From assembly GCF_009858175.1 (NCBI RefSeq), contig NZ_CP047393.1:1364001-1428000 (forward strand): 64,000 nt of DNA. Reading direction: 5' to 3'. The DNA is from Pontibacillus sp. HMF3514 (GTDB lineage Bacteria; Bacillota; Bacilli; Bacillales; BH030062). A model generated the notes under the pieces. The model was not told where the DNA came from and did no database searches. It saw nothing but the letters and a program-made list of their open reading frames with translations. Every line of letters starts with the position of its first letter. Within the stretch, counting starts at the first letter, position 1. This document shows positions 1 through 64,000 of the stretch, one piece after another. The translations under genes and the position numbers were made by a program.

Positions 1-2
1 AA

Positions 3-98
3 GCAGCATCCATACAAGAAAACTTTGTGGAAGAAGCTGCGAAGAATTCTAGTCATGTGATTGAAGAAATTCTTAAAGGTATGAGTGAGAAAAAGTAA
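3..98 (+). CDS. C-terminal end of an unidentified protein (partial)
   Basis: The window opens inside a reading frame that runs from base 3 to a TAA at 96-98. The visible 31 residues are an acidic/basic amphipathic tail ending in GMSEKK, with no motif that identifies a family. A strong terminator follows 12 bases after the stop, so this is the last gene of its transcript. Function unknown. Confidence 0.5.
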   Translation, partial: AASIQENFVEEAAKNSSHVIEEILKGMSEKK

Positions 99-109
99 TA
101 AACCACACC

Positions 110-147
110 AAAAAACCAACTCTTTTAAAAAGGAGTTGGTTTTTTGG
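110..147 (+). terminator. Intrinsic terminator
   Basis: An 11-bp stem (112-122 with 133-143, ACCAACTC/GAGTTGGT core) is followed by T-rich DNA directly downstream of the partial first gene. Confidence 0.8.
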
Positions 148-265
148 TTTTTATTTACATTTGTGAAACGATTTCGAAAGCCTATCGTATACCAATTAAA
201 CATCCTTTCTTTGATGCACACCTATATCAATTTAAGAGCTTTATTAAAAATAGGGAGGAATGGAA

Positions 266-445
266 ATGATTTGGTTATACATGTTAAGTCCACTTATTGT
301 GATTTTTGGAATAGCCATTTTGGTAGATATAAAAAGGAAGAAGAATGATAACGCTGGAGAGAATGTAGATCGTAATAAGTATCGTGACAAAGCTTATGCA
401 GAGCTTGAACGTTATGAAGATATTAACAGTAATGGGGGCTATTAA
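266..445 (+). CDS. Small single-pass membrane protein, unknown
   Basis: A 59-residue protein with one N-terminal hydrophobic segment (about residues 2-20, MIWLYMLSPLIVIFGIAIL) followed by a charged tail rich in Lys, Asp, Asn and Arg, so N-anchored with a hydrophilic tail. The ATG at 266 is chosen because GGGAGG (253-258) lies 7 bases before it; the in-frame ATG at 260 is too close to that site. A bidirectional terminator follows. No family recognised. Confidence 0.6.
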   Translation: MIWLYMLSPLIVIFGIAILVDIKRKKNDNAGENVDRNKYRDKAYAELERYEDINSNGGY

Positions 446-456
446 AAGGTACACAA

Positions 457-487
457 AATAGGAGCTATTTATGAATAGCTCCTATTT
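457..487. terminator. Bidirectional terminator
   Basis: An AATAGGAGCTATT/AATAGCTCCTATT stem lies between two convergent genes and has A and T flanks on both sides, so it can stop transcription from either direction. Confidence 0.75.
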
Positions 488-494
488 AAATCCT

Positions 495-860
495 TTATTT
501 GAATAGCTCCATCAACGTCGTAAAGTCTCCAGTTTCCTTATCTATCAAGTACCAATTCAACGTAGCTGTGTGCGAGCGATTTCCTTCTCTAACCAATTCA
601 TATACATGAATGACGTAATACTGTTCATTCATATGATCATATTCAACTCGTAAATTAGAGTTTTCTGTTATGTTTAAAAGCTGTCTCACGAAATCTTCGG
701 CATCCTCATTGGTCAATGAAACGTGATCTACGCTAGCAGATTTTACTTTATAATTAATGCTTTTCTTTTTAAGACTCAACTCATTGATATCCTCACTAAA
801 CCCAAAACCCCCAAGTAACAAAAGCCCTGCAACAGAAATCGAAAATAGTTTTGTCTTCAA
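495..860 (-). CDS. Secreted protein, stand-alone copy of a lipoprotein C-terminal domain
   Basis: 121 residues with a signal-peptide-like N terminus (about 1-22) and a small alpha+beta domain. Residues about 50-121 resemble the C-terminal part of the lipoprotein at 53362-54261: both carry EFDHM or EYDHM, then YVIHVYE, SHTAT/THTAT, and W-Y-(V/L)-(D/I)-D-(K/Q)-(E/D)-TG. The lipobox cysteine of that paralogue is absent; Phe occupies the GG-F position. The start is TTG at 860, with AAAGGAG 6 bases upstream. It may be a PepSY-like or binding domain, but the function is unknown. Confidence 0.65.
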   Translation of the reverse strand: MKTKLFSISVAGLLLLGGFGFSEDINELSLKKKSINYKVKSASVDHVSLTNEDAEDFVRQLLNITENSNLRVEYDHMNEQYYVIHVYELVREGNRSHTATLNWYLIDKETGDFTTLMELFK

Positions 861-909
861 AATGATCTCCTTTCAAAGAAATGACGTGAAAATTAGAGTT
901 ATTCCTTCA

Positions 910-2400
910 TTATTCATCCACCAGTTTTAAAAATGACATCGTCAATAACACCATAATGACGCAGCCAGGAAGTGCAACTAAAACCGTTACCGTTTGTAGC
1001 GTGTTTAATCCACCAATAAATAATAAAGCAGTAGGTGGGATCGCTAATGCGAATGCCCAAAACAATCGGTTCCATCGCACTGGGTCTTCATCCACTCGTT
1101 TTTGGGTTACAGCTGCTAGCATATAAGACGAAGTATCAAATGTTGTGGCCATAAAAATAATGGCGAGAATGGTGAAGAGAGACACCATGACCGATCCAAG
1201 TGGAAGGGTGTCGATGATTGTAATAATCGCTTCATAAGCAAGACCTTCTTGAATCATGATAGGTATGGATAGTTCTTGATTCATTTGAAGAAACAGCCCG
1301 TAATTCCCTAATACGAAAAAGAAAATCCAACACCCAAGTGAACCAAAGATGAGAGTTCCAAAAATCATCTGTTTTATAGTTCGTCCCTCGGAAACCTTGG
1401 CAATGAATAGACCAATGAAAGGGGCATACACAATCCACCAAGCCCAGAAGAAGATCGTCCACTTTTCTGGGAAGCCAGATTTTGCAATCGGATCGATCCA
1501 AGTGTTCAATCTAAAAAAGTTATTCATTATGAGACCAACACTATTTGTGGACACTTCAAGTATGAAAATGGTCGGTCCGAAAATAATGACAATGAACAAC
1601 AGCAAAACAACGAGGTACACATTCAAATCACTCAAGCGTTTTATCCCTTTATCTAACCCCGAATAAACACTTACCGCAAACACGCTTGTACAAATAAAAA
1701 GTAGAGCGAGATCTAACATGAAGTTATGCTCAATGCCTGTTACTTTTTCAACACCAGCAGCCATCATCGGTATGGAAATCCCAAGAGACGTCCCCGCTGC
1801 TCCTAATAATCCCAATACAAAACATAAGTCGATAAACTTACCCAAGATCCCGTCTGCATAATGCTTTAATACAGGACGGCAAGCTTCACTGATTTTTAAA
1901 ACCGATACTCCTTTTACATGATACAAATATGCAATAGGGAGGGCGGGTAAGCAATAAATTGCCCAAGCTGTGGGCCCTGAATGGAAGAGTCCGTACGCAG
2001 CGCTCCATTCCACAGCCGGTGTAGTTTCCGGCATGAGACCGAGCGGGGGATTCATGTAATAATAGGCCCACTCAATCGTCCCCCAGTAAATTACGCCTGA
2101 TCCGACACCCGCACAAAAGATCATGGCAATCCAGCTAAAATTCGAAAATCGAGGTAAAATCCCACGGTTTCTGGATAGTTGAATACGTCCATATCGACTA
2201 AACGCCACCCACAATAAAAAAGCTAGAGAGCACATCCCAATCCATATGTACACAATCCCAACAATTTCATTTAGCTGCTGACGAATCACAGCAAAATAAT
2301 CATGGATTTGGGTGGGGTAGAGAAAGATCAGCCCACTCATTAGCAAAAGAAGCCCCACGGCTAATAGAAAGAAGGGCCAATCCATTACCGATTTTTTCAT
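910..2400 (-). CDS. BCCT family betaine/carnitine/choline transporter
   Basis: A 496-residue, about 12-helix secondary transporter of the betaine-choline-carnitine family, used for compatible solute uptake or trimethylammonium exchange at the membrane. Diagnostic stretches are the glycine-rich first-core helix (GVGSGVIYWGTIEW, about residue 100) and the WTIFFWAWWIVYAPFIG block with the SEGRTI loop. The helix has GTIEW where BetP-type carriers have GVAEP, which recalls CaiT-like members, so the substrate is uncertain. The start is ATG 2400: AGGGGG (2408-2413) lies 7 bases upstream, between this ATG and an in-frame ATG at 2421 that has no site of its own. Monocistronic by position. Confidence 0.88.
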   Translation of the reverse strand: MKKSVMDWPFFLLAVGLLLLMSGLIFLYPTQIHDYFAVIRQQLNEIVGIVYIWIGMCSLAFLLWVAFSRYGRIQLSRNRGILPRFSNFSWIAMIFCAGVGSGVIYWGTIEWAYYYMNPPLGLMPETTPAVEWSAAYGLFHSGPTAWAIYCLPALPIAYLYHVKGVSVLKISEACRPVLKHYADGILGKFIDLCFVLGLLGAAGTSLGISIPMMAAGVEKVTGIEHNFMLDLALLFICTSVFAVSVYSGLDKGIKRLSDLNVYLVVLLLFIVIIFGPTIFILEVSTNSVGLIMNNFFRLNTWIDPIAKSGFPEKWTIFFWAWWIVYAPFIGLFIAKVSEGRTIKQMIFGTLIFGSLGCWIFFFVLGNYGLFLQMNQELSIPIMIQEGLAYEAIITIIDTLPLGSVMVSLFTILAIIFMATTFDTSSYMLAAVTQKRVDEDPVRWNRLFWAFALAIPPTALLFIGGLNTLQTVTVLVALPGCVIMVLLTMSFLKLVDE

Positions 2401-2527
2401 AAATGTACCCCCTACAAACATACTTCCGTATTAAATGAATGTATGAGGTTGATCGGTTGAATATGACAAGCTCTCCTTCCTGATTCACATTCTTGAGAAA
2501 GATTCATTCTGTGGGAAAAATATCAAT

Positions 2528-2556
2528 TTGCTATTATCCTTAACCTCTAGTAGAAT
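2528..2556 (+). promoter_or_regulatory. Predicted sigma-A promoter of the queCDE operon
   Basis: TTGCTA (2528-2533), a 17-base spacer, then TAGAAT (2551-2556). It lies about 35 bases before the riboswitch aptamer, as expected for its transcription start. Confidence 0.6.
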
Positions 2557-2590
2557 TCATAAAGGACATATAAATAGCTCGCAAACGGCG

Positions 2591-2660
2591 AGAGAGGTTC
2601 TAGCTAAACCCTCTTAGAAAAACACAAAATTCACCCAAAATGGTGGGTTTTGATGTTTTT
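2591..2660 (+). promoter_or_regulatory. preQ1-I riboswitch with terminator
   Basis: The aptamer core AGAGGTTCTAGCTA with CCTCT (2593-2614), followed by an A-rich tail (2617-2625), matches the preQ1 class I consensus: P1 AGAGG pairs with CCTCT, and the tail docks into the minor groove. The tail runs straight into a 10-bp hairpin (2626-2635 with 2642-2651) followed by T-rich DNA, the likely expression platform. It sits upstream of queC, as in Bacillus subtilis, where preQ1 binding shuts off precursor synthesis. Confidence 0.9.
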
Positions 2661-2718
2661 CTTATAAGGTTATCCATTTCTTTGAACAAGATGGTAACGT
2701 TATAAAAAAAACTAAGAT

Positions 2719-2757
2719 AACAGCATTCCTGGTCTTAGGTGTGCTGTTTTTCTTTTT
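2719..2757 (+). terminator. Second hairpin with U tract in the queC leader
   Basis: AACAGCA (2719-2725) pairs with TGCTGTT (2742-2748), an inner CCT/AGG pair extends the stem, and TTTTTCTTTTT follows. The upstream CTAAGA (2712-2717) can pair with TCTTAG (2733-2738) instead, giving an alternative fold. It lies between the riboswitch and the queC ribosome binding site. Confidence 0.6.
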
Positions 2758-2775
2758 AACAAAGGAGAAAGCAAC

Positions 2776-3444
2776 ATGACGAATAAAAAAGCAGTTGTTG
2801 TATTTAGTGGTGGTCAGGACAGTACCACATGCCTTTTCTGGGCAATGAAGCATTTTGATGAAGTAGAAGTTGTAACCTTTAATTATAATCAGCGTCACGC
2901 TCTAGAGATTGAGTGTGCTAAAAATATTGCAGAAGAAGTGCATGTCAAACATCACATTTTAGATATGGCGCTTTTAAACCAACTAGCGCCAAACGCGTTA
3001 ACACGTGATGATATTGAAGTGAAAGACGGAGAAGATGGCGAATTACCATCCACCTTTGTACCTGGACGTAATCTATTATTCTTATCTTTTGCCGGTGTCT
3101 TAGCAAGCCAGGTTGGAGCGAAACACATCATCACTGGCGTATGTGAAACAGATTTCAGTGGCTATCCAGATTGTCGCGATGCATTCGTGAAATCCTTGAA
3201 TGTTACGCTTAACCTATCAATGGATCAAGACTTTGTGATCCACACGCCACTAATGTGGTTAGACAAAAAAGAAACGTGGGCACTAGCTGATGAATTGGAT
3301 GCTCTTGAATTTGTTCGTGAGAAGACGCTAACGTGCTATAACGGTGTCATTGCGGATGGTTGTGGCGAATGCCCAGCATGTGAATTGCGCCGTGCTGGCT
3401 TAGATGAGTATCTAGCATCTGTTGAAGAGGAGGCGAAATCATGA
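2776..3444 (+). CDS. queC: 7-cyano-7-deazaguanine (preQ0) synthase QueC
   Basis: 222 residues. QueC converts 7-carboxy-7-deazaguanine to preQ0 with ATP and ammonia in the cytoplasm. The N-terminal PP-loop SGGQDS (11-16) binds ATP, and four cysteines near the C terminus (187, 196, 199, 202; the last three as CGECPAC) form the zinc site. Length is normal for the family. GGAG lies 8 bases before the ATG. The stop overlaps the queD start by 4 bases (ATGA), so translation is coupled. Expression should be controlled by the preQ1 riboswitch upstream. Confidence 0.96.
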
Positions 3445-3929
3445 GTGAAGGCATGTTTGGATTTCGTATTGTAGAAGACCTTGAAAAAATTGATCAGGAT
3501 ATTCAACGTTCTGAGCTCAAGTATCATAATAAACGTGTTATGGTAAGCAAGGAGTTCACTTTTGATGCAGCTCACCACCTGCATTGTTATGAAGGAAAAT
3601 GTAAAAACCTTCACGGTCACACGTATAAAGTCGTTTTTGGGATCAGTGGCTTTGTAAACGACATTGGTCTTGTCATTGATTTTGGTGATATTAAAGAGAT
3701 TTGGAAAAATGAAATCGAAATATACCTGGACCATCGTTACCTGAATGAGACCCTTCCAAAAATGAATACTTCGGCTGAAAATATGGTAGTTTGGATTTAT
3801 GAAAAAATGAGTGAATCGCTGAAAAATCGCGAGGATCAATACGATGGTGCCCGTGTTGAGTTTGTTCGCCTTTTTGAAACTCCAACAAGCTATGCTGAAG
3901 TAAAAAGGGAGTGGATGGAAGTTGAGTAA
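3441..3929 (+). CDS. queD: 6-carboxy-5,6,7,8-tetrahydropterin synthase QueD
   Basis: 162 residues. QueD turns dihydroneopterin triphosphate into carboxytetrahydropterin, the first committed step of the deazaguanine pathway. The [20 protein letters not shown] block (41-60) holds the zinc histidines and the catalytic cysteine (C54) of the 6-pyruvoyl-tetrahydropterin synthase fold. An N-terminal extension of about 35 residues precedes the core. GGAGG inside the end of queC serves the ATG. It overlaps queE by 8 bases. Confidence 0.95.
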
Positions 3930-4653
3930 ACTACCTGTATTAGAAATTTTCGGACCAACGATTCAAGGTGAAGGAATGGTCGTTGGACGAAAAACGATGT
4001 TCGTCCGCACAGCAGGATGTGACTATCGCTGCAGTTGGTGTGATTCCGCTTTTACTTGGGACGGATCAGCAAAAGATGAAATTCGTAAGCTGTCTGCAGA
4101 AGACATTTTTAATGAATTAATTGAGCTCGGTGGAGATCGATTCAATCATGTTACGATCTCTGGCGGAAACCCTGCGTTACTTGCTGGAATGGGTGCACTT
4201 GTTGAACAGCTGCATGATCGTTCCATCGAAGTAGCACTTGAAACACAAGGATCCAAATGGCAGGACTGGATGGTAGACATTGATGATTTAACGATCTCAC
4301 CTAAACCTCCAAGTTCTAAGATGAAAACCGACTTTACGAAATTGGATGCGATTATAGATGAATTGAGATTAAAGGATCGTGTTGAAAAGCATACGAGTTT
4401 GAAGGTCGTCGTATTTGATGATGAAGACTTCGAATATGCTGTTGGTGTTCATGAGCGTTATCCTGATGTACCGTTCTTTTTACAAGTTGGTAACGATGAT
4501 ACAAGCACCACGGATGACGATAACTTAACACGAGATCTTCTTAATAAATATGAATGGCTTATCGACAAAACGATGGAAGAGGCCCGTATGAATAACGTGC
4601 GCGTTTTACCACAGCTTCATACATTTGTATGGGGGAATAGTCGAGGCGTTTAA
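3922..4653 (+). CDS. queE: 7-carboxy-7-deazaguanine synthase QueE (radical SAM)
   Basis: 243 residues. A radical SAM enzyme that contracts carboxytetrahydropterin to 7-carboxy-7-deazaguanine. GPTIQGEG (11-18) and CDYRCSWC (C33, C37, C40; CX3CX2C) are the family hallmarks, and TISGGNPAL provides the SAM-binding GGxP-like site. It starts at TTG 3922, overlapping the end of queD, with AGGGAG upstream. Last gene of the operon. In B. subtilis queF follows, but here the operon ends with a terminator, so queF must lie elsewhere if it is present. Confidence 0.95.
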   Translation: MSKLPVLEIFGPTIQGEGMVVGRKTMFVRTAGCDYRCSWCDSAFTWDGSAKDEIRKLSAEDIFNELIELGGDRFNHVTISGGNPALLAGMGALVEQLHDRSIEVALETQGSKWQDWMVDIDDLTISPKPPSSKMKTDFTKLDAIIDELRLKDRVEKHTSLKVVVFDDEDFEYAVGVHERYPDVPFFLQVGNDDTSTTDDDNLTRDLLNKYEWLIDKTMEEARMNNVRVLPQLHTFVWGNSRGV

Positions 4654-4663
4654 TTTATGTAGT

Positions 4664-4700
4664 CCCAACATGTTTTAGCATGTTGGGTTTTTTTATTTTT
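4664..4700. terminator. Terminator of queCDE
   Basis: A CCCAACATG/CATGTTGGG stem (4664-4672 with 4679-4687) followed by a run of T. It overlaps the 3' end of the convergent coat gene. Confidence 0.85.
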
Positions 4701-5229
4701 TTTCATCTTCATCTGGTGAAAATTCAGATGCAGGTAGTGGTGTGATAGCTGGTAAACATTGAATACCACAGAAGCAATTCAAGTCAACTGTGAAGCAAAT
4801 ACCAGTTGCTTGAAAGTCACGAATGCTACGTCCGGGGAAGAATCCGCATAAATCATCTTTTGGACCTGGTCTACCTCCACCTTCTGTAACCGGTAACAGC
4901 AGTTCAAGCTTCACGCAGCACTCATCATCATCCTCGAAGCTTTTGGCACGGAAAACGGGTGATTCTACACATCCAAAAAACGTGTTTCCTGAACCACCGA
5001 TTGGTCCTTCAAATATGCCTTTACCAATAAAGTACTCACAAGTACCTTTACATAAAAGTGTAAATGGAACAGTAGTGGCAGTGCCATTTCCACCTGTAGG
5101 TGATAACAAATCATTTATTGATTGATCACAGCTTGAGTCACAGTTGTTATCATCAACAGCATCTTGAGCTCTGACAATATCTCTTACTTTGTCACAAACA
5201 CACTCACTCTTACCATTAGAACAACTCAT
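4693..5229 (-). CDS. Spore coat protein, CotY/CotZ/ExsY family
   Basis: 178 residues, cysteine rich (for example CSNGKSECVCDKV at the N terminus, then CDSSC, CCVKL and CFCGIQC). The order of an N-terminal Cys-rich segment, LLSPTGGNGT, TVPFTLLCKG and a middle DDDECCVKLELLLPV matches the CotY/CotZ/ExsY proteins, which form disulfide-linked outer coat or exosporium crust. It starts at ATG 5229, because AGGAGG lies 7 bases upstream; the longer frame has no site. Likely expressed late in the mother cell, but I could not fix a SigK promoter. Confidence 0.85.
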   Translation of the reverse strand: MSCSNGKSECVCDKVRDIVRAQDAVDDNNCDSSCDQSINDLLSPTGGNGTATTVPFTLLCKGTCEYFIGKGIFEGPIGGSGNTFFGCVESPVFRAKSFEDDDECCVKLELLLPVTEGGGRPGPKDDLCGFFPGRSIRDFQATGICFTVDLNCFCGIQCLPAITPLPASEFSPDEDEKK

Positions 5230-5370
5230 TAAAAACCCTCCTTTCACCTAGGTACTAACATCATATGTAGATATATCCTAGAATGTTATACAGAGTAAAG
5301 AATTACCTAGCATGGTTCCTGTGTAACGAGCCATCCTAATCATGAATGTGATTTTATAGGAGGGACCTTA

Positions 5371-6009
5371 ATGCCAAATCAAAATCAGATGAATACTCAG
5401 GGTCAAAATGGAATGCAGATGCCACCGAACATGCAGCAACAAAGCATGAACCATGGTGGACATGAAATGTTTGATGCTCATGAAGTCATCGCATCTATTA
5501 TAAGTATGCTGGACCAGTACCAGATGTATGATCAACACATACAAGACCAAGAGTTAAAAAGCATTTTGAACCGTCAATACACGTTCATGACGCAGCTATA
5601 TAATACGATTGTAGAAAGTTTTAAATCAGGACAAGATCCAACTGTACCAACACAGCAATACAAAATGCAGCAAAATAACGATACCGTTTATGGTGTGAAG
5701 CCAGGAAAACCTAAAAAGCCTAACCAATCCATTCAAGAATTATCTGACCAAGGATTATCAGCTTATATGCTAGGTCAGGTTAAGTCCTTGGCTTCTCTAA
5801 TGTCCATGACGGCCTTAGAAATGACTAACCCAGTACTACGTCGTGAAATTGCTGATAGTGTACCGAACTTAATTGAGATGGGATACGAGATCTTCCTTTA
5901 TCAAAATAAACACGGTTACTATCAAGTTCCACAATTAGCTCAACAAGACATGAATAACATGCTTCAAAGCTATGCTCCTGTACAAGGTCAGAACAAACCG
6001 TTAATGTAA
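5371..6009 (+). CDS. CotF-like spore coat protein
   Basis: 212 residues: a Gln/Asn/Met-rich N terminus (about 1-30, NQNQMNTQGQNGMQMPPN), then an alpha-helical coat-F type domain (ASIISMLDQYQMYDQHIQDQELKSIL region and the C-terminal LQSYAPVQG). This resembles the CotF/YhcQ-like coat proteins of spore formers. GGAGGG lies 7 bases before the ATG. It diverges from the CotY/Z-type gene, so the roughly 140-base intergene probably holds two sporulation promoters. The exact subfamily is uncertain. Confidence 0.75.
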   Translation: MPNQNQMNTQGQNGMQMPPNMQQQSMNHGGHEMFDAHEVIASIISMLDQYQMYDQHIQDQELKSILNRQYTFMTQLYNTIVESFKSGQDPTVPTQQYKMQQNNDTVYGVKPGKPKKPNQSIQELSDQGLSAYMLGQVKSLASLMSMTALEMTNPVLRREIADSVPNLIEMGYEIFLYQNKHGYYQVPQLAQQDMNNMLQSYAPVQGQNKPLM

Positions 6010-6019
6010 ATCATGTAGG

Positions 6020-6059
6020 GCTGGATGTAAGATATGTGCTTATATCCAGCTTTTCTTTT
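6020..6059 (+). terminator. Terminator after the CotF-like gene
   Basis: GCTGGAT (6020-6026) pairs with ATCCAGC (6044-6050), extended by TAAG/CTTA, and is followed by TTTTCTTTT. Confidence 0.75.
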
Positions 6060-6072
6060 GATGGAGCAGGTG

Positions 6073-6240
6073 GGGAACCGCCTGAATCTGATTGAGGATC
6101 GCCTGAATGCAAGGGGAACCGCCTGAATCTGACCGAGAATCGCCTGAAAGCAAGAGGCACCGCCTGAATCCAAGGTGGAACCGCCTGAATCAATCAAGGA
6201 TCGCCTGAACTCAAAAGAAAACCGCCTGAACCAAATAGGA
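6073..6240. repeat. Tandem array of eight GCCTGAA units, period 20/21 bp
   Basis: The GCCTGAA core begins at 6080, 6101, 6121, 6142, 6162, 6183, 6203 and 6224, so the spacing strictly alternates 21 and 20. The bases before the core also alternate between AAC and GAT/AAT types in the first units. It lies in the intergene after the coat gene terminator. No gene is supported here; reverse-strand frames through it are products of the repeat. Confidence 0.9.
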
Positions 6241-6323
6241 AGTCACGTACATAAACAAGAATAATTAATACATACCAGCTCGTCCGAATACATTAGTGCA
6301 AAAGAGAAATAAAGGTGGTCCCT

Positions 6324-6953
6324 ATGGGTATTTTCTTCAGTTACATATTGTTAGGATTATCACTATCAGCACCAGTTGGTCCGATTAATGCAGCTCAACT
6401 GGATAAAGGTATACGATTTGGTTTTATGCACGCATGGTTAGTAGGGATTGGAGGTATGATTGCAGATGCCTTATTCATGCTCCTCATTTATTATGGTGTG
6501 GCGCAATTTTTGGACACGCCTCTAATCAAAACGTTCCTCTGGTTGTTCGGTTTTTTCGTATTATGCTACACAGGTGTGGAGAGTATCATCAATTCTAAAT
6601 CAACGAAGAACAGCGACACCTATGATCGTAGTGAAACAAAGGGAAAATCCTTCAGAACAGGGTTTTTTATGGCGGTTTCAAACCCACTCAATATTTTGTT
6701 TTGGCTTGGGATTTATGGTTCTGTCTTAGCGAAAACAGCAGATTCATACAGCAATATCCAACTTCTTCTCTACAGTTCGGGGATTTTTGTAGGAATTACG
6801 CTGTGGGATCTAACCATGGCAAGTGTTGCGACAGGGGCAAGGAAATGGTTTAATCATAAAGTTTTACAATGGATCTCCATCATAGCTGGTGTCATCCTCA
6901 TTGGATTTGGATTGTATTTTGGAGCACAAGCTTTTCAGTTATTATTCTTATAA
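6324..6953 (+). CDS. LysE/RhtB family exporter
   Basis: 209 residues, about six membrane segments. The LysE family exports amino acids or derivatives. The N-terminal SAPVGPIN motif (about 14-21), GxGGMIADALFM and the conserved NPLNILFWLG in the middle are diagnostic. The start is ATG 6324, with AAAGGTGG 7 bases upstream, rather than the GTG at 6315 that overlaps that site. A paralogue lies at 31216-31854. Substrate unknown. Confidence 0.85.
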   Translation: MGIFFSYILLGLSLSAPVGPINAAQLDKGIRFGFMHAWLVGIGGMIADALFMLLIYYGVAQFLDTPLIKTFLWLFGFFVLCYTGVESIINSKSTKNSDTYDRSETKGKSFRTGFFMAVSNPLNILFWLGIYGSVLAKTADSYSNIQLLLYSSGIFVGITLWDLTMASVATGARKWFNHKVLQWISIIAGVILIGFGLYFGAQAFQLLFL

Positions 6954-7019
6954 TTAGACAGACACCCATATGAGTCCCTCTTAATAGGATAAACGTGAAG
7001 CCTAAAGGAGGGACGTTTT

Positions 7020-7790
7020 GTGTCATCTTTATATACTAAAAGTTGCATAGAGGAAACACCTGATCAATTAGAACACTGGCAATGGTCAGCGTTTCATCAC
7101 TTTTCATCCATGATGCTAGATGGGGATAATCCCTATCCTTGTCTCCCAGGAAAGCAAGGTTTTTTAGCCAATTCCCTTCGTTTTGGGTTTGTAGGTGATC
7201 CTCGAAACGATACATCAATCAAACATCTTGCTCATCTATTAAGAACTTATGGTGACATTTCGCGAGACACAGGCAAGTATGCCTCGCTGGTCATATTTTT
7301 TGATTCAAGAGAACTAGAAAAAGACTATACAGATGTTGATTGCTATCAAACCTTATTTTGGTCCATTTTGAGTCAGGTCCATGAACAAGATAAAAAACCT
7401 TGGCCTGAGGGAATACCTGAAGATCCATCCCATCATGAGTGGGAATTTTGTTTTGACGGAGAGCCCTACTTCTCATTTTGTGCTACTCCTGCACATAAGC
7501 AACGCAAAAGCCGTTCATTTCCTTACTTCATGCTCGCCTTCCAACCAAGATGGGTTTTTGAAGAACTAAATGATTCCACTACACTTGGGCGTAAAATGAA
7601 AAAAGTAATTCGAGAGAGACTTGAGGATTATGATGGTATGACGCCACACCCGGATTTGAAATGGTACGGACAAAAAGATAATCACGAATGGAAGCAATAC
7701 TTTTTACATGAGGATGAAACAACACCAAGCAAGTGTCCTTTCATGAGAATGAAGGAGAAGATTAGAGGATTGGGAATAAAAAAGAGCTAA
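7020..7790 (+). CDS. YqcI/YcgG family protein
   Basis: 256 residues, cytoplasmic. The pattern of an early DNPYPCLPGKQGF motif, a central WSILSQVHEQD, a FSFCATPAH segment and a late CPFMRMKEK resembles the YqcI/YcgG family. No biochemical role is established for that family to my knowledge. The start is GTG 7020, with AAAGGAGGG 7 bases upstream. A terminator follows at once, so it is probably transcribed alone. Confidence 0.8.
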   Translation: MSSLYTKSCIEETPDQLEHWQWSAFHHFSSMMLDGDNPYPCLPGKQGFLANSLRFGFVGDPRNDTSIKHLAHLLRTYGDISRDTGKYASLVIFFDSRELEKDYTDVDCYQTLFWSILSQVHEQDKKPWPEGIPEDPSHHEWEFCFDGEPYFSFCATPAHKQRKSRSFPYFMLAFQPRWVFEELNDSTTLGRKMKKVIRERLEDYDGMTPHPDLKWYGQKDNHEWKQYFLHEDETTPSKCPFMRMKEKIRGLGIKKS

Positions 7791-7817
7791 ATCTCTATAT
7801 GGATTTAGCTCTTTTTA
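7780..7817. terminator. Terminator between convergent genes
   Basis: An AAAAGAGCTAAATC/GATTTAGCTCTTTT stem, T and A flanked, 11 bases before the end of the convergent lipoprotein gene. Confidence 0.8.
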
Positions 7818-7828
7818 ATACGCCTTTC

Positions 7829-8785
7829 TTACTGCCCAGCAGGCATCATGGACTTCATCATAAGTTCATTAAGTTTTTCTTCAAATTGTTTTTGAGTCAT
7901 CGTATTTTCTTCTGTTGGGTCCATAGTAAATTCGATCTCTTCGTTAATGCTTTTATATTGATTTGTTACATTGAGCATAATAGTGCCTTGTTGACCAGTT
8001 TCACTAGCTTCCATTTCAATTGAAATGTCTTCTTTCTTTAGTTGGTTATCTTCAATTGTTGTTTGCATGGAAAATTTGTTGAATGACACATCTTCTAAGC
8101 TTTTCTCAATCTCTTCCTTGCTAGCACCTTGAGGTAACTGGTTGTTCTCTTTTATTGAAGATTCAACTAGTGATATGATTAAATCTTTAACTTGATTTCC
8201 TTTTAAGTCCAGTTCAATCTGATTTTCATTTTTCGTAAATCGGTCTTCAGATAGTGATTTAATCATGTCCATCATCTGTTTATTGTATTGTTCTTGGAGT
8301 TGTTTCTGATCACTATTTTTTGTAGATGCTCTTGCATCTAAAGCCACGTATTCTTTTTCGAATTGAAAGTCAGGTGAAACAGGTAGCATAGGTACCATGC
8401 TCATGGCTTGTTTAATCGTTTCGGTTTTGATGTACACTTTCTGCTTCTTCATGTTGATATGCATGGGAACATCAAGGTTGAAAGACATAGGGCCCTGACT
8501 CGTTTTGATATGTAGTACAGCTTCTGTAATTTCTTTTTTAGTATCAACGCGCACATCAGCTTTAATTTCAGCATTATTGATGAGGCCTAAAAACATTTGA
8601 GCATTTGGAGCATTGTTCATTTTTTCTGACTGAACGTTCACGTCAATTGTTGAACTTGTTTCGTATGTTTTTGCATCCATAAATCCTTCATATGCTTTGA
8701 CATATGTTTCTTTTGCTGACTGTCCGCAGGCGGTAAGTACGAATAATAGTGTTGTTACAGATAGTAAACTTATTAATTTTTTCAT
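7829..8785 (-). CDS. Lipoprotein, LppX/DUF6612-like, unknown function
   Basis: 318 residues. The signal peptide ends in LTACGQS (Cys20), so it is a lipid-anchored extracytoplasmic protein. The mature part alternates beta-type segments with Lys/Glu-rich helices (AYEGFMDAKTYETSSTIDV, DVPMHINMKKQKVYIKTE), the look of LolA/LppX-like or DUF6612 lipoproteins. GGGGGAG lies 5 bases before the ATG. Role unknown; ligand or lipid binding is only a guess from fold appearance. Confidence 0.75.
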   Translation of the reverse strand: MKKLISLLSVTTLLFVLTACGQSAKETYVKAYEGFMDAKTYETSSTIDVNVQSEKMNNAPNAQMFLGLINNAEIKADVRVDTKKEITEAVLHIKTSQGPMSFNLDVPMHINMKKQKVYIKTETIKQAMSMVPMLPVSPDFQFEKEYVALDARASTKNSDQKQLQEQYNKQMMDMIKSLSEDRFTKNENQIELDLKGNQVKDLIISLVESSIKENNQLPQGASKEEIEKSLEDVSFNKFSMQTTIEDNQLKKEDISIEMEASETGQQGTIMLNVTNQYKSINEEIEFTMDPTEENTMTQKQFEEKLNELMMKSMMPAGQ

Positions 8786-8911
8786 GTTGACTCCCCCTGT
8801 ATGTTATTTACACTGAGGGTTAATGTAACATGATTGTAATAATTATGAAATAAGAAATTATTACCTTGTGGAATTATTTGATAAATTAGAGGAGAAAGAG
8901 GGGCAGACGAA

Positions 8912-10216
8912 TTAAATCCCTCCCTTCTTTTTATGCATTACATAACTTGCCCCTCCGATTACACTCAAAAACAACAAACTAACAAAAAAACCAGGCCGAC
9001 TGATTTGGTCTAAAAGTGTACCTGATATTCCAAGAAAGATAAGCACACAACCTATCCAAGTCATTATGTGTTCCACTAAAGATAACTCCATCAACTTCCG
9101 ATACGAAATCAAAATAAATACCCAAGCATACAACAGCATAAGTCCTGCAGCAGTCGTTACATATTCAAACAAGGTTTCAGGTAAGAGGAATGCTAATAAA
9201 ATGGAGACACCCATCATAAGTATCGTGAGCCCAAAAGCAGGAAGCGGAATGTTGAGCTTCCCTTTTTTCGAAAAGAAGGAGGGAGCATCGCCTTCTTCAG
9301 ACATGGTCACCAACATGAAAGTGACTGCATAAAGTGAGGCGACTAGAGTCGAGAATCCAGCAATAATTAGAATTGCATTAAAAAAGTGCGATACCCAGCT
9401 CAAATCATAACTGTTTAAAGCAGTAAGGAATGGACTCTCATCAGCTGAAATATCCGTCCAAGGAACAAGAAATAAAACAAGGATGAAAGAAAGAACATAA
9501 AGAATCGTTAAGGTAAGTAACATAAGTGTCCCAGACTTAGGTGCTTCTTTAGGATTTTTTAAATCACTTGCCATTAGTCCCATCACTTCAATACCGCCGA
9601 ATGCAAAAAAAGCATAAATAAGTGCTCCCCAAATGCCACGTAACCCGTTCGGAAACAAGTCCAAACTTGAAGAAACAGATACAGAGTGATCTCCACGATC
9701 TAACAGGCCCAATAATGCTAAAACTGCCAGAATGATAAACATGACAATAGCAGCAAATTTCATAATCCCGAAGAGGTTCTCCATCCGTTCAACTTGTTGC
9801 ACTCCCATTAAAATAATCACCAATCCGATAGCAGCAAACACGGTTGCGATAATCCAAAGAGGAATGTTCGGAAACCAAAACTTGGAGAAGAGTCCGAGCG
9901 CTGTCAATTGACTTCCCATGATGAGCATCTCAGAGGACCAATAGACCCACCCGCTACAAAAACCAGCCCAAGGGCCAAAAGCCTGCCTCGAATAGGTCCT
10001 GAAAGATCCTTGTTCGGGATGATCAGCTGTTAGTTTAGCGAGAGCGCTAAATACAATTATGGTGCCAAACCCAGCTAGGATAAAAGCAAGGATGAATGAT
10101 GGACCGCTTTTTTCAATAGCGATGCTCGACCCTAGAAAGTAACCTGTTCCGATAATACAGCCTACACCAAATAAGGATAGCTGCCACCACTCCAGTTTTT
10201 TGTGATCATTTTTCAT
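8912..10216 (-). CDS. APC family amino acid permease
   Basis: 434 residues with about 12 membrane segments. The N-terminal GVGCIIGTGYFLGSS (17-31) is the substrate/sodium-binding helix-1 signature of amino acid-polyamine-cation transporters, and FAFGGIEVMGLMASDLKNPKEAP in the middle is the family helix-6 region. Likely cytoplasmic-membrane amino acid uptake. It diverges from the arginine-deiminase-like gene, which could hint at a shared substrate, though nothing in the sequence proves it. GGGAG lies upstream of the ATG. Confidence 0.87.
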   Translation of the reverse strand: MKNDHKKLEWWQLSLFGVGCIIGTGYFLGSSIAIEKSGPSFILAFILAGFGTIIVFSALAKLTADHPEQGSFRTYSRQAFGPWAGFCSGWVYWSSEMLIMGSQLTALGLFSKFWFPNIPLWIIATVFAAIGLVIILMGVQQVERMENLFGIMKFAAIVMFIILAVLALLGLLDRGDHSVSVSSSLDLFPNGLRGIWGALIYAFFAFGGIEVMGLMASDLKNPKEAPKSGTLMLLTLTILYVLSFILVLFLVPWTDISADESPFLTALNSYDLSWVSHFFNAILIIAGFSTLVASLYAVTFMLVTMSEEGDAPSFFSKKGKLNIPLPAFGLTILMMGVSILLAFLLPETLFEYVTTAAGLMLLYAWVFILISYRKLMELSLVEHIMTWIGCVLIFLGISGTLLDQISRPGFFVSLLFLSVIGGASYVMHKKKGGI

Positions 10217-10353
10217 AATCTTCTCTCCCGATATATAATGCTTTTAGTTTGAGGAGTAGTAGAAGGGATTATGTGTAAAAGCGCAGGGTTTAGCATGTTT
10301 TTTCTCTCAATGGAAAAGGTAAAGTTGGAGAGTTTTTTAAAGGAGAATGACAC

Positions 10354-11295
10354 ATGACGATAAAACCGAATTGTTGGAGTGAACATGGTGAGCTTAAAAC
10401 TGTAGTTGTAACAGCACCTTCTGTTTGGAATATTCCTAATCAACAAACCGCAACAGATGTACAATGGGAAAAACCAGTGGATCGAAAAAAGGCGTACAAA
10501 AACCATGAAAAAATGGTCCGTGCCATGGAAAAGGCAGGAGTGAAAGTCATTGATTATGCTGACTATTTACCAAAAGAGTCTCGAGATTTAAATGAGAAGT
10601 TATTAAATCGATATTTTGTTCGAGACCTAGCATGCGTATTTGGAGAAACGGTATTACCTGGGGTAGCAGGAACTTCAATGCGAAAACCAGAATATGTTCA
10701 AGCTCATCAGTTGATGAAGAATTGGTTTGAAGAAGATGTGTTTTTGTATGAAGGGGCTAGCCAAAAGCATCCTATAGAATTTGGGGATGTACTGATTTTA
10801 AATCGAGATGCAGTATTCATTAATGTAGGTATGCGAACAAGTATCGAAAGTGTAGAGCACAGAAAACAAGCTATATTCGATGCTGGTTTTTCTGAGATTG
10901 GAATGATTGATTTACCTAGAAGAGCAGACACCCTTCATTTAGATATGAATTGCAATATGGTGGGGGGAGACATTTTGCTCGCCAAGTCCTATATGCGTTA
11001 TTTGCCTGTGCAGATTGTTACAAGAGAAGGGAAGCAATACATGATGATTCATGATTTTCTGGCACGTCATAAGATTGAAGTGATGTACACATCAAGTGTG
11101 AATAACACCGTAGCTGATATAAATTTTCTTAACTTAGATCCAGAAACCCTTTTGGTCAGCACGCAGGCCAATCAGAAGATTTTTTCAAAAGAATTAAATT
11201 TAAAAAAGAAGCAAGTGATCAAAATTGATGTAGAAGAGTTAGAAAAGGGTGGTGGAGGTATTCGTTGCATGACGCTGCCACTTATTCGTTCTTAA
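10354..11295 (+). CDS. Arginine deiminase/amidinotransferase family protein
   Basis: 313 residues. The guanidino-group-modifying fold is shown by an early FVRDLACVFG, a central LHLDMNCN (catalytic His and Asp) and the C-terminal GGGGIRCMTLP, whose Cys305 is the nucleophile position. Related to B. subtilis YkgA-type proteins. Length and architecture suggest hydrolysis or transfer on a guanidino substrate such as arginine or dimethylarginine; specificity cannot be read. AAAGGAG lies 8 bases before the ATG. Confidence 0.8.
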   Translation: MTIKPNCWSEHGELKTVVVTAPSVWNIPNQQTATDVQWEKPVDRKKAYKNHEKMVRAMEKAGVKVIDYADYLPKESRDLNEKLLNRYFVRDLACVFGETVLPGVAGTSMRKPEYVQAHQLMKNWFEEDVFLYEGASQKHPIEFGDVLILNRDAVFINVGMRTSIESVEHRKQAIFDAGFSEIGMIDLPRRADTLHLDMNCNMVGGDILLAKSYMRYLPVQIVTREGKQYMMIHDFLARHKIEVMYTSSVNNTVADINFLNLDPETLLVSTQANQKIFSKELNLKKKQVIKIDVEELEKGGGGIRCMTLPLIRS

Positions 11296-11315
11296 CTATA
11301 ATAGAGCATTAAAAA

Positions 11316-11344
11316 AAGGACTTCTCATAATGAGAAGTCCTTTA
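11316..11344. terminator. Bidirectional terminator
   Basis: An AAAGGACTTCTCA/TGAGAAGTCCTTT stem lies between the convergent deiminase-like and cold-shock genes. Confidence 0.85.
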
Positions 11345-11356
11345 TTGGTAGTAAGA

Positions 11357-11557
11357 CTACTGCTTAACTACGTTAGAAGCTTGTGGTCCACGGTTACCTT
11401 CTTCGATGTCGAATGTAACAGTTTGACCTTCTTCTAGTGATTTGAAACCTTCTTCTTGAATTGCAGAGAAGTGAACGAATACATCGTCTCCACCCTCAAC
11501 TTCGATGAAACCGAAGCCTTTTTCTGCGTTAAACCATTTTACTGTACCTTTGTTCAT
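11357..11557 (-). CDS. Cold-shock protein, CspA/CspB family
   Basis: 66 residues. Single-stranded nucleic acid-binding OB fold, an RNA chaperone. RNP1-type KGFGFIEV (13-20) and RNP2-type VFVHFS are intact, and length is typical. The start is ATG 11557, preceded by GGAGG 7 bases upstream; a longer in-frame extension has no ribosome site. A leader of 90 bases or more without another gene precedes it, as is common for cold-shock mRNAs. Confidence 0.95.
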
Positions 11558-11652
11558 TTCAATTCCTCCAGGTGCTATCTTAGCACGATATATTACTATT
11601 CTTGCTCTACACAATTATTCAAGATGACAATCACTACTGAATCATTTCTCTT

Positions 11653-11960
11653 TCAATAATCATTACCCGAACAAAAATAATGTAATTTTATTATAACAGA
11701 TGAACCAAGGAATGCAAACATCTGATGAAAAAAGTTTTGGTTTCCTTCTATAAAAGGCTTAACGGCAAGGTTTATAGGTGATTTTTTCATGAGTTTAAAT
11801 TCTGCAGCTATTTGGAATAATTCAATATTTTCTCCATCAAAATCTTTTACTACACGATAGCGCCCAGGCTCTAATTCATAATCCAATTGAGTTAAAGGAA
11901 TGGTTGGTGTGGAATTACTTCCCGGATTAGCACTTAATCCGGTACCTGCTCTTTTTGAGT
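11653..11960 (-). pseudogene. Possible remnant of an unknown gene
   Basis: On the minus strand this stretch reads as protein-like sequence (YELEPGRYRVVKDFDGEN, then ELFQIAAEFKLMKKSP) without internal stops, but no start codon with a ribosome site is present. Upstream the frame runs into the duplicated small-ORF cassette in antisense. I read it as a 3' fragment left after a rearrangement. Family not recognised; it could also be chance coding potential. Confidence 0.25.
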
Positions 11961-12054
11961 ACAAGCTAATCAGTGATGTTACATAAATAAGGCTATGAAT
12001 TTGGTCTGAAGCCCTTATCCTCCTGAAGTATGAGGGAAGTTCGTGCTCGATACC

Positions 12055-12085
12055 GTTAAGAAGAAAAGCGATCACGGATATACTT
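12055..12085 (+). promoter_or_regulatory. Predicted promoter of cassette A
   Basis: TTAAGA, a 17-base spacer and TATACT. The same TTAAGA-N17-TATACT arrangement occurs in copy B, although the spacer sequences differ, which supports it as a functional promoter. Confidence 0.55.
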
Positions 12086-12116
12086 AAATTAACAAGAAAA
12101 CAAGGAGAGATAAAAA

Positions 12117-12170
12117 ATGTTTAACGAATTTGAACTGAGTCAGCAAATAGAAAACCGACGTCCAAGATAA
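12117..12170 (+). CDS. 17-residue peptide A1 ending in RRPR
   Basis: The peptide is MFNEFELSQQIENRRPR. AAGGAG lies 9 bases before the ATG. Its counterpart in copy B is MLNEFELGHQIEERRPK. Substitutions such as GAACTG/GAATTG, CGACGT/CGTCGC and CCA/CCG keep the amino acids, which supports translation. No family recognised. It could be a regulatory leader peptide, a signalling peptide or a RiPP-like precursor. Confidence 0.6.
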   Translation: MFNEFELSQQIENRRPR

Positions 12171-12202
12171 GTGTTTTGCAAATTATACAGGAGGTGAGTT
12201 TA

Positions 12203-12259
12203 ATGGTTGTAAATGAACATGAACTAGAATATTTAATAAGTGAGCGTCGTCCTCGATAG
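12203..12259 (+). CDS. 18-residue peptide A2 ending in SERRPR
   Basis: The peptide is MVVNEHELEYLISERRPR. A perfect AGGAGGTGA site (12189-12197) lies 5 bases before the ATG. Copy B encodes MNIHEIELEYLMSERRPR, with synonymous differences in the RRPR codons. It shares the E-L/I...ERRP ending with A1, so A1 and A2 look like diverged relatives. Function unknown. Confidence 0.6.
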   Translation: MVVNEHELEYLISERRPR

Positions 12260-12300
12260 AAAGAAATAGGATCCAATCCATTAATCGTAGGGGGTGCGTT

Positions 12301-12333
12301 ATGGAAGATACAAAAAAGAGAGAATATCATTAA
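12301..12333 (+). CDS. 10-residue peptide A3 ending in YH
   Basis: The peptide is MEDTKKREYH. AGGGGGTG lies just upstream, and the stop overlaps the base of the terminator stem. Copy B has an 8-residue peptide, MTNTELNH, in the same place. This is the weakest of the three ORFs. Confidence 0.35.
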   Translation: MEDTKKREYH

Positions 12334-12376
12334 CCTTTCTTCTTCTCAATCCATTGTGAAGAAGAAAGGTTTTTTG
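12332..12376 (+). terminator. Terminator of cassette A
   Basis: An AACCTTTCTTCTTC/GAAGAAGAAAGGTT stem with a following T run. Confidence 0.85.
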
Positions 12377-12504
12377 ATTGTTATTCTGTTGGTCTGAAAC
12401 CTTTATCATCCTGAAGTCTGAGAAAAGTTCGTGCTTGGTACCGTTAAGAAAAAATGCTCTCAGAGATATACTTAGATTAACAAGAAAACAAGGAGAGATG
12501 AGTA

Positions 12505-12558
12505 ATGTTAAACGAATTTGAATTGGGTCATCAAATAGAAGAACGTCGCCCGAAATAA
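12505..12558 (+). CDS. 17-residue peptide B1 ending in RRPK
   Basis: The peptide is MLNEFELGHQIEERRPK. AAGGAG lies upstream of the ATG, preceded by the same AACAAGAAAACAAGGAGAG leader as copy A. Paralogue of A1. Confidence 0.6.
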   Translation: MLNEFELGHQIEERRPK

Positions 12559-12589
12559 GTAGGAAACAATAACTAAGGAGGTGAGTGAA

Positions 12590-12646
12590 ATGAATATTCA
12601 TGAAATTGAATTGGAATATCTAATGAGTGAGCGCCGCCCTCGATAA
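12590..12646 (+). CDS. 18-residue peptide B2 ending in SERRPR
   Basis: The peptide is MNIHEIELEYLMSERRPR. AAGGAGGTGA lies 5 bases upstream of the ATG. Paralogue of A2. Confidence 0.6.
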   Translation: MNIHEIELEYLMSERRPR

Positions 12647-12693
12647 TAGTCAGAATGCAACATTATTAGAATAGGTAAGGGGTGCGCTAAGGA

Positions 12694-12720
12694 ATGACAA
12701 ATACAGAACTAAACCATTAA
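12694..12720 (+). CDS. 8-residue peptide B3 ending in NH
   Basis: The peptide is MTNTELNH. It occupies the position of A3 just before the terminator, with a GGGGTGCG stretch upstream in both copies. Very short, so low confidence. Confidence 0.25.
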   Translation: MTNTELNH

Positions 12721-12765
12721 CCTCTCTTCTTCATCCACATTTGCGATGAGGAGGAGAGGTTTTTA
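12719..12765 (+). terminator. Terminator of cassette B
   Basis: A CCTCTCTTCTTC/GAGGAGGAGAGG stem and T run. The arm sequence differs from copy A while the structure is kept. Confidence 0.85.
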
Positions 12766-12848
12766 TATGTATACTAAGTTTTTACGTCTATTTTACGGTA
12801 TTTTTGTATAGATATAGTAGGTTTAATTTCATTGAAAGGAGGAGTTTA

Positions 12849-13223
12849 ATGGGGATCCGTTTTATCGAATTAGCTTCGATATACTTTTTTATTGGGATTG
12901 GGTTAGGAATCTTTATGGAAATGGCTCATGACCATGCATCAATGGGCGTACATGCTCACATAAACCTCGTCGGCTGGGTTTCAATGGCACTTTTTGGACT
13001 TTAATATCATTTCTTCCCACAATTGGCGAATAACAAATTAGGTAAAACCCACTTTTGGCTCCATAACCTTTCGCTACCGTTATTTATGGTAGGACTTGGA
13101 TTCTTGATTTATGGGAATGAATCGTTGTTACTTCTTGTGATTGTGGGGAGTAACGTACTAGCAATTAGTGTGATTGTCTTTGTGGTGAATGTGTTTAAGA
13201 ACTTGAAAGTAGATGCTTCATAA
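12849..13223 (+). pseudogene. Cytochrome-c-oxidase-subunit-I-like small membrane protein, nonsense interrupted
   Basis: A frame of 124 sense codons is split by an in-frame TAA at 13002-13004. Before it, MGIRFIELASIYFFIGIGLG and VHAHINLVGWVSMALFGL; after it, YHFFPQLANNKLGKTHFWLHN and two further hydrophobic segments, ending NVFKNLKVDAS. The whole reads as one member of the small Bacillus membrane proteins annotated as cytochrome-c oxidase-like, with four helices and conserved His residues (HAH, YH, HFW). AAAGGAGG lies before the ATG. Either a recent pseudogene, a sequencing error or readthrough. Confidence 0.75.
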
Positions 13224-13226
13224 ATA

Positions 13227-13264
13227 AAAGGTCAGGTTGCTGAAGTTGCAACCTGACCTTTTTT
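13227..13264 (+). terminator. Terminator after the split membrane gene
   Basis: AAAGGTCAGGTTGC pairs with GCAACCTGACCTTT, followed by a T run. Confidence 0.85.
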
Positions 13265-13302
13265 ATAATAAGAAAACCGAGCTCATCAACGCGAGCTCGG
13301 TT
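13265..13302 (-). terminator. Terminator of the RlpA/DUF3889 gene
   Basis: AACCGAGCTC (13275-13284) pairs with GAGCTCGGTT (13293-13302). On the minus strand the stem is followed by a T-rich run. Confidence 0.75.
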
Positions 13303-13313
13303 CCCAAAAAGCA

Positions 13314-13976
13314 TTAGACTTCTTTCAAATCAAACGATACCACACGACCAGTTTGAGGATTATACGTCACACTTGCCTGAACTTTTATGGTTTCTTGTGA
13401 AGATTGGAGTGTGTACTCATAAACTTCTTTGGTTTGATCACTCGAAATTTCAGTCTTTGAAACCGACTTATAATCTGTAATTTGATAATTTGGGTAAGCC
13501 GTTTGTGTCACATTCATTAAATACTTTCCCCATTCACTGCTTTCTTGTTCAGGTGTAATGGGGGTGATCTGTACGTTAATTATTCCAGCATCAAGATTGG
13601 CTCCTAATGCTTGAAAGGCTTTGCGGTGCAGGTTGATTTTGTTTGGTGGATAGTTGGGTACCTGATCCACTACGGTCACCGTGATTTCTTTCTGATCATC
13701 GGAAGAAAGGTTTTTCACTTTTAATTTTTGACCACACTGGTAAGGTGTATTTTCACCAACAGCAGCGGTCATGTAATTGTTAGTAGACCAAGGTGTGTTA
13801 CATGCAGTTTCAGCCCCGCCTTCAGTCCAAGATGCTTGGCCTTGAACCGATTGTTGACGGTAATAAAAATTCGGATAATAGCCACGTTGATACGGATTAT
13901 AAGGTTGAGGTACATAAGCAACAGGGTAAGGACTGTATACATACGGATTTCCATATTGATCATAAGCATACATCAT
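13314..13976 (-). CDS. RlpA-like double-psi beta-barrel protein with DUF3889 domain
   Basis: 220 residues. A Tyr/Pro/Asn-rich N terminus (about 1-40, repeated NPY/SPY/PYQ motifs) precedes an RlpA/expansin-like double-psi barrel (about 45-140: GQASWTEGGAETACNTPW, VTVVDQVPNYPPNKINLHR) and a C-terminal DUF3889 domain (about 148-220, WGKYLMNVTQTAYPNYQI). No signal peptide is visible. The tyrosine-rich head recalls coat or envelope-associated proteins. The start is ATG 13976, because AAGGAGG lies 7 bases upstream; the ATG at 14000 precedes that site. Confidence 0.8.
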   Translation of the reverse strand: MMYAYDQYGNPYVYSPYPVAYVPQPYNPYQRGYYPNFYYRQQSVQGQASWTEGGAETACNTPWSTNNYMTAAVGENTPYQCGQKLKVKNLSSDDQKEITVTVVDQVPNYPPNKINLHRKAFQALGANLDAGIINVQITPITPEQESSEWGKYLMNVTQTAYPNYQITDYKSVSKTEISSDQTKEVYEYTLQSSQETIKVQASVTYNPQTGRVVSFDLKEV

Positions 13977-14087
13977 ATTCATTCCTCCTTCGGTAGACAT
14001 TCTCCACTATTGATAACGTATGATGTGCATAGCTTGGCTCATGACTGGCAATATTTAAAAACTAAAATAAAACTGGAGGGATTTACC

Positions 14088-14567
14088 TTGAATGAAATGT
14101 GGAGTAAAGTATTACAAAAACTACAAAAGGACATTCCAAAACCATCTTTTGAAACATGGTTATCCAAAACCACGGGCGAAGTGCAAGGGGAAACAATTGT
14201 CGTCCATGCGCCTGATGAATTCGCGAGGGACTGGATTGACGCACGATATAAAGATCTTATCCGAAAAGCTGCCAAAGAAGTGACTGGAAAAGAAGTTAAT
14301 ATTAAGGTGCAGTCAGGTTTGGAGGAAGTTGAACACGTTCAAGTTCAATATGAAGCACCAGCGAAACCTGTGCGATCTCTTGAAGAAAGAGTTACGAGGA
14401 TTGAAGAGCATTTAAACATGAAGGATGAAAAGCAAGAAGACCCTGTTTTCTACATCACAGGGCAAATCCTTGCTCTAGATCAGGAGGCGCAGAAAAAGCT
14501 GATACAAATGCTAAAAAATGAACATGAGCTTCCGATTCAGAAATGGGCGCAAGATAATGAAACATAA
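14088..14567 (+). CDS. Stand-alone DnaA N-terminal-domain protein
   Basis: 159 residues. Residues about 1-65 (EMWSKVLQKLQKDIPKPSFE, then ARDWIDARYKDLI) match DnaA domain I, the module that binds DnaB helicase and regulators. A linker with a coiled-coil stretch (VRSLEERVTRIEEHLN) and a C-terminal helical part follow, and the AAA+ and DNA-binding domains of DnaA are absent. The start is TTG 14088, with GGAGGG 7 bases upstream; the longer frame crosses a divergent gene. It may influence replication initiation or helicase loading, but that is inference from the domain. Confidence 0.8.
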   Translation: MNEMWSKVLQKLQKDIPKPSFETWLSKTTGEVQGETIVVHAPDEFARDWIDARYKDLIRKAAKEVTGKEVNIKVQSGLEEVEHVQVQYEAPAKPVRSLEERVTRIEEHLNMKDEKQEDPVFYITGQILALDQEAQKKLIQMLKNEHELPIQKWAQDNET

Positions 14568-14621
14568 ATCGATAAATCTATGTTAGGATAGTTTCACGAA
14601 GATTTTGGGGGAAGAAGAACA

Positions 14622-15608
14622 ATGACAACCATTAACGATATAGCAAAAATGGCCAACGTATCTCGAACAACCGTATCGAGAGCGTTAAATAATAGTGGAT
14701 ATGTAAGTGAAGATGTTCGAAAAAAAATTATGAACATCGTTGAAGAAACCGGATACATGCCAAGTGTGTCGGCAAAATCTCTGCGTACCAAGCGTTCAGG
14801 TGTTATCGGAATCATTTTGCCACGCATTTCAACAGAAACAGCTAGTCGATTAGTTAACGGAATTAACGATGTCCTATCGAAACAAGGATTTCAAATTTTA
14901 CTAACCGATACAGAACTGCAAAAGGATAAAGAGATCGAATACATTCGCTTGCTGAAAAGTCGTCAGGTTGATGGGATTATTTTATCTGCAACGAATATTA
15001 ACGATGAGCTTTTACAGACCATTCAAGATGTTGACTTACCCTTTGTCTCACTAGGACAAGACTTCCCTGGGGTCACGTCTGTTGTCTATGATGACTACGC
15101 TGCATCTGTTGATGTAACAAACATGTTGATACAGAAAGGATATGACAAAATTGCGTTCATCGGCATAGGGGAAGAGGACCCGTCTGTTGGATATGAACGT
15201 AAACAGGCATATCTTCAAACAATGGCGAAGCATAACTTGCCTATTCAGGATCAGTGGGTTGAAATTGGGGATTTCTCAATTGATTCAGGCTACGAAGGTA
15301 TGAAGCGCATCCTGCAAAATACAAGTGAGCAACCCAATGCTGTTTTTGCCGTTACGGACCGTATGGCGATTGGGGCTATGGAATATTTGAAGGAACAAGG
15401 GTACCGAATTCCAGAAGATATTGCAGTGACAGGGATTGGTGCATCTGTCATGTCAAAATATGTATCCCCTTCTCTGACTACAGTAGACTATTTTAACAAA
15501 GAAGCTGGTGAAGAAGCCGCTCGTGCTCTAATAGCGCAGTTGCAGGGAAAAAATACAAGCAAAAAAATTAAGAATTCCTATAGACTCATTTTGAGAGATA
15601 GTGTATAG
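14622..15608 (+). CDS. scrR: LacI family repressor of the sucrose operon
   Basis: 328 residues. The N-terminal helix-turn-helix TINDIAKMANVSRTTVSRAL (3-22) and a periplasmic-binding-type ligand domain to the end are the LacI/GalR layout. It lies directly before the sucrose PTS, fructokinase and hydrolase genes, with palindromic operators between, so ScrR/SucR function is a strong inference. GGGGGAAG lies before the ATG. An effector such as fructose or a fructose phosphate is likely from known ScrR proteins. Confidence 0.88.
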   Translation: MTTINDIAKMANVSRTTVSRALNNSGYVSEDVRKKIMNIVEETGYMPSVSAKSLRTKRSGVIGIILPRISTETASRLVNGINDVLSKQGFQILLTDTELQKDKEIEYIRLLKSRQVDGIILSATNINDELLQTIQDVDLPFVSLGQDFPGVTSVVYDDYAASVDVTNMLIQKGYDKIAFIGIGEEDPSVGYERKQAYLQTMAKHNLPIQDQWVEIGDFSIDSGYEGMKRILQNTSEQPNAVFAVTDRMAIGAMEYLKEQGYRIPEDIAVTGIGASVMSKYVSPSLTTVDYFNKEAGEEAARALIAQLQGKNTSKKIKNSYRLILRDSV

Positions 15609-15631
15609 TGTGACGTAGAAAAAATCATATA

Positions 15632-15647
15632 TGTAATCGTTCACACA
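15632..15647. promoter_or_regulatory. ScrR-type operator O1 (imperfect)
   Basis: TGTAATCGTTCACACA, a variant of the perfect palindrome at 15761, in the scrR-scrA intergene. Confidence 0.55.
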
Positions 15648-15666
15648 TTATTTTTTTAGAGAAAGA

Positions 15667-15680
15667 TATAACCGCTTTCA
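15667..15680. promoter_or_regulatory. Candidate cre site (CcpA)
   Basis: TATAACCGCTTTCA fits the cre pattern TGWNANCGNTNWCA at all positions but the second. Catabolite control of a sucrose operon is expected in Bacillaceae. Confidence 0.5.
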
Positions 15681-15698
15681 TTTTTATTTTGACAAATA

Positions 15699-15714
15699 TG
15701 TAAACGATTCCTTA
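15699..15714. promoter_or_regulatory. ScrR-type operator O2 (imperfect)
   Basis: TGTAAACGATTCCTTA shares the TGTAA-CGATT half with O3. Confidence 0.5.
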
Positions 15715-15715
15715 T

Positions 15716-15744
15716 TTGGGATTAAGCGGCTGGTTAGCAATAAT
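15716..15744 (+). promoter_or_regulatory. Predicted promoter of the scr operon
   Basis: TTGGGA (15716-15721), a 17-base spacer and AATAAT (15739-15744). It lies between operators O2 and O3, so a bound repressor would bracket it. Confidence 0.5.
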
Positions 15745-15760
15745 AATTTTTTGAGTGATG

Positions 15761-15776
15761 TGTAATCGATTACACA
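15761..15776. promoter_or_regulatory. ScrR-type operator O3 (perfect palindrome)
   Basis: TGTAATCGATTACACA is a 16-base LacI-type palindrome (outermost pair included), 28 bases before scrA. Confidence 0.75.
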
Positions 15777-15803
15777 TATGAACCATGTGAGGAGGAGACA
15801 GAA

Positions 15804-17204
15804 ATGGCAAGCAATAAACAAATTGCAGAAAGCGTAATTGAAGCGCTTGGAGGTCATGAAAACATTCAGTCCGTTGCCCATTGTGCAACACGTCTTCGTG
15901 TTATGGTGCATGATAAGGACAACGTCGATGTATCAAGCTTAGAGGAAACCGAAAAAGTAAAGGGAGCTTTCTACAACTCCGGACAGTATCAGATCATTTT
16001 CGGAACTGGTACGGTAAACAACATCTACAATGAAGTTGTGAATCTAGGGGTTACGGGTACATCAAAGTCAGAATTAAAAGAAGATGCAAAACAACAAGGA
16101 AACTGGTTCCAACGTGCGATTCGTACATTTGGTGATGTATTCGTACCGATCATTCCAGCGCTTGTTGCAACTGGTTTATTCATGGGACTTCGTGGTCTGG
16201 TTTTACAAGAAGAAATATTAGCATTGTTCGGATTAACACCTGACAGCGTACCAGAAAACTTCATTACGTTAACACAGGTTTTAACAGACACAGCATTTAT
16301 ATTCTTACCAGCATTGGTAGCGTGGTCAACGTTTAAAGTATTTGGGGGAAATCCGACCATAGGACTCGTCCTCGGACTCATGCTCGTCTCCCCATCCTTG
16401 CCAAACGCTTGGGCAGTAGCTGGTGGAGATGCAGAACCAATGACATTCTTCGGATTTATTCCGGTATTAGGTTATCAAAGTTCAGTATTACCAGCCTTTA
16501 TCGCAGGTATTGTCGGGGCCAAGCTTGAAAAAGTCATACGAAAGAAAGTACCAGAAGCGTTAGATCTTGTTGTTACCCCATTTTTAGTATTACTTGTTAT
16601 GATTACGCTTTCATTATTCGCGATTGGACCAATCTTCCACATCGTTGAACAAGGTATTTTCGAAGCTATGCGCTTCTTACTTGAACTTCCATTTGGTTTA
16701 AGTGGACTAATTATTGGTTTTGTGAACCAAATCATTGTTGTTACAGGTGTTCACCACATCTTTAACTTCCTAGAGATTCAGTTATTAAACAATCTTGGAT
16801 ATAATCCATTTAACCCAATCATCACAGGAGCGATTGCAGCTCAAGGTGGTGCAGCACTAGCTGTAGGTATGAAGACAAAAGGGAAGAAGTTACGTGCACT
16901 ATCCATTTCTTCTGCAACATCTGCATTCTTAGGAATTACAGAGCCGGCAATCTTCGGTGTTAACTTACGCTATGTTCGTCCATTCATTATGGGACTTGTT
17001 GGTGGCGGTGTTAGTGGTTTCTTAGCTTCTATCATGGGTCTTAAAGCAACAGGAATGGCCATCACTGTATTACCAGGTGCATTACTATATCTAAATGGAC
17101 AACTGTTAGGTTATTTCTTCATCAACATTGTTGCCATTGCAGTAGCCTTTGGTCTAACATGGATGTTTGGTTTCAATGACAACATGTTAGATAAAAAAGA
17201 ATAA
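15804..17204 (+). CDS. scrA: PTS sucrose transporter subunit IIBC
   Basis: 466 residues. The EIIB domain at the N terminus carries the phosphorylated cysteine in VAHCATRLR (Cys27). A linker is followed by about ten membrane segments of EIIC (PALVATGLFMGLRG, GVHHIFNFLE, TEPAIFGVN). There is no EIIA domain, as in other SacP/ScrA proteins, which borrow a glucose-type EIIA. It imports sucrose as sucrose-6-phosphate, the substrate of the hydrolase two genes downstream. GGAGG precedes the ATG. Confidence 0.92.
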   Translation: MASNKQIAESVIEALGGHENIQSVAHCATRLRVMVHDKDNVDVSSLEETEKVKGAFYNSGQYQIIFGTGTVNNIYNEVVNLGVTGTSKSELKEDAKQQGNWFQRAIRTFGDVFVPIIPALVATGLFMGLRGLVLQEEILALFGLTPDSVPENFITLTQVLTDTAFIFLPALVAWSTFKVFGGNPTIGLVLGLMLVSPSLPNAWAVAGGDAEPMTFFGFIPVLGYQSSVLPAFIAGIVGAKLEKVIRKKVPEALDLVVTPFLVLLVMITLSLFAIGPIFHIVEQGIFEAMRFLLELPFGLSGLIIGFVNQIIVVTGVHHIFNFLEIQLLNNLGYNPFNPIITGAIAAQGGAALAVGMKTKGKKLRALSISSATSAFLGITEPAIFGVNLRYVRPFIMGLVGGGVSGFLASIMGLKATGMAITVLPGALLYLNGQLLGYFFINIVAIAVAFGLTWMFGFNDNMLDKKE

Positions 17205-17214
17205 AAAATAGAAG

Positions 17215-17242
17215 AGAAGGCCTTTTCTCGAAAAGGTCTTCT
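17215..17242 (+). other. Intercistronic hairpin between scrA and scrK
   Basis: AGAAGGCCTTTT pairs with AAAAGGTCTTCT around a CTCG loop, with no strong T run after it. It may cut distal expression or protect the upstream mRNA rather than terminate fully. Confidence 0.6.
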
Positions 17243-17273
17243 TGCTATTTACATCTGTAAGGAGTTGAACCAC

Positions 17274-18230
17274 ATGACAAAAGGGATTATTACACTTGGA
17301 GAAGCGTTAATCGACTTTATTCCAACTGACCAAACGAATATGACATATCAAAAAAATCCGGGAGGAGCCCCAGCAAATGTAGCTGTTGGAGCAGCACGAC
17401 TTGGTGCAAAATCTACTTTTCTTTCAAAAGTTGGACAGGACGTACTTGGCCGATTTTTGAAAGAAACCTTAACGGACTATGGTGTTGAAACGGCAAACAT
17501 GTCTTTTTCTGAAGAAGCGAATACGAATATCGTGTTTGTTACTTTAGATGAAAACGGGGAACGCAGTTTTGAATTTTATGTCAATCCTTCTGCGGATCAG
17601 AAACTTTCAGAATCGGATATTCATGAAGGTCTATTTAAGGAGCATAATGTTTTTCATTTTGGTTCCATCTCATTGATTAAGGAACCTGCTCGAAGCGCTA
17701 CAATCTATGCGGTAGAACAAGCAAGAAAAGCTGGAGTTTTGGTTTCGTATGATCCAAACCTACGCCTTAGTCTATGGGATAGTGAAGAACAAGCTCGAGA
17801 GCAGATGGTATCTGTGTTAGACCAAGTTGATGTTCTTAAAATTTCTGAAGAAGAACTAGAATTCATAACAGGTGAGGCTTCTATTGAAAAAGGAATTGAG
17901 AAGCTTAAAGAAAAGTATGACATTCCATTGATCTTTGTCACGTTGGGAGCAGAAGGAAGTCTTGTATATACTGAACAAGGCTCAGCACAAGTAGATGCTC
18001 TAAAAGTTAAAGCTGTAGACACGACTGGAGCTGGGGATGCCTTTGTTTCAGGTGTACTTTATCAGTTGAGCGAACGTTCTGGAGATATTCAATCCATTTC
18101 AGTAGAGGATGCCGTATATATGGCTAAGTTCGCAAGTGTCTCTGGGGGTTTAGCTGCGTCATCAAAAGGGGCTATGACTGCACTACCTGATCGACAACAC
18201 GTACAAAACATTTTGGAAAATGGGCAGTAA
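17274..18230 (+). CDS. scrK: Fructokinase (PfkB family)
   Basis: 318 residues. PfkB/ribokinase fold: the N-terminal NPGGAPANVAVGAARLG (substrate side) and C-terminal DTTGAGDAFVSG (catalytic Asp and anion hole) are intact. In this operon it should phosphorylate the fructose released by sucrose-6-phosphate hydrolase. The start is ATG 17274, with AAGGAG 9 bases upstream, not the TTG at 17265 that abuts the site. Confidence 0.92.
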   Translation: MTKGIITLGEALIDFIPTDQTNMTYQKNPGGAPANVAVGAARLGAKSTFLSKVGQDVLGRFLKETLTDYGVETANMSFSEEANTNIVFVTLDENGERSFEFYVNPSADQKLSESDIHEGLFKEHNVFHFGSISLIKEPARSATIYAVEQARKAGVLVSYDPNLRLSLWDSEEQAREQMVSVLDQVDVLKISEEELEFITGEASIEKGIEKLKEKYDIPLIFVTLGAEGSLVYTEQGSAQVDALKVKAVDTTGAGDAFVSGVLYQLSERSGDIQSISVEDAVYMAKFASVSGGLAASSKGAMTALPDRQHVQNILENGQ

Positions 18231-18242
18231 GGAGATTTTGTT

Positions 18243-19664
18243 ATGAACCGAGATCAACAACTAAGAGAGATGGCTGAGAAAGAAGTCCAACACTATCAAT
18301 CTATTGTCGAAAAAGATCCCTATCGCCAGAAGTATCATATGATGCCACCTGTAGGATTACTGAATGATCCAAATGGGTTTATTCAGTGGAATGGAACGTA
18401 TCATATGTTCTTTCAATGGATGCCCTTTGATACGACGCATGGTGCTAAGTTTTGGGGGCACTATTCCTCTACGGATTTAGTGAACTGGGAGTTGGAGCCT
18501 GTCGCTCTTGCACCAAGTGATTGGTACGATAAGAATGGCTGTTATTCAGGAAGTGCAGTCGATGATGATGGCAAGCTAAAGGTTTTCTATACTGGGAACG
18601 TAAAAGATGAACACGGTAATCGAGAAACCTACCAATGCTTGGCTGAGTCTGTAGATGGGATCGATTTCACAAAAAAAGGTCCATTGATTCGCTTACCAGA
18701 AGGATTCACTCCTCATTTTCGTGATCCTAAAGTGTGGAAAGAGGATGGTAAATGGTTCATGGTTGTGGGTGCTCAAACGCTTGATCTAGAAGGAAGCGTT
18801 GCTCTATTTGAATCTGAGGATTTAGAGAGCTGGAACTTTAAAGGTGAGCTTTCAAGTTCCAATGGAGAGCTCGGATATATGTGGGAATGTCCGGACCTAT
18901 TTGCTTTAGGAAATCAGCATGTTCTAGTCTTTTGCCCACAAGGTATGGAATCTGATGGTATGTATTATAACAATGTTTATCAGTCTGGCTATGTCGTTGG
19001 AGATTTTGATCCAGAGCAGGCTACTTTTGGACATGGTTCTTTTGTAGAGTTAGATCGCGGCTTTGAGTTTTATGCTCCTCAAACTACAGAGGATGATTAT
19101 GGACGCAGAATACTTGTCGGATGGATGGGAATCCCTGACCAAAATGAAGAGCATCATCCTACGATCGAGTACCGTTGGATCCACAATTTAACATTACCAC
19201 GTGAGCTTAAGCTTCATGATGGCAAAGTGTTTCAAAAGCCTGTTGAAGAGTTGAAAAATCTTCGAGGAGAAGAAGTATGTTCTTTTGAATTGGAACAAGG
19301 CTATGTAGAAAAAGAGCTTCCAAAATCCTCTGAGATTGTAGTGGATATTGAATCATCAAAGAAATCTGTAGTGTCCATTGACCTTTATGATTTTGCCAAG
19401 ATAACGTATAACAGAGCTGAAAGGTCCGTGACTTTAGAGCGCAAAAGCTTAGTAGATGGATCTATTGAAGAGAGAACTTGTACGTTAGAAAGTCCGTTAA
19501 AAGAACTTCGCTTATTCTTAGATCAATCCACCCTGGAGCTTTTTGTGAATGGGGGAGAAGAAGTGTTTACCTCTCGCATGTTTCCGGATGTAACAGAAGA
19601 GAACATTCGATTTGATGTTCAAGGTGATACACATTTAGAAGTGAAAGCATGGGAGTTAGGGTAA
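18243..19664 (+). CDS. scrB: Sucrose-6-phosphate hydrolase (GH32)
   Basis: 473 residues. Glycoside hydrolase family 32: the nucleophile Asp in NDPNG (41-45), the RDP motif (about 160) and the acid/base Glu in WECPD (about 216) are all present, with a C-terminal beta-sandwich. It splits sucrose-6-phosphate into glucose-6-phosphate and fructose in the cytoplasm. It follows fructokinase by 12 bases, and a terminator closes the operon. Confidence 0.93.
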   Translation: MNRDQQLREMAEKEVQHYQSIVEKDPYRQKYHMMPPVGLLNDPNGFIQWNGTYHMFFQWMPFDTTHGAKFWGHYSSTDLVNWELEPVALAPSDWYDKNGCYSGSAVDDDGKLKVFYTGNVKDEHGNRETYQCLAESVDGIDFTKKGPLIRLPEGFTPHFRDPKVWKEDGKWFMVVGAQTLDLEGSVALFESEDLESWNFKGELSSSNGELGYMWECPDLFALGNQHVLVFCPQGMESDGMYYNNVYQSGYVVGDFDPEQATFGHGSFVELDRGFEFYAPQTTEDDYGRRILVGWMGIPDQNEEHHPTIEYRWIHNLTLPRELKLHDGKVFQKPVEELKNLRGEEVCSFELEQGYVEKELPKSSEIVVDIESSKKSVVSIDLYDFAKITYNRAERSVTLERKSLVDGSIEERTCTLESPLKELRLFLDQSTLELFVNGGEEVFTSRMFPDVTEENIRFDVQGDTHLEVKAWELG

Positions 19665-19692
19665 CATTTAAAATGAAAAAGTTTGGTGAAAT

Positions 19693-19730
19693 AAAGCAGT
19701 CCGATTTTAATTAATTGGGCTGCTTTTTTT
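19693..19730 (+). terminator. Terminator of the scr operon
   Basis: AAAGCAGTCC pairs with GGGCTGCTTT, followed by a T run. Confidence 0.85.
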
Positions 19731-19759
19731 AGTATCATCTTGAAAATTTTCATTCATAA

Positions 19760-20050
19760 ATGGATAAATGTGTTAAAATGAACAGAACTTTTATTACTAA
19801 AAAGATATGTTTCAGAAAAGTTTTGGAGGTTCATAGGGAGGTACATAGTCCAGCAGGCTTTTTGAATAGGTTAGGTGCAAGAATTATAGATATGATTGTT
19901 GTAAATATAATAATTGGGGCTATTACAGTATTTTTGTATGGTGAGTTTTTTTATGAAGACTTTCGGCCAATTGATTTGTTAATTGATTTGTTAATTGATT
20001 TGTTAGGTTTTCTTTATGGTCTTATCTTCCCAATAGTGGGGTGTAATTGA
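19760..20050 (+). pseudogene. Truncated RDD-family membrane protein
   Basis: The frame encodes HSPAGFLNRLGARIIDMIVV, an RDD-type first helix like PAGFWIRFGASLLDGIIIL of the intact gene at 56836, then a second helix and a stop just where the intact protein continues with its last two helices. About 50-60 residues of the domain are missing. It contains three tandem copies of a 12-base unit (ATTGATTTGTTA, LIDL repeats) at 19979-20005. No good start is visible, though two AGGGAGG/GGAGG sites lie near 19825-19840. Probably a decayed gene. Confidence 0.6.
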
Positions 20051-20113
20051 TTAAATAAAAAAGAGGTAATTGTAATTACATAAGGAGTGCGACATAAAAG
20101 GGGGAAGATTATA

Positions 20114-20896
20114 GTGGATACATTAAATCAAAATAGCAAGGCTTGGGATAAGAAAGTAGAAGATGGAGTCGGATATACCTTGCCAGTAAGTAAAAAGATC
20201 ATTGAAAAAAGTAGAGCAGGCGACTGGAGTATAAAGATGACACCTAATAAAGCTGTGCCGAGAGAATGGTTTCCCGAATCATTAGAGGGTGTGAGCATTC
20301 TTTGTTTAGCGTCTGGTGGGGGACAACAAGCGCCAGTATTAGCTGCAGCTGGTGCTGATGTAACGGTTGTAGATTTGTCCGCGAAACAAATAGAGCAAGA
20401 TCGAGCCGTAGCAGAGCGAGATAGATTGCATATTAAAACCGTGCAAGGAAGTATGACAGATCTCCATTTTTTCAGAGATGCAGAGTTTGATATGATCGTT
20501 CACCCTGTTTCCAACTTATTTGTGGAAGATGTGTCGTCTGTTTGGCAGGAAGCTTCAAGAGTGTTAAAAGACGGAGGGACACTCATTGCCGGCTTTACCA
20601 ATCCAATTCTTTTTATTTTCGATGAAGAAGAGGATATGAAAGGGAAATTAGTCGTCAAGAACACCATTCCTTCGTCCTCATTAGACCATTTGACTGAAGA
20701 AGAAGTTAAGAATTATTTCGAGGCTAACCATACAATTGAATTCGGTCATACATTAGAAGACCAAATTCAAGGTCAGATAGATGCTGGGTTTGTTCTTGCA
20801 GGCTTATATGAAGATGATTTTGGTGGAAGAAGGCCTTTAGATGAATATATTAAGTGTTTTGTTACTACTAGAGCTATAAAGATGAAAGTGGATTAA
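20114..20896 (+). CDS. Class I SAM-dependent methyltransferase
   Basis: 260 residues. Motif I LCLASGGGQQAPVLAAAGA binds SAM, and DVTVVDLSAKQIEQD (motif II) and the downstream ASRVLKDGGTLIAGF complete a Methyltransf_11-type Rossmann fold. Substrate unknown. The start is GTG 20114, with AGGGGGAAG 8-9 bases upstream; an earlier in-frame GTG at 20087 has a weaker AAGGAG overlap. It diverges little in composition from its neighbours. Confidence 0.82.
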   Translation: MDTLNQNSKAWDKKVEDGVGYTLPVSKKIIEKSRAGDWSIKMTPNKAVPREWFPESLEGVSILCLASGGGQQAPVLAAAGADVTVVDLSAKQIEQDRAVAERDRLHIKTVQGSMTDLHFFRDAEFDMIVHPVSNLFVEDVSSVWQEASRVLKDGGTLIAGFTNPILFIFDEEEDMKGKLVVKNTIPSSSLDHLTEEEVKNYFEANHTIEFGHTLEDQIQGQIDAGFVLAGLYEDDFGGRRPLDEYIKCFVTTRAIKMKVD

Positions 20897-20929
20897 TATT
20901 TTGGAGTTGTTTTCAAGGGGGAGATGTGG

Positions 20930-21328
20930 GTGAAGGTAAAATATTTAATTCTTATAAGCACATTGTTCATGTTACTAATAGCAGTATTTGCATGTAGTAA
21001 AGATGATTCAAGTGATTTTTATACTTCAATAAAAATGGAAGAACTTATAGAAAATAAAAGCTATGAAGAATTTGAAAACATGTTGTCAGATAGAGCTGCT
21101 GAGAAGCTGTCGAAAGAAGATTTTGGTCGTTTTCACAAAGTGTTAAGTAAGAAAAAGGAATATTATCCAACCACTACTTTTAGTAAATATGAAATGATTT
21201 CGTTTGATAATGAAATCACTTTCTTAATCTCTATAGGAGAAGTAGACGGAGAAACTAAGGTAACCGACGTAAAAATAGTTTCAGAAGAGATGGCAAACAA
21301 AATAGGTGAATTGTTCAATATTAAATAG
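20930..21328 (+). CDS. Small lipoprotein, unknown function
   Basis: 132 residues. The signal peptide ends in IAVFAC, giving a lipobox cysteine at about 22; the mature part is Ser/Asp/Glu-rich then a small alpha+beta domain (YEEFENMLSDRAAEKL, TKVTDVKIVSEE) of the DUF3887-like look. The start is GTG 20930, because GGGGG ends 8 bases upstream; the ATG at 20924 is too close. It follows the methyltransferase by 33 bases. Confidence 0.65.
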   Translation: MKVKYLILISTLFMLLIAVFACSKDDSSDFYTSIKMEELIENKSYEEFENMLSDRAAEKLSKEDFGRFHKVLSKKKEYYPTTTFSKYEMISFDNEITFLISIGEVDGETKVTDVKIVSEEMANKIGELFNIK

Positions 21329-21359
21329 ACTTTACTTTACATACAAAATTGTTATTTCT

Positions 21360-21540
21360 ATGGAGGTAGCGAGTGAATATACTAGTTTTTTTGGTCCATT
21401 AATAGTGTTTTTAATTGCGCATCCTATAATGTTGATACTGTATAAAGATGTAGCAAAGTTTGTTGATTTAACAAAAAACAAAACACCGACCTTTTTAAAA
21501 TGGAATCAGTGTTTCTTCATTATTAATTACTTTTTCGCAA
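21360..21540 (+). pseudogene. Possible remnant of a small membrane protein gene
   Basis: The frame from ATG 21360 encodes a hydrophobic segment (FFGPLIVFLIAHPIMLILYK) and [20 protein letters not shown], then runs into the 3' end of the convergent DUF2200 gene. GGAGG is placed for a GTG at 21373 in another frame that soon stops, so a frameshift near 21385 may have broken the gene. Low confidence. Confidence 0.3.
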
Positions 21541-21879
21541 AATCTTATCTAGTGCTTTTCCTTTTGCTAACTCATCAATCAGTTTGTCCAAATAGCGAAT
21601 TTCCTGCATAGTTGGTTCTTCGATATCCTCTACTCGGACCCCGCAGACCACACCTTTGATCAAAGCTCTCGAAGGATTTAGTTGGGGAGCTTCCGCAAAG
21701 AAGTCCTCAAAGGTTGTCTGTTTTTCCGGTTGTGCTTCTAACTCTTCCTGGCTATACCCTGTTAACCACCGGATGATTTCATCGACTTCTGTTTTTGTAC
21801 GTCCTTTTTTCTCTGCCTTCTTAACATAATGGGGGTAGACACTTGCGAAACTCATTGTATAGATCTTATGTTTGGTCAT
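21523..21879 (-). CDS. DUF2200 family protein
   Basis: 118 residues, cytoplasmic. The N terminus [20 protein letters not shown] and the [31 protein letters not shown] and [20 protein letters not shown] segments match the DUF2200 family, whose role is unknown. AAGGGAGAAG lies before the ATG. Its last codons overlap the possible membrane gene remnant on the other strand. Confidence 0.85.
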
Positions 21880-22018
21880 AATTCTTCTCCCTTACATAAT
21901 TTTCTTTATTATAGTACGAAGAATAGGCGGATTCAACGAAGTAATCGTCCAAAGAAGTAATATTTGGAACCCTTATGGAAAAGAGCGCATGCTATAATGT
22001 CGCTCTTTCATTCGATTC

Positions 22019-22711
22019 TTATTCTAAGCTTTCAGAAGTAACGTCTTGAATAATCCAGTAGCCACCATCGTTTATAGTTAACATGTACGTTGTTTTGATG
22101 TGGCCGTATAGTTCGTTATCTGTTTCTTGAACAACTTTGTAATTTCCGTTGCTTCCCTGTTTAAATTCAATTGGTTGGTCACTGTTAAGGAACTTAGGAC
22201 CGTCCATAGCTTTCACATGAAGTGCATCATCTTTCATGACAAAGTACGTGTTAATCCATTCATCTGCTTGCTCTGCTGACATGAAATGCATAAAGTAATC
22301 TTTTAACTTATCTTTGGTCTTGTATTCTTTTAATTCTCCATTGTCTTTTGTATAATTGATAACCTTCTTAAATGCTTCCTCATATTCTTCTAGCTCTGTT
22401 TTGGCACGGTCTTTATTCATTGGATACTTAGCTTCTGTATCGCTGCTGTCTTTTTCTGAGTTTTGATTGTTCTCATCAGAATTATCTGATTCGTTACTGT
22501 CATTATATTTATCTGAATCTTTCTTGTCTTTACCTTTAGTATTATCTTTATATTCTGTGGAATTGTTATTTTGTTTTTCCTCTTCTTGTTGTGTTTTCTC
22601 TTTCTGATCATTGTCTTGAGCTGCTGAAGTGTTGGAACTGTCATCACTTCCGAGAGCGCAACCTCCAAGTGCAAGTAATCCTGCTAGTGATGTCGTTAAG
22701 ATTTTTTTCAT
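22019..22711 (-). CDS. Lipoprotein with acidic linker and a domain shared with the gene at 53362
   Basis: 230 residues. The signal peptide ends in LLALGGC (lipobox), followed by about 75 residues of Asp/Glu/Asn/Lys/Ser low complexity, then a folded domain (about 100-230). That domain resembles the middle of the lipoprotein at 53362: KxYxTKDxxxxY/L, an FVM(K/R)D segment, a PKFL/PLWF-F position, YxxVQExxNE, and a Y-L-x-x-x-x-G-x-W-x-(I/L) ending. It lacks the C-terminal domain found there. ATG 22711 has AAGGAG 9 bases upstream. Function unknown. Confidence 0.72.
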   Translation of the reverse strand: MKKILTTSLAGLLALGGCALGSDDSSNTSAAQDNDQKEKTQQEEEKQNNNSTEYKDNTKGKDKKDSDKYNDSNESDNSDENNQNSEKDSSDTEAKYPMNKDRAKTELEEYEEAFKKVINYTKDNGELKEYKTKDKLKDYFMHFMSAEQADEWINTYFVMKDDALHVKAMDGPKFLNSDQPIEFKQGSNGNYKVVQETDNELYGHIKTTYMLTINDGGYWIIQDVTSESLE

Positions 22712-22946
22712 CTTTAACAACTCCTTTCCTAATATTTTAGAAATTAATTGAATTCAATGCATTAAATTCCTTTTTCATCCCATCTGTCGTATCTGATGTT
22801 GGATAAGTTACAAGCGATTTCAATGTATGATTTGTGCTATGAAAAAATAAATGAAAAATCTACATAGGTTCATAGGCTGGTGTGGTGAAAATAGGCAAAA
22901 TATTGTATATTGAAGGTAAATGCTACAAATAAAGGTGTGGAATAAT

Positions 22947-23150
22947 ATGGATCGCGAAACGCTTCATGAAAGAATTTATGCTCTTAAATATGTGCTGGAG
23001 AGTGGCCAGGTTGATCTCGGCTCTCGACGCTATGAAATTGAAGATGATTTAGACCAAGTAAAAACTGCGAAAGATGGCATGGTTGATCCTGACACAGTGT
23101 CGCCAGCTCTTATGGAAATTATTAAAGCTACGTTAGAACAAGAACATTAA
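22947..23150 (+). CDS. Small hypothetical protein
   Basis: 67 residues, acidic, predicted mostly helical (RETLHERIYALKYVLESGQV, DLDQVKTAKDGMV). No family recognised. ATG 22947 is preceded by AAAGGTG; an upstream extension has no site. A terminator follows. Confidence 0.6.
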   Translation: MDRETLHERIYALKYVLESGQVDLGSRRYEIEDDLDQVKTAKDGMVDPDTVSPALMEIIKATLEQEH

Positions 23151-23158
23151 GAAAGCGA

Positions 23159-23202
23159 AAAATCACATTCGGATGATAGTAGAGTCTGAATGTGATTTTA
23201 AT
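23159..23202 (+). terminator. Terminator
   Basis: An AAATCACATTC/GAATGTGATTTT stem closed by a T-rich tail. Confidence 0.7.
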
Positions 23203-23225
23203 TTCAGGTAAGATGAGGTGATCGT

Positions 23226-23648
23226 ATTCTTAAAAGAGTGATTGTGTATTTTATTTTAATTGGGCTGATGACAGCATGTAACAGTGGAGCCCAAACGATT
23301 CCCACCATAAAAGTAACGAAGCTTAATGAGAATGGGGAATATAATCCCTATAGAGAAATTGAGAATCCGGAAAAGGTAAAAAAAGTTGTAAACATTCTCG
23401 ACGAGATTCAATTAAATTGGCGAGATAACAAAGTATCATGGAGTGAAGTTCCTCAGTATCAATTCACAATTAATCATATGAAGGAGCAGGAAACGAAAAA
23501 GGATGAAAAATATGAAATTCTTTTTAGTATAGATCGCGTAAGCATTTACTTATTTAAACGACCTGATAAATATACCATTATGTCGGATAAAGAAGCCGAG
23601 ACTTTGGTAGAGATCATAACGGGTGAAACGCTTGCTGAACCAAAGTGA
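23226..23648 (+). CDS. Small lipoprotein with a probable ATT start
   Basis: 140 residues from ATT 23226. This start gives a complete lipoprotein signal peptide (LKRVIVYFILIGLMTAC) and lies 5 bases after GAGGTG (23215-23220). The first standard codon in frame, GTG 23238, is 17 bases from the site and would remove the positively charged n-region. The mature domain (KKVVNILDEIQLNWRDNKV, YEILFSIDRVSIYLFKRPD) has an alpha+beta look; function unknown. Confidence 0.6.
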   Translation: MLKRVIVYFILIGLMTACNSGAQTIPTIKVTKLNENGEYNPYREIENPEKVKKVVNILDEIQLNWRDNKVSWSEVPQYQFTINHMKEQETKKDEKYEILFSIDRVSIYLFKRPDKYTIMSDKEAETLVEIITGETLAEPK

Positions 23649-24090
23649 ATCAGAAAGGATAAACACCTTATTTCAACTCGGTTTTTTAAAATAGAGGTTT
23701 CAGGTGGTATTAGATAAGTACCTTTTATAAGAAACGAGTCGTGTTTTTAAGAATTCAAAAAATAAAAAAAAACCTCTCCTCATCCAGGGCGCCAAGATCA
23801 TTAGGCGTCTTTTTTCACGTTAAGAAAGGATAAAATTTTAGCGACGGTGCAATTCGGCGTAGTGAAAATTTAAAAAGTATGAAGTATAAGCGCAACTAAG
23901 CCTCTTTCTGCGCCTTAAAGGCTTGCCAATCGACAAGTTTTCGTTATGTTCATTAAAAAGGAGGAGAAAACTCCTGTTTTAAAAAATAACAAGGGTCATT
24001 TTTCCTCTATTAATAATTTTTTCTCACTTAACCCCCAATTTTACTATAAGCCTTTCGTATCCTTTGAGTAGAATAAGCGGAAAGGGGGTG
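23649..24090 (+). other. Long gene-free leader with probable RNA structure
   Basis: No supported gene. It holds a hairpin with a T run near 23787-23815 (GGCGCC/GGCGTC), then a compact structured stretch at 23820-23990: GCGCA (23890-23894) can pair with TGCGC (23909-23913), while AAGCCT (23898-23903) can pair with AGGCTT (23919-23924), an H-type pseudoknot arrangement. An AGGAG/CTCCT hairpin with T run follows (about 23962-23982). It precedes the secreted acidic protein gene. I do not recognise a known riboswitch. Confidence 0.4.
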
Positions 24091-24099
24091 AAACACGAC

Positions 24100-25065
24100 G
24101 TGCGTGTGACAATTTCATATTTGGTTGTGCTTCTTGGGTTGTTGAGTGTTCCTCAATTCGCATCTGCTCAAAGTGGGTTGTTTTCTGAGGTGGGAGATAC
24201 CGTCGAGGAAACAACAGATACCGTGACAGGTGAAAAAGAATCAGAAGAGTCGTCTTCTACATCTTCATCGAATACAACAGAAGAAGATTCTGAACAAGAG
24301 GATACTTCTTCAGAATCTACGAAAACGGATTCTTCATCAGAACAAGAAGAAACATCACTGACTGATGATGTTACTGAAGATGTAGATAAAACGATCAAGG
24401 ACACAAAGGATACTGCAGATTCAACACTAAACCATGTTGAAGATACAGTGGGCTCTACTACCAAAAATGTAACGGACACAGTAGATGAAACCACAAAAGT
24501 AGTTGATCAAGTAACGGAGACGGTGAAGAACCAAGTAGACAATACGGCTGATTCAGTTGAAGATGTTATGACTCCCCCTAATGATACAGTTAATAATATT
24601 ATCAACGAGGCCGCTGAAAAGGTTCAAGATCCTACTTTGCAAGAAAAAGTAACTGAGCCGGTACTTGATAAGAATCCTAAGAAAGAGCTTCCTGGTACAC
24701 TTATTCCTACAAAGGAACCAAGAACGGAGGAAGTGAATCAAAAGGGTTCCCAAGATCGAACTACAAGTGAACGTAATCAGTCCTTGAAAGAGACTAAAGA
24801 AGAACCTCAGCAACCTGTTACACCAGCACCGATTCCAAACAAAGATGCTGTGGTACCGAACCCATCACCATCTATGCAAAATAGTGAGTCTCAACAAAAC
24901 GTAAATGGTTCAGTACAAGTCTTTGCTATAGCATCAAAACCAACAGACTTGAACCAGAGTGTCATGAATGTACTGCACGGAAAAGCGTCGTTCTTCTTCA
25001 CCCAATGGATGAACGCGCCACCTTCCGAACCACCGCAAATCTCTTCCTTCTTACCAAACGTATAA
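24100..25065 (+). CDS. Secreted acidic low-complexity protein with LEA-like 11-mer repeats
   Basis: 321 residues. A signal peptide with an ASA cleavage site (about 1-24) precedes an Asp/Glu/Ser/Thr-rich region, then amphipathic 11-residue repeats such as NHVEDTVGSTT and KNVTDTVDETT (about 105-165) of the kind seen in LEA group 3 proteins. A Pro-rich linker and a short C-terminal segment follow. No sortase motif. The start is GTG 24100, 8 bases after AAAGGGGGTGA. It is followed 39 bases later by a second acidic secreted protein. Role in desiccation, salt or surface protection is inference only. Confidence 0.6.
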   Translation: MRVTISYLVVLLGLLSVPQFASAQSGLFSEVGDTVEETTDTVTGEKESEESSSTSSSNTTEEDSEQEDTSSESTKTDSSSEQEETSLTDDVTEDVDKTIKDTKDTADSTLNHVEDTVGSTTKNVTDTVDETTKVVDQVTETVKNQVDNTADSVEDVMTPPNDTVNNIINEAAEKVQDPTLQEKVTEPVLDKNPKKELPGTLIPTKEPRTEEVNQKGSQDRTTSERNQSLKETKEEPQQPVTPAPIPNKDAVVPNPSPSMQNSESQQNVNGSVQVFAIASKPTDLNQSVMNVLHGKASFFFTQWMNAPPSEPPQISSFLPNV

Positions 25066-25104
25066 TAATCATTTATTACTAAAATTAAGAAGGAGAGATC
25101 AATC

Positions 25105-26298
25105 ATGAAAAACGTATTTAAAAGTATGATCATTACAGGTGGAGTTGCAGTAGGATTAACATTTGGAGCGCAGGTTAGTTACGCTGAAGAGGGAGACTCT
25201 TTATTAAACTTGAATGGTGAAAGTAAAACGAATGTAGAATCAGATGTTTCAGCCACAGTAGATGGTTTGCTTGGATCTGAAGATGAAGCGGAAGAAGATG
25301 CTTCAGCAAATGTAGAGGCAAATGTGGATGCAAAAGCAAATGCTGATACAGAAACAGAGGCTGAAAGCGATGTTGAGACAGACGTGGAGGCTGATGTTGA
25401 CACAGAATCTAACTCAGATGTGGAAGGGAAAACTTCTATTGACGCTGACGTATCATCTGAAGAAGACACGAAAGCTGAAGTAGATGGTTCTGTTGAAGCG
25501 GATACTGATGCTAAGGAAGAAACAAATGTAGATACAAATGTATCTGCTGATGTGGACACAAACGTAGAAGTAGACGAAGAAACAGAAGCAAATGCTGAGG
25601 CGAAAAGTGAAACGGATGTTGATACCAATGTATCAACAGAGGTAGAAACTGATTCAGATATTGAAGGGAAAGCTGAAACAGATGCCAATGTCGAAGTATC
25701 AACTGAAGGATCCGTATCAGAGAGTACGGAAGCTGATGCAAATACGGCATTAAATGTAGATGTTGCTGCAGAGGCAGATGAAGATGCAACAGAAAAAGCA
25801 GATGTTAAAGCTGATATGAAAGCGGCTGAAGAATCTCATTCAATTATTGACCTTGGTAATGAACAGACAGAAGAAGTAAATGCTTCAACAGAAGCTGATG
25901 TAAATGCTGAAGTTCAAACAGAAGACTTGGCTGATGAAGATACGAATCTTTCAGCTGAAGGTTCTGTAATGGCAACATTAAACTCTGATGTTCAAAACCA
26001 AGAAGAAACTTTTACGAATCAAGAACTAGTAACAGATGCTCAACTAACAGAAGCTTTGCTTATTAAAATGAATAATGACCTTGAATCTAAATTCGATATT
26101 CAAGCTGAGGCTAAGGCTGAAAATGATGGAGATGTGAATGCTTCATTAAATGCAGCTCTGAATTCAAATGTAAACCTTATAAATGATCATAACTCTTTCA
26201 TGATTAACAGTGAGAACATGATCAATGTAAATAGCGAAGAAGAAACATCTCTTTCTGCAATGACAGAAACAGCTGTGAACGCTTCTGCTAATCAATAA
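25105..26298 (+). CDS. Secreted, highly acidic repetitive protein
   Basis: 397 residues. The signal peptide ends VSYA (about 27). The mature chain is dominated by Asp, Glu, Ala, Val, Thr, Ser and Asn with a loose [D/E/N/A]-x-V repeat (for example ETDVEADVDTES). I see no Cys, Trp or Tyr in it and only a few Phe near the end. SDVEGKTSIDADV and SDIEGKAETDANV show internal duplication. GGAGAG precedes the ATG. Likely co-transcribed with the preceding gene. A secreted or wall-associated polyanion is likely; function unknown. Confidence 0.65.
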   Translation: MKNVFKSMIITGGVAVGLTFGAQVSYAEEGDSLLNLNGESKTNVESDVSATVDGLLGSEDEAEEDASANVEANVDAKANADTETEAESDVETDVEADVDTESNSDVEGKTSIDADVSSEEDTKAEVDGSVEADTDAKEETNVDTNVSADVDTNVEVDEETEANAEAKSETDVDTNVSTEVETDSDIEGKAETDANVEVSTEGSVSESTEADANTALNVDVAAEADEDATEKADVKADMKAAEESHSIIDLGNEQTEEVNASTEADVNAEVQTEDLADEDTNLSAEGSVMATLNSDVQNQEETFTNQELVTDAQLTEALLIKMNNDLESKFDIQAEAKAENDGDVNASLNAALNSNVNLINDHNSFMINSENMINVNSEEETSLSAMTETAVNASANQ

Positions 26299-26306
26299 AT
26301 AGGATG

Positions 26307-26340
26307 AATCCCCGTAGCTTAGCTGCGGGGATTTGTTTTT
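26307..26340 (+). terminator. Terminator of the acidic protein pair
   Basis: AATCCCCG pairs with CGGGGATT around TAGCTTAGCTG, then TTGTTTTT. Confidence 0.8.
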
Positions 26341-26400
26341 CAAGAAGAATGAGCTACAGTTTTGATGAAGATACTATAAAAAAGAATTCCTATTTAATCG

Positions 26401-26613
26401 TTATTCCCCATTATTCCGCTCCATTATTTCCTTAAACTCTTTCATATCCTCATCTGGTTTTAACTCTAACTTTTGTTTCTCTGTATTCCATTCGCGGTTT
26501 GCTTCTACTGATAGCCCAATCTGTTTACCACCAGAATCATTGATCTTTCCTTCCATTTGTCCGTCTAGATGTGGACTCGTTTCAGTATGTGTAGTACGGC
26601 TATTATCGGTCAT
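26401..26613 (-). CDS. Small hydrophilic protein, unknown
   Basis: 70 residues, charged, no hydrophobic segment (THTETSPHLDGQMEGKIN, WNTEKQKLELKPDEDMKEF). GGAG lies before the ATG. No family recognised. Confidence 0.5.
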   Translation of the reverse strand: MTDNSRTTHTETSPHLDGQMEGKINDSGGKQIGLSVEANREWNTEKQKLELKPDEDMKEFKEIMERNNGE

Positions 26614-27094
26614 TTTTCATCACTCCTTAGTTGTAAGTTGTTGCAACTCTTAGTGATTTATTCAAATACACAAGTTGAAATCCGTTTTAAATTAATTGAA
26701 GTAGGTAATATAGGTAAGAAGTGCTCATACATTTCCATTACATAATGAACGTACATACAAAGAGCATGTATCAAACAAAAGGCATATATTTTTTCGGGTG
26801 AAGTGCTTAATTCAGTTATTTATATTTATACAAGAGAAACGATGCACTGTGTTATGATAAGAAGAGCTAAATCTAGTCTCATCAAGGTTCTTACATATTT
26901 TAACGTGGCGAGATGGAGATAAATGTTCATGGAAGTCAAAGTATTCTTGTTGTACAATTAGAGGGTTAGAATACAATTGAATGAATGGAACATTTCTCAA
27001 TAAATGAATAATATGAATAGAAAAGATTACTCACCAAACCAGAATGAACATAATCTAATGGAAGCAATCAATATAATACAAGGGGAGTACCAAT
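26614..27094. other. Gene-free stretch
   Basis: About 480 bases of AT-rich sequence. Short frames on both strands lack ribosome sites or protein-like composition. I see no convincing RNA structure, repeat or remnant. It probably holds the promoter of the hydrolase-Mur ligase operon near its end. Confidence 0.5.
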
Positions 27095-27862
27095 GTGTTT
27101 GTAGATATTAATAACGTAAATGTTCACTACAAAGTGTCTGGAGAAGGGCAAGATGTTGTGCTTCTGCATGGATGGGGCACAAGTATGGATACATTTGAAT
27201 CCGTTCATAACTTATTAGATGATAACTTTCGGGTGTTTTCGATTGACTTCCCAGGCTTTGGAGAGAGCCAAGAGCCTCCTGAAGCATGGAGTGTTGATGA
27301 TTACGCTCATTTTCTGTCCCAATTTGTTCAAGAACTTGGGATTGAAAAGCCGATTTTGATCGGGCACTCATTTGGCTGTCGAGTTATAACGCGATACGCT
27401 TATGATCATGATGTGCACAAAATTATTTTTACTGGTGGAGCAGGTATTAAGCCAAAACGTAAGCTTGAATACTATATCAAGGTTTACACGTACAAATTTG
27501 TGAAAAAGCTTTTAGACCTGCCTATTCTTAATCGCTACAAAGATGATATTTTAACAAAATGGAAAGGGAAAGTTGGGTCTTCTGATTATAAGCAGGCCTC
27601 CGCTGTCATGCAGCAAACCTTATCCAAAGTGGTGAATGAAGACCTCCGTGAGTATATGCCGCACATTCATGTTCCAACGCTACTTGTATGGGGAGAAAAT
27701 GATACAGCCACTCCACTAGAGGACGGTAAGCTCATGGAACAGCTTTTCCCTGATGCAGGTCTTGTCACATTTGAAAATACAGGACACTATGCCTTTTTAG
27801 AACAAAATAAACGATTTCTAGTCATTGTCGAAAACTTCTTAGAACAAGATAAAGGAGAATAG
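27095..27862 (+). CDS. Alpha/beta hydrolase
   Basis: 255 residues. Alpha/beta hydrolase fold with oxyanion motif LLHGWGTSMD, nucleophile elbow GHSFGCR (Ser about 96), acidic VWGENDTATP and final His in GHYAF. The start is GTG 27095: GGGGAG lies 7 bases before it, while an ATG two bases earlier is out of frame and stops after three codons. It is the first gene of a three-gene operon with a MurF-like ligase (4 bases downstream) and a Ddl-like ligase, so an envelope-related substrate is possible. Confidence 0.85.
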   Translation: MFVDINNVNVHYKVSGEGQDVVLLHGWGTSMDTFESVHNLLDDNFRVFSIDFPGFGESQEPPEAWSVDDYAHFLSQFVQELGIEKPILIGHSFGCRVITRYAYDHDVHKIIFTGGAGIKPKRKLEYYIKVYTYKFVKKLLDLPILNRYKDDILTKWKGKVGSSDYKQASAVMQQTLSKVVNEDLREYMPHIHVPTLLVWGENDTATPLEDGKLMEQLFPDAGLVTFENTGHYAFLEQNKRFLVIVENFLEQDKGE

Positions 27863-27866
27863 TTAC

Positions 27867-29444
27867 ATGTTGAATATTTTATGGATTGCCGCAATTATTG
27901 CATGGCTTAGTTATGCTGTGTTTAAAACAAAAAAATCTGTTCACATGTTCCAGCTCAACTCCTATCGTAACGAGCGGTTCATGCGTTGGATGAAAGGGAA
28001 TAAGACGAAACCATTCCCTCCGAAAGAATTTCTAGTTTTAATTGGTTTATTAATCGGTTGGATTGGCGGTCCGTTTATAGGTCTCGTTTTATTTGCCGCG
28101 CTCTACTTTTTAATCGCATTCCTTCGAAAGGAAGAACCGCAAAAGAAAAAGCTTGTCTATACACCTCGTGTGAAACGTCTATTAACGACATTAGGCATTA
28201 TTCATATTTTGATCTTACTCGGAACACTCTTACTTATTGAAAGTTCTTTATTGATCTTAACGGTATTATTCCTAGCTAACATGTTCCTTTATCACTTATT
28301 AATGCTTGCTAAAGTGGTTAACCAGCCGATAGAAAAAAGCATTAATCAACGCTATTTTAACGATGCCGAAAATCGCATTCAGTCTATGAACGATTTAAAA
28401 GTAGTAGGGATTACAGGTAGTTTTGGAAAAACAAGTACGAAAAACGTGCTGAATCAAGTGCTTTCTTCTAGTGCAAACACACTTATGACACCAGAGAGTT
28501 TTAATACAAAGCTTGGTAACACGATTACGATTCGAAAAGATTTAAAACCCTATCATGAGTACTATATCGCTGAAATGGGAGCGAAACAGGAGAATGATAT
28601 TCAAGAAATTTGTGATCTTGTTCACCAGAAATACGCTATCCTAACAGCCATTGGTGAACAGCACCTTGAAACATTCAAAAGCTTAGACAATATTAAGAAA
28701 ACGAAATACGAGATTATAGAATCACTACCTGAAGATGGGATCGGCTTTTTAAATATGGATGATGAAAATATCATGTCCTATACGCCGAAAAATCCTGTGC
28801 GTAAAGTGTATTATGGTATTGATTCAGAGGATGCAGAGTATCGAGCTTATGATCTTCAGTCTCATAAAAAAGGAACAACATTTAAAGTGCAGCACAAAGA
28901 CCAAGGCTTCATTGGAGAGTTTGAAACGAAGCTACTTGGTAAGCACAACATCTACAACATTCTGGCATCAATTGCTTTTGCTATGGAGATGGGGATTTCA
29001 GTAGACAAGATTAAGCTAGGTGTTAAGCAAATCACACCAGTAGAGCACCGCATGGAAATTAAAAAAGGCGGCGGCAACATTACGATTATTGATGATAGCT
29101 TTAACTCTAATCCAACAGGTTCCAAAATGGCGCTAGAAGTCCTTGGTAATATGGAAGGATATCGAGTTCTCGTGACACCAGGAATGATCGAACTGGGTGA
29201 TAAACAGTACGAATACAACAAACGATTAGGTGGCTATGCTGCTGAAAATTGTGACTATGTCATTCTCGTTGGTAAGAAACAAACAGAGCCGATCCAGGAC
29301 GGATTGAAAGAAAGTAACTATCCAGATGAGCAAGTTTATGTTGCACAACATTTAAATGACGCGCTTCAACATATGCACCAAATTGCAAAACCAGGCACAA
29401 TCGCTCTACTAGAGAACGATTTACCTGATACGTTTAACGAGTAG
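27867..29444 (+). CDS. Membrane-anchored MurF-like Mur ligase
   Basis: 525 residues. An N-terminal membrane part (helices about 1-18, 50-90 and 105-150) precedes a Mur ligase module with P-loop [11 protein letters not shown] (about 187-197), the [11 protein letters not shown] segment and C-terminal ligase domain ([20 protein letters not shown]). Canonical MurF, which adds D-Ala-D-Ala to UDP-MurNAc-tripeptide, has no such membrane anchor. Next to the Ddl-like gene it may join a dipeptide to an envelope precursor, but it could serve another amide ligation. AAGGAG lies before the ATG. Confidence 0.82.
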
Positions 29445-29460
29445 ATGGGAGGATTTGACC

Positions 29461-30648
29461 GTGAAAACAAGAGTCGGAGTCGTTTTTGGTGGGTTATCTG
29501 TAGAGCATGAGGTTTCCGTAATCTCAGCTCTCCAAGCTATCAAAGCAATGGATGAGAATAAATATGAGGCGATCCCGCTTTATATTAGTAAGAAGAATGA
29601 ATGGTACACAGGGGAATCCCTTACTGATATTGAAGAGTATAAAGAATTAAATGACCTCTTACAAAAAAGTGAAAAAGTAATCCTATCCACGAACGATGAA
29701 GGAAAAGTCGTCGTTCAAAAGAAAAATGCTGGGTTATTCGGGAAAAAAGCTGTTACAGAAATTGACGTGGTATTCCCAGTTATTCACGGAACAAACGGAG
29801 AAGATGGCTCCCTGCAGGGAATGCTTGAAATGCTCCAAATCCCTTACGTTGGCTGCGATGTCTTTTCATCAGCAGTTGGCATGGATAAAGTAATGATGAA
29901 ACAAATTCTGAATGATTCCGGAATCCCGATTGTTGAGTATAACTGGTTCTACTCAACGTATTGGTTAAACAACCAAGATGAAGTGAAAGCAGAGACCAAT
30001 AAGATTGGTTACCCTGTTATCGTAAAACCGGCTAACCTCGGCTCTAGTGTCGGTATTAGTAAAGCTTATAATGATGAAGAACTAGAGGAAGCAATCAATG
30101 AGGCTATTGAATATAGCCATAAAATCGTAGTTGAGAAAATGATCGGGGATCTAACTGAAGTGAACTGCTCTGTAGTCGGTGATTATGAAGAAGTCGAAAG
30201 CTCTGTGCTTGAAGAAGTGCTAAGTAGCGAAGATATCTTAACCTATGAGGATAAATATCAAGGCGGCGGAAAAGGTGGCGATGCTTCCAAAGGTATGGAA
30301 AGCACGAATCGTGTCATCCCTGCTGAAATCCCTGAAGACCAAACACAGGAAGTACAAAAACTTGCTGAGCAGACCTTTAAAGTCTTGGGTTGTAATGGGG
30401 TTTCTCGAATCGACTTCTTAATTGATAAAGAAAGCCAAACAGCTTATGTGAATGAGATCAACACGATCCCAGGTTCCCTCTCTTTCTACTTGTGGGAGCC
30501 ATCTGGTAAAGACTTCACACAGCTAACAAATCAACTTCTCCAGTTAGCCTTAAAACGCCAGCGTGAACGTGAAAAGCTAAACTTCTCAATAGATTCAAAC
30601 CTGTTTTCTCTACAGAGTGGCGGATCAAAAGGAAAGCTCAACGGATAA
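29461..30648 (+). CDS. D-alanine-D-alanine ligase family protein (divergent Ddl)
   Basis: 395 residues. ATP-grasp ligase with the N-terminal [14 protein letters not shown], central [13 protein letters not shown] and C-terminal [16 protein letters not shown]. Ordinary Ddl has NTLPGMT at the last site. The omega loop is long and glycine rich ([15 protein letters not shown]). About 40 residues longer than many Ddl. GTG 29461 is chosen, 7 bases after GGGAGGA; a TTG at 29455 touches the site. The product may be D-Ala-D-Ala or another D-amino acid dipeptide. Confidence 0.82.
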
Positions 30649-30664
30649 CAGCATAGATGCTTAG

Positions 30665-30700
30665 GAAAGCAAAGGATAAGTGATTATTCTTTGCTTTTTC
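30665..30700 (+). terminator. Terminator after the Ddl-like gene
   Basis: GAAAGCAAAG pairs with CTTTGCTTTTTC. Confidence 0.75.
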
Positions 30701-30867
30701 TATATTAAGTCTTATGAAATGGGGCTAACTAAGAACGGAAATGTGTTTGTTTTTGAAGATCTAGAGGAATGATACTAGTGTCTGCCTCTTCTTGAGGTAG
30801 GCACTATTATATTTTTGAAATGGAATGGAAACAGTAGAGAATAAGCGATGGTACAGGAGAGGATTTT

Positions 30868-31113
30868 ATGTCTTTATTTTTAAAACACGAATGCCAGGCA
30901 AATAACGGGCAAATAGAAGTGGTATTGTATGTGAATAAAGCACAGTTACCGGAGAAGGATGATGTTACGAAGGATATAAAGCATAAGGCTGTTCACTATA
31001 TAAAAACAGAGTGTGAGACAATCCCGATACGAGTGGTTCGCATCATGATCGGATCCATGCTTTATTTTTCATTTGCAGTGAATTCAAATAAGGAACTAAG
31101 TCCCCTTGTTTGA
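30868..31113 (+). CDS. Small hypothetical protein
   Basis: 81 residues with a possible C-terminal hydrophobic strand or helix (VVRIMIGSMLYFSFAV). CAGGAGAGG lies before the ATG. No family recognised. A short degenerate 21-bp repeat follows its stop. Confidence 0.5.
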   Translation: MSLFLKHECQANNGQIEVVLYVNKAQLPEKDDVTKDIKHKAVHYIKTECETIPIRVVRIMIGSMLYFSFAVNSNKELSPLV

Positions 31114-31122
31114 ATTGTATAA

Positions 31123-31195
31123 TTTTCTCGGGTAGGAGCAGTTTTCTCTCGGGGAGTAGTAGCTTTCTTTTCGATGGGAACTACTACGTCTCTCC
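31123..31195. repeat. Short degenerate array, period about 21 bp
   Basis: Three to four units of TTTTCTCGGGNAGNAG type; TCGGG or TCGAT begins at 31128, 31149 and 31171. It fills the intergene between two convergent genes. It looks like a decayed or young member of the array class seen at 6073, 47735 and 55226. Confidence 0.5.
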
Positions 31196-31215
31196 TTCCC
31201 TATAAGAATCCAAGA

Positions 31216-31854
31216 CTACATTAATATTTCTGTTACTCCCAAAATGCCAAAATAAACCCCATATCCAATTAAAATAAGACTGGCTACTACATGAATTAAT
31301 TTCATATAAATTGGACTCATGAGAATTCGAGCAAAATGTATGGTAAATGCTAGGTTAAGGTTCCATAAACCAATTCCGATAAACACTAATGTACTTAATA
31401 AAAAAGCATAGCCAAGGGTGTTCGTATCAAGTGCATGACTAAGGACAGATCCATAAATACTGACCCAAAAAAGAATATTCATGGGGTTCGTTCCAGCAAT
31501 AGAAAAGCCTTTTAAGTAAGAACGAATTCCCAATCTGGAGATTGAGCGGTTATCAGATTCAGGAGTGTGAAAGGTGCTTTTTGACAATAGAGAGGACCAC
31601 CCCGAGTAAATCAGGATTATGCAACCAAGCAACATAAGGGTAATGCTGACAATTTTAATCTGTAAGATGCTCGATAAACCAAAGAACATCAGCGCCATTA
31701 GGATAATATCTGAAGACATGCCACCGAGACCTACACAAAATGCAGGCCAAAATCCAAACACTAATCCACGTTTCATGATCTCAACATTGATTGGCCCTAT
31801 TGGAGCTGCAATCGACAACCCCAATACGATATAACTAACCATTAAAGCAATCAT
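31216..31854 (-). CDS. LysE/RhtB family exporter
   Basis: 212 residues, about six membrane segments. AAPIGPINVE near the N terminus, GLGGMSSD and NPMNILFWVS match the LysE family and the paralogue at 6324-6953. AAGGAG precedes the ATG. It probably exports an amino acid or related compound; substrate unknown. Confidence 0.85.
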   Translation of the reverse strand: MIALMVSYIVLGLSIAAPIGPINVEIMKRGLVFGFWPAFCVGLGGMSSDIILMALMFFGLSSILQIKIVSITLMLLGCIILIYSGWSSLLSKSTFHTPESDNRSISRLGIRSYLKGFSIAGTNPMNILFWVSIYGSVLSHALDTNTLGYAFLLSTLVFIGIGLWNLNLAFTIHFARILMSPIYMKLIHVVASLILIGYGVYFGILGVTEILM

Positions 31855-31967
31855 AGTGAAGCTCCTTTACTCAAAAGCTTGTCTTCACTATTAGATGACT
31901 GCCTATCGTAGATTAGAACAAATAAAAAAAGCCCGAGCAAAGTATTCATTCACTCAAGCTACTAGCT

Positions 31968-32486
31968 TCATTCAATTGGGACATCATTCTTTTGCTTTTT
32001 GTTACGGCCAAATAGTATGTAAAGTCCAATAACAATAAAGATGATCGGCCAAAATTTAAAAATAGCTGCAAACAGCATTTGAGCTAAAAAGAGCCCTGCG
32101 ATTACAGTTAAAATCCCTATAGGAATAAGTAGTCCTTTTTCACGACCACTGAATAGCCATAATTCAAAAAGCCCAACTGCTGGAGCCAATATGTAAATCG
32201 GCCACGTATATTCAGCATATTGAAAATCTGTCATGACTTCAAAATAGAATAACAGACTTAATGTCATCAGGATCCCACCAGGAACAAGCAATCCAGCCAT
32301 GTTTTTTCTCATACCTGATAAAAAGAATCCAGCATGAAAGCCTAAGGCCGGAATGAAAATAAAGATAGGCCACGAGAACATTCCAACTTGTAAGTCTATG
32401 ATATTTAGGTTTTCTAAGAAGATGACGGTACCAATGATAATTAAGGACAGTCCTGAAATAATATTGCCTAGTTTTTGTTTAGTCAT
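31968..32486 (-). CDS. LiaF/DUF5668-type membrane protein
   Basis: 172 residues, four to six hydrophobic segments with repeated GLxLIIIGxVIFLxNL-like and WPIxIxxPAxG motifs, typical of the LiaI/LiaF transmembrane or DUF5668 region. No C-terminal LiaF globular domain and no adjacent two-component system. GGGGTGA precedes the ATG. Role unknown, perhaps envelope stress. Confidence 0.75.
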   Translation of the reverse strand: MTKQKLGNIISGLSLIIIGTVIFLENLNIIDLQVGMFSWPIFIFIPALGFHAGFFLSGMRKNMAGLLVPGGILMTLSLLFYFEVMTDFQYAEYTWPIYILAPAVGLFELWLFSGREKGLLIPIGILTVIAGLFLAQMLFAAIFKFWPIIFIVIGLYILFGRNKKQKNDVPIE

Positions 32487-32601
32487 ACATTCACCCCTTA
32501 GTTTGTTGAATTGTCACAAAGAGTTCATTTTGAGTCTCTTCGCTGGAAAATCGATTTCCCTTATAATAAGGAGATAGAACTTTTAGTAAAGGTGTTGAAC
32601 C

Positions 32602-33003
32602 ATGCGAGCGTATTTAGGCGTTTTCTTGATTTTTATCGTGTATGTGATTTCTGGCTTTCTTTTAGGAGCCTCTCCTTTCCAAACCTATTTCCCATTTCTA
32701 TCCGTTATTCTTGGGGGCATCGCACTGGGCTTAGCTTTCATAAGTGGTCGAAAGATACAAGAGTCGAGAACAACAATGTTTTGGGTCTTTTGGATTTTTT
32801 TAACGACTATTCTAGGTATTCTCTTTATTCTATTCATGAAGACTAGCTCAAAATCCTTCTTATTTCCATGGCAGTTAGGAATCTGGGGAATATATGTTCC
32901 AGCTATCATCATGATCGTACAAGTTATCTATATGATTGTGTTAAGAGTGCTAGCACCTTTTAAAACTACGAACCAGAGCTCAACCTCTAAGCTATTGTCT
33001 TGA
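32602..33003 (+). CDS. Four-helix membrane protein, unknown
   Basis: 133 residues with four hydrophobic segments (about 5-25, 30-48, 58-80, 95-118). AAAGGTG lies before the ATG. It is divergent from the LiaF-like gene and about 75 bases upstream of the BdbD-like gene. No family recognised. Confidence 0.6.
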   Translation: MRAYLGVFLIFIVYVISGFLLGASPFQTYFPFLSVILGGIALGLAFISGRKIQESRTTMFWVFWIFLTTILGILFILFMKTSSKSFLFPWQLGIWGIYVPAIIMIVQVIYMIVLRVLAPFKTTNQSSTSKLLS

Positions 33004-33077
33004 CTTCCAGTGGACAGGCTATCTACAATGAGGTAGTTACGATAATCGGAAATACTACTTACATAAAGGGTGATCAT

Positions 33078-33752
33078 ATGGCAAACACAAAGCAAAAAGG
33101 AAGCATTAATTGGATTTTTTGGATGATTGGTATTATCGCAATAGGGGTTATTATCATCGTGGTTCTAGATCAGAATATGTCCTCTTCCGATAAAGAGGTA
33201 GCTATAGATTACGAAAATCAACCCTACATTGGGGATGAAGATGCTCCCGTTAAAATGGTAGAGTTCGGTGACTACCGATGCCCACACTGTAAAAACTTTC
33301 AGCAAAGTGCTTTTCCTGAAATTAAAAAGCAATTAGTTGATTCAGGTGATGTTAAGTTTTATTTTGTAAACTATGCATTTCTGAACAAAGATTCAGATAG
33401 AGGAGCAAAATTCGCAGAAACCGTATTTCAAAAGCTAGGAAATGATGTATTCTGGGATTTTCACGACCATTTATTTGAAAGCATGCCTGATGATATGAAG
33501 AAGTCTAATGTGTACACGACTAAGTTTCTTAAAACGACTCTTCAAGATGTAGTCGACGATCAAGAAAAAGTGCAAACCGTTGTCGATGCTTATGAAAATG
33601 GAGCAGGAGAAGATGCATTAGAAAAAGACATGGAAATCGCACGTAACCTTGGTGTAACAGGAACTCCAACCGTTGCGGTAGATGGAGAAGTCATCAAACT
33701 TGAAAGCTTTCAAGACTTAAAAGATGCAGTGGAAGAAGCGAAAAACAATTAA
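33078..33752 (+). CDS. DsbA/BdbD-like thiol-disulfide oxidoreductase
   Basis: 224 residues. One N-terminal membrane anchor (about 13-33), then a thioredoxin-fold DsbA domain with the active-site CPHC in YRCPHCKNF and a cis-proline segment TGTPTVAVDG. Acts outside the membrane on extracytoplasmic thiols. No BdbC partner adjoins. ATG 33078 has AAAGGGTGA just upstream; the longer frame overlaps the upstream gene without a site. Confidence 0.9.
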   Translation: MANTKQKGSINWIFWMIGIIAIGVIIIVVLDQNMSSSDKEVAIDYENQPYIGDEDAPVKMVEFGDYRCPHCKNFQQSAFPEIKKQLVDSGDVKFYFVNYAFLNKDSDRGAKFAETVFQKLGNDVFWDFHDHLFESMPDDMKKSNVYTTKFLKTTLQDVVDDQEKVQTVVDAYENGAGEDALEKDMEIARNLGVTGTPTVAVDGEVIKLESFQDLKDAVEEAKNN

Positions 33753-33763
33753 ACATCATACCG

Positions 33764-33800
33764 AAAATACTCAAGGCTTTTGCTTTGAGTATTTTTTTAT
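33764..33800 (+). terminator. Terminator
   Basis: AAAATACTCAAGGC pairs with GCTTTGAGTATTTT, then T run. Confidence 0.85.
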
Positions 33801-33945
33801 ATTTCTTATGTAAAATTCATATAAAAAATACATTATAAGGTATTCTGATGTATAGTAATGTGTTAAGAAATGAAACGATTTAAAGTTAAAATCTTATCTA
33901 AATAAGAGTAGTTAATTGATTTATTAGAAGAAGGGAGAAGGATTA

Positions 33946-34503
33946 ATGGTTACCTATGTAGTGGGAGGACTGGCAATTGGTCTATTAGCATTGTTACTCA
34001 GTATGTACATCCAAGATAAAAAGATCATTATTTCCATTCTGACCGGTATCGTTATAGCAGCATTTTTAATCGTACTATATGATTCATATCAAAAGACGTA
34101 CCCCTCTTTTTCAAAGCTATCTTCCCTTCAATTTAATGAAGATACAGAATTTGAAGTAGCGAATCTTTCCGTTTACGAAGTATCTGAAGGGGAACCCCCA
34201 AATCGTGAGTCAATGCTAAAGATAAAAGAGAAAGCAATTATCAATCGAATCTTGAGTGATTTTGCAAATATGGAATTAAAAAAAGATGAAGAGGCTGATC
34301 GTCATTTTAGGGAGTATCATCTCTCGATTACTGTTTCCAAAAAGGTGAAGAAGGACCATTATACATCAGAAACATTCACTTATGATTTCGATCAAGACTA
34401 TATCTTCAATTATGAAATCCTAAATGAAGCAAATCATATACAAACCATAAAATCCCTTATGGAAAATGAAGATTTAGATTGGACATACTATGATCATGAG
34501 TAG
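33946..34503 (+). CDS. Membrane-anchored hypothetical protein
   Basis: 185 residues. Two N-terminal hydrophobic segments (about 3-20 and 27-45), then a soluble extracytoplasmic or cytoplasmic domain (NRILSDFANMELKKDEEAD, YHLSITVSKKVKK). GAGAAGG precedes the ATG. No family recognised. Confidence 0.6.
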   Translation: MVTYVVGGLAIGLLALLLSMYIQDKKIIISILTGIVIAAFLIVLYDSYQKTYPSFSKLSSLQFNEDTEFEVANLSVYEVSEGEPPNRESMLKIKEKAIINRILSDFANMELKKDEEADRHFREYHLSITVSKKVKKDHYTSETFTYDFDQDYIFNYEILNEANHIQTIKSLMENEDLDWTYYDHE

Positions 34504-34596
34504 AAATTTAAGAGCTAGGAGCTTTCTCCTGGCTCTTATCTATGAAATGAAGTAACTGCTTGTTTTTAATCCAGTAATCAATCAATGATAGCACGA

Positions 34597-35112
34597 TTAT
34601 TTCGTGTACCTATGTGCATATGAGGATGCAGCGTAAGAATCAGGTTTAATTTTCACTTCAACTCCCATAGCATCTATTCGATTGGTCATGTCCTGAATTA
34701 AGTGTTTGGTAAGGCCTTGCTTCCCGATATCTAGGTGAATTTCAAACTGAAGGTTTCCGCCTTCATCTTCATAAGGAAGAATGATCTCAGCTAGCTGTTC
34801 AAGGTATAGAGAAATAAATGGGAAAGCAACTTCTTGACTAAGCATCGTTTCAGTAGAAATCTTTTCTTTTAAACTTGTAACTTGGCGTTCTATCGTGTGG
34901 TTGCGAATACATCCCCAGGCTCCTTTTCCGACTCGGTGGATGTGTATAGCAGTAATGAAGCGGGTGTAGCGTTGGTGGACGTGTGAATCCGTCCCAATCG
35001 AAAGGCGGTACGTAGCAGTGGGGTCTTTCTCAATAAAAGCTTTCATGTGCTCGACAACATCTTCAATCCCCATATGTTGTCTGGATTGATTATAAAACGA
35101 GGCATCAATCAT
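34597..35112 (-). CDS. YkuK-like RNase H-fold protein (DUF458)
   Basis: 171 residues. Core segments YRLSIGTDSHVHQRYTRFIT and FEIHLDIGKQGLTKHLIQDM match the YkuK/DUF458 family, whose fold resembles RNase H (TDSH and HLD acids). Length agrees with B. subtilis YkuK. ATG 35112 is chosen because GGAGG lies 9 bases upstream; the frame extends further upstream without a site. Function unknown, possibly a nuclease. Confidence 0.82.
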   Translation of the reverse strand: MIDASFYNQSRQHMGIEDVVEHMKAFIEKDPTATYRLSIGTDSHVHQRYTRFITAIHIHRVGKGAWGCIRNHTIERQVTSLKEKISTETMLSQEVAFPFISLYLEQLAEIILPYEDEGGNLQFEIHLDIGKQGLTKHLIQDMTNRIDAMGVEVKIKPDSYAASSYAHRYTK

Positions 35113-35283
35113 CTCATCCGACCTCCATCTTTTTGGTGAGGGTAATGGTTCTACTTCCATTATATTAGACGAACCCCATTTCATGTGTGGGCGAAAATTA
35201 TTCTCGAAATCTAGGTATTCGTCTAGTCGCTATATAGGGCAAACGCATAGGATAGAAAAAAAGAGGAAGGAGCGTGCCTAAAT

Positions 35284-35721
35284 ATGGCTTCAGAAAATGA
35301 AAAGCTTAATAAAAATTTAGAAGGTCCAAGACAGTTATTTAATGATCTTTTTCAATTGAATCCTAACAAATCATTGCTAGATACAATGGATCAATTTTTC
35401 AATAATGCATTTCAAGGGGGATTCCCTGTTGAAGAGGTGGATTCCAAGTCTCATTACTCCGTGAAAGCGAATTTACCTGGGGTTTCAAAAGAGGATATCG
35501 ATGTTGAACTGATGGAGAACAGACTACACATTATGGTAGACCGTGGTGACATCGAACAAAATTTTGATGAAGGTGTTTTTGGTAAAAGGCAAACATATAT
35601 GGAAAGAGTCATCACACTCCCATCAAATTTAATATTTAGAAACATGAAAGCTACTCATCAAGATGGCGTGTTAAATATCTCATTCCCGAAAAAACGAGGG
35701 AAAAGAATCGATATTGAGTAA
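35284..35721 (+). CDS. Small heat-shock protein (Hsp20/alpha-crystallin)
   Basis: 145 residues. Alpha-crystallin domain about 45-140: YSVKANLPGVSKEDIDVEL is the conserved first half, and the MKATHQDGVLNISFPK end holds the A-x-x-x-x-G-V-L signature. ATP-independent chaperone in the cytoplasm, binding unfolding proteins. The start AATATGGCT follows an AAGGAGCG site. No adjacent CIRCE or CtsR box was clear. Confidence 0.9.
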   Translation: MASENEKLNKNLEGPRQLFNDLFQLNPNKSLLDTMDQFFNNAFQGGFPVEEVDSKSHYSVKANLPGVSKEDIDVELMENRLHIMVDRGDIEQNFDEGVFGKRQTYMERVITLPSNLIFRNMKATHQDGVLNISFPKKRGKRIDIE

Positions 35722-36331
35722 AACTCCATGAGCAAAAATTCTTTGTGAGACGGTACCGACACGACACAAACATTACCTAAAAGGCCTTTTTATGAAAAGC
35801 ATTCAATATGGGATTTCCATAATTGAGTGCTTTTTTATCTTTACCAGTGAGTTATATTAAGCATTTTTTACTATCTACATGTAAAATCACTCAATAAAAG
35901 GGATTAAAACCATAGATAAAACGTATAGTAATATACAGCACATCAATTATTTGAATTTTTAGAAAAAACAAAAATCTTGTGTTAGAATGAATTCATATAA
36001 GGTATAGAGAGGGGGTTCATTGGACGCTTGATAGACCAATTTAAATAATGTACTGTGTCATGCTACATAAATGTACATTTATATTGCGCTATTCGATCCT
36101 GTAATGTACACGTTATTATTTCTTGCACTTCAAATTAGTTTTTTCTCCATTCTTATGTAAGCTCGATGTCCATCACAAGATTCACGTTGTGAATGAACCA
36201 GTAGAATCCAAATTATAATCAAACAATAAGAGATTAAGTGATTAGCTTTTTATACCCCCTGTTCCACTTTGGTTTTTGTGTTGATTGAAAAGCTTTAGGA
36301 TTTTGTTTACATTCATTTTGGAGGTGGATTG
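35722..36331. other. Gene-free stretch with terminator
   Basis: About 610 bases. A terminator lies at 35795-35838 (AAAGCATTCAAT/AATTGAGTGCTTT). The rest is AT-rich. A 29-codon hydrophobic frame near 36070 has no ribosome site. ATTGG...CCAAT (about 36019-36040) is a short inverted repeat of unknown meaning. Nothing else supportable. Confidence 0.5.
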
Positions 36332-37138
36332 ATGAATTTATCGACAAGAAGTGAAGAGATTTTGGAGAACACACGTGTGAACCAACGAAATATGCTAGCT
36401 TATGGGCAGTTAACAGCTAAACATGTTCATGAGGTTGATTTGTTACAGGAAGCTGGTATTCAGGCTACCATGAGTCCTTTGAAACTTCCTTTAATGAACG
36501 ATATTACAGCAGTCAATATAAATGAAGAATTAATGGAAGAAACCATTTTGCGTTTTACAGATATATACTTAGCTAGAAACATTCGTCCTACATGGCGTGT
36601 TTGGGATATGGATGCTTCTGATCATGTGAAGGACTATTTAGAAGCATTAAATTATAAAAAATCAGGTTACCAAACCGCTATGAGTATGGATTTAGGGAAC
36701 TGGTTGGTCGTAAGTACTGAGCCGGCAGAACTTGATATTCGTAAAGTAGATGATGAGACAATTTGCTTACACTATGCAAGCGTGCTAGCACAGTCTCTCA
36801 ATATTCCAGATCATGAGATGGCTGGCTTTCAAGAGTTTGTAGCTCATGTTGCTTGTGATGAAACTTCACCCATTCATCATTATGTAGCCTATGAAAAATG
36901 TGAACCAGTAAGCATCTTATCTTTATTTTACAGTGAAGAAAGTGTTGGGATCTATAACATAGAAACCGTTCAAAAGGGAGGGAATTCTAGATCGCATCTT
37001 ATTATACATGCTTTAAAAGATGCTCAGCAGAATGGTGCTAAAAAAGCGATTCTTCAAACGGCAGATAAATCTGTACAAATCTACGAGAGACTAGGATTTC
37101 ATAATGATGGAAACATCCTCGAATATCGAATGACTTGA
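36332..37138 (+). CDS. GNAT family N-acetyltransferase
   Basis: 268 residues. The C-terminal half has the GNAT pattern: VGIYNIETVQKGGNSRSHLI (motif A region) and ILQTADKSVQIYERLGFHN (motif B). The N-terminal half is a diverged second GNAT-like domain (ILRFTDIYLARNIRPTWRVW). Acyl acceptor unknown. ATG 36332 follows GGAGGTGG by the usual distance. Confidence 0.8.
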   Translation: MNLSTRSEEILENTRVNQRNMLAYGQLTAKHVHEVDLLQEAGIQATMSPLKLPLMNDITAVNINEELMEETILRFTDIYLARNIRPTWRVWDMDASDHVKDYLEALNYKKSGYQTAMSMDLGNWLVVSTEPAELDIRKVDDETICLHYASVLAQSLNIPDHEMAGFQEFVAHVACDETSPIHHYVAYEKCEPVSILSLFYSEESVGIYNIETVQKGGNSRSHLIIHALKDAQQNGAKKAILQTADKSVQIYERLGFHNDGNILEYRMT

Positions 37139-37151
37139 TGAAGAGGATTAG

Positions 37152-37192
37152 AAAAACGCATGAGCTACAAGAGTGGCTCATGCGTTTTTTAT
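37152..37192 (+). terminator. Terminator
   Basis: An AAAAACGCATGAGC/GCTCATGCGTTTTT stem followed by T. Confidence 0.85.
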
Positions 37193-37225
37193 ATCCATTC
37201 TCATATAATGAAGGGTATGAATAAA

Positions 37226-37393
37226 CTATTCAGCTTTTTTATCGTCATGATCTGTTTCATTGTAATCCACTGGTGACTCTTGTGGTAATGGATCTACTTT
37301 GTGTTCGTAGGCATAACCTTTATTAATTGTTGCGATTGTTAATCCTAAAACAGCAACCATAATAATGAGGCAAACCATTAATATCGTGAACAT
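37226..37393 (-). CDS. ytzI: YtzI-like small membrane protein
   Basis: 55 residues. The sequence MFTILMVCLIIMVAVLGLTI is a single membrane helix, followed by NKGYAYEHKVDPLPQE, which matches the KGYAYKHTVDPLP motif I know from B. subtilis YtzI. AAAGGGGA lies 8 bases before the ATG. It is short and easily missed. Function unknown. It occupies most of the gap between the acetyltransferase and dapF. Confidence 0.75.
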   Translation of the reverse strand: MFTILMVCLIIMVAVLGLTIATINKGYAYEHKVDPLPQESPVDYNETDHDDKKAE

Positions 37394-37585
37394 AAGCTCA
37401 GTCCCCTTTTACACATAATCAGGCTTGAGAGTATTGTTAAAAGTTAAATGTAAGTTCTTTCTTGAACACTCATTATTTTAACACAGAAAATTGAAGGTGC
37501 GGAATAAAATATTAAGCACTAGATCCTTCGATATTGAAAAAATCACAAAAAAGCAGCAGAATATAAGGAGGAAAGGGTGAGCTTA

Positions 37586-38557
37586 ATGAGAATCGAATTG
37601 TTAAAATGTCATGGATCAAATAATGACTTTGTATTAATAGATGATCTGCAACATACATATCAGTTCTCTGAAGAGGAACGTGTATCGATCGCTAAGAATC
37701 TTTGTGATCGTGAAGGCCTTATTGGAGGAGATGGCATTTTGTTTGTTGAACAAAGTGCAGTGGCTGATGCCAGAATGCGTATGTTTAACCCAGATGGATC
37801 TGAAGCAGAGATGTGTGGGAATGGTCTGCGTTGTGTAGCCCGTTATGCAAGTGAGAAGTTTAATAAGACACAACTTGTTATTGAAACGAAAGAGGCAAAT
37901 CTTACAGTTGAGCAAAAAGGCGATATTTTCGAAAATATCCCATCTTTTGAAGTGGCCATTGAACCCGTTTCATTAAAACCAGCTTCTCTTCCACTTAAAA
38001 CAGATGAGAAGGAGCATATTGATCAAAAAATACCTGCATTATCAGAGGACTTAAGGTTCAGTGTAGTAAGTGTGCCGAATCCTCACTTAATCGCGATGGT
38101 TGATCAAGTAGATGATGAACAATTATCGACCATTGGAAAAGAAGCAAATAGAAACAAAACACTACTTCCAAATGGTGTGAATGTTAGTTTTGTGCAAAAC
38201 TTAGGCGATCAAAAGGTGTTTGTACGTACGTATGAGCGCGGCGTTGGCTTAACAAACGCCTGTGGTACAGCTATGTCAGCTTCATCACTGAATACCGTTT
38301 TACTAAACTACAATCAACCAGACGAAGAGATTTTTGTCTTTAATCGCGGTGGTTTTGTTATTTGTGTTGTACATGTTGAAGATGGTGAATATCGTATTAA
38401 ATTACGTGGAAACGCAACATATGAGTACAAAACAACAATAAGTCTTACAGGTAACATAGTAGAGGAATTAACAGAGCGCGAAACCTTTGAGACAGAAGCA
38501 AAAGCTTATGAAGCCCTTCAAGAATATGCTTCAAAAGAAATAGAGCTTCATCAGTAA
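37586..38557 (+). CDS. dapF: Diaminopimelate epimerase
   Basis: 323 residues from ATG 37586. PLP-independent racemase that makes meso-diaminopimelate for peptidoglycan and lysine. The two catalytic cysteines are in MCGNGLRC and TNACGTAMS. HGSNNDF replaces the usual HGLGNDF. A GTG at 37577 lies closer to AGGAGG (5 bases) and could also serve; the ATG is preferred because DapF proteins begin only five or six residues before the HG motif. The C-terminal extension (from about 285) is charged. Confidence 0.9.
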   Translation: MRIELLKCHGSNNDFVLIDDLQHTYQFSEEERVSIAKNLCDREGLIGGDGILFVEQSAVADARMRMFNPDGSEAEMCGNGLRCVARYASEKFNKTQLVIETKEANLTVEQKGDIFENIPSFEVAIEPVSLKPASLPLKTDEKEHIDQKIPALSEDLRFSVVSVPNPHLIAMVDQVDDEQLSTIGKEANRNKTLLPNGVNVSFVQNLGDQKVFVRTYERGVGLTNACGTAMSASSLNTVLLNYNQPDEEIFVFNRGGFVICVVHVEDGEYRIKLRGNATYEYKTTISLTGNIVEELTERETFETEAKAYEALQEYASKEIELHQ

Positions 38558-38618
38558 AAATGTGATGAGTAAAACCTCCTGTTGGTACACATACTAATTT
38601 CAAAAGGAGGGATTCATC

Positions 38619-38843
38619 ATGGCAGAACAAGTTGTTGCCGTCCGCAAAAATGGTGACGGGGATATTGTTGAATTAAAACTTTCTTCTGGCCAGGTGGTTG
38701 ATTATAAACAAGCTCAACAAATGGCGAAGAACAAAGAGATTGAGCACGTAAATGTTTTTATTGGTAAAGACCATGAGGAGCACCTGCGTAGCGATGCTGA
38801 TGGGGATCCGACGAACAATCTTGACCAGTTACCTACATTTTAA
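38619..38843 (+). CDS. DUF3892 family protein
   Basis: 74 residues. VVAVRKNGDGDIVELKLSSG at the N terminus and DADGDPTNNLDQLPTF at the C terminus are the family signatures. Cytoplasmic, function unknown. AAGGAGG lies 8 bases before the ATG. A terminator follows. Confidence 0.88.
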   Translation: MAEQVVAVRKNGDGDIVELKLSSGQVVDYKQAQQMAKNKEIEHVNVFIGKDHEEHLRSDADGDPTNNLDQLPTF

Positions 38844-38877
38844 ACATGAAAGGTAACTTTACAGGAATAGGGAAAGT

Positions 38878-38918
38878 AGAGGACTATATCATAGATAATG
38901 ATGTAGTCCTCTTTTTTG
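38878..38918 (+). terminator. Terminator
   Basis: AGAGGACTATATCAT pairs with ATGATGTAGTCCTCT, then a T run. Confidence 0.85.
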
Positions 38919-39016
38919 TTTTCCGTTTACACAATAATCATTTCACTTTGCGGAAAAATATTATAAGCTAGATATACAAATCATTTTAATCGTAACAACA
39001 GAAAGGGAGAGGACTT

Positions 39017-39205
39017 TTGAAAACGGTATTACTTCCTCATTTTTTAATTACTATAATTATGTCAGTAGCTTTAGCAGTTGTCCTTATTAATGTGGAATTA
39101 CAATTGTGGATGGCGATTGTTCTAACAGCTACTCTTGTGTTGAATGTTGTCTTATTTTTCACTTTACTCATATTGAAAAAAAGAGTCGACCAACAATCTG
39201 AATAA
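39017..39205 (+). CDS. Small two-helix membrane protein
   Basis: 62 residues, two hydrophobic segments (about 6-26 and 31-53) with a short charged tail. The start is TTG 39017 after AAAGGGAGAGGA. No family recognised. A terminator lies at 39215-39252. Confidence 0.55.
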   Translation: MKTVLLPHFLITIIMSVALAVVLINVELQLWMAIVLTATLVLNVVLFFTLLILKKRVDQQSE

Positions 39206-39214
39206 CTAAAAGAT

Positions 39215-39252
39215 AAAGACAAAATGAACGATTGTTTATTTTGTCTTTTTTA
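39215..39252 (+). terminator. Terminator
   Basis: AAAGACAAAAT pairs with ATTTTGTCTTT, then T run. Confidence 0.8.
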
Positions 39253-39385
39253 AAAGAATTTTCCTAAAACCCACATTATATATACATTTATTATATTAAA
39301 ATATTGTAAGTGTTTAAAAAATAAGGTGCAGTATAGAAAGAATTTATCTTATAATAATAATTGGTTGGCAAAGGGGGAGTCAGAA

Positions 39386-40219
39386 TTGGAGGTTCATATA
39401 GATAAAAAGCATTTGAACGTAAATGTAAAACGTATTGGAAAGGGTGAAGCTATTATCTTTCTGCAGGGAGTTAGAGGGAGTGAGCTTCGTAAATTCCTTC
39501 CTTACGATGAAGCACTTTCTCAAGATTTTGAGTTAATATTCTATGAGCATACAGAACACTTAACCTCACAGAATATAACTGCTAAAGAACCTTCCTTAAA
39601 AGATGAGGTGGAAATATTAAATGAACTCTGCATTAAACTTGGTTTAGAAAGAGTTCATCTATTTGGAGAGTCATGGGGAACCATTTTAGCGCTCCTATAT
39701 GCAATTTACTACCCTCAGCAAGTACATAAGATATTTTTAACAGGTGCCATTGGAGCATCGCATGAAAGTTTTGCTTTATTTGAGTCAGAAATGCAAGAAC
39801 GGGCGAACCATGATGATATACAAAAGTTTTTGGAATTAGCAGAGCATCTATCCCAGGGAGAGGATACAGTCGATAGCATCTTTCACATGTTAGATCCTTA
39901 TTACGTTTACTCATCTCAGGTAACAGAACATACAAGCCTGCCAATGAATGAAATCGTCAATAATGAAGTAGGCGCAAGTCTCCGAGAAAAATTCGATATC
40001 CGGGATGAACTGAATCAATTAGATGAGATCCCAGTTTTTGTTGCACAGGGTACACACGACATTATTTCGCCGGAGGGAATTCAGTCACATTTACTTGATT
40101 ATTTGCCTCAAGCAACACTTGTTGAAATCGAAGAAGCTGGCCATTGGACCATTGTGGATCAGCCTAAAAAAATACTCGGCCTCGCAAAGACATTTTTCTC
40201 AGAAAATCAAGCTCATTAA
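39386..40219 (+). CDS. Alpha/beta hydrolase
   Basis: 277 residues. The hydrolase fold shows in IIFLQGVRGSE, the nucleophile elbow GESWGT (Ser), the acid in VAQGTHDIISPEG and the His in AGHWTIVDQP. The oxyanion turn reads LQGVRG in place of the usual LHGGPG of proline iminopeptidases. The start is TTG 39386, preceded by AAGGGGGAG at 8 bases; the longer frame from 39326 has no such site. Substrate unknown. Confidence 0.8.
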   Translation: MEVHIDKKHLNVNVKRIGKGEAIIFLQGVRGSELRKFLPYDEALSQDFELIFYEHTEHLTSQNITAKEPSLKDEVEILNELCIKLGLERVHLFGESWGTILALLYAIYYPQQVHKIFLTGAIGASHESFALFESEMQERANHDDIQKFLELAEHLSQGEDTVDSIFHMLDPYYVYSSQVTEHTSLPMNEIVNNEVGASLREKFDIRDELNQLDEIPVFVAQGTHDIISPEGIQSHLLDYLPQATLVEIEEAGHWTIVDQPKKILGLAKTFFSENQAH

Positions 40220-40263
40220 CCCCTCATTCTTTAAAAAATTGTCTACGTAAAGTAACTTCTTAA

Positions 40264-40296
40264 CTAACCTTTGTTTTATTGGTTAGTTTTTTTGTG
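40264..40296 (+). terminator. Terminator
   Basis: An ACTAACC/GGTTAGT stem with a following T run. It overlaps the region upstream of the next gene. Confidence 0.7.
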
Positions 40297-40363
40297 TTTA
40301 TTAAAACTTTTTCGCATTAACGATCGTATAAAACAAGTAATCAAACTTATAAGAGGTGTGTCC

Positions 40364-41689
40364 ATGACAAAGTTTAAAACCTTCCTGGCTTTATACATGT
40401 GTATGATTTTTCTTATTGGCTGCAATTCATCTAATGATCATTCAGAAGATTCCTCACCATCTGAGGAAATCAATAAAAAAGAGATAAGCGGAACATGGAG
40501 TGGTGCCATTGAAGTGCCGAATCAGACGTTGAACATTCTGGTGGCTTTTCAGAAAGACGATAGTTGGGAAGTAACATTGAGTATCCCTGTTCAAAATGTT
40601 CAAAACTACCCTTTTTCCACTGTAAATATCAATGATTCAAAGGTTTATCTCTCTACAACTATTGGCGGACAAGAGATAAGTTTTAATGGTGAAAGGAAAA
40701 AGGAGAAGATTGAAGGCACATTCACACAAGCTGGCCAATCTTTTTCTTTCTATTTAACAAAAGGGGGCCAGTCTAATGAAGAAAAAGAAAAAGGCGATTT
40801 TCTAACTCTCGAGACTTCTGCTGGTAAGCTTTATGGTGAATTAGAACTTCCAAATGAAAAAGGACAGCATCCAGTTGTTTTAATTATACCTGGATCTGGT
40901 CCAACTGATCGTAATGGAAATTCAGCTGGTGCTCCAGGGGAAAATAATTCTCTAAAGATGCTTGCGGAGGAGTTAGCTAAACAAGGAATGGCAAGTGTCC
41001 GGTATGATAAAAGAGGTGTAGGAAAAAACACGGAAGCTATAATTTCTGAATCTAAATTGAGGTTTGATCGTTTTGTTATGGATGCTGAAAAGTGGATAGA
41101 GAAGTTGAAAACAGATGAACGATTTTCTAATGTTGGTGTGATCGGCCACAGTCAAGGTTCATTAGTTGGTATGATGGCAGCTCAAAATCAAAAGATAGAT
41201 GCTTTTGTTTCTCTTGCTGGAGCTGGGAACTCAATTGATAAAGTACTTAAAGAACAGTTATCTTCCTTACCAGATAGCTTGAAAAAGGAAGCCCAATCCA
41301 TTCTAAATCAACTAAAACAAGGTGAAACTGTTAAAGAGGTACCATCTCAACTTCAGAGTTTATTTAGGGAAAGCGTTCAACCTTTTCTGGTCTCATGGAT
41401 AAAACATGATCCAACTGAAGAAATAAAACAGCTAAATGCACCAACATTAATCGTAAATGGAAAAAACGATATCCAAGTCTCTGTAAAAGAGGCAGAGATG
41501 CTTCATAATGCTAAAACAGAGAGCCAACTTTTAATCATTGATGGGATGAATCATGTATTAAAAGATGCGCCTGAAAATCGAGAAGAGAATGCGAAAACAT
41601 ATACCAATCCAGATCTGCCTCTAGCAGATAGTTTGGTTGATGGGATCATGAGCTTTTTTAAAAAGGTTGGTTTTGTTGAAAGTCGGTAA
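40364..41689 (+). CDS. Lipoprotein alpha/beta hydrolase (S33-like)
   Basis: 441 residues. The signal peptide ends in IFLIGC (lipobox). A beta-rich N-terminal domain (about 45-145, GTWSGAIEVPNQTLNILVAF) precedes a serine aminopeptidase-like hydrolase: PGSGPTDRNG, nucleophile GHSQGS (Ser), VNGKNDIQV (Asp) and GMNHVLK (His). Tethered to the outer face of the membrane. ATG 40364 follows AGAGGTG; the upstream frame lacks a site. Substrate unknown. Confidence 0.83.
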   Translation: MTKFKTFLALYMCMIFLIGCNSSNDHSEDSSPSEEINKKEISGTWSGAIEVPNQTLNILVAFQKDDSWEVTLSIPVQNVQNYPFSTVNINDSKVYLSTTIGGQEISFNGERKKEKIEGTFTQAGQSFSFYLTKGGQSNEEKEKGDFLTLETSAGKLYGELELPNEKGQHPVVLIIPGSGPTDRNGNSAGAPGENNSLKMLAEELAKQGMASVRYDKRGVGKNTEAIISESKLRFDRFVMDAEKWIEKLKTDERFSNVGVIGHSQGSLVGMMAAQNQKIDAFVSLAGAGNSIDKVLKEQLSSLPDSLKKEAQSILNQLKQGETVKEVPSQLQSLFRESVQPFLVSWIKHDPTEEIKQLNAPTLIVNGKNDIQVSVKEAEMLHNAKTESQLLIIDGMNHVLKDAPENREENAKTYTNPDLPLADSLVDGIMSFFKKVGFVESR

Positions 41690-41692
41690 TAG

Positions 41693-41745
41693 ACAGATCC
41701 CCTGTTCACCTAAAGTTATTAGGAGAATAGGAGATCTGTTTTTTT
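41693..41745 (+). terminator. Terminator
   Basis: ACAGATCCCCT pairs with AGGAGATCTGT across a long loop, then T run. Confidence 0.6.
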
Positions 41746-41872
41746 ACATTCCGCCAAAACTTCTTTCTAATTTTATTAAACAATTCAAAGATAAAAGATT
41801 GATGAAACCGATCCCAGGGAATAGTAATTGAGGATAAGTAAAATTTGCTGTTAGCTTAAGGGAGGCAGATCA

Positions 41873-43819
41873 ATGGCACTAAATGTTACACAGAAATTGA
41901 TTCAAGATCATCTTTTATCAGGAGAATTAACACCTGGTGAAGAGATTGGGTTAAAAATTGATCAGACGTTAACCCAAGACGCAACAGGTACTATGGTAAT
42001 GTTGGAGTTAGAAGCGATGGGACTCGATTATGCCAAAACAGAAGCTTCAGCTCAGTACGTTGACCACAACCTCATTCAGGAAGATAGTAAAAACCCAGAC
42101 GACCATCTATTTTTGGAAAGCGCTGCACAGCGGTTTGGCTTGTACTTCAGCCGTCCAGGTAATGGGGTAAGTCACCCTGTCCATATGCAACGCTTAGCGA
42201 AACCTGGCCAAACCTTGCTTGGTTCTGACAGTCACACGTGTGCAAATGGCTGTATGGGGATGCTTGCAATGGGAGCAGGTGGTATTGACGTTGCAATGGC
42301 AATCGCAGGAGAGCCTTTTTATGTCAAAATGCCTGAAGTATGGGGCATCTATGTGAAAGGTGAGCTTCCAGATTGGGTAAGTGCAAAAGACGTTATTTTA
42401 GAATTACTACGCCGTCACGATGTAAAAGGAGGCGTTGGCAAAGTACTTGAATATTACGGACCTGGCTTGAAGAACTTATCAGCTATGGACCGTCACGTTA
42501 TTGCCAACATGGGCGCAGAGCTTGGTGCAACAGGTACCGTTTTCCCATCTGATGAAGAAGTGAAGCGCTACTTAAAGAGTCAAGGCCGTGAAGAAGATTG
42601 GAAAGAAATCGTAGCTGATGATGGAGCGAAATATGACCTTCATGAAGAAATCGACCTTTCAGAATTAGAACCTATGATCGCAAAACCATCAAGTCCGGGT
42701 AATGTGGTTCCTGTTCGAGAAGTAGCAGGAGAGCCGATTTATCAGTCTTATATCGGATCTTCAGCAAACCCAGGATACCGCGACTTTGCTGTAGCTGCTG
42801 AAATTGTAAAAGGAAAGCAAGTTGCACATGGTGTGTCTTTTGACATTAACCCAACTTCTCGTCAAATGCTTACGGACTTAGTGAAAAACAATCATATGGC
42901 GAGCCTTTTACCAGCTGGCGCACGCTTGCACCAAGCAGGTTGTAACGGCTGTATTGGAATGGGGCAAGCACCTGCAACTGGCCGAAACAGTTTACGTACT
43001 ACACCACGTAACTTCCCTGGTCGTTCAGGAACAAAAGAGGACAGTGTATTCTTATGTGGACCAGAAACAGCTGCTGCATCAGCTTTAACAGGGAAAATTA
43101 CGGACCCGCGTGATTTAGAGATGGAATTTCCGGATATCTCAGCACCTGATAATCCAACGATTGATATGACGTTATTGGATAAACCGAAGCTACCAGAAGA
43201 AGCAAAAGAGATAGAGCTTCAAAAAGGACCAAATATTGCGTCCATTCCTGAAATGGATGAATTACCTGATGAAATGGAACTACCAATTCTGCTGAAAATG
43301 GGAGATAACATTTCAACTGATGAAATCCTAGCAGGTGGCGCTCGTGTGTTACCTTACCGAAGCAACTTACCAGAGATCAGTAAGTTCACATTCGAAATTG
43401 TTGATGACACGTACTATGATCGTGCGATGGAAATCAAAGATCAAGGCGGTCATGCAGTCGTGGGTGGCTATAACTACGGACAAGGTTCAAGTCGTGAACA
43501 CGCTGCATTAGCTCCTCGATACCTTGGCTTACGTGTTGCGATCGTCCAAGACTTTGCTCGTATTCACTGGCAAAACCTAGTGAACTTTGGCGTACTTCCA
43601 CTGACATTCAGCACAAGTGAAGAAGCCGAAAAACTAGAACAAGGTGATGTTCTGCAATTTAGTGGTTTACGTGAAGCAATCCAAAATGGCCAAGAAATTA
43701 AAGCGAAAGTTAAAGATAAAAATGAAGAAATTAACCTGCGTCATACATTATCTGTTCGCCAAGTGGACATGATGCTAAAAGGAGGACTCATTAACTGGGT
43801 CCGCGACCGAGAAAAATAA
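41873..43819 (+). CDS. Aconitate hydratase, short (about 650-residue) type
   Basis: 648 residues. Aconitase family: SDSHTCANGCMGML, cluster cysteines in QAGCNGCIGMGQAPATGRN, and the swivel domain with GDNISTDEI and GQGSSREHAALAPRYLG. It lacks the length of CitB-type aconitase (about 900 residues), resembling the bacterial short aconitases of anaerobes and related homoaconitase-like enzymes. Interconverts citrate and isocitrate or a close analogue. GGGAGG precedes the ATG. A zinc-ribbon mini-protein follows 16 bases after the stop. Confidence 0.87.
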   Translation: MALNVTQKLIQDHLLSGELTPGEEIGLKIDQTLTQDATGTMVMLELEAMGLDYAKTEASAQYVDHNLIQEDSKNPDDHLFLESAAQRFGLYFSRPGNGVSHPVHMQRLAKPGQTLLGSDSHTCANGCMGMLAMGAGGIDVAMAIAGEPFYVKMPEVWGIYVKGELPDWVSAKDVILELLRRHDVKGGVGKVLEYYGPGLKNLSAMDRHVIANMGAELGATGTVFPSDEEVKRYLKSQGREEDWKEIVADDGAKYDLHEEIDLSELEPMIAKPSSPGNVVPVREVAGEPIYQSYIGSSANPGYRDFAVAAEIVKGKQVAHGVSFDINPTSRQMLTDLVKNNHMASLLPAGARLHQAGCNGCIGMGQAPATGRNSLRTTPRNFPGRSGTKEDSVFLCGPETAAASALTGKITDPRDLEMEFPDISAPDNPTIDMTLLDKPKLPEEAKEIELQKGPNIASIPEMDELPDEMELPILLKMGDNISTDEILAGGARVLPYRSNLPEISKFTFEIVDDTYYDRAMEIKDQGGHAVVGGYNYGQGSSREHAALAPRYLGLRVAIVQDFARIHWQNLVNFGVLPLTFSTSEEAEKLEQGDVLQFSGLREAIQNGQEIKAKVKDKNEEINLRHTLSVRQVDMMLKGGLINWVRDREK

Positions 43820-43835
43820 AAGAGGAGTGAATCCC

Positions 43836-44009
43836 TTGGCAAAAGACATGCGATGCCGTGCATGTGACGGCTCCGGTTTATTAATGGATGATGAAGAATG
43901 GCGCTACACTTGCACGATTTGCGGTGGAAGCGGAGAACTCATCGCCGGAAAACCAATTGAGCAAGACGGTAATTTTGAAGTAGACGAAATGAATCGAACA
44001 CTGGAATAG
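43836..44009 (+). CDS. Small DnaJ-type zinc-finger protein
   Basis: 57 residues. Two CxxC pairs in CRACDGSG and CTICGGSGEL resemble half of a DnaJ central zinc-binding domain (CxxCxGxG). The start is TTG 43836, 8 bases after AGGAG; the frame's GTG at 43827 overlaps the site. It is 16 bases after the aconitase gene, so likely co-transcribed. A role in handling that enzyme is only a thought from position. Confidence 0.65.
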   Translation: MAKDMRCRACDGSGLLMDDEEWRYTCTICGGSGELIAGKPIEQDGNFEVDEMNRTLE

Positions 44010-44015
44010 TCATTA

Positions 44016-44048
44016 GAAAAAGGCACTCCATCTGGGGTGTCTTTTTCT
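44016..44048 (+). terminator. Terminator
   Basis: An AAAAAGGCACTCC/GGGGTGTCTTTTT stem with T run. Confidence 0.8.
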
Positions 44049-44149
44049 TGTGGTATTGAAGAAAAGGGGACACAATTTAAAAAAATTCCCTTTTTAAAAT
44101 TCCCCCTATTTTATACGATATAATAAAGAAACAAAAAGGGAGAACAAAC

Positions 44150-44548
44150 ATGATATTGAATAAAGATTGCGTCCTATGTAACATAAACCAAGACCCAGAA
44201 CAGCAAATCCTATTAGAAAATGACCATTGTCTTTATATTCAAAAGCTTTCTGAACAAGAAGTTCTTGAAGGAAGCGGTCTCATTATTCCTAAAAATCACG
44301 TTGAGACAGCTTTTGATTTATCTTCAAAAGAGTGGTCAGCTACGAAGGAATTAATGGATCAGGCGAAAACTATGCTAGACGAAACATATGCTCCAGATGG
44401 GTATAGTGTCGGGTGGAATGTGTACCCCATAGGAGGACAACATATCCCGCATGCACACCTCCATATCATTCCGAGATTTAAAGATGAACCCTATGCAGGA
44501 CGTGGCATTCGGTATTGGATGAAGCAAAAAGAGAATAAACGAACATAA
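44150..44548 (+). CDS. HIT family protein
   Basis: 132 residues. A zinc CxxC at the N terminus (CVLCNI) and the histidine triad in PHAHLHIIPR mark a HIT-superfamily nucleotide hydrolase or transferase; GLIIPKNHVET is the usual neighbouring strand. Substrate unknown. AAAGGGAG precedes the ATG. Confidence 0.9.
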   Translation: MILNKDCVLCNINQDPEQQILLENDHCLYIQKLSEQEVLEGSGLIIPKNHVETAFDLSSKEWSATKELMDQAKTMLDETYAPDGYSVGWNVYPIGGQHIPHAHLHIIPRFKDEPYAGRGIRYWMKQKENKRT

Positions 44549-44645
44549 AAGGAGGAGTATGTGGAGAAAGGGTGCTGGGGGAACTGCACTGTTATTGAAT
44601 AGAGGCTTTAGGGAAAAGGTGAGCAAAATATGTTCACCTTATTTC

Positions 44646-45080
44646 TTATTCCTTTTTCTCAACATACCTTTTTAATCCATCTAGTATATCCTTTGCGATT
44701 TTGTTGGTCATACCTTGAAAAAGCTTGCCCATAAATTTCGCAAAGCGATTGTGATACTCAACTTCATATCGCTGCTCGACCAAAGTCATTTCACCTTGAT
44801 CAGTTAAATGGTAGGAGACAGTCATTGTAAAGGCTTTGTTCATGAGTTGATAAGAGAATAAACTTGGTTCTGTAACCTGCAGATTTTTCCCTTCGTATGT
44901 ATTGGTCATTTTGCCTTCTTTCTGTTTTTGTTGAAAAGTAGTGCCCTCATTTTGTTCACTTGCTGGATCGTTATAAGTAATAGAGATGACATCCCTTGTC
45001 CATTGTTCACGTTCAGAAGCAGTTGCTATCGTTTGAAAAACGGTTGAGAGCGGAGCATTGATTGTCACAGAGTATTTCAT
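44646..45080 (-). CDS. SRPBCC (START-like) family protein
   Basis: 144 residues. MKYSVTINAPLSTVFQTIA at the N terminus and a YEVEYHNRFAKFMGKLFQGM amphipathic C-terminal helix are the polyketide-cyclase/START-like fold. Binds a hydrophobic ligand by analogy, otherwise unknown. GGGAGG precedes ATG 45080; the frame upstream has no site. Confidence 0.82.
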   Translation of the reverse strand: MKYSVTINAPLSTVFQTIATASEREQWTRDVISITYNDPASEQNEGTTFQQKQKEGKMTNTYEGKNLQVTEPSLFSYQLMNKAFTMTVSYHLTDQGEMTLVEQRYEVEYHNRFAKFMGKLFQGMTNKIAKDILDGLKRYVEKKE

Positions 45081-45265
45081 TGATATTCCTCCCAATATAG
45101 TAATGCTATTTCCAGAATTTATGTGTAATTTTATTTTAACATTAATTCGTGTAACTGAGGTGATGTAGGAGGAGGGTGGTGAAATATATACATAGGTTAA
45201 CATCACGATTTACCAAGGATATTCGTAATAGTAAGAGGCATACCAACCATAAGGAGGTGTGTTTC

Positions 45266-45526
45266 ATGGCTAGACGAAACAAAATATTAGTTCCAGAAGC
45301 CCGAGATGGATTGGATCAGTTGAAAGCAAAATTGTCCAATTCACAAGATCCGAATCAGGCTAAATACGAAATAGCTAAAGAGCAAAATGTTCCTTTGAAG
45401 GAAGGATATAATGGTGAGCTGAAATCGAAAGATGCTGGTAAAGTAGGAGGCCAAATTGGCGGGAGTATGGTCCGAGAATTGGTTAAGATGGCTCAGCAAA
45501 ACTTAGGTGAGAAAAGTAATAACTAA
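45266..45526 (+). CDS. Alpha/beta-type small acid-soluble spore protein
   Basis: 86 residues. KYEIAKEQNVP contains the GPR protease cleavage site of alpha/beta SASPs, and the GKVGGQIGGSMVRELVKMAQ end matches the DNA-binding helix. Saturates spore DNA and protects it from UV and heat; degraded at germination. ATG 45266 follows AAGGAGG by the usual distance. Expressed in the forespore under SigG by family precedent. A terminator follows. Confidence 0.9.
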   Translation: MARRNKILVPEARDGLDQLKAKLSNSQDPNQAKYEIAKEQNVPLKEGYNGELKSKDAGKVGGQIGGSMVRELVKMAQQNLGEKSNN

Positions 45527-45528
45527 AG

Positions 45529-45560
45529 GCAAACCTACCCGATGGGGTAGGTTTGTTTTC
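45529..45560. terminator. Terminator between convergent genes
   Basis: AAACCTACCC pairs with GGGTAGGTTT, with T on one side and A on the other. Confidence 0.8.
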
Positions 45561-45856
45561 TATCGTGAAGCGACACCTTTTTCAAATTTTCTTATCACTT
45601 TATCTTTATTAAATGTAATCGCTGCAAAAGAGTTAGGAGCTTTACCCTCCCATATGTAATGTACAGTGTTGTCAGACTTTTTACTGTCAGCTTTACCTTC
45701 TGATCCAACAATTTCAACTACCTCTTCATAGGACATGCCTTTTTCAATTTTATGGTATTCTTTGTTTGTAATGAGTTTCGCATCTTCTTCACTCTCAGCG
45801 CTGCACCCAATCAGAAAACATGAGAGAATAAAGGAAATGAATATGAACTTTTTCAA
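45560..45856 (-). CDS. Small lipoprotein, DUF3862/SmpA-like
   Basis: 98 residues. The signal peptide ends in FLIGC (lipobox). YHKIEKGMSYEEVVEIVGSEG is the BLIP/SmpA-OmlA-like (DUF3862) motif, and AAITFNKDKVIRK the closing strand. The start is TTG 45856, 6 bases after AAGGGGAG. Protein-binding or unknown. Confidence 0.8.
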   Translation of the reverse strand: MKKFIFISFILSCFLIGCSAESEEDAKLITNKEYHKIEKGMSYEEVVEIVGSEGKADSKKSDNTVHYIWEGKAPNSFAAITFNKDKVIRKFEKGVASR

Positions 45857-45926
45857 TACAATCTCCCCTTATATAAAAGATTAGTTTCTATTTTTACGAT
45901 TTCAATGAAGAAAGGATTCGTTTTAT

Positions 45927-47333
45927 ATGAAAAATTCTGTAAATGTTCAAGAATACGATGCATTAGGACAAAAGAAGTTATTGGATGAGGGCCATATTAC
46001 GCCATTTGAATTAACTGAGTTTTACATAGATAAAATTAATGAAAAGAATCCAGAGTTGAATGCGATAGTACATACGATGTTTGATGATGCTCTAGACAAA
46101 GTGAAGCAAAATGGTTTTCGAGAAGGAGCTCTAGCAGGTTTGCCATTCTTAATAAAAGATTTGAACCCAGTAGCTGGATATAAAGCCACCTCTGGATCAC
46201 GCTTATTAGAAGATTTTGTACCAGGAATAAGCGATGAAACAGTTGAAAGGTTCCGACGTGCAGGACTTAACTTTTTAGGGAAAACCAACACTTCTGAATT
46301 TGGCTTTTTGCCCACAACAGAGCCTGAGTTATTTGGACCTACACGAAACCCATGGGATTCTCGATTGTCTGCAGGTGGTTCAAGTGGAGGGGCTGCAGCC
46401 GCTGTTGCCTCTGGGATGATTCCATTCGCTCATGCAAGTGATGGGGGTGGTTCAATTCGCATTCCAGCATCTGCTTGCGGATTGTTTGGATTTAAACCAT
46501 CTAGAGGACAATTGCCGTATTCCATGTATATGAATCATCTGGCCGTAAATCATGCGTTAACACGATCAGTTAGGGATAGTGCAGCCTTACTTGATGTTTT
46601 GCATGGAGAAGCGCCAGGGGAACTCTATCCAACGTTTCAGTCTGATGGCTTTTTAAATGCTACAAAAGAACATCCAGGTAAGCTGCGTATCGCTGTAACA
46701 CCTGATTTTGGTGGGCACGTATCCATAGATGATGAAACGAAAAAGGCTTTTCAGCAATCTGTGCAACTTTTGAAGGATTTGGGGCATGAAGTAGTTGAAG
46801 CTTCACCACAATTTGATTTTAAAGCGGTTGCAGATAATTTTATTAAAGTTTGGGTTGCTGGAGGAGCTGTTGTCATTAAGCATTTAGGAAAGGTGAATGG
46901 AGTACAGCCTGGTCCAGATCATTTAGAACCGTTGTCTTACAACGTTTATCAGCAAGGATCAGAATTATCAGCCCTCGAATATGAGGAAGCTCGTGTGTTA
47001 TTACAGATGGAGTCTAAAAAATTGCTGAATTTCCATGATCAGTATGATATCTTGCTTACGCCTGTTTTAAATAAGCTACCAGCACCTGTGGGATCATTTA
47101 AACAAACTTCCCCACAGGCGATGTTTACGAACTTTACGGATTACTGCAGCTTCACACCAATCTCTAATGTAACGGGTCAGCCTTCTATGAGTATGCCACT
47201 ATATTGGACGGATGAAGGCTTACCAATCGGTGCACATTTTACAGGCCGCCTTGGTGAGGATGAGCTTTTGTTTAAGTTAGCTGCTCAAATTGAAAGGGAG
47301 AAACCGTGGCTTACGAAATATAAAGAAGTGTAA
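45927..47333 (+). CDS. Amidase (amidase signature family)
   Basis: 468 residues. The Ser-cisSer-Lys catalytic set is complete: Lys77 in LIKDLNP, the cis-Ser in [14 protein letters not shown] and nucleophile Ser in [13 protein letters not shown]. Relatives include GatA and general amidases; no GatB or GatC adjoins, so it is likely a stand-alone amide hydrolase of unknown substrate. AAAGGA precedes the ATG. A small membrane protein follows closely. Confidence 0.88.
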
Positions 47334-47354
47334 GAAAATAAGGTGGGAAACACA

Positions 47355-47663
47355 ATGGCTGTTTTTTTCATTACGGTGAATATCATGGCTTCCATTTTTA
47401 TTTTTATTGCCGCTTTGGTCAGTGAGCATGTACTAGTAGCAAATAATTTTAAAAATATGGTTCGCCTAATCGTCTGTCTATTTATTAGTTGGTTTGGTCC
47501 CTATTTAATCATCGATGTAGTTGGGGGATTTCCTTATGGAGAGAGCTTTCTAAGGAATAAAGTGTTTTACGTATTAGGTGCTTCGGTTATAGCATTTGTG
47601 TGTTGGCAATTAGTTTTCTACGATTTATTTGGTGATGTTGATGAAGGATATGAATTAGATTAA
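47355..47663 (+). CDS. Three-helix membrane protein, unknown
   Basis: 102 residues with three hydrophobic segments (about 2-22, 33-50, 68-88) and an acidic tail. ATG 47355 follows AAGGTGGG by 7 bases; the GTG at 47343 overlaps the site. Twenty-one bases after the amidase stop, probably co-transcribed. No family recognised. Confidence 0.6.
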   Translation: MAVFFITVNIMASIFIFIAALVSEHVLVANNFKNMVRLIVCLFISWFGPYLIIDVVGGFPYGESFLRNKVFYVLGASVIAFVCWQLVFYDLFGDVDEGYELD

Positions 47664-47666
47664 TCA

Positions 47667-47697
47667 AAACCACCAAGCTACTGTAGCTTGGTGGTTT
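47667..47697 (+). terminator. Terminator
   Basis: An AACCACCAAGCTA/TAGCTTGGTGGTT stem. Confidence 0.8.
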
Positions 47698-47734
47698 CAT
47701 ATATTACAATTAATTTTAATTTTAACCGAGATTC

Positions 47735-48030
47735 TAGTGAGTCTTCTTCACTCAAAAAGAGAACTTCCTCACTAATTAATTGATCTTCTTCACTTAAAAA
47801 GAGAGCTTCCTCACTAATTAGTTGGTCTTCTTCACTTAAAAAGAGAGCTTCCTCACTAATTAATTGATCTTCTTCACTTAAAAGAGAACTTCCTCACTAA
47901 TTAATTGATCTTCTTCACTTAAAAAGAGAACTTCCTCACTAATTAGTTGGTCTTCTTCACTTAAAAAGAGAACTTCCTCACTAATTAGTTGGTCTTCTTC
48001 ACTTAATCAGACAACTTCCACACTTCTTTG
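47735..48030. repeat. Tandem array of 14 CTTCNTCACT units, period 21 bp
   Basis: CTTC[T/C]TCACT begins at 47743, 47764, 47785, 47806, 47827, 47848, 47869, 47889, 47910, 47931, 47952, 47973 and 47994, with a decayed unit at 48015. All steps are 21 except one of 20. Alternate units differ (CTTCTTCACTTAAAAAGAGA then CTTCCTCACTAATTARTTGR), giving a 42-bp super-repeat. It follows a terminator and precedes the MBL-rhodanese promoter. Confidence 0.92.
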
Positions 48031-48183
48031 CTACTTTGTCCTTCCCCATGCCAGCCTTATACCACTATATGTAACAATGCCAAACACATTTAACAAAATC
48101 TTCACACCCGTGTAAGTAGGGGAATAAGAACTTATGTAGAAATGTGTTACATAATGAGTTGGAAAGGTACTTGAGCTCACCTG

Positions 48184-48212
48184 TTTACCCATAGGGGTAT
48201 ATGTGTTATGAT
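48184..48212 (+). promoter_or_regulatory. Promoter with CstR/CsoR-like operator
   Basis: TTTACC (48184-48189), 17 bases, TATGAT (48207-48212). The near-palindrome TACCCATAGGGGTA (48186-48199) overlaps the -35 and the spacer. TACCC-N4-GGGTA is the pattern bound by CsoR/CstR-family repressors; CstR controls persulfide detoxification genes such as the one downstream. Confidence 0.65.
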
Positions 48213-48287
48213 AAATCATGTAGTTAAGATATTGATTTCTTAATATAATCAAAATTACACTAAAAACGTGAAAGAGAGGGATTTTGC

Positions 48288-49706
48288 ATGTTACTAAAGT
48301 ATTTTTATGATGAAAAATTAGCTCAAGCTTCTTATATGGTCGGATGTCAAGCGACAGGAGAAGCATTAGTGGTGGATCCGTCTCGTGATATTCAAGCATA
48401 TTTAGACACAGCTAAAAAAGAAAACTTAACCATTACAAAAGTAGCCGAAACACACATTCATGCTGACTTTGTATCAGGAGCTCGCGAACTAGCGACGCAA
48501 ACAGGTGCAACAGCTATGCTATCTGGAGAAGGTGGAGAGGATTGGTCTTATCAATTCTTAGATACCATCAACCATGAGCTTGTTTACGATGGCAGTAAAT
48601 TTAAAGTTGGTAATGTAACGATTGAAGTTATGCACACTCCTGGTCACACGCCAGAATCTATTTCATTCGTTCTTTATGATCGTGATCAAGATGCACCTAT
48701 GGGTATCTTTACTGGTGACTTTGTCTTCGTTGGAGATGTGGGTCGACCTGATTTACTTGAAAAAGCAGCAGGTCTTGAAAACACATCAGAAATTGGCGGA
48801 CGTGAAATGTTCAAATCTCTAGAACGCTTCAAGGCTCTTCCTGACTATATGCAAGTATGGCCTGGGCACGGAGCTGGAAGTGCTTGTGGTAAAGCTCTTG
48901 GAGCAATTCCATCTAGCACAGTTGGCTATGAGAAAATTACAAACTGGGCACTTGCGTATGAAGATGAAGATGCATTCGTAAAGGACCTTGTTTCAGAACA
49001 ACCAGAGCCACCTAAATACTTTGCTGTTATGAAAAAGGTAAATAAAGAAGGACCAGCGCTTTTAAGTGAGCTTGGTGAACCAACTCATAAGAGCTGGAGT
49101 GCTGAGGAATTAGGAGAACAACTTCGTAACGATCTACAACTTATCGACACACGTCCAGCGGCTCAATTCGCTGAAGAGCATATTCCTGGAACGATCAACA
49201 TTCCAAACAACAAGTCCTTTGCAAATTGGGCAGGTTGGCTAGTGGATTATAATAAGCCTGTTTACCTGATTACAGAACAAGATCAAATAGAAGATTTAAC
49301 AAAAGCACTGCGTTCTATTGGAGCTGACAGTGTAGCTGGATTTATGACACCAGCAGAGCTTACCGAGCTTAAAGTAGAAGGCATGGATATGGAATCTTAT
49401 AAAGTAACAACTCCAGAGGAAATTGCTGAAAGTATTGAAGCTGGAGATGTTCATTTACTAGATGTGCGTAATCAAAATGAGTGGGATGCAGGACACATTC
49501 CACAAGCACAACACATTATGTTAGGTTACTTGCAAGAACGAATTGATGAAGTTCCTACAGATAAACCAGTTGTACTGCAATGTCAATCTGGTGGTCGTTC
49601 TGCAATGGCGACAAGTATTCTACAAGCAAATGGCATTAAAGATGTAATCAATATGCAAGGTGGGTTTGGTGCTTGGTCTAAGCGTCAACTTCCACAAACA
49701 TCATAA
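48288..49706 (+). CDS. Persulfide dioxygenase-rhodanese fusion, CstB-like
   Basis: 472 residues. Metallo-beta-lactamase domain about 1-240 with HIHAD, HTPGH, GDFVFVGD and WPGHGAGSACGK, as in ETHE1-type persulfide dioxygenases. Then two rhodanese domains: the first (about 270-360) has no catalytic Cys in the loop (YLITEQDQ), the second (about 375-470) has CQSGGRS (Cys about 432). This order, with an inactive then an active rhodanese, matches Staphylococcus CstB, which oxidises persulfide to thiosulfate. The operator upstream fits the same regulation. Confidence 0.88.
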   Translation: MLLKYFYDEKLAQASYMVGCQATGEALVVDPSRDIQAYLDTAKKENLTITKVAETHIHADFVSGARELATQTGATAMLSGEGGEDWSYQFLDTINHELVYDGSKFKVGNVTIEVMHTPGHTPESISFVLYDRDQDAPMGIFTGDFVFVGDVGRPDLLEKAAGLENTSEIGGREMFKSLERFKALPDYMQVWPGHGAGSACGKALGAIPSSTVGYEKITNWALAYEDEDAFVKDLVSEQPEPPKYFAVMKKVNKEGPALLSELGEPTHKSWSAEELGEQLRNDLQLIDTRPAAQFAEEHIPGTINIPNNKSFANWAGWLVDYNKPVYLITEQDQIEDLTKALRSIGADSVAGFMTPAELTELKVEGMDMESYKVTTPEEIAESIEAGDVHLLDVRNQNEWDAGHIPQAQHIMLGYLQERIDEVPTDKPVVLQCQSGGRSAMATSILQANGIKDVINMQGGFGAWSKRQLPQTS

Positions 49707-49717
49707 AAACTAAAGCT

Positions 49718-49752
49718 AATCCCCTTGAGTGAAACGCTCAAGGGGATTTTTA
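49718..49752 (+). terminator. Terminator of the CstB-like gene
   Basis: AATCCCCTTGAGT pairs with GCTCAAGGGGATT, then T run. Confidence 0.85.
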
Positions 49753-49774
49753 TGAGAGATAATTATAAATGAAA

Positions 49775-49820
49775 AAGCCGTATTGCACTAGGATATACCT
49801 ATGCAATACGGTCTTTTAAT
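49775..49820. terminator. Second terminator-like hairpin
   Basis: AAGCCGTATTGCA pairs with TGCAATACGGTCTT, then T-rich. Confidence 0.6.
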
Positions 49821-49902
49821 TATCTCCAAGGATTTATATTTATTCACTTAATTTGCTACACCTGTTTCGATATAGCTGCGCACGAGCTTCCATTCATTTG
49901 TC

Positions 49903-49945
49903 ATAAAAAGAGAAGGTAGATCCCTATATTAGGAATCTACCTTCT
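49903..49945 (-). terminator. Terminator of the YihY-like gene
   Basis: AGAAGGTAGATCCCTA pairs with TAGGAATCTACCTTCT; on the minus strand a CTCTTTTT run follows. Confidence 0.7.
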
Positions 49946-50750
49946 TCTTTCCTTTTTGCAAATATAGATAATTGATTTCTGCTCCAACCATAAGAATTAA
50001 TCCTGTTAAAAAGAACCAAAGCATTAAAATAATGACGCCTCCTAGGCTTCCATAGGTGGCAGAGTAGTTTGCGAAATTACTAATGTAGAAAGAAAATGCT
50101 AATGAAATAACCTGCCATAATAATGTTGCAATTAATGCACCAGGTAAAGCGACTTTAAATGGATTTTTAGTGTTTGGTGCAAAGTGATATAGCAACATGA
50201 GTACAAATGCCATTACAACAATACTGATGATCCAACGTAAAATTTGGAATAGGATTACTGTCTGTTCAGGTAAGTTTAAGATAGATTGTAAATATTGAAT
50301 GATGACGTCTCCGAATACTGGAAGAATTAATGCGATAACAATCGCAAAAATCATACCAAAAGTTAAGGCAATGGAAAGGAGACGGACTTTTATAAAAGAT
50401 CGTTCTTCTTGAATGTTGAACGCAAGATTTGTAGCTGTGATAAATGCATTCATACCGCTTGATGCTGACCAAATTGTACCCAGAATACCTACTGTTAGTA
50501 AGCCACCTTTAGGGTTTTGAACGACTTGAATAATGTTTTCTTTAAATGCATCTGCCGTTTCACTCGGGATCATTGATTTTATAAAAGATAATGCTTGTTC
50601 TGGATCAATATTTAAGTAAGGTAAAATCGAGAGCAAAAGGATTAACAACGGCACTATAGAGAGTAAGTAATAAAAAGCTTGAGCTGCAGCTAATAATGGT
50701 ACATTGTCTTTTTGAAATTCATGAATGAAGTTTTTGATCGTTGATATCAT
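49929..50750 (-). CDS. YihY/BrkB family membrane protein
   Basis: 273 residues, about six membrane helices. LLAAAQAFYYLLSIVPLLILL near the N terminus, SASSGMNAFITATNLAFN and the final SATYGSLGGVIILMLWFFLTG match the YihY/BrkB family (once called RNase BN). Function unsettled. GGAGG precedes the ATG. Confidence 0.88.
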   Translation of the reverse strand: MISTIKNFIHEFQKDNVPLLAAAQAFYYLLSIVPLLILLLSILPYLNIDPEQALSFIKSMIPSETADAFKENIIQVVQNPKGGLLTVGILGTIWSASSGMNAFITATNLAFNIQEERSFIKVRLLSIALTFGMIFAIVIALILPVFGDVIIQYLQSILNLPEQTVILFQILRWIISIVVMAFVLMLLYHFAPNTKNPFKVALPGALIATLLWQVISLAFSFYISNFANYSATYGSLGGVIILMLWFFLTGLILMVGAEINYLYLQKGKKKVDS

Positions 50751-50869
50751 AGCGCGCCTCCAAGAAATATAGTTTACAGTCTATATCCCCTTGATGAAGA
50801 TGATATAATCTGATTCTTTAAAATCAACTGTGTTAAAGGTGATTTTATGAAAATTTGGTATATCCATGA

Positions 50870-50906
50870 AAAAAGCCCCCAGGTCTTGTTAAAACTTGGG
50901 GGCTCT
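50870..50906 (-). terminator. Terminator of the desaturase gene
   Basis: AGCCCCCAGGT pairs with ACTTGGGGGCT; T-rich on the minus-strand side. Confidence 0.8.
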
Positions 50907-50910
50907 AGCT

Positions 50911-51990
50911 TTATTCTTGTGCTTTGGTGTTTTTAGGTGTTGTGCTTACTGTTTTAGATTTTACGTTATCTGGATCCAATCCGTATCCGAGTGAACCGTA
51001 CATTGCACCTTGGTTTGGATCCACGAGCTCGTAATTTTCAAAGTAAACACGAGGTGTGTTCCATAAGGCTTTTAAGGCTTTGCCCATAGGCATCTCATGG
51101 TATCGTTCTGGCCACATTTCTTTAATGTGTTTCTTAACTAATGGATAGTATTTCGGACTCATACCTGGGAATAGGTGGTGCTCTGTATGGTATGAGAAGT
51201 TAAAGTGAATCACGTCAACCCATTTTGGAACTGTAACGGTTAAGCTATTGGCTAGCGGATCGTTAACAGGTACAAGTGGGTTCAGTCGGTGATTCGTAGA
51301 AATATATGCCATGACAATAAAGTTTGCAATGAGTAATGGAATCAAGAAAGCAAATACCCATTTTTCTAGACCCATAACGAAAATGAGGCTTATCCATGTT
51401 GCCCAAGGCAAAGCAATTTGAAGCCACACTTTTGGTTGGGTTTTAGGTTTGAATTCTTTAATATACATCGTAAACATTTTCATGGAGTGTGCTGTGAACT
51501 GAACCGTTAATGATGCAAAGCTGAAAAAGGCACGAACTGAAAATGGTAAGCGGTAAACCCAACGGAAAGCTTTCATTTTAGAGATTTTTTCTAAGGTTGG
51601 CCATGCATCTGGGTCATTTTCTTCATGCTGCGTATGAACATGGTGCTCCATGTTATGCCACTTTCTCCAAAGCTTTGGACCTGTTGTTAAAGGGAAAAAG
51701 GCGATGGCGCCAAGTATATCTCTAAGCCAAGGCTTTCGTACAACAGTTCCGTGTAAGATTTCGTGTCCTAGAAATCCCAATCCTGCAAAGCTAAATCCAA
51801 TTACTACGGAGAATAGCAGGTTAATTAAAGGATGGAAATTCAGTAATCCAATCAATAGAAAAGATGCGACGGTAATAAGCAGGTAGGCTAGTCCACCGAA
51901 AAGACGAGCGGGTACAGGTTTAAATGCGTCTTTAGGTAGATGTTTTTTGACATGTTTCGCATACCAACTAAAGGAGTGAAGTTCTTTCAT
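50911..51990 (-). CDS. Fatty acid desaturase
   Basis: 359 residues. Three histidine boxes for the diiron site: HEILH (about 76), HNMEHH (about 112) and HTEHH (about 268), between four or so membrane helices. Introduces a double bond in membrane lipid acyl chains, as B. subtilis Des does during cold adaptation. AAGGAG precedes the ATG. No DesK/DesR-like pair adjoins. Transcribed alone by position. Confidence 0.9.
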   Translation of the reverse strand: MKELHSFSWYAKHVKKHLPKDAFKPVPARLFGGLAYLLITVASFLLIGLLNFHPLINLLFSVVIGFSFAGLGFLGHEILHGTVVRKPWLRDILGAIAFFPLTTGPKLWRKWHNMEHHVHTQHEENDPDAWPTLEKISKMKAFRWVYRLPFSVRAFFSFASLTVQFTAHSMKMFTMYIKEFKPKTQPKVWLQIALPWATWISLIFVMGLEKWVFAFLIPLLIANFIVMAYISTNHRLNPLVPVNDPLANSLTVTVPKWVDVIHFNFSYHTEHHLFPGMSPKYYPLVKKHIKEMWPERYHEMPMGKALKALWNTPRVYFENYELVDPNQGAMYGSLGYGLDPDNVKSKTVSTTPKNTKAQE

Positions 51991-52224
51991 GATAGCTGGC
52001 TCCTTCCATAAGTCGTTATATATTCTTATTATGGTACATTTTTGTATGACTTATTAGTGGTAATCGTATCAACGAAAAATGTCAGAAGTCAATGAAAATT
52101 ATTACCTGGTATTAAAGATTGGTACTATTTCCACGTCTTTGTAAATTACAACATGAAATTTTTATTGCAATCCTTTCTTCGCTCTCATATGATGATAAAG
52201 ACAGCTAGAAAGGGAGATCTAATA

Positions 52225-52836
52225 ATGGCTTGGGATCTATTAAATATTATTGCCGTTGCAGCATTTGCTTTTAGTGGGGCAATTGTAGCAATGAGTGAGC
52301 GTTATGATATATTTGGTGTATTTATTTTAGGATTGGCAACCCCTTTTGCAGGTGGAATTGCACGTAACCTATTTTTACAAGAGCCTGTTGTACATATTTG
52401 GGACCAAGGCTTTTTGCTTTATGTTGCAGTTGGTACCATTTTAATCGCCTATTTCTTTCCGAAAAGTTGGGTCATGCTCTGGGATCGATGGAATGTGTAC
52501 ACTGATGCTATAGGTCTGTCCGCTTTTGCCGTTCAAGGTGCACTCTTTGCGGTCCAGCAGGATTACAGTTTAGGACCGATGTTGTTCTGTTCGACGATAA
52601 CGGGTGTAGGGGGCGGTGTTGCTCGTGACGTCTTAGCACAACGCAGGCCGATGGTGCTGCATCAGGAAATCTATGCGGTTTGGGCTATGTTAACCGGACT
52701 TTTTATCGCAATTGGATTTATCGATGCTTCAAGCGTAGTACAATTGTATATTCTGTTCTTTGTTATGATTGCGATGAGGGTGCTCTCCTACCATTTAAAT
52801 TGGCACTTAAGGTTCCGAGATCTCTATCGGTTATGA
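52225..52836 (+). CDS. TRIC channel/UPF0126 family membrane protein
   Basis: 203 residues, seven membrane helices in two related halves: AFAFSGAIVAMSERYDIFGV and AVQGALFAVQQDYSLGPMLF each with a following G-GG-R-D/N region (GGIARNL, GGGVARDVL). Prokaryotic TRIC-type cation channels share this layout. ATG 52225 follows AAAGGGAG; the upstream frame has no site. Confidence 0.88.
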   Translation: MAWDLLNIIAVAAFAFSGAIVAMSERYDIFGVFILGLATPFAGGIARNLFLQEPVVHIWDQGFLLYVAVGTILIAYFFPKSWVMLWDRWNVYTDAIGLSAFAVQGALFAVQQDYSLGPMLFCSTITGVGGGVARDVLAQRRPMVLHQEIYAVWAMLTGLFIAIGFIDASSVVQLYILFFVMIAMRVLSYHLNWHLRFRDLYRL

Positions 52837-52929
52837 TGTATGAATATTAGGGGTAAGGTAAAAATTGAAACGTTTAAACTCCTCAATCGTATGGAATAGT
52901 GACAACAAAAGGCAGAAAGGGTGCTATAC

Positions 52930-53133
52930 ATGAGTGAAAAAGGTTGCGTAAAATGCGGAAGCACGGATGCAGGAACGAAGGATGTATCCATGACAGGAAG
53001 CGGATTAGCTAAAATGTTCGATGTTCAAAATAACAAATTTACCGTGGTCTATTGTAAAAACTGCGGTTATTCCGAATTCTATAACCAAAATGCATCACTT
53101 GGATCCAACGTATTTGATTTCTTCTTTGGTTAA
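52930..53133 (+). CDS. Zinc-ribbon protein
   Basis: 67 residues. Two CxxC pairs (CVKCGS and CKNCGYSEFY) form a zinc ribbon like the DUF2082 nucleic-acid-binding-type proteins. The middle DVSMTGSGLAKMFDVQNNKF and the glycine/phenylalanine end are typical. ATG 52930 follows AAAGGGTG. Function unknown. Confidence 0.8.
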   Translation: MSEKGCVKCGSTDAGTKDVSMTGSGLAKMFDVQNNKFTVVYCKNCGYSEFYNQNASLGSNVFDFFFG

Positions 53134-53137
53134 GAAT

Positions 53138-53170
53138 TAAAAGCTCACTGCGAAAAGTGGGCTTTTTTTA
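53138..53170 (+). terminator. Terminator
   Basis: An AAAGCTCACT/AGTGGGCTTT stem followed by T run. Confidence 0.8.
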
Positions 53171-53361
53171 TGCACTATAAACTTTCTAGAAAATAGTCTC
53201 GAAGTCCTGAATACGAAAAAAATCTGTAACCTACTGGAATTTTGATCGACAAATAGTGTAGAATTCAGCTATTGCATGATGCAACATTGAGGACTTATAG
53301 AATGTTTATTTAGCGGTATGATGTGTAAAAGAATTATAAAATGCGTAAGGGGATGAGCAAC

Positions 53362-54261
53362 ATGAAAAAGCTACTCACTGTTTCTTTTGCTTGTATGCTT
53401 CTTGCTGTTGGATGTTCCAACGGTGATGATCAGCAGGCAAATACAGATCCATCGGTTAATGAGGATCAGGAAAAACAAGAAAATAATGAGAATGAATCAA
53501 AAGATGAAACCAATCAGGAAACAAACGAACAAGAAGATAACCAAGCTACCGAAGAGAAAAATCAAGACGAAGAGGATCAAAATGAGGAAGGTAATGACAT
53601 AGAAACTTCAAATGAAGATGAAAACAAACCTTCTTTAACAAATGAACAAGCCAAAGAAGCTGCTGTTCAAGCGGAAACTTCTTTAAAAAAGATTGTGAAT
53701 AGTACAGAAGGAGATTCCTTCAAAATGAAGGGATATGAAACAAAAGAAGACATCGTAAAAGAGCTTACCAATGTTATGTCACAAAATCTAGCCCAATCTT
53801 TAACTGATGCCTTTTTTGTCATGCGAGACGGAACCTTGTATCTTGAACCAAAAGGTGGACCGCTTTGGTTTGAAAAAGGTGTGGACTTTAAGCTGAAACA
53901 CCCTAGTGATAAAGAATATGTCATCGTTCAAGAACAAAACAATGAAATGTCTGGTAATGTCGTTATGCATTATACGTTAAAATATAATGGGGAAAACTGG
54001 GTTTTAGACCAAATGAAAAGTCAACGAAAGAAACAAAAAGACGTATCAAAAGTAACAGAAGAGCAAGCGGTAGAGTTAGTTCGTAAACAAATTGGCGCGC
54101 AGGATGAGAGTGTGAAAATCGAATTCGATCATATGGATGGAAATCGATATGTCATTCACGTATATGAAGTGGTTGAGCAAGAAAACAACACACATACAGC
54201 AACAAAAGGCTGGTATTATGTAGATCAAGATACCGGAGAAGTTGCGAATATGATGAACTAA
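53362..54261 (+). CDS. Two-domain lipoprotein (fusion of domains found separately elsewhere in the window)
   Basis: 299 residues. The signal peptide ends in LLAVGC (lipobox), then about 75 residues rich in Asp, Glu, Asn and Gln. The middle domain (about 95-220) resembles the gene at 22019, and the C-terminal domain (about 225-299; VRKQIGAQDESVKIEFDHM, YVIHVYEVVEQ, THTATKGWYYVD) resembles the gene at 495. Extracytoplasmic, function unknown. ATG 53362 follows AAGGGGATGA. Confidence 0.78.
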   Translation: MKKLLTVSFACMLLAVGCSNGDDQQANTDPSVNEDQEKQENNENESKDETNQETNEQEDNQATEEKNQDEEDQNEEGNDIETSNEDENKPSLTNEQAKEAAVQAETSLKKIVNSTEGDSFKMKGYETKEDIVKELTNVMSQNLAQSLTDAFFVMRDGTLYLEPKGGPLWFEKGVDFKLKHPSDKEYVIVQEQNNEMSGNVVMHYTLKYNGENWVLDQMKSQRKKQKDVSKVTEEQAVELVRKQIGAQDESVKIEFDHMDGNRYVIHVYEVVEQENNTHTATKGWYYVDQDTGEVANMMN

Positions 54262-54379
54262 AATAGATTGAGCGCTCTATCAAATAGGGGGCTCTTTTTA
54301 TATTTAAAGGAATAAATTCAGATCATGTAGAATCCCTTTCTTATAGATACTTTAAAAGATTAGTCCAAAGGAGATAAAT

Positions 54380-55219
54380 ATGGAGAGAAAAATTGCAATT
54401 ATAACTGGCGCCTCAAGCGGTTTCGGTTTTCTTTCGGCAATTTCACTAGCAAAACAAGGGTACACGGTTTATGCCACAATGCGTAATCTCGAAAAAGCAG
54501 TGATGTATGAAGAAGATCATATCCCAATCGAAATAAGAGACCTAATTCATATACACCAATTAGATGTGACGGATGAAAGCTCCGTTCAAGAATTGAAGGA
54601 TTTAGTCTCTTCCATTGGTAGGGCGGATGTTTTGGTTAATAATGCAGGGTTTGCTGGGGGAGGTTTTTGTGAAGAGATTACGATTCAGGAATACCGAACT
54701 CAGTTTGAAACTAATGTTTTTGGCGTTATGGCTGTAACCCAAGCAGTTCTTCCAGTAATGAGGGAGCAAGGCTTTGGAAAAATCATAAACATGAGTAGTA
54801 TAAGTGGCCGTGTCGGTTTTCCAGGGGTGTCGCCATATGTCTCGTCCAAATTTGCACTGGAAGGATATAGCGAAAGTCTTCGCTTGGAAATGAAACCTTA
54901 CGGCGTTCAAGTCGCGTTAATCGAGCCTGGTTCATTTAAAACGAATATATGGTCCTCTGGAAAACAAGTATCGGAGAAATCTCAACAACCTTCTTCACCA
55001 TATGCTTCTTATATGGAACGAATCAATAAGCATTTAGATGAAAGCAAGGATGATATGGGAGACCCTCAAGACGTTGCAGACTTAATCGTTCTCCTGGCCC
55101 AACAAAATGAATTAAAGAAGCTACGGTACCCAGTAGGAAAAGGGGTAGGGTTTATGTTGAAACTGAAAAAGTGGTTGCCATGGAATAAGTGGGAACGTGA
55201 GATTTTGAAGCGGTTGTAA
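54380..55219 (+). CDS. Short-chain dehydrogenase/reductase
   Basis: 279 residues. Classical SDR: cofactor motif TGASSGFG (10-17), NNAG, catalytic Ser in INMSSISG and YVSSK (Tyr-x-x-x-Lys). Likely NADP-dependent from the Arg after the first strand-helix (YATMRNLEKA). Substrate unknown. AAAGGAG precedes the ATG. Confidence 0.9.
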   Translation: MERKIAIITGASSGFGFLSAISLAKQGYTVYATMRNLEKAVMYEEDHIPIEIRDLIHIHQLDVTDESSVQELKDLVSSIGRADVLVNNAGFAGGGFCEEITIQEYRTQFETNVFGVMAVTQAVLPVMREQGFGKIINMSSISGRVGFPGVSPYVSSKFALEGYSESLRLEMKPYGVQVALIEPGSFKTNIWSSGKQVSEKSQQPSSPYASYMERINKHLDESKDDMGDPQDVADLIVLLAQQNELKKLRYPVGKGVGFMLKLKKWLPWNKWEREILKRL

Positions 55220-55225
55220 TAATCA

Positions 55226-55340
55226 TAATTCCCACGCCTTGGGAAGGGAATCCTACGCTCGAGGAAGAGAATCGCACGCCCAGAGAAGAGAATCGCACAC
55301 CTGAGAAAGAGAATCTCACCCCCAAGAAGTAGAATGTCCG
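55226..55340. repeat. Tandem array of six GAAT(C) units, period 21 bp
   Basis: GAAT begins at 55248, 55269, 55290, 55311 and 55332, exactly 21 apart, with a diverged first unit at about 55227. Inside units GAATCGCAC and a purine-rich end (AGAGAAGA) recur. It lies between the SDR stop and a shared terminator, so it would be in the 3' untranslated region of the SDR mRNA. Confidence 0.88.
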
Positions 55341-55347
55341 AAAAATA

Positions 55348-55382
55348 TAAAACCGCTCAGATCCATCTCTGAGCGGTTTTGT
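55348..55382. terminator. Terminator between convergent genes
   Basis: AAAACCGCTCAG pairs with CTGAGCGGTTTT. Confidence 0.85.
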
Positions 55383-55393
55383 CATGAGATTTA

Positions 55394-56635
55394 TTAACAA
55401 ATGGTATCTTTAGGATCTGGATTTTTCAGTCCAAATAGTGGACGTAGGAATAAGGCTAGATACGTTCCAGCTAGAGCCATGATCATCCATACCCAACCGT
55501 GTAGACTCATAGATGCGATGCCGCCGAAGTAAGCACCGATATTACAACCAAATGCTAGGCGTGCACCATATCCCATGAGGATACCACCAATTATCGATGC
55601 CATAGCGACGCCTGGCTTGAATGATTTTGGCTTAAATGAACCTTGTGCTGTAGCAGCGATAAAGGAACCTAAAATAATACCAAAGTTCATCACACTAGTA
55701 GAATCAAGTAGTACGGAATCTGTTAGCTGTTGTGTGCGGCCAGCCCAGTAACCCCAACTACTTACATCTACCCCTACAGCCATTAACGCTTTAGATCCCC
55801 ATAGCGCAAATGCTGACGTAATGCCCCATGGATTACCTCGAACTGCAAGTGTAATTCCGTTCAGTACAGCTAATACGACAGCCGCAACGAGTAGTGGCCA
55901 TGAACCACGAACAAGCTTTTTCCAACCAGATGTTGTTGCTAGAGGCTTCATTTTAGGTGGATTTTTCTTTTTTGCAATCTGTACTGTAATGCCGTAGATC
56001 CCTGCGAAAATAATGAGTTGAAGCACTACACCACCTACATAGCCAAAGCCAGTTGATGTAGCAAGTGAAATGGCTCCTAGACTAGGCATTGCGTCACTTG
56101 TCCACCAAGGTAAGTGAAGGGCACCAATGGTAGAGCCAACAATAAATCCAATCAACGTGACGAAAAGGGACGCTTTTCCTCCACCCACATTGTATAACGT
56201 ACCAGAAGCACAACCGTTACCAAGCTGCATTCCGATTCCAAAAAGGAAGGAACCGAAAACAACACTGATCCCTACTGGGAAGACATACCCAGATGGAGAG
56301 TTTCCTGTAAAGCTAAAACCTGTAGCAAGAATGATGCCAAATAATATTGTTGTAACAGCAAGCATCAGCATATGTGCTTGCAATCCTTGCACATTTCCGA
56401 CTGAAGTTAAGCGCCGGAAAGCTGATGTGAATCCAAAACGTGCGTGTAATAATGTTAAGCCAAATCCGATTCCGATGATAAACAATAAACCTTGCGTCCA
56501 GGAAGCTACAGCAACTGTTAGTGCAAAAAGAATAACGGAAGCTATTACACCTAAGAATACCAGCGGTTTTTGGACCGGATTTAAAGGCGAAATGACAGTA
56601 GTAAAGTTTTTATTTGTATTCGTTGCAGTTTGCAT
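55394..56635 (-). CDS. YeeE/YedE family sulfur-compound transporter
   Basis: 413 residues, about 12 helices. The two cysteine motifs GNGCASGTLYN and AFGCNIGAYFGG are those of YeeE/TsuA-type thiosulfate transporters, where cysteines pass the substrate. The YeeD/TusA partner is not adjacent. GGTG precedes the ATG. Together with the CstB-like gene 6 kb away it suggests the strain handles thiosulfate or persulfide sulfur. Confidence 0.88.
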   Translation of the reverse strand: MQTATNTNKNFTTVISPLNPVQKPLVFLGVIASVILFALTVAVASWTQGLLFIIGIGFGLTLLHARFGFTSAFRRLTSVGNVQGLQAHMLMLAVTTILFGIILATGFSFTGNSPSGYVFPVGISVVFGSFLFGIGMQLGNGCASGTLYNVGGGKASLFVTLIGFIVGSTIGALHLPWWTSDAMPSLGAISLATSTGFGYVGGVVLQLIIFAGIYGITVQIAKKKNPPKMKPLATTSGWKKLVRGSWPLLVAAVVLAVLNGITLAVRGNPWGITSAFALWGSKALMAVGVDVSSWGYWAGRTQQLTDSVLLDSTSVMNFGIILGSFIAATAQGSFKPKSFKPGVAMASIIGGILMGYGARLAFGCNIGAYFGGIASMSLHGWVWMIMALAGTYLALFLRPLFGLKNPDPKDTIC

Positions 56636-56684
56636 GGAGTAAACACCTCAATCCTTATAGATTTAGTGCGGATTAATGACATAC

Positions 56685-56716
56685 CGTATCATAATACGAT
56701 TAGGCTATTTTGTAAA
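56685..56716 (-). promoter_or_regulatory. Predicted promoter and operator of the YeeE-like gene
   Basis: Reading the minus strand, TTTACA (56716-56711), 17 bases, TATGAT (56693-56688). The perfect inverted repeat CGTAT-CATA-ATACG (56685-56698) covers the -10, a likely regulator site. It does not match the CstR-type pattern at 48186. Confidence 0.55.
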
Positions 56717-56835
56717 TGGTTGTGCTTGAATGATAGGAATAAGCATAAAATGGAATGATTATTCCATTTTCCATTGATTAGTAGGTTGCTGTTTTAGTAG
56801 GATAAAGATATTGTTCATTAGAGAGGAGTCTAACT

Positions 56836-57264
56836 ATGAGTTATGAAGAAGTAGAAAGACCAGCCGGATTTTGGATTCGTTTCGGAGCTAGTCTTTTGGA
56901 TGGCATTATTATATTGGCTATCCTTGGCACGATTAGCCTTATATTATTCGGTGATTTTGATTATACGAAGTCCGTATCCTTAAGTTTAGTTGAATTCTTG
57001 TATATGTTGTTACTTCCTGTATTCTGGTATGGGTATGTTCTCGGAAAAAAAATCTGTGGCATCCGTATAATAAAAATGGATGGAAGTAATGTAGGAATAG
57101 TGGCAATGCTATTACGTCTAGTCGTTGCAGGAATTATTTATGCCTTAACATTGGGCATTGCACTTATCGTAAGTGCATTTATGGTAGGATTACGTGAAGA
57201 TAAACGCGCAATTCATGATTTCATTGCAGGCACCTATGTAACACATATGCCACCAGAAGCTTAA
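56836..57264 (+). CDS. RDD family membrane protein
   Basis: 142 residues. PAGFWIRFGASLLDGIIIL near the N terminus, YGYVLGKKICGIRIIKMDG in the middle and REDKRAIHDFIAGTYV at the end are the RDD domain pattern, with four hydrophobic segments. GAGGAG precedes the ATG. Function unknown; sodium/proton antiport has been proposed for some members. The truncated relative is at 19760. Confidence 0.85.
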   Translation: MSYEEVERPAGFWIRFGASLLDGIIILAILGTISLILFGDFDYTKSVSLSLVEFLYMLLLPVFWYGYVLGKKICGIRIIKMDGSNVGIVAMLLRLVVAGIIYALTLGIALIVSAFMVGLREDKRAIHDFIAGTYVTHMPPEA

Positions 57265-57331
57265 ACCCTTTTAAAAAGGTTCGTTTATAATCGATCATCA
57301 GAAGGTACTCTATATAGTGAGGTGATCGATG

Positions 57332-57733
57332 ATGATGGAAATATTTAATGTACGAACAAAACAACACGATGAAATGGTGGATATTACACAGGAGCTAGAA
57401 GATTGGATTCGCCAGCAAAATGTCCAAGAAGGGGCACTTATTGTGCAATCCCTACATACAACGGCTGGGATAACGGTTAATGAAAATGCTGATCCTGATG
57501 TGAAGTCCGATATGCTTATGCGCCTTGATGAAGTGTACCCTTGGGACCATCCAAAAGATAAGCATGGTGAAGGGAATACTGCTTCTCATCTGAAAACAAG
57601 CACAGTTGGATCCAGTGAGACCATTCTCATTCATGAAAGAAAGCTTGTACTTGGAACATGGCAAGGCGTATATTTTTGTGAATTTGATGGACCACGTCAG
57701 AGGAAATATGCAGCTCGAATTATAAGTCAATAA
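57332..57733 (+). CDS. YjbQ/UPF0047 family protein
   Basis: 133 residues. [45 protein letters not shown] and [16 protein letters not shown] are the UPF0047 signatures; family members have weak thiamin phosphate synthase activity. Three consecutive in-frame ATGs (57329, 57332, 57335) follow GAGGTGAT; the middle one has the best spacing. Confidence 0.88.
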
Positions 57734-57739
57734 GACAAA

Positions 57740-57785
57740 CAGTCCCATGTGAGTGAAAAGAAACTTACATGGGAGTTTTTATTTT
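57740..57785 (+). terminator. Terminator
   Basis: TCCCATGT pairs with ACATGGGA around a loop of about 18 bases, then T run. Confidence 0.7.
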
Positions 57786-57849
57786 TAATAGGTGCCTTAC
57801 ATAAAAGAATGCTAAAATATGTATATAGATGAGGGGGAGGGAGAGAAAG

Positions 57850-58488
57850 CTGAAACAGATTATTAGTATAGTGCTCTTTTTCTTGTTTTTACGAATCATT
57901 TATACCGTAGTCGATGCTTTTGTTGATCACTTTCTTGAGTATCATCTTCTAATGGATCTTTTTATAATTTCATTGGTAGTGTTAGCTTCTTTTATATTAG
58001 CTAAACTTGCATATGATATGCTGTTACGCCAGGAAAGAAGGCACCTCCCACCTAAAAGAAGAGCAGTAATTGTATCAGTGCTTGCCGTTCTTTTTGTTGT
58101 GAATTTTGCTTATCAATATTGGGATGATCATCGTAAAAAATCCGTTGAAGCGGTTCTTAGTCGTTACAGTGAGCCTGAGGTTGTTACATTAAATCTATTT
58201 TCGGATGGTTATATATCACAGTTGGAACAAGAAGAGGGCATTAAAGAATTGTTACATTTCCTTAACCAATATAAAATTCAAAAAGTTAAGAGTGGTGGGT
58301 TAGGTAAGGTTTATAGTATTGAATGGAAAAACGATTCGTTCTTTTTGGGACCGGCAGCTGTACTTATAAGCATTAAGGAAAACGAGATTTCTATAAATGA
58401 AGACTATTACAAAGTATTAAATGGTCCAGTTGATATGGAATGGTTTCAAGATTTTTATAAAACGTATAAACCTGAAGAACCAAGCTAA
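57850..58488 (+). CDS. Membrane protein with C-terminal soluble domain, unknown
   Basis: 212 residues if started at CTG 57850. Three hydrophobic segments (about 4-23, 32-55, 73-92) precede a soluble domain (GIKELLHFLNQYKIQKVKSG, NEISINEDYYKVL). CTG is favoured because GGGAGGGAG lies 6-7 bases upstream; the ATG at 57829 has no site, but would add seven residues (RGRERKL). No family recognised. Confidence 0.55.
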   Translation: MKQIISIVLFFLFLRIIYTVVDAFVDHFLEYHLLMDLFIISLVVLASFILAKLAYDMLLRQERRHLPPKRRAVIVSVLAVLFVVNFAYQYWDDHRKKSVEAVLSRYSEPEVVTLNLFSDGYISQLEQEEGIKELLHFLNQYKIQKVKSGGLGKVYSIEWKNDSFFLGPAAVLISIKENEISINEDYYKVLNGPVDMEWFQDFYKTYKPEEPS

Positions 58489-58540
58489 GAAACTTGAACT
58501 CTGGGCTTGGTTCTTTTCAATTTAATACCTCTAAAAGCCA

Positions 58541-59305
58541 TTAATATAACATCCAAATATCAGTCTCATGCTGGAAGGACAATTGTTGATAGATCCCCTC
58601 TAAATGTTGCAAAGCTTCTTCATAAAATAAATAAGGAGTCTTCTCTTGTTGATGTAAATGTTTAACCAAAGCCTTTAGGCAGTGCATACCATATCCTTTT
58701 CCTTGATGATCATACTCGGTATAAACTGCTCCAATTAAGGCATATTTGTCGGTTTCTGAGTGAGCAAGTGCAGCTGACACGATCTTGTCCCCATCTCTCC
58801 GAACAAATATAGATCCTTTCTCAATTATATGTTCGATACGTTCTGGAACCTCAATCATGATGTCTTTGCCCTCATAAAAAGAAATGAGCTCAGGGATATC
58901 TTCTTTTGATGCTCTTTCCACATGTTTCGCTATATCTCCGTTATTATATCGTTTTATTGGAAGAAATCCATATCGATACACATGAACGTCACGCCCTGTA
59001 ATTTGTCCAAGACGTTGTATATAATCATGTCGCCCGAATATGTACATGGATGACGTTTCTGTAAGCATGTCTTTAAAGTAATCATGAATATATAGAGGGT
59101 TTTGAATCGCGAACCCTGTATTAAATGGGCTAAAATACAAAGCTCCCTCTAGATTGTTGTCATTAAACTTTCCATAGAAGCCGAAACGTTCGTCTTCATT
59201 TGATAGATAGGGAAGGTATTCATAGAATTGGAGATTGTTAACTTCATCTTCTTGGATGATCTCAAGTAATTGGGATAAGTCTTTTTCTTCTAATTTTCTT
59301 AGCAA
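58541..59305 (-). CDS. GNAT family N-acetyltransferase
   Basis: 254 residues. The C-terminal GNAT core: IGAVYTEYDHQGKGYGMHCL is motif A with Q/R-x-x-G-x-G/A for acetyl-CoA, then LFYEEALQHLEGIYQQLSF. The N-terminal half is a diverged GNAT-like lobe. The start is TTG 59305, 8 bases after GGAGG. Acceptor unknown. Confidence 0.8.
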   Translation of the reverse strand: MLRKLEEKDLSQLLEIIQEDEVNNLQFYEYLPYLSNEDERFGFYGKFNDNNLEGALYFSPFNTGFAIQNPLYIHDYFKDMLTETSSMYIFGRHDYIQRLGQITGRDVHVYRYGFLPIKRYNNGDIAKHVERASKEDIPELISFYEGKDIMIEVPERIEHIIEKGSIFVRRDGDKIVSAALAHSETDKYALIGAVYTEYDHQGKGYGMHCLKALVKHLHQQEKTPYLFYEEALQHLEGIYQQLSFQHETDIWMLY

Positions 59306-59434
59306 TCTATTCGCCTCCTACTCTATATCATTATACAGAAACCTTCTCTAAGTCCAAGTCAGACGGGTTCATGTCGTTGTTAGTCCTTGTGAATAAAATA
59401 ACATTATTCACCATCTAATTATGTGCCTTAATTG

Positions 59435-59625
59435 GTTCGCCCAGGTGTCCAGTTTGTGTTTGGTGATAAAATGCTTAAATTAAGGCTTAATGCCTCCAGA
59501 AGTAACTCGTCATTTGGAGGAGGTGTTTTCAGCAACTGGAGAAGCAGGAGTAAATATTCTAGTAACATCAGGTTATCGCTCCTATGATCGTCAGAATTAA
59601 CTTTTCCAACAAGAAGTAGAAGATA
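59435..59625 (+). pseudogene. Fragment of a VanY-type D,D-carboxypeptidase gene
   Basis: Read on the plus strand, GVQFVFGDKMLKL then, after a frameshift near 59480, LMPPEVTRHLEEVF, NILVTSGYRSYDRQN, an in-frame TAA (59598-59600) and LFQQEVEDK. SGYRSYDRQ is the VanY/D-Ala-D-Ala carboxypeptidase hallmark. The catalytic C-terminal half (zinc ligands) is missing. Non-functional remnant. Confidence 0.7.
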
Positions 59626-59662
59626 AAAATCCCATACAGCGTACATACTGTATGGGATTTAA
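59626..59662. terminator. Terminator-like hairpin
   Basis: AAATCCCATACAG pairs with CTGTATGGGATTT, AT-rich both sides. Confidence 0.75.
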
Positions 59663-60000
59663 TTAATACAAGGGAACCTCAAAATAAAAGGAATGCACTG
59701 AACCGTCTGATTCTAACCATATACGACCATCATGCTTCTCAACAATCTCTTTTGAAATAGCTAGGCCTAAGCCAGAACCACCTGTAGTCCGGCTGCGGGA
59801 TGGGTCCGTTCGGTAAAATCTTGAAAAAATCTTCTCTTGCTCAGACTCTGAAATCGTTTGTCCTTGGCCTGTAATAGATATTCGATAGTATTGATCTCTA
59901 AATTCGCCTTTAATCCATATGGCATCTTCACCTTGATAGTACTGAATCGCATTATCTAAGAAGTTGCTCAATACCTGCTGAATTCCAGAAACATGATACC
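59663..60000 (-). pseudogene. 3' fragment of a sensor histidine kinase gene
   Basis: The minus strand encodes SGIQQVLSNFLDNAIQYY (N box), then the G1/F/G2 part with SRTTGGSGLGLAISKEIV and the terminal strand RIWLESDGSVHSFYFEVP. The D-x-G-x-G box is altered to TGQGQTI. The dimerisation and sensor domains and the response regulator are absent, and upstream of about 60000 the frame is lost. A 102-codon open frame remains (59663-59971), but this is a remnant. Confidence 0.7.
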
Positions 60001-60190
60001 AACAATGATGCTGATCATCGTCATCACAATATCACTACGTATGATTAAAGGACCTAATGTCCAAGCAGATGGCATGGGATCACCCTTACGTCAAATAAAT
60101 TGGTACATGTTAAATGTACATGACTTGTGTGAAAGTTTTATGAAAGACCATAATAAAGAAAATGGTTATTTGAAGGTTAGAGGAGAGGTG
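59993..60190 (+). pseudogene. Possible remnant, MrpF-like helix
   Basis: A frame with MIPTMMLIIVITISLRMIKG followed by PNVQADG recalls the helix-R-x-I-x-GP motif of the Mrp antiporter F subunit, but the rest does not follow the family and there is no ribosome site. It may be chance. It overlaps the DUF6366 gene start region. Confidence 0.25.
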
Positions 60191-60195
60191 TTCGA

Positions 60196-60408
60196 TTGCA
60201 AAAAAATAACGAAAATCCAGAAGATACAAGAGAGCGGATGAGACAGGAAGAATTAAAGAAAAATCCTGGTGGAAATTTGAATGACGGTTTTAATAGGGAT
60301 GACCACATGAATCTAGTGGATTTGGTTGGCGGTTTAGGTTGGAAAAAAGCAAGATTACTCATGTTGGTTATCATTTTGGCTTTTTTTATTTTACTTATAA
60401 TTGTTTAA
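60196..60408 (+). CDS. DUF6366 family small membrane protein
   Basis: 70 residues. A charged N terminus (PEDTRERMRQEELKKNPGGN) then DHMNLVDLVGGLGWKKAR and one C-terminal membrane helix, as in DUF6366. The start is TTG 60196, 5 bases after GAGAGGTG. Function unknown. Confidence 0.78.
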   Translation: MQKNNENPEDTRERMRQEELKKNPGGNLNDGFNRDDHMNLVDLVGGLGWKKARLLMLVIILAFFILLIIV

Positions 60409-60438
60409 AAAACGCCCAGAGTATCTCTGGACGTTTTA
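60407..60438. terminator. Terminator between convergent genes
   Basis: AAAACGCCCAGAG pairs with CTCTGGACGTTTT. Confidence 0.75.
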
Positions 60439-60443
60439 AGTGT

Positions 60444-60977
60444 TCAAGAAGCAGATTCTAACCCACTCTTAAAAGCAGCAAGATGATTTTTGGAGCCATC
60501 TCTTAAATTGGTAAAGACACGCTTGGCATCATCAGGTATATCTGCTTCTGCCAGTTTTTCATACATGGCGATATTGTCGATTTCGCCTTCTACACCGGCT
60601 TCAAACGCTTGTTTTAAAGTTGTTGGTGTTGGTGTATATTGTTTGGCGAAGTTTTTAGGAATATCAATGTCGTACTTTTGAAACAACCGAACGAGTGCAT
60701 CAATGTGACGTTGTTCGGCTACTTTTATATTCGTAAATGGAAAGGTAGGTCCGAACTTTTCGATCACAGCTTCATAACGTGCTTGGGCTAAATATTCGTC
60801 TTGAATCGCATAGGTTAGAGCTTTTTCCAATGTTATATCATCTTCTTGTAAAGCTCCTTTTGCACCATAGTCTTCTGGAACTTCTGTCTGAGCTGAGATG
60901 ACAGAAGACATGATAAACGAGAGCAGCATAATACCAATAAAAATCAAACGTATTTTACGTGAAAGAAGCCATTGCAT
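60444..60977 (-). CDS. DUF2202-type ferritin-like secreted protein
   Basis: 177 residues. A signal peptide or anchor (about 8-30), then a ferritin-like four-helix domain with ALTYAIQDEYLAQARYEAVI, AEQRHIDALVRLFQKY and GVEGEIDNIAMYEKL, the E...ExxH-type ligands of DUF2202. ATG 60977 lies 8 bases after TAGGAGTGA, preferred over the GTG at 60989. Function unknown. Confidence 0.82.
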   Translation of the reverse strand: MQWLLSRKIRLIFIGIMLLSFIMSSVISAQTEVPEDYGAKGALQEDDITLEKALTYAIQDEYLAQARYEAVIEKFGPTFPFTNIKVAEQRHIDALVRLFQKYDIDIPKNFAKQYTPTPTTLKQAFEAGVEGEIDNIAMYEKLAEADIPDDAKRVFTNLRDGSKNHLAAFKSGLESAS

Positions 60978-61130
60978 GTTTGTAATCACTCCTATTTAGT
61001 TACTTACTATAGGTTTTGTGATTCAAGAAAAAACATGTATTTAAAATAAATTATTTTCTTCTATGAAGTTTAATCTCTCTAAAATGATGGAACACTATTT
61101 AGGACAATCTTCAAAAGGGAGTTGAGCAAC

Positions 61131-61565
61131 ATGGATACAAATGACATCAAGAATAAAGTAGAAGAAGTTTTAGATCGGCACAAGGTAGGCACACTTGCAA
61201 CTGTTCAAAATGGTATTCCTCACTCTCGCTACATGACGTTTCACCATGAAAATTTAGTCCTATATACAGCTACTGATAAAGAGACCCATAAAGCAGAAGA
61301 CCTACGTAAAAATCCAAATGTGCATATTTTAATCGGTTATGACGGAAAAGGGTTTGAGGATCCTTATGTTGAAATCGAAGGGAAAGCGATTATAAGTGAT
61401 TCAAAAGATCTAAAGCATACATTATGGAATGATTACATGAAACATTGGTTTAATGGTCCAGAAGATCCAAATTATGTCGTCCTTGAAATTCATGCAAACC
61501 AGTACCGTTTGATGAATGTTAAAGGAGAAAAAAGCCCACTAATTTTGACGCCGAAAAATTCATAA
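61131..61565 (+). CDS. Pyridoxamine 5'-phosphate oxidase-like general stress protein
   Basis: 144 residues. Flavin-binding split barrel: VGTLATVQNGIPHSRYMTFH and LYTATDKETHKAEDLRKNPN match general stress protein 26-type members. ATG 61131 follows GGGAG by 9 bases. Substrate unknown. Confidence 0.85.
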   Translation: MDTNDIKNKVEEVLDRHKVGTLATVQNGIPHSRYMTFHHENLVLYTATDKETHKAEDLRKNPNVHILIGYDGKGFEDPYVEIEGKAIISDSKDLKHTLWNDYMKHWFNGPEDPNYVVLEIHANQYRLMNVKGEKSPLILTPKNS

Positions 61566-61579
61566 AAAATGTGATGTGA

Positions 61580-61613
61580 TACCTGGGGGAGCATTTCCCT
61601 CGGGATTTTTACG
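61580..61613 (+). terminator. Terminator
   Basis: CCTGGGGGA pairs imperfectly with TCCCTCGGG, then TTTTT. Confidence 0.5.
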
Positions 61614-61683
61614 TTTATAGGGTTAAATTATATAAAGGTTCAAGCTCTTTTCATTCCTCTGTATAATTAACATACATGTAATT

Positions 61684-62052
61684 AATGCAGATCGAGACAT
61701 TGATCAAGAAGTTCGTGATTTTTGTGAGCATTTCAATTTGGAGAATACATCTTACATTCGAAAAGCACAAGAAACACCAGCTGAATTTTCAGTAGATGGA
61801 TTAAACTTAATGTTTGGATATTATCAGACGAACCTCCCCAAACTATTAAAGCGCGTAGAAAGTAACACGTTTTTAGCCTATGCCACCTTTAACGAAGTGG
61901 ATGAGATAGAACAAAGATACACGAAAAAATACATAAAAAGATGGACTAATGGTGGGAAACTTTCACTTCGGCCAGTGAATGGAGGGCATTATGTTCATTG
62001 GACGGATGAAAGACTCTTAACAGAAATCCATGACTTTTTAAGGGAAACATGA
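61684..62052 (+). pseudogene. 5'-truncated alpha/beta-hydrolase-like gene
   Basis: The open frame reads NADRDIDQEVRDFCEHFNLE and ends NGGHYVHWTDERLLTEIHDF, the look of the acid and His regions of an alpha/beta hydrolase (NADRD and GGHYVHW). There is no start codon with a ribosome site (TTG 61738 is unsupported), and the oxyanion and Ser-elbow parts are missing. TATAAT lies at 61662-61667. Likely a decayed gene. Confidence 0.45.
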
Positions 62053-62065
62053 GAGGTGGGATACC

Positions 62066-62614
62066 ATGTACGCAGTTGTAGGTTACTTTGGACCTCAAAC
62101 CGAAGAGCAAATTCAAGAAATTTGGAAAGACTTGAGCGAGCAAGGCATTTCAGATTACGCCTATAGAGTAGGAGGCAATCGACCTCATATAACATTTGCG
62201 GGTTATGATGAAGTAGATGAGTCCTCGTTTATAACGGATCTTGAGTCTTATTATGATGATAAAGAAGCTGTGGATGTAGAGATGAATGTACTCGGAACAT
62301 TTATAGGGTCTAGTACGTTATTTATAACTCCAATCATGACCAAAGAACTTCTAGATTTTCACTGTGATCACCACGAAGCCTTCCATTCCTATCAAGATAA
62401 CCCAGAATCTCTTTACCAACCAGGGAAATGGATTCCTCATTGTACGATTGCGAATTATTTAGAAGGAGACGCTTTACAACAAGCGTTTGATTATTGTTCA
62501 AAACAATTAACCCCATTAAAAGCAACCATACAAGAAATTTCGTTGATTAAAGTGGTTAGGGAAGATGGTGAGGTACAAGAAGCAGTGAATTTGTTCTCTG
62601 TGGCATTGAAATAG
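62066..62614 (+). CDS. 2'-5' RNA ligase/2H phosphoesterase family protein
   Basis: 182 residues. Two H-x-T-x motifs, PHITFA (about 40-45) and PHCTIA (about 130-135), mark the 2H phosphoesterase superfamily, which acts on cyclic phosphates or RNA ends. GAGGTG precedes the ATG. It lies 13 bases after the truncated hydrolase frame. Confidence 0.87.
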   Translation: MYAVVGYFGPQTEEQIQEIWKDLSEQGISDYAYRVGGNRPHITFAGYDEVDESSFITDLESYYDDKEAVDVEMNVLGTFIGSSTLFITPIMTKELLDFHCDHHEAFHSYQDNPESLYQPGKWIPHCTIANYLEGDALQQAFDYCSKQLTPLKATIQEISLIKVVREDGEVQEAVNLFSVALK

Positions 62615-62624
62615 AATAAAGTTG

Positions 62625-62660
62625 AAAAAGAGCTTGGAAAATCTTCAAGCTCTTTTTCAT
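62625..62660. terminator. Terminator between convergent genes
   Basis: AAAAAGAGCTTG pairs with CAAGCTCTTTTT. Confidence 0.85.
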
Positions 62661-62667
62661 GTAATCT

Positions 62668-63168
62668 CTAAATAGAAAGACGAAAAGCTTTTACAATAAT
62701 ACCATCATTTGCTGGCTGAAAGTCGTGTTGAGGTAATCGTTCAAAACCATATCGTTCATATAAAGAGATAGCATCATTCATAAATTCACCCGTGTGTAAA
62801 CCAATAAAGTTATACCCTTTCGCTTTCGTTCTTTTAATACATTCATCAATCAGAGCTGTAGCAATCCCTCTTCCTCTTGTCTCAGGTGAAACAGAAAGAA
62901 CTCGAATTTCTGGGTAATCCAATGTATCTACATACCCTTCGTAAGCGTCCGTTTTTGCAGGAAACAGTGCTATACTACCCACGATAGATTCATCGATTTC
63001 CGATACAATTAATTCAACACCAGGTTGTTGGTCTGCTTTGGAGGAAATAGCTTTCTTTAATGCTTTCCAGTGTTCTTCTGGTATAGATTGGATATGATCT
63101 CGGTAAGCTTCAACTCTTTGTTCTCTTATTGCTGGGATTTCTTCTTCTTTTGCATCGCGTATAATCAT
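62668..63168 (-). CDS. GNAT family N-acetyltransferase
   Basis: 166 residues. Motif A in VLSVSPETRGRGIATALIDE (R-G-R-G-I-A) and the YERYGFERL end are canonical GNAT. Acceptor unknown. ATG 63168 is preceded by TAGGAG at 9 bases; the frame's upstream ATG at 63192 is not. A G9 run lies about 90 bases upstream (63258-63266). Confidence 0.88.
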   Translation of the reverse strand: MIIRDAKEEEIPAIREQRVEAYRDHIQSIPEEHWKALKKAISSKADQQPGVELIVSEIDESIVGSIALFPAKTDAYEGYVDTLDYPEIRVLSVSPETRGRGIATALIDECIKRTKAKGYNFIGLHTGEFMNDAISLYERYGFERLPQHDFQPANDGIIVKAFRLSI

Positions 63169-63257
63169 CGTTTTTGGACTCCTATTTCTCATTTTGGATC
63201 ATTTATTATTTGTTTATTATTCTTCCTATACATCCTCTTTACATTTGTTTAAAAAGA

Positions 63258-63266
63258 GGGGGGGGG
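63258..63266. repeat. Homopolymer run of nine G
   Basis: An unusual G tract in an AT-rich intergene, in the upstream region of the acetyltransferase gene. Prone to slippage or sequencing error. Confidence 0.8.
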
Positions 63267-63367
63267 AGCATTATTCATTATCGCATTCTATGATTATTAG
63301 GAAATAATAGTCAAGGATAATACATTATCAATTTTGCTCTAAGCGTTTGGTCAGTCTTGCATGTTTA

Positions 63368-63396
63368 TTGTAAAATGCATAATATTTTGATATAAT
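63368..63396 (+). promoter_or_regulatory. Predicted sigma-A promoter
   Basis: TTGTAA (63368-63373), 17 bases, perfect TATAAT (63391-63396). It drives a decayed methyltransferase gene. Confidence 0.6.
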
Positions 63397-63440
63397 TGGA
63401 ATGTGTATGGTGATAAATTTTAATTAATAAGGAGGAGAAT

Positions 63441-63775
63441 AAAGTTCTATTGGTTGTTGTAGGAACTGGGGCAGATTTAGAATTCGTACATAATGCGACT
63501 CTATCCATTACAGCGATTGATTTTCTCCTGAGATGCTCCAAAAAGCAAAAGAGAAGTACCCAAATTCATCGATACAATTTATGGAAATTGACGCTCAGAA
63601 TATGAGGTTTGATGATCACTAATTCGACATCGTTAATCAGATGTTTCTTGTGCTCAACTAAATGTAAAAGAGGGGGAAGTTGTGTCTATTCTAGATGATA
63701 GCTGTTCAGGCTTTACCCTAATTTAAAAAAATGGTGATATTGGTTGGATAAAGAAAGGGATAGTTGAATAGAATT
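63441..63775 (+). pseudogene. Degenerate class I SAM methyltransferase gene
   Basis: AAGGAGGAG (63430-63438), then VLLVVVGTGADLEFVHNATL, a -1 frameshift near 63522, SPEMLQKAKEKYPNSS and IQFMEIDAQNMRFDDH, an in-frame stop near 63620, then FDIVNQMFLVLN. Further remnants read KKW-stop-YWLDKERDS to about 63775. Motif I has lost its normal GCGTG (VVVGTGAD). Clearly non-functional. Confidence 0.7.
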
Positions 63776-64000
63776 GTTTTATGAATAGAAGAGCCTCATT
63801 ATAAAGGAGGAAAACCTATTCATTTACTTACCACTATTAATTTAGTAGAATATGTTTAACGAACGATTTTGAAATCGCTTTCTTTCTTCGTCCTCAGTAG
63901 AATACTAGGTCTTACATACTGAAAGTGGTGTTGAATGTTTCAGGTTGGCAGTTCAAGGAAACAGTTTTGGGGTTATATAATGTGGGCTTTTAAAAGCTAG
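63776..64000. other. Gene-free end of window
   Basis: AAAGGAGG (63805-63812) is followed 7 bases later by ATT and a 13-codon frame (HLLTTINLVEYV), perhaps a start whose ATG was lost. Nothing else supportable to the end. Confidence 0.35.

Follow-up and report, generated by a model that had tools for sequence, protein, structure and literature searches.

Tandem microprotein genes of Pontibacillus that are probably controlled by a LiaR-type envelope-stress regulator

What do units built around micro-ORFs encode, and what turns them on? The question arises from a 64,000-nucleotide stretch of the genome of Pontibacillus sp. HMF3514 (G000, 3.98 Mb), hereafter the window, in which two tandem units stand head to tail (12018-12377 and 12406-12767), each made up of two micro-ORFs preceded by strong ribosome sites, with a promoter in front and a terminator-like hairpin at the end (Table 1). 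A first-pass annotation of the DNA had described here a duplicated cassette of three tiny ORFs. The duplication is borne out, at approximately 12001-12376 and 12389-12765, the copies being 84% identical over the first 172 nt and 74% identical over 376 nt, and the same two units occur at the same place in Pontibacillus marinus (G002, same genus). ORF1 (17 codons) and ORF2 (18 codons) are found in both copies, each with the claimed ribosome site (5-6 bases of AGGAGG before the ATG). The third ORF of 8-10 codons is doubtful: in copy 1 its peptide is not kept (MEDTKKREYH in the window, MGNKKNKEHE in P. marinus), in copy 2 the peptides are one residue apart (MTNTELNH and MTNPELNH), and none of the four third ORFs in the window and P. 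marinus is preceded by at least 4 bases of AGGAGG.

The proposed promoter, TTAAGA-17-TATACT, is present in both copies, and its assignment rests on conservation, because the consensus scan that lists it finds no more such sites than occur in shuffled sequence (6 vs 6.2). Hairpins were likewise recovered where terminators had been claimed, in both copies by a separate scan and by folding, and in copy 1 also as an inverted repeat; a consensus terminator scan of the window listed neither hairpin, and terminator-like sites were no commoner than in shuffles. Just downstream of the units (12849-13220, plus strand) lies a gene for a small membrane protein, broken in the window by one in-frame TAA near 13002 and open in P. 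marinus, neither half of which matches Pfam. Upstream (11312-11641, minus strand), a cspA cold-shock leader (Rfam RF01766) precedes a cold-shock-like protein gene.

Table 1. Positions of features in the two tandem units of the window and of a third unit elsewhere in the same genome.
Feature	Position	Strand	Sequence or remark
LiaR/CesR-type inverted repeat, copy 1	12018..12033	+	TCCTCCTGAAGTATGA; fits T(X)4C(X)4G(X)4A; 11/14 of CesR consensus; predicted site
Conserved element and promoter, copy 1	12034..12084	+	-35 TTAAGA 12056-12061, 17 bp, -10 TATACT 12079-12084
Micro-ORF 1, copy 1	12117..12170	+	MFNEFELSQQIENRRPR
Micro-ORF 2, copy 1	12203..12259	+	MVVNEHELEYLISERRPR
Third tiny ORF, copy 1	12301..12333	+	MEDTKKREYH; doubtful, not conserved
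Terminator-like hairpin with T run, copy 1	12334..12377	+	
LiaR/CesR-type inverted repeat, copy 2	12406..12421	+	TCATCCTGAAGTCTGA; 13/14 of CesR consensus; predicted site
Conserved element and promoter, copy 2	12422..12472	+	-35 TTAAGA 12444-12449, 17 bp, -10 TATACT 12467-12472
Micro-ORF 1, copy 2	12505..12558	+	MLNEFELGHQIEERRPK
Micro-ORF 2, copy 2	12590..12646	+	MNIHEIELEYLMSERRPR
Third tiny ORF, copy 2	12694..12720	+	MTNTELNH; doubtful
Terminator-like hairpin with T run, copy 2	12721..12767	+	
Third unit (outside the window)	G000:C1 ~1517033-1517300		Encodes MILTENEIRDLIDQRKPKK; terminator-like hairpin

The first-pass annotation had made its case depend on conservation in relatives, and six-frame profile searches (A2 then A5; 199 genomes, then 397 genomes) show that the peptides are kept in other genera and families, often as pairs (examples are MNIYEMEKLVETRRV, MINIFEISIDIQERRPR, MTNIYEMELEIASRRTK, and MFNEYELSIQVSDRRTK). 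Relatives occur in 27 genomes of the order, our own included, two of which are borderline: G170, with the peptide MYNYYEIERIIIENVKKPNRK, and G124, whose promoter site scores 7/14. The 397-genome search matched 28 genomes at E<=0.05, of which 20 were counted and 8 dropped; the tally of 27 comprises these 20, G009 from the 199-genome search, and six found by promoter (G288, G040, G175, G124, G294, and G170). Among the dropped genomes, G100 and G270 share a peptide located in what we presume to be the veg region, the G010 match overlies another gene, and the matches in G142, G265, G360, G363, and G390, which fall within open frames of 162-499 codons, were set aside unread. In the alignments, one 20-residue peptide (G341) was trimmed to 17 in A7, and the G007 row of A5 is one letter off its true sequence.

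Beyond the order, a class-wide peptide search of 398 genomes matched six, our own among them; G100 and G010 are again false and G647 looks like chance. G655 and G687, both outside the order, each encode a small protein whose sequence opens with M[IM]NHYE[LM]QQMMEAKRMEID; the promoter element is missing in both. A pattern search of named genomes returned 23 stretches, two of them in Bacillaceae (Pontibacillus marinus and Salinibacillus xinjiangensis) and the other 21 in unrelated groups, set aside by title; an exact match to one pattern was sought in viral contigs and none was found.

Across the 27 units, at least 4 bases of AGGAGG precede 43 of 52 ORFs, and a unit holds one to three ORFs, single-ORF units included. 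Tandem units are present in the window, G002, G001, G341, G267, G318, and G338, and the two units of G001 have identical 85-bp promoter elements. The units have been repeatedly duplicated in tandem, and gene dose seems to matter. Their neighbors vary among the loci read and include genes that we presume to be corA-like and msmX-like.

The informative part of the locus, overlooked by the first-pass annotation, is the promoter element common to the units. When 25 distinct promoters are aligned on the -10 box, an 85-bp element aligns without gaps in 24 and with a 1-base gap in one, and the consensus reads TC.GTCT..AG.CTGA, then AAAGTTCATGCT.GCTGCCGTTA, then 17 bp to TATACT. The inverted repeat that opens this consensus stands at a fixed distance, 45 bp upstream of the -10 box. 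Its element columns T6, C11, and G16 are invariant and A21 is near-invariant; these letters make up the published LiaR motif T(X)4C(X)4G(X)4A (PMC7191749), and the repeat as a whole is the CesR palindrome of lactococci, TCAGHCTnnAGDCTGA, as quoted in a paper on Streptococcus mutans LiaR (PMC4447274). If transcription is assumed to start 7 nt after the -10 box, the center of the repeat falls near -65; the LiaR footprint on PliaI spans -76 to -52 (PMC7191749). Because the distance to the -10 box is fixed and upstream terminators run straight into the element at several loci, we rejected the possibility that the 85 bp belong to a transcribed RNA.

At least 11 of the 14 CesR letters are matched by 32 of 35 promoters and the four-letter rule T(X)4C(X)4G(X)4A by 31; three promoters score below 11 and four break the rule. 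The first 31 promoters contributed 30 and 28 of these, respectively, and the four added later score 10 (G042), 7 (G124), and 11 each (the third units of G000 and G002). Thirty promoters were scored at the fixed place from the -10 box and five at the best place within 20 positions. A random window position reaches 11/14 with a probability of 1.25e-4. Within the window alone, allowing at most two mismatches yields one site (copy 2) vs 1.33 in shuffles, no more than chance, and at most three mismatches yields 8 vs 15.8; the copy 1 repeat is poor (11/14). The evidence for a LiaR-type repeat is thus thin in the window alone; position and relatives carry the case, and they show these promoters to have the LiaR/CesR-type inverted repeat in a fixed place.

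A promoter model (R1) trained only on cassette promoters and searched in 20 cassette-bearing genomes gave 10 non-cassette matches at E<=0.01. Four of these lie before liaF (G000, G002, G009, and G341), with LiaF above the NCBIfam cut-off in all four; two precede a DUF4097-like gene, one an MFS gene, and one an ABC gene (names by eye), and the remaining two (G000 and G002) precede a third micro-ORF unit encoding MILTENEIRDLIDQRKPKK with its own terminator-like hairpin. Six hits before DUF4097-like and MFS transporter-like genes, four of them with E >0.01, add candidate targets for a second LiaFSR system. In G000, this second operon starts with liaF and continues with genes for a HisKA_3 kinase and a regulator of the LuxR type; the solved structures most similar to that regulator are labeled VraR (5hev, E 6.9e-71), and we take 5hev to be enterococcal LiaR. 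LiaF is present in 30 of 30 genomes, and 23 have two above the cut-off. Of the seven single-LiaF genomes, four were read: G222, G042, and G040 are without LiaH, and G124 is with it.

The element might instead be the target of a different response regulator of the LuxR/NarL type, or of the LiaR of the LiaH-linked operon. Related regulators do have similar half-sites, and the solved VraR proteins are closer to the LiaH-linked regulator (E 1.7e-88) than to the regulator of the second operon (6.9e-71). We regard this alternative as rather unlikely. G000 has a liaI-liaH-liaF-S-R operon as well, and the site before its liaI, TACGCCTAGAGGCTTA, differs from the cassette sites and is closer than they are to the B. 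subtilis LiaR site ATAcGACtcccgGTCtTAT (PMC7191749). The half-sites of the cassettes match those before the liaF of the second operon (G000, G222, G042, and others), whereas the LiaH-linked liaI half-sites read TACGCCT..AGGCTTA in G000 and TACGCCT..AGACCTA in G124. Three genomes whose single LiaF has no LiaH linkage, G222, G042, and G040, also contain cassettes. PspA was matched in 28 of 30 genomes, and in this search it was not found in G222 and G042, yet both possess cassettes as well as LiaFSR; in these two genomes the peptides therefore cannot depend on LiaH. A LiaFSR operon with the same site accompanies the cassettes in G000, G222, and G042, and not in G124, where the only LiaF is of the LiaH-linked kind and the unit's promoter is without the site (7/14), a single case in the expected direction; the G124 unit is either not LiaR-controlled or no member of the family.

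Whether the micro-ORFs matter as proteins is addressed by their substitutions. The first-pass annotation had regarded the differences between the copies as often silent; for the two window copies alone the changes at the three codon positions (9/3/11, P 0.077) are not significant, and the claim becomes strong once relatives are included. Over 16 ORF pairs, pN/pS is 0.18 (pN 0.081, pS 0.447), changes by codon position are 24/16/80 (third position 80 of 120), and P is 2e-4, the lowest value that 5000 shuffles allow; in frames +1 and +2, the same pairs give ratios of 1.19 and 2.02. These pairs are partly dependent (one G379 ORF is used twice), and 12 of the 16 were found via peptide similarity, which favors low pN. 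A DNA comparison, as opposed to a peptide search, supplied the four window-P. marinus pairs, which show 3/3/17. Five pairs of small proteins found by promoter (37-49 residues) are less prone to similarity bias, although their genomes were chosen where a counterpart was seen, and give pN/pS 0.23, 27/11/45, and P 2e-4. This pattern of changes indicates that the micro-ORFs are under protein-level selection and that the peptides are the products of real genes.

The same data bear on the possibility that the transcripts are LiaR-controlled small regulatory RNAs, in which the micro-ORFs are a by-product or serve only to hold ribosomes on the transcript. The units are indeed short, each has a promoter of its own, and a simple scan finds a terminator in 20 of the 27. 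The excess of third-position changes and its dependence on the reading frame argue against an RNA function, as do the three near-identical peptides encoded by three ORFs within one G379 unit, and an Rfam search of the window, the cassette, and eight relatives found nothing at gathering score except the nearby cspA leader, making this explanation improbable.

The peptides themselves are charged. Over 49 of them the charge averages -1.7 for the N-terminal half and +1.6 for the C-terminal half, and 44 of the 49 have a helix cap (N/T/S/D-x-x-E) near the start, vs a shuffled mean of 6.5 and maximum of 15. This layout, acidic half then basic half, is what might be expected of a short stable helix. 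An AlphaFold2 model of a 49-residue relative, longer than the 15-20-residue peptides, places a helix at residues 5-14 (3 sequences, mean pLDDT 70, pTM 0.27). No hydrophobic membrane helix of the type I toxin kind was found when the peptides were read directly. The first-pass annotation had raised secreted or imported signals as a possible role, and short, conserved, repeated peptides would suit one; the charge layout, the fact that the 15-20-residue peptides read contain neither a signal sequence nor a hydrophobic stretch, and the observation that no recurrent receptor or exporter was noticed beside the loci read speak against it, and we consider such signals very improbable.

Its other suggestion, leader peptides that stall at Arg-Pro-Arg-stop and control a downstream gene, draws on a basic C-terminus adjoining the stop, on a likeness to attenuation leaders in size, strong ribosome sites, and position before a terminator, and on a G040 micro-ORF whose end lies 18 nt upstream of the earliest possible start of a presumably aldolase-like gene, but did not hold up and can be given next to no weight, as a terminator follows 20 of 27 units (none was found in 7), single-ORF units occur, downstream genes vary among the loci read, sometimes on the opposite strand, with no regulated one recognised, and conservation lies well upstream of the stop, where C-termini vary (RRPR/RRTK/KRVK/RRL/RR) with no conserved arrest sequence.

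We therefore favor, with a probability of roughly 0.68, the reading that the units are LiaR-controlled envelope-stress microprotein genes, 15-20 residues long and tandem-duplicated. Each unit would stand alone as a gene that specifies between one and three microproteins of this size, turned on by a LiaR-type response regulator upon cell-envelope damage, and the regulator would probably be the LiaR encoded by the second LiaF-LiaS-LiaR operon, which does not include LiaH. The peptide may form a short capped helix in the cytoplasm, with an N/T-x-x-E cap, an acidic N half, and a basic C-terminus such as RRP[KR], and might act by binding, stoichiometrically, a partner that belongs to the envelope-stress machinery; a need for such amounts would account for both the repeated ORFs and the repeated tandem units. 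A cytoplasmic helical peptide binding a partner is the form of action that we tentatively favor; it might do so in feedback on LiaF2/LiaS2 or, just as likely, as an effector at the membrane.

Other small proteins stand behind the same element. A search of the order matched 68 of 299 genomes, and 58 further matches were read, 14 of the weakest (E 4.7e-4 to 1e-3) being left out. Proteins of the type MILTE.EIRDLID.RKPEK with a tail occur in G004, G005, and G006, and the 19-residue MILTE form is encoded by ORF3 in G001 and G007 and by the third unit of G000; it is convincing in 5 of 159 genomes, all of this genus, with three more weak. LiaI-/LiaF-like membrane proteins (named by eye) and basic proteins of 29-55 residues also follow the element. 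The Pfam/NCBIfam scan, which takes proteins of at least 20 residues, was applied to 10 longer small proteins, of which two match YrzI, one has a sub-threshold Pfam hit, and seven have none. The two YrzI-like proteins (49-51 residues, G078 and G137) are above the Pfam cut-off of PF09501 and under the NCBIfam one; they share the element with the micro-ORF peptides but differ from them in sequence, in being three times longer, and in their hydrophobic N-terminus. PF09501 is described as a probable sporulation family. It is possible, as a tentative extension, that LiaR-type envelope-stress systems of halophilic and related Bacillaceae largely act through a hidden layer of microproteins: 15-20-residue helical peptides, in some species fused to amphipathic tails, plus several unrelated 30-55-residue proteins with the same element.

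The units resemble the LiaR/CesR regulon in their inverted repeat, in its distance to the -10 box, and in that their genomes also have a liaF operon preceded by the same site. They differ from it in their products: in B. subtilis the known LiaR target promoter is that of liaIH (PMC3567932), whereas here the products are peptides of 15-20 residues. As the first-pass annotation had supposed, no described family was found for these peptides. Literature searches that paired LiaR with small peptides or ORFs, or microproteins with envelope stress or LiaFSR, turned up no such genes among the matches listed, subscription journals lying mostly outside their coverage. The LiaR regulon is known, as are stress microproteins; the peptide family and its link to LiaR appear to be new.

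LiaFSR systems respond to bacitracin, daptomycin, and similar drugs, and we know of no settled account of how they protect the membrane. Peptides this small fall under the length limits of gene finders, yet they lie behind LiaFSR's own kind of promoter, in several units per genome in some species, and an overlooked set of cell-wall-stress microproteins may exist. With a promoter model, such genes can be found by regulation instead of length, and the peptides are small enough for direct synthesis and testing. If a microprotein layer of this kind is real, it would constitute a new class of envelope-stress effector, present also where LiaH is missing.
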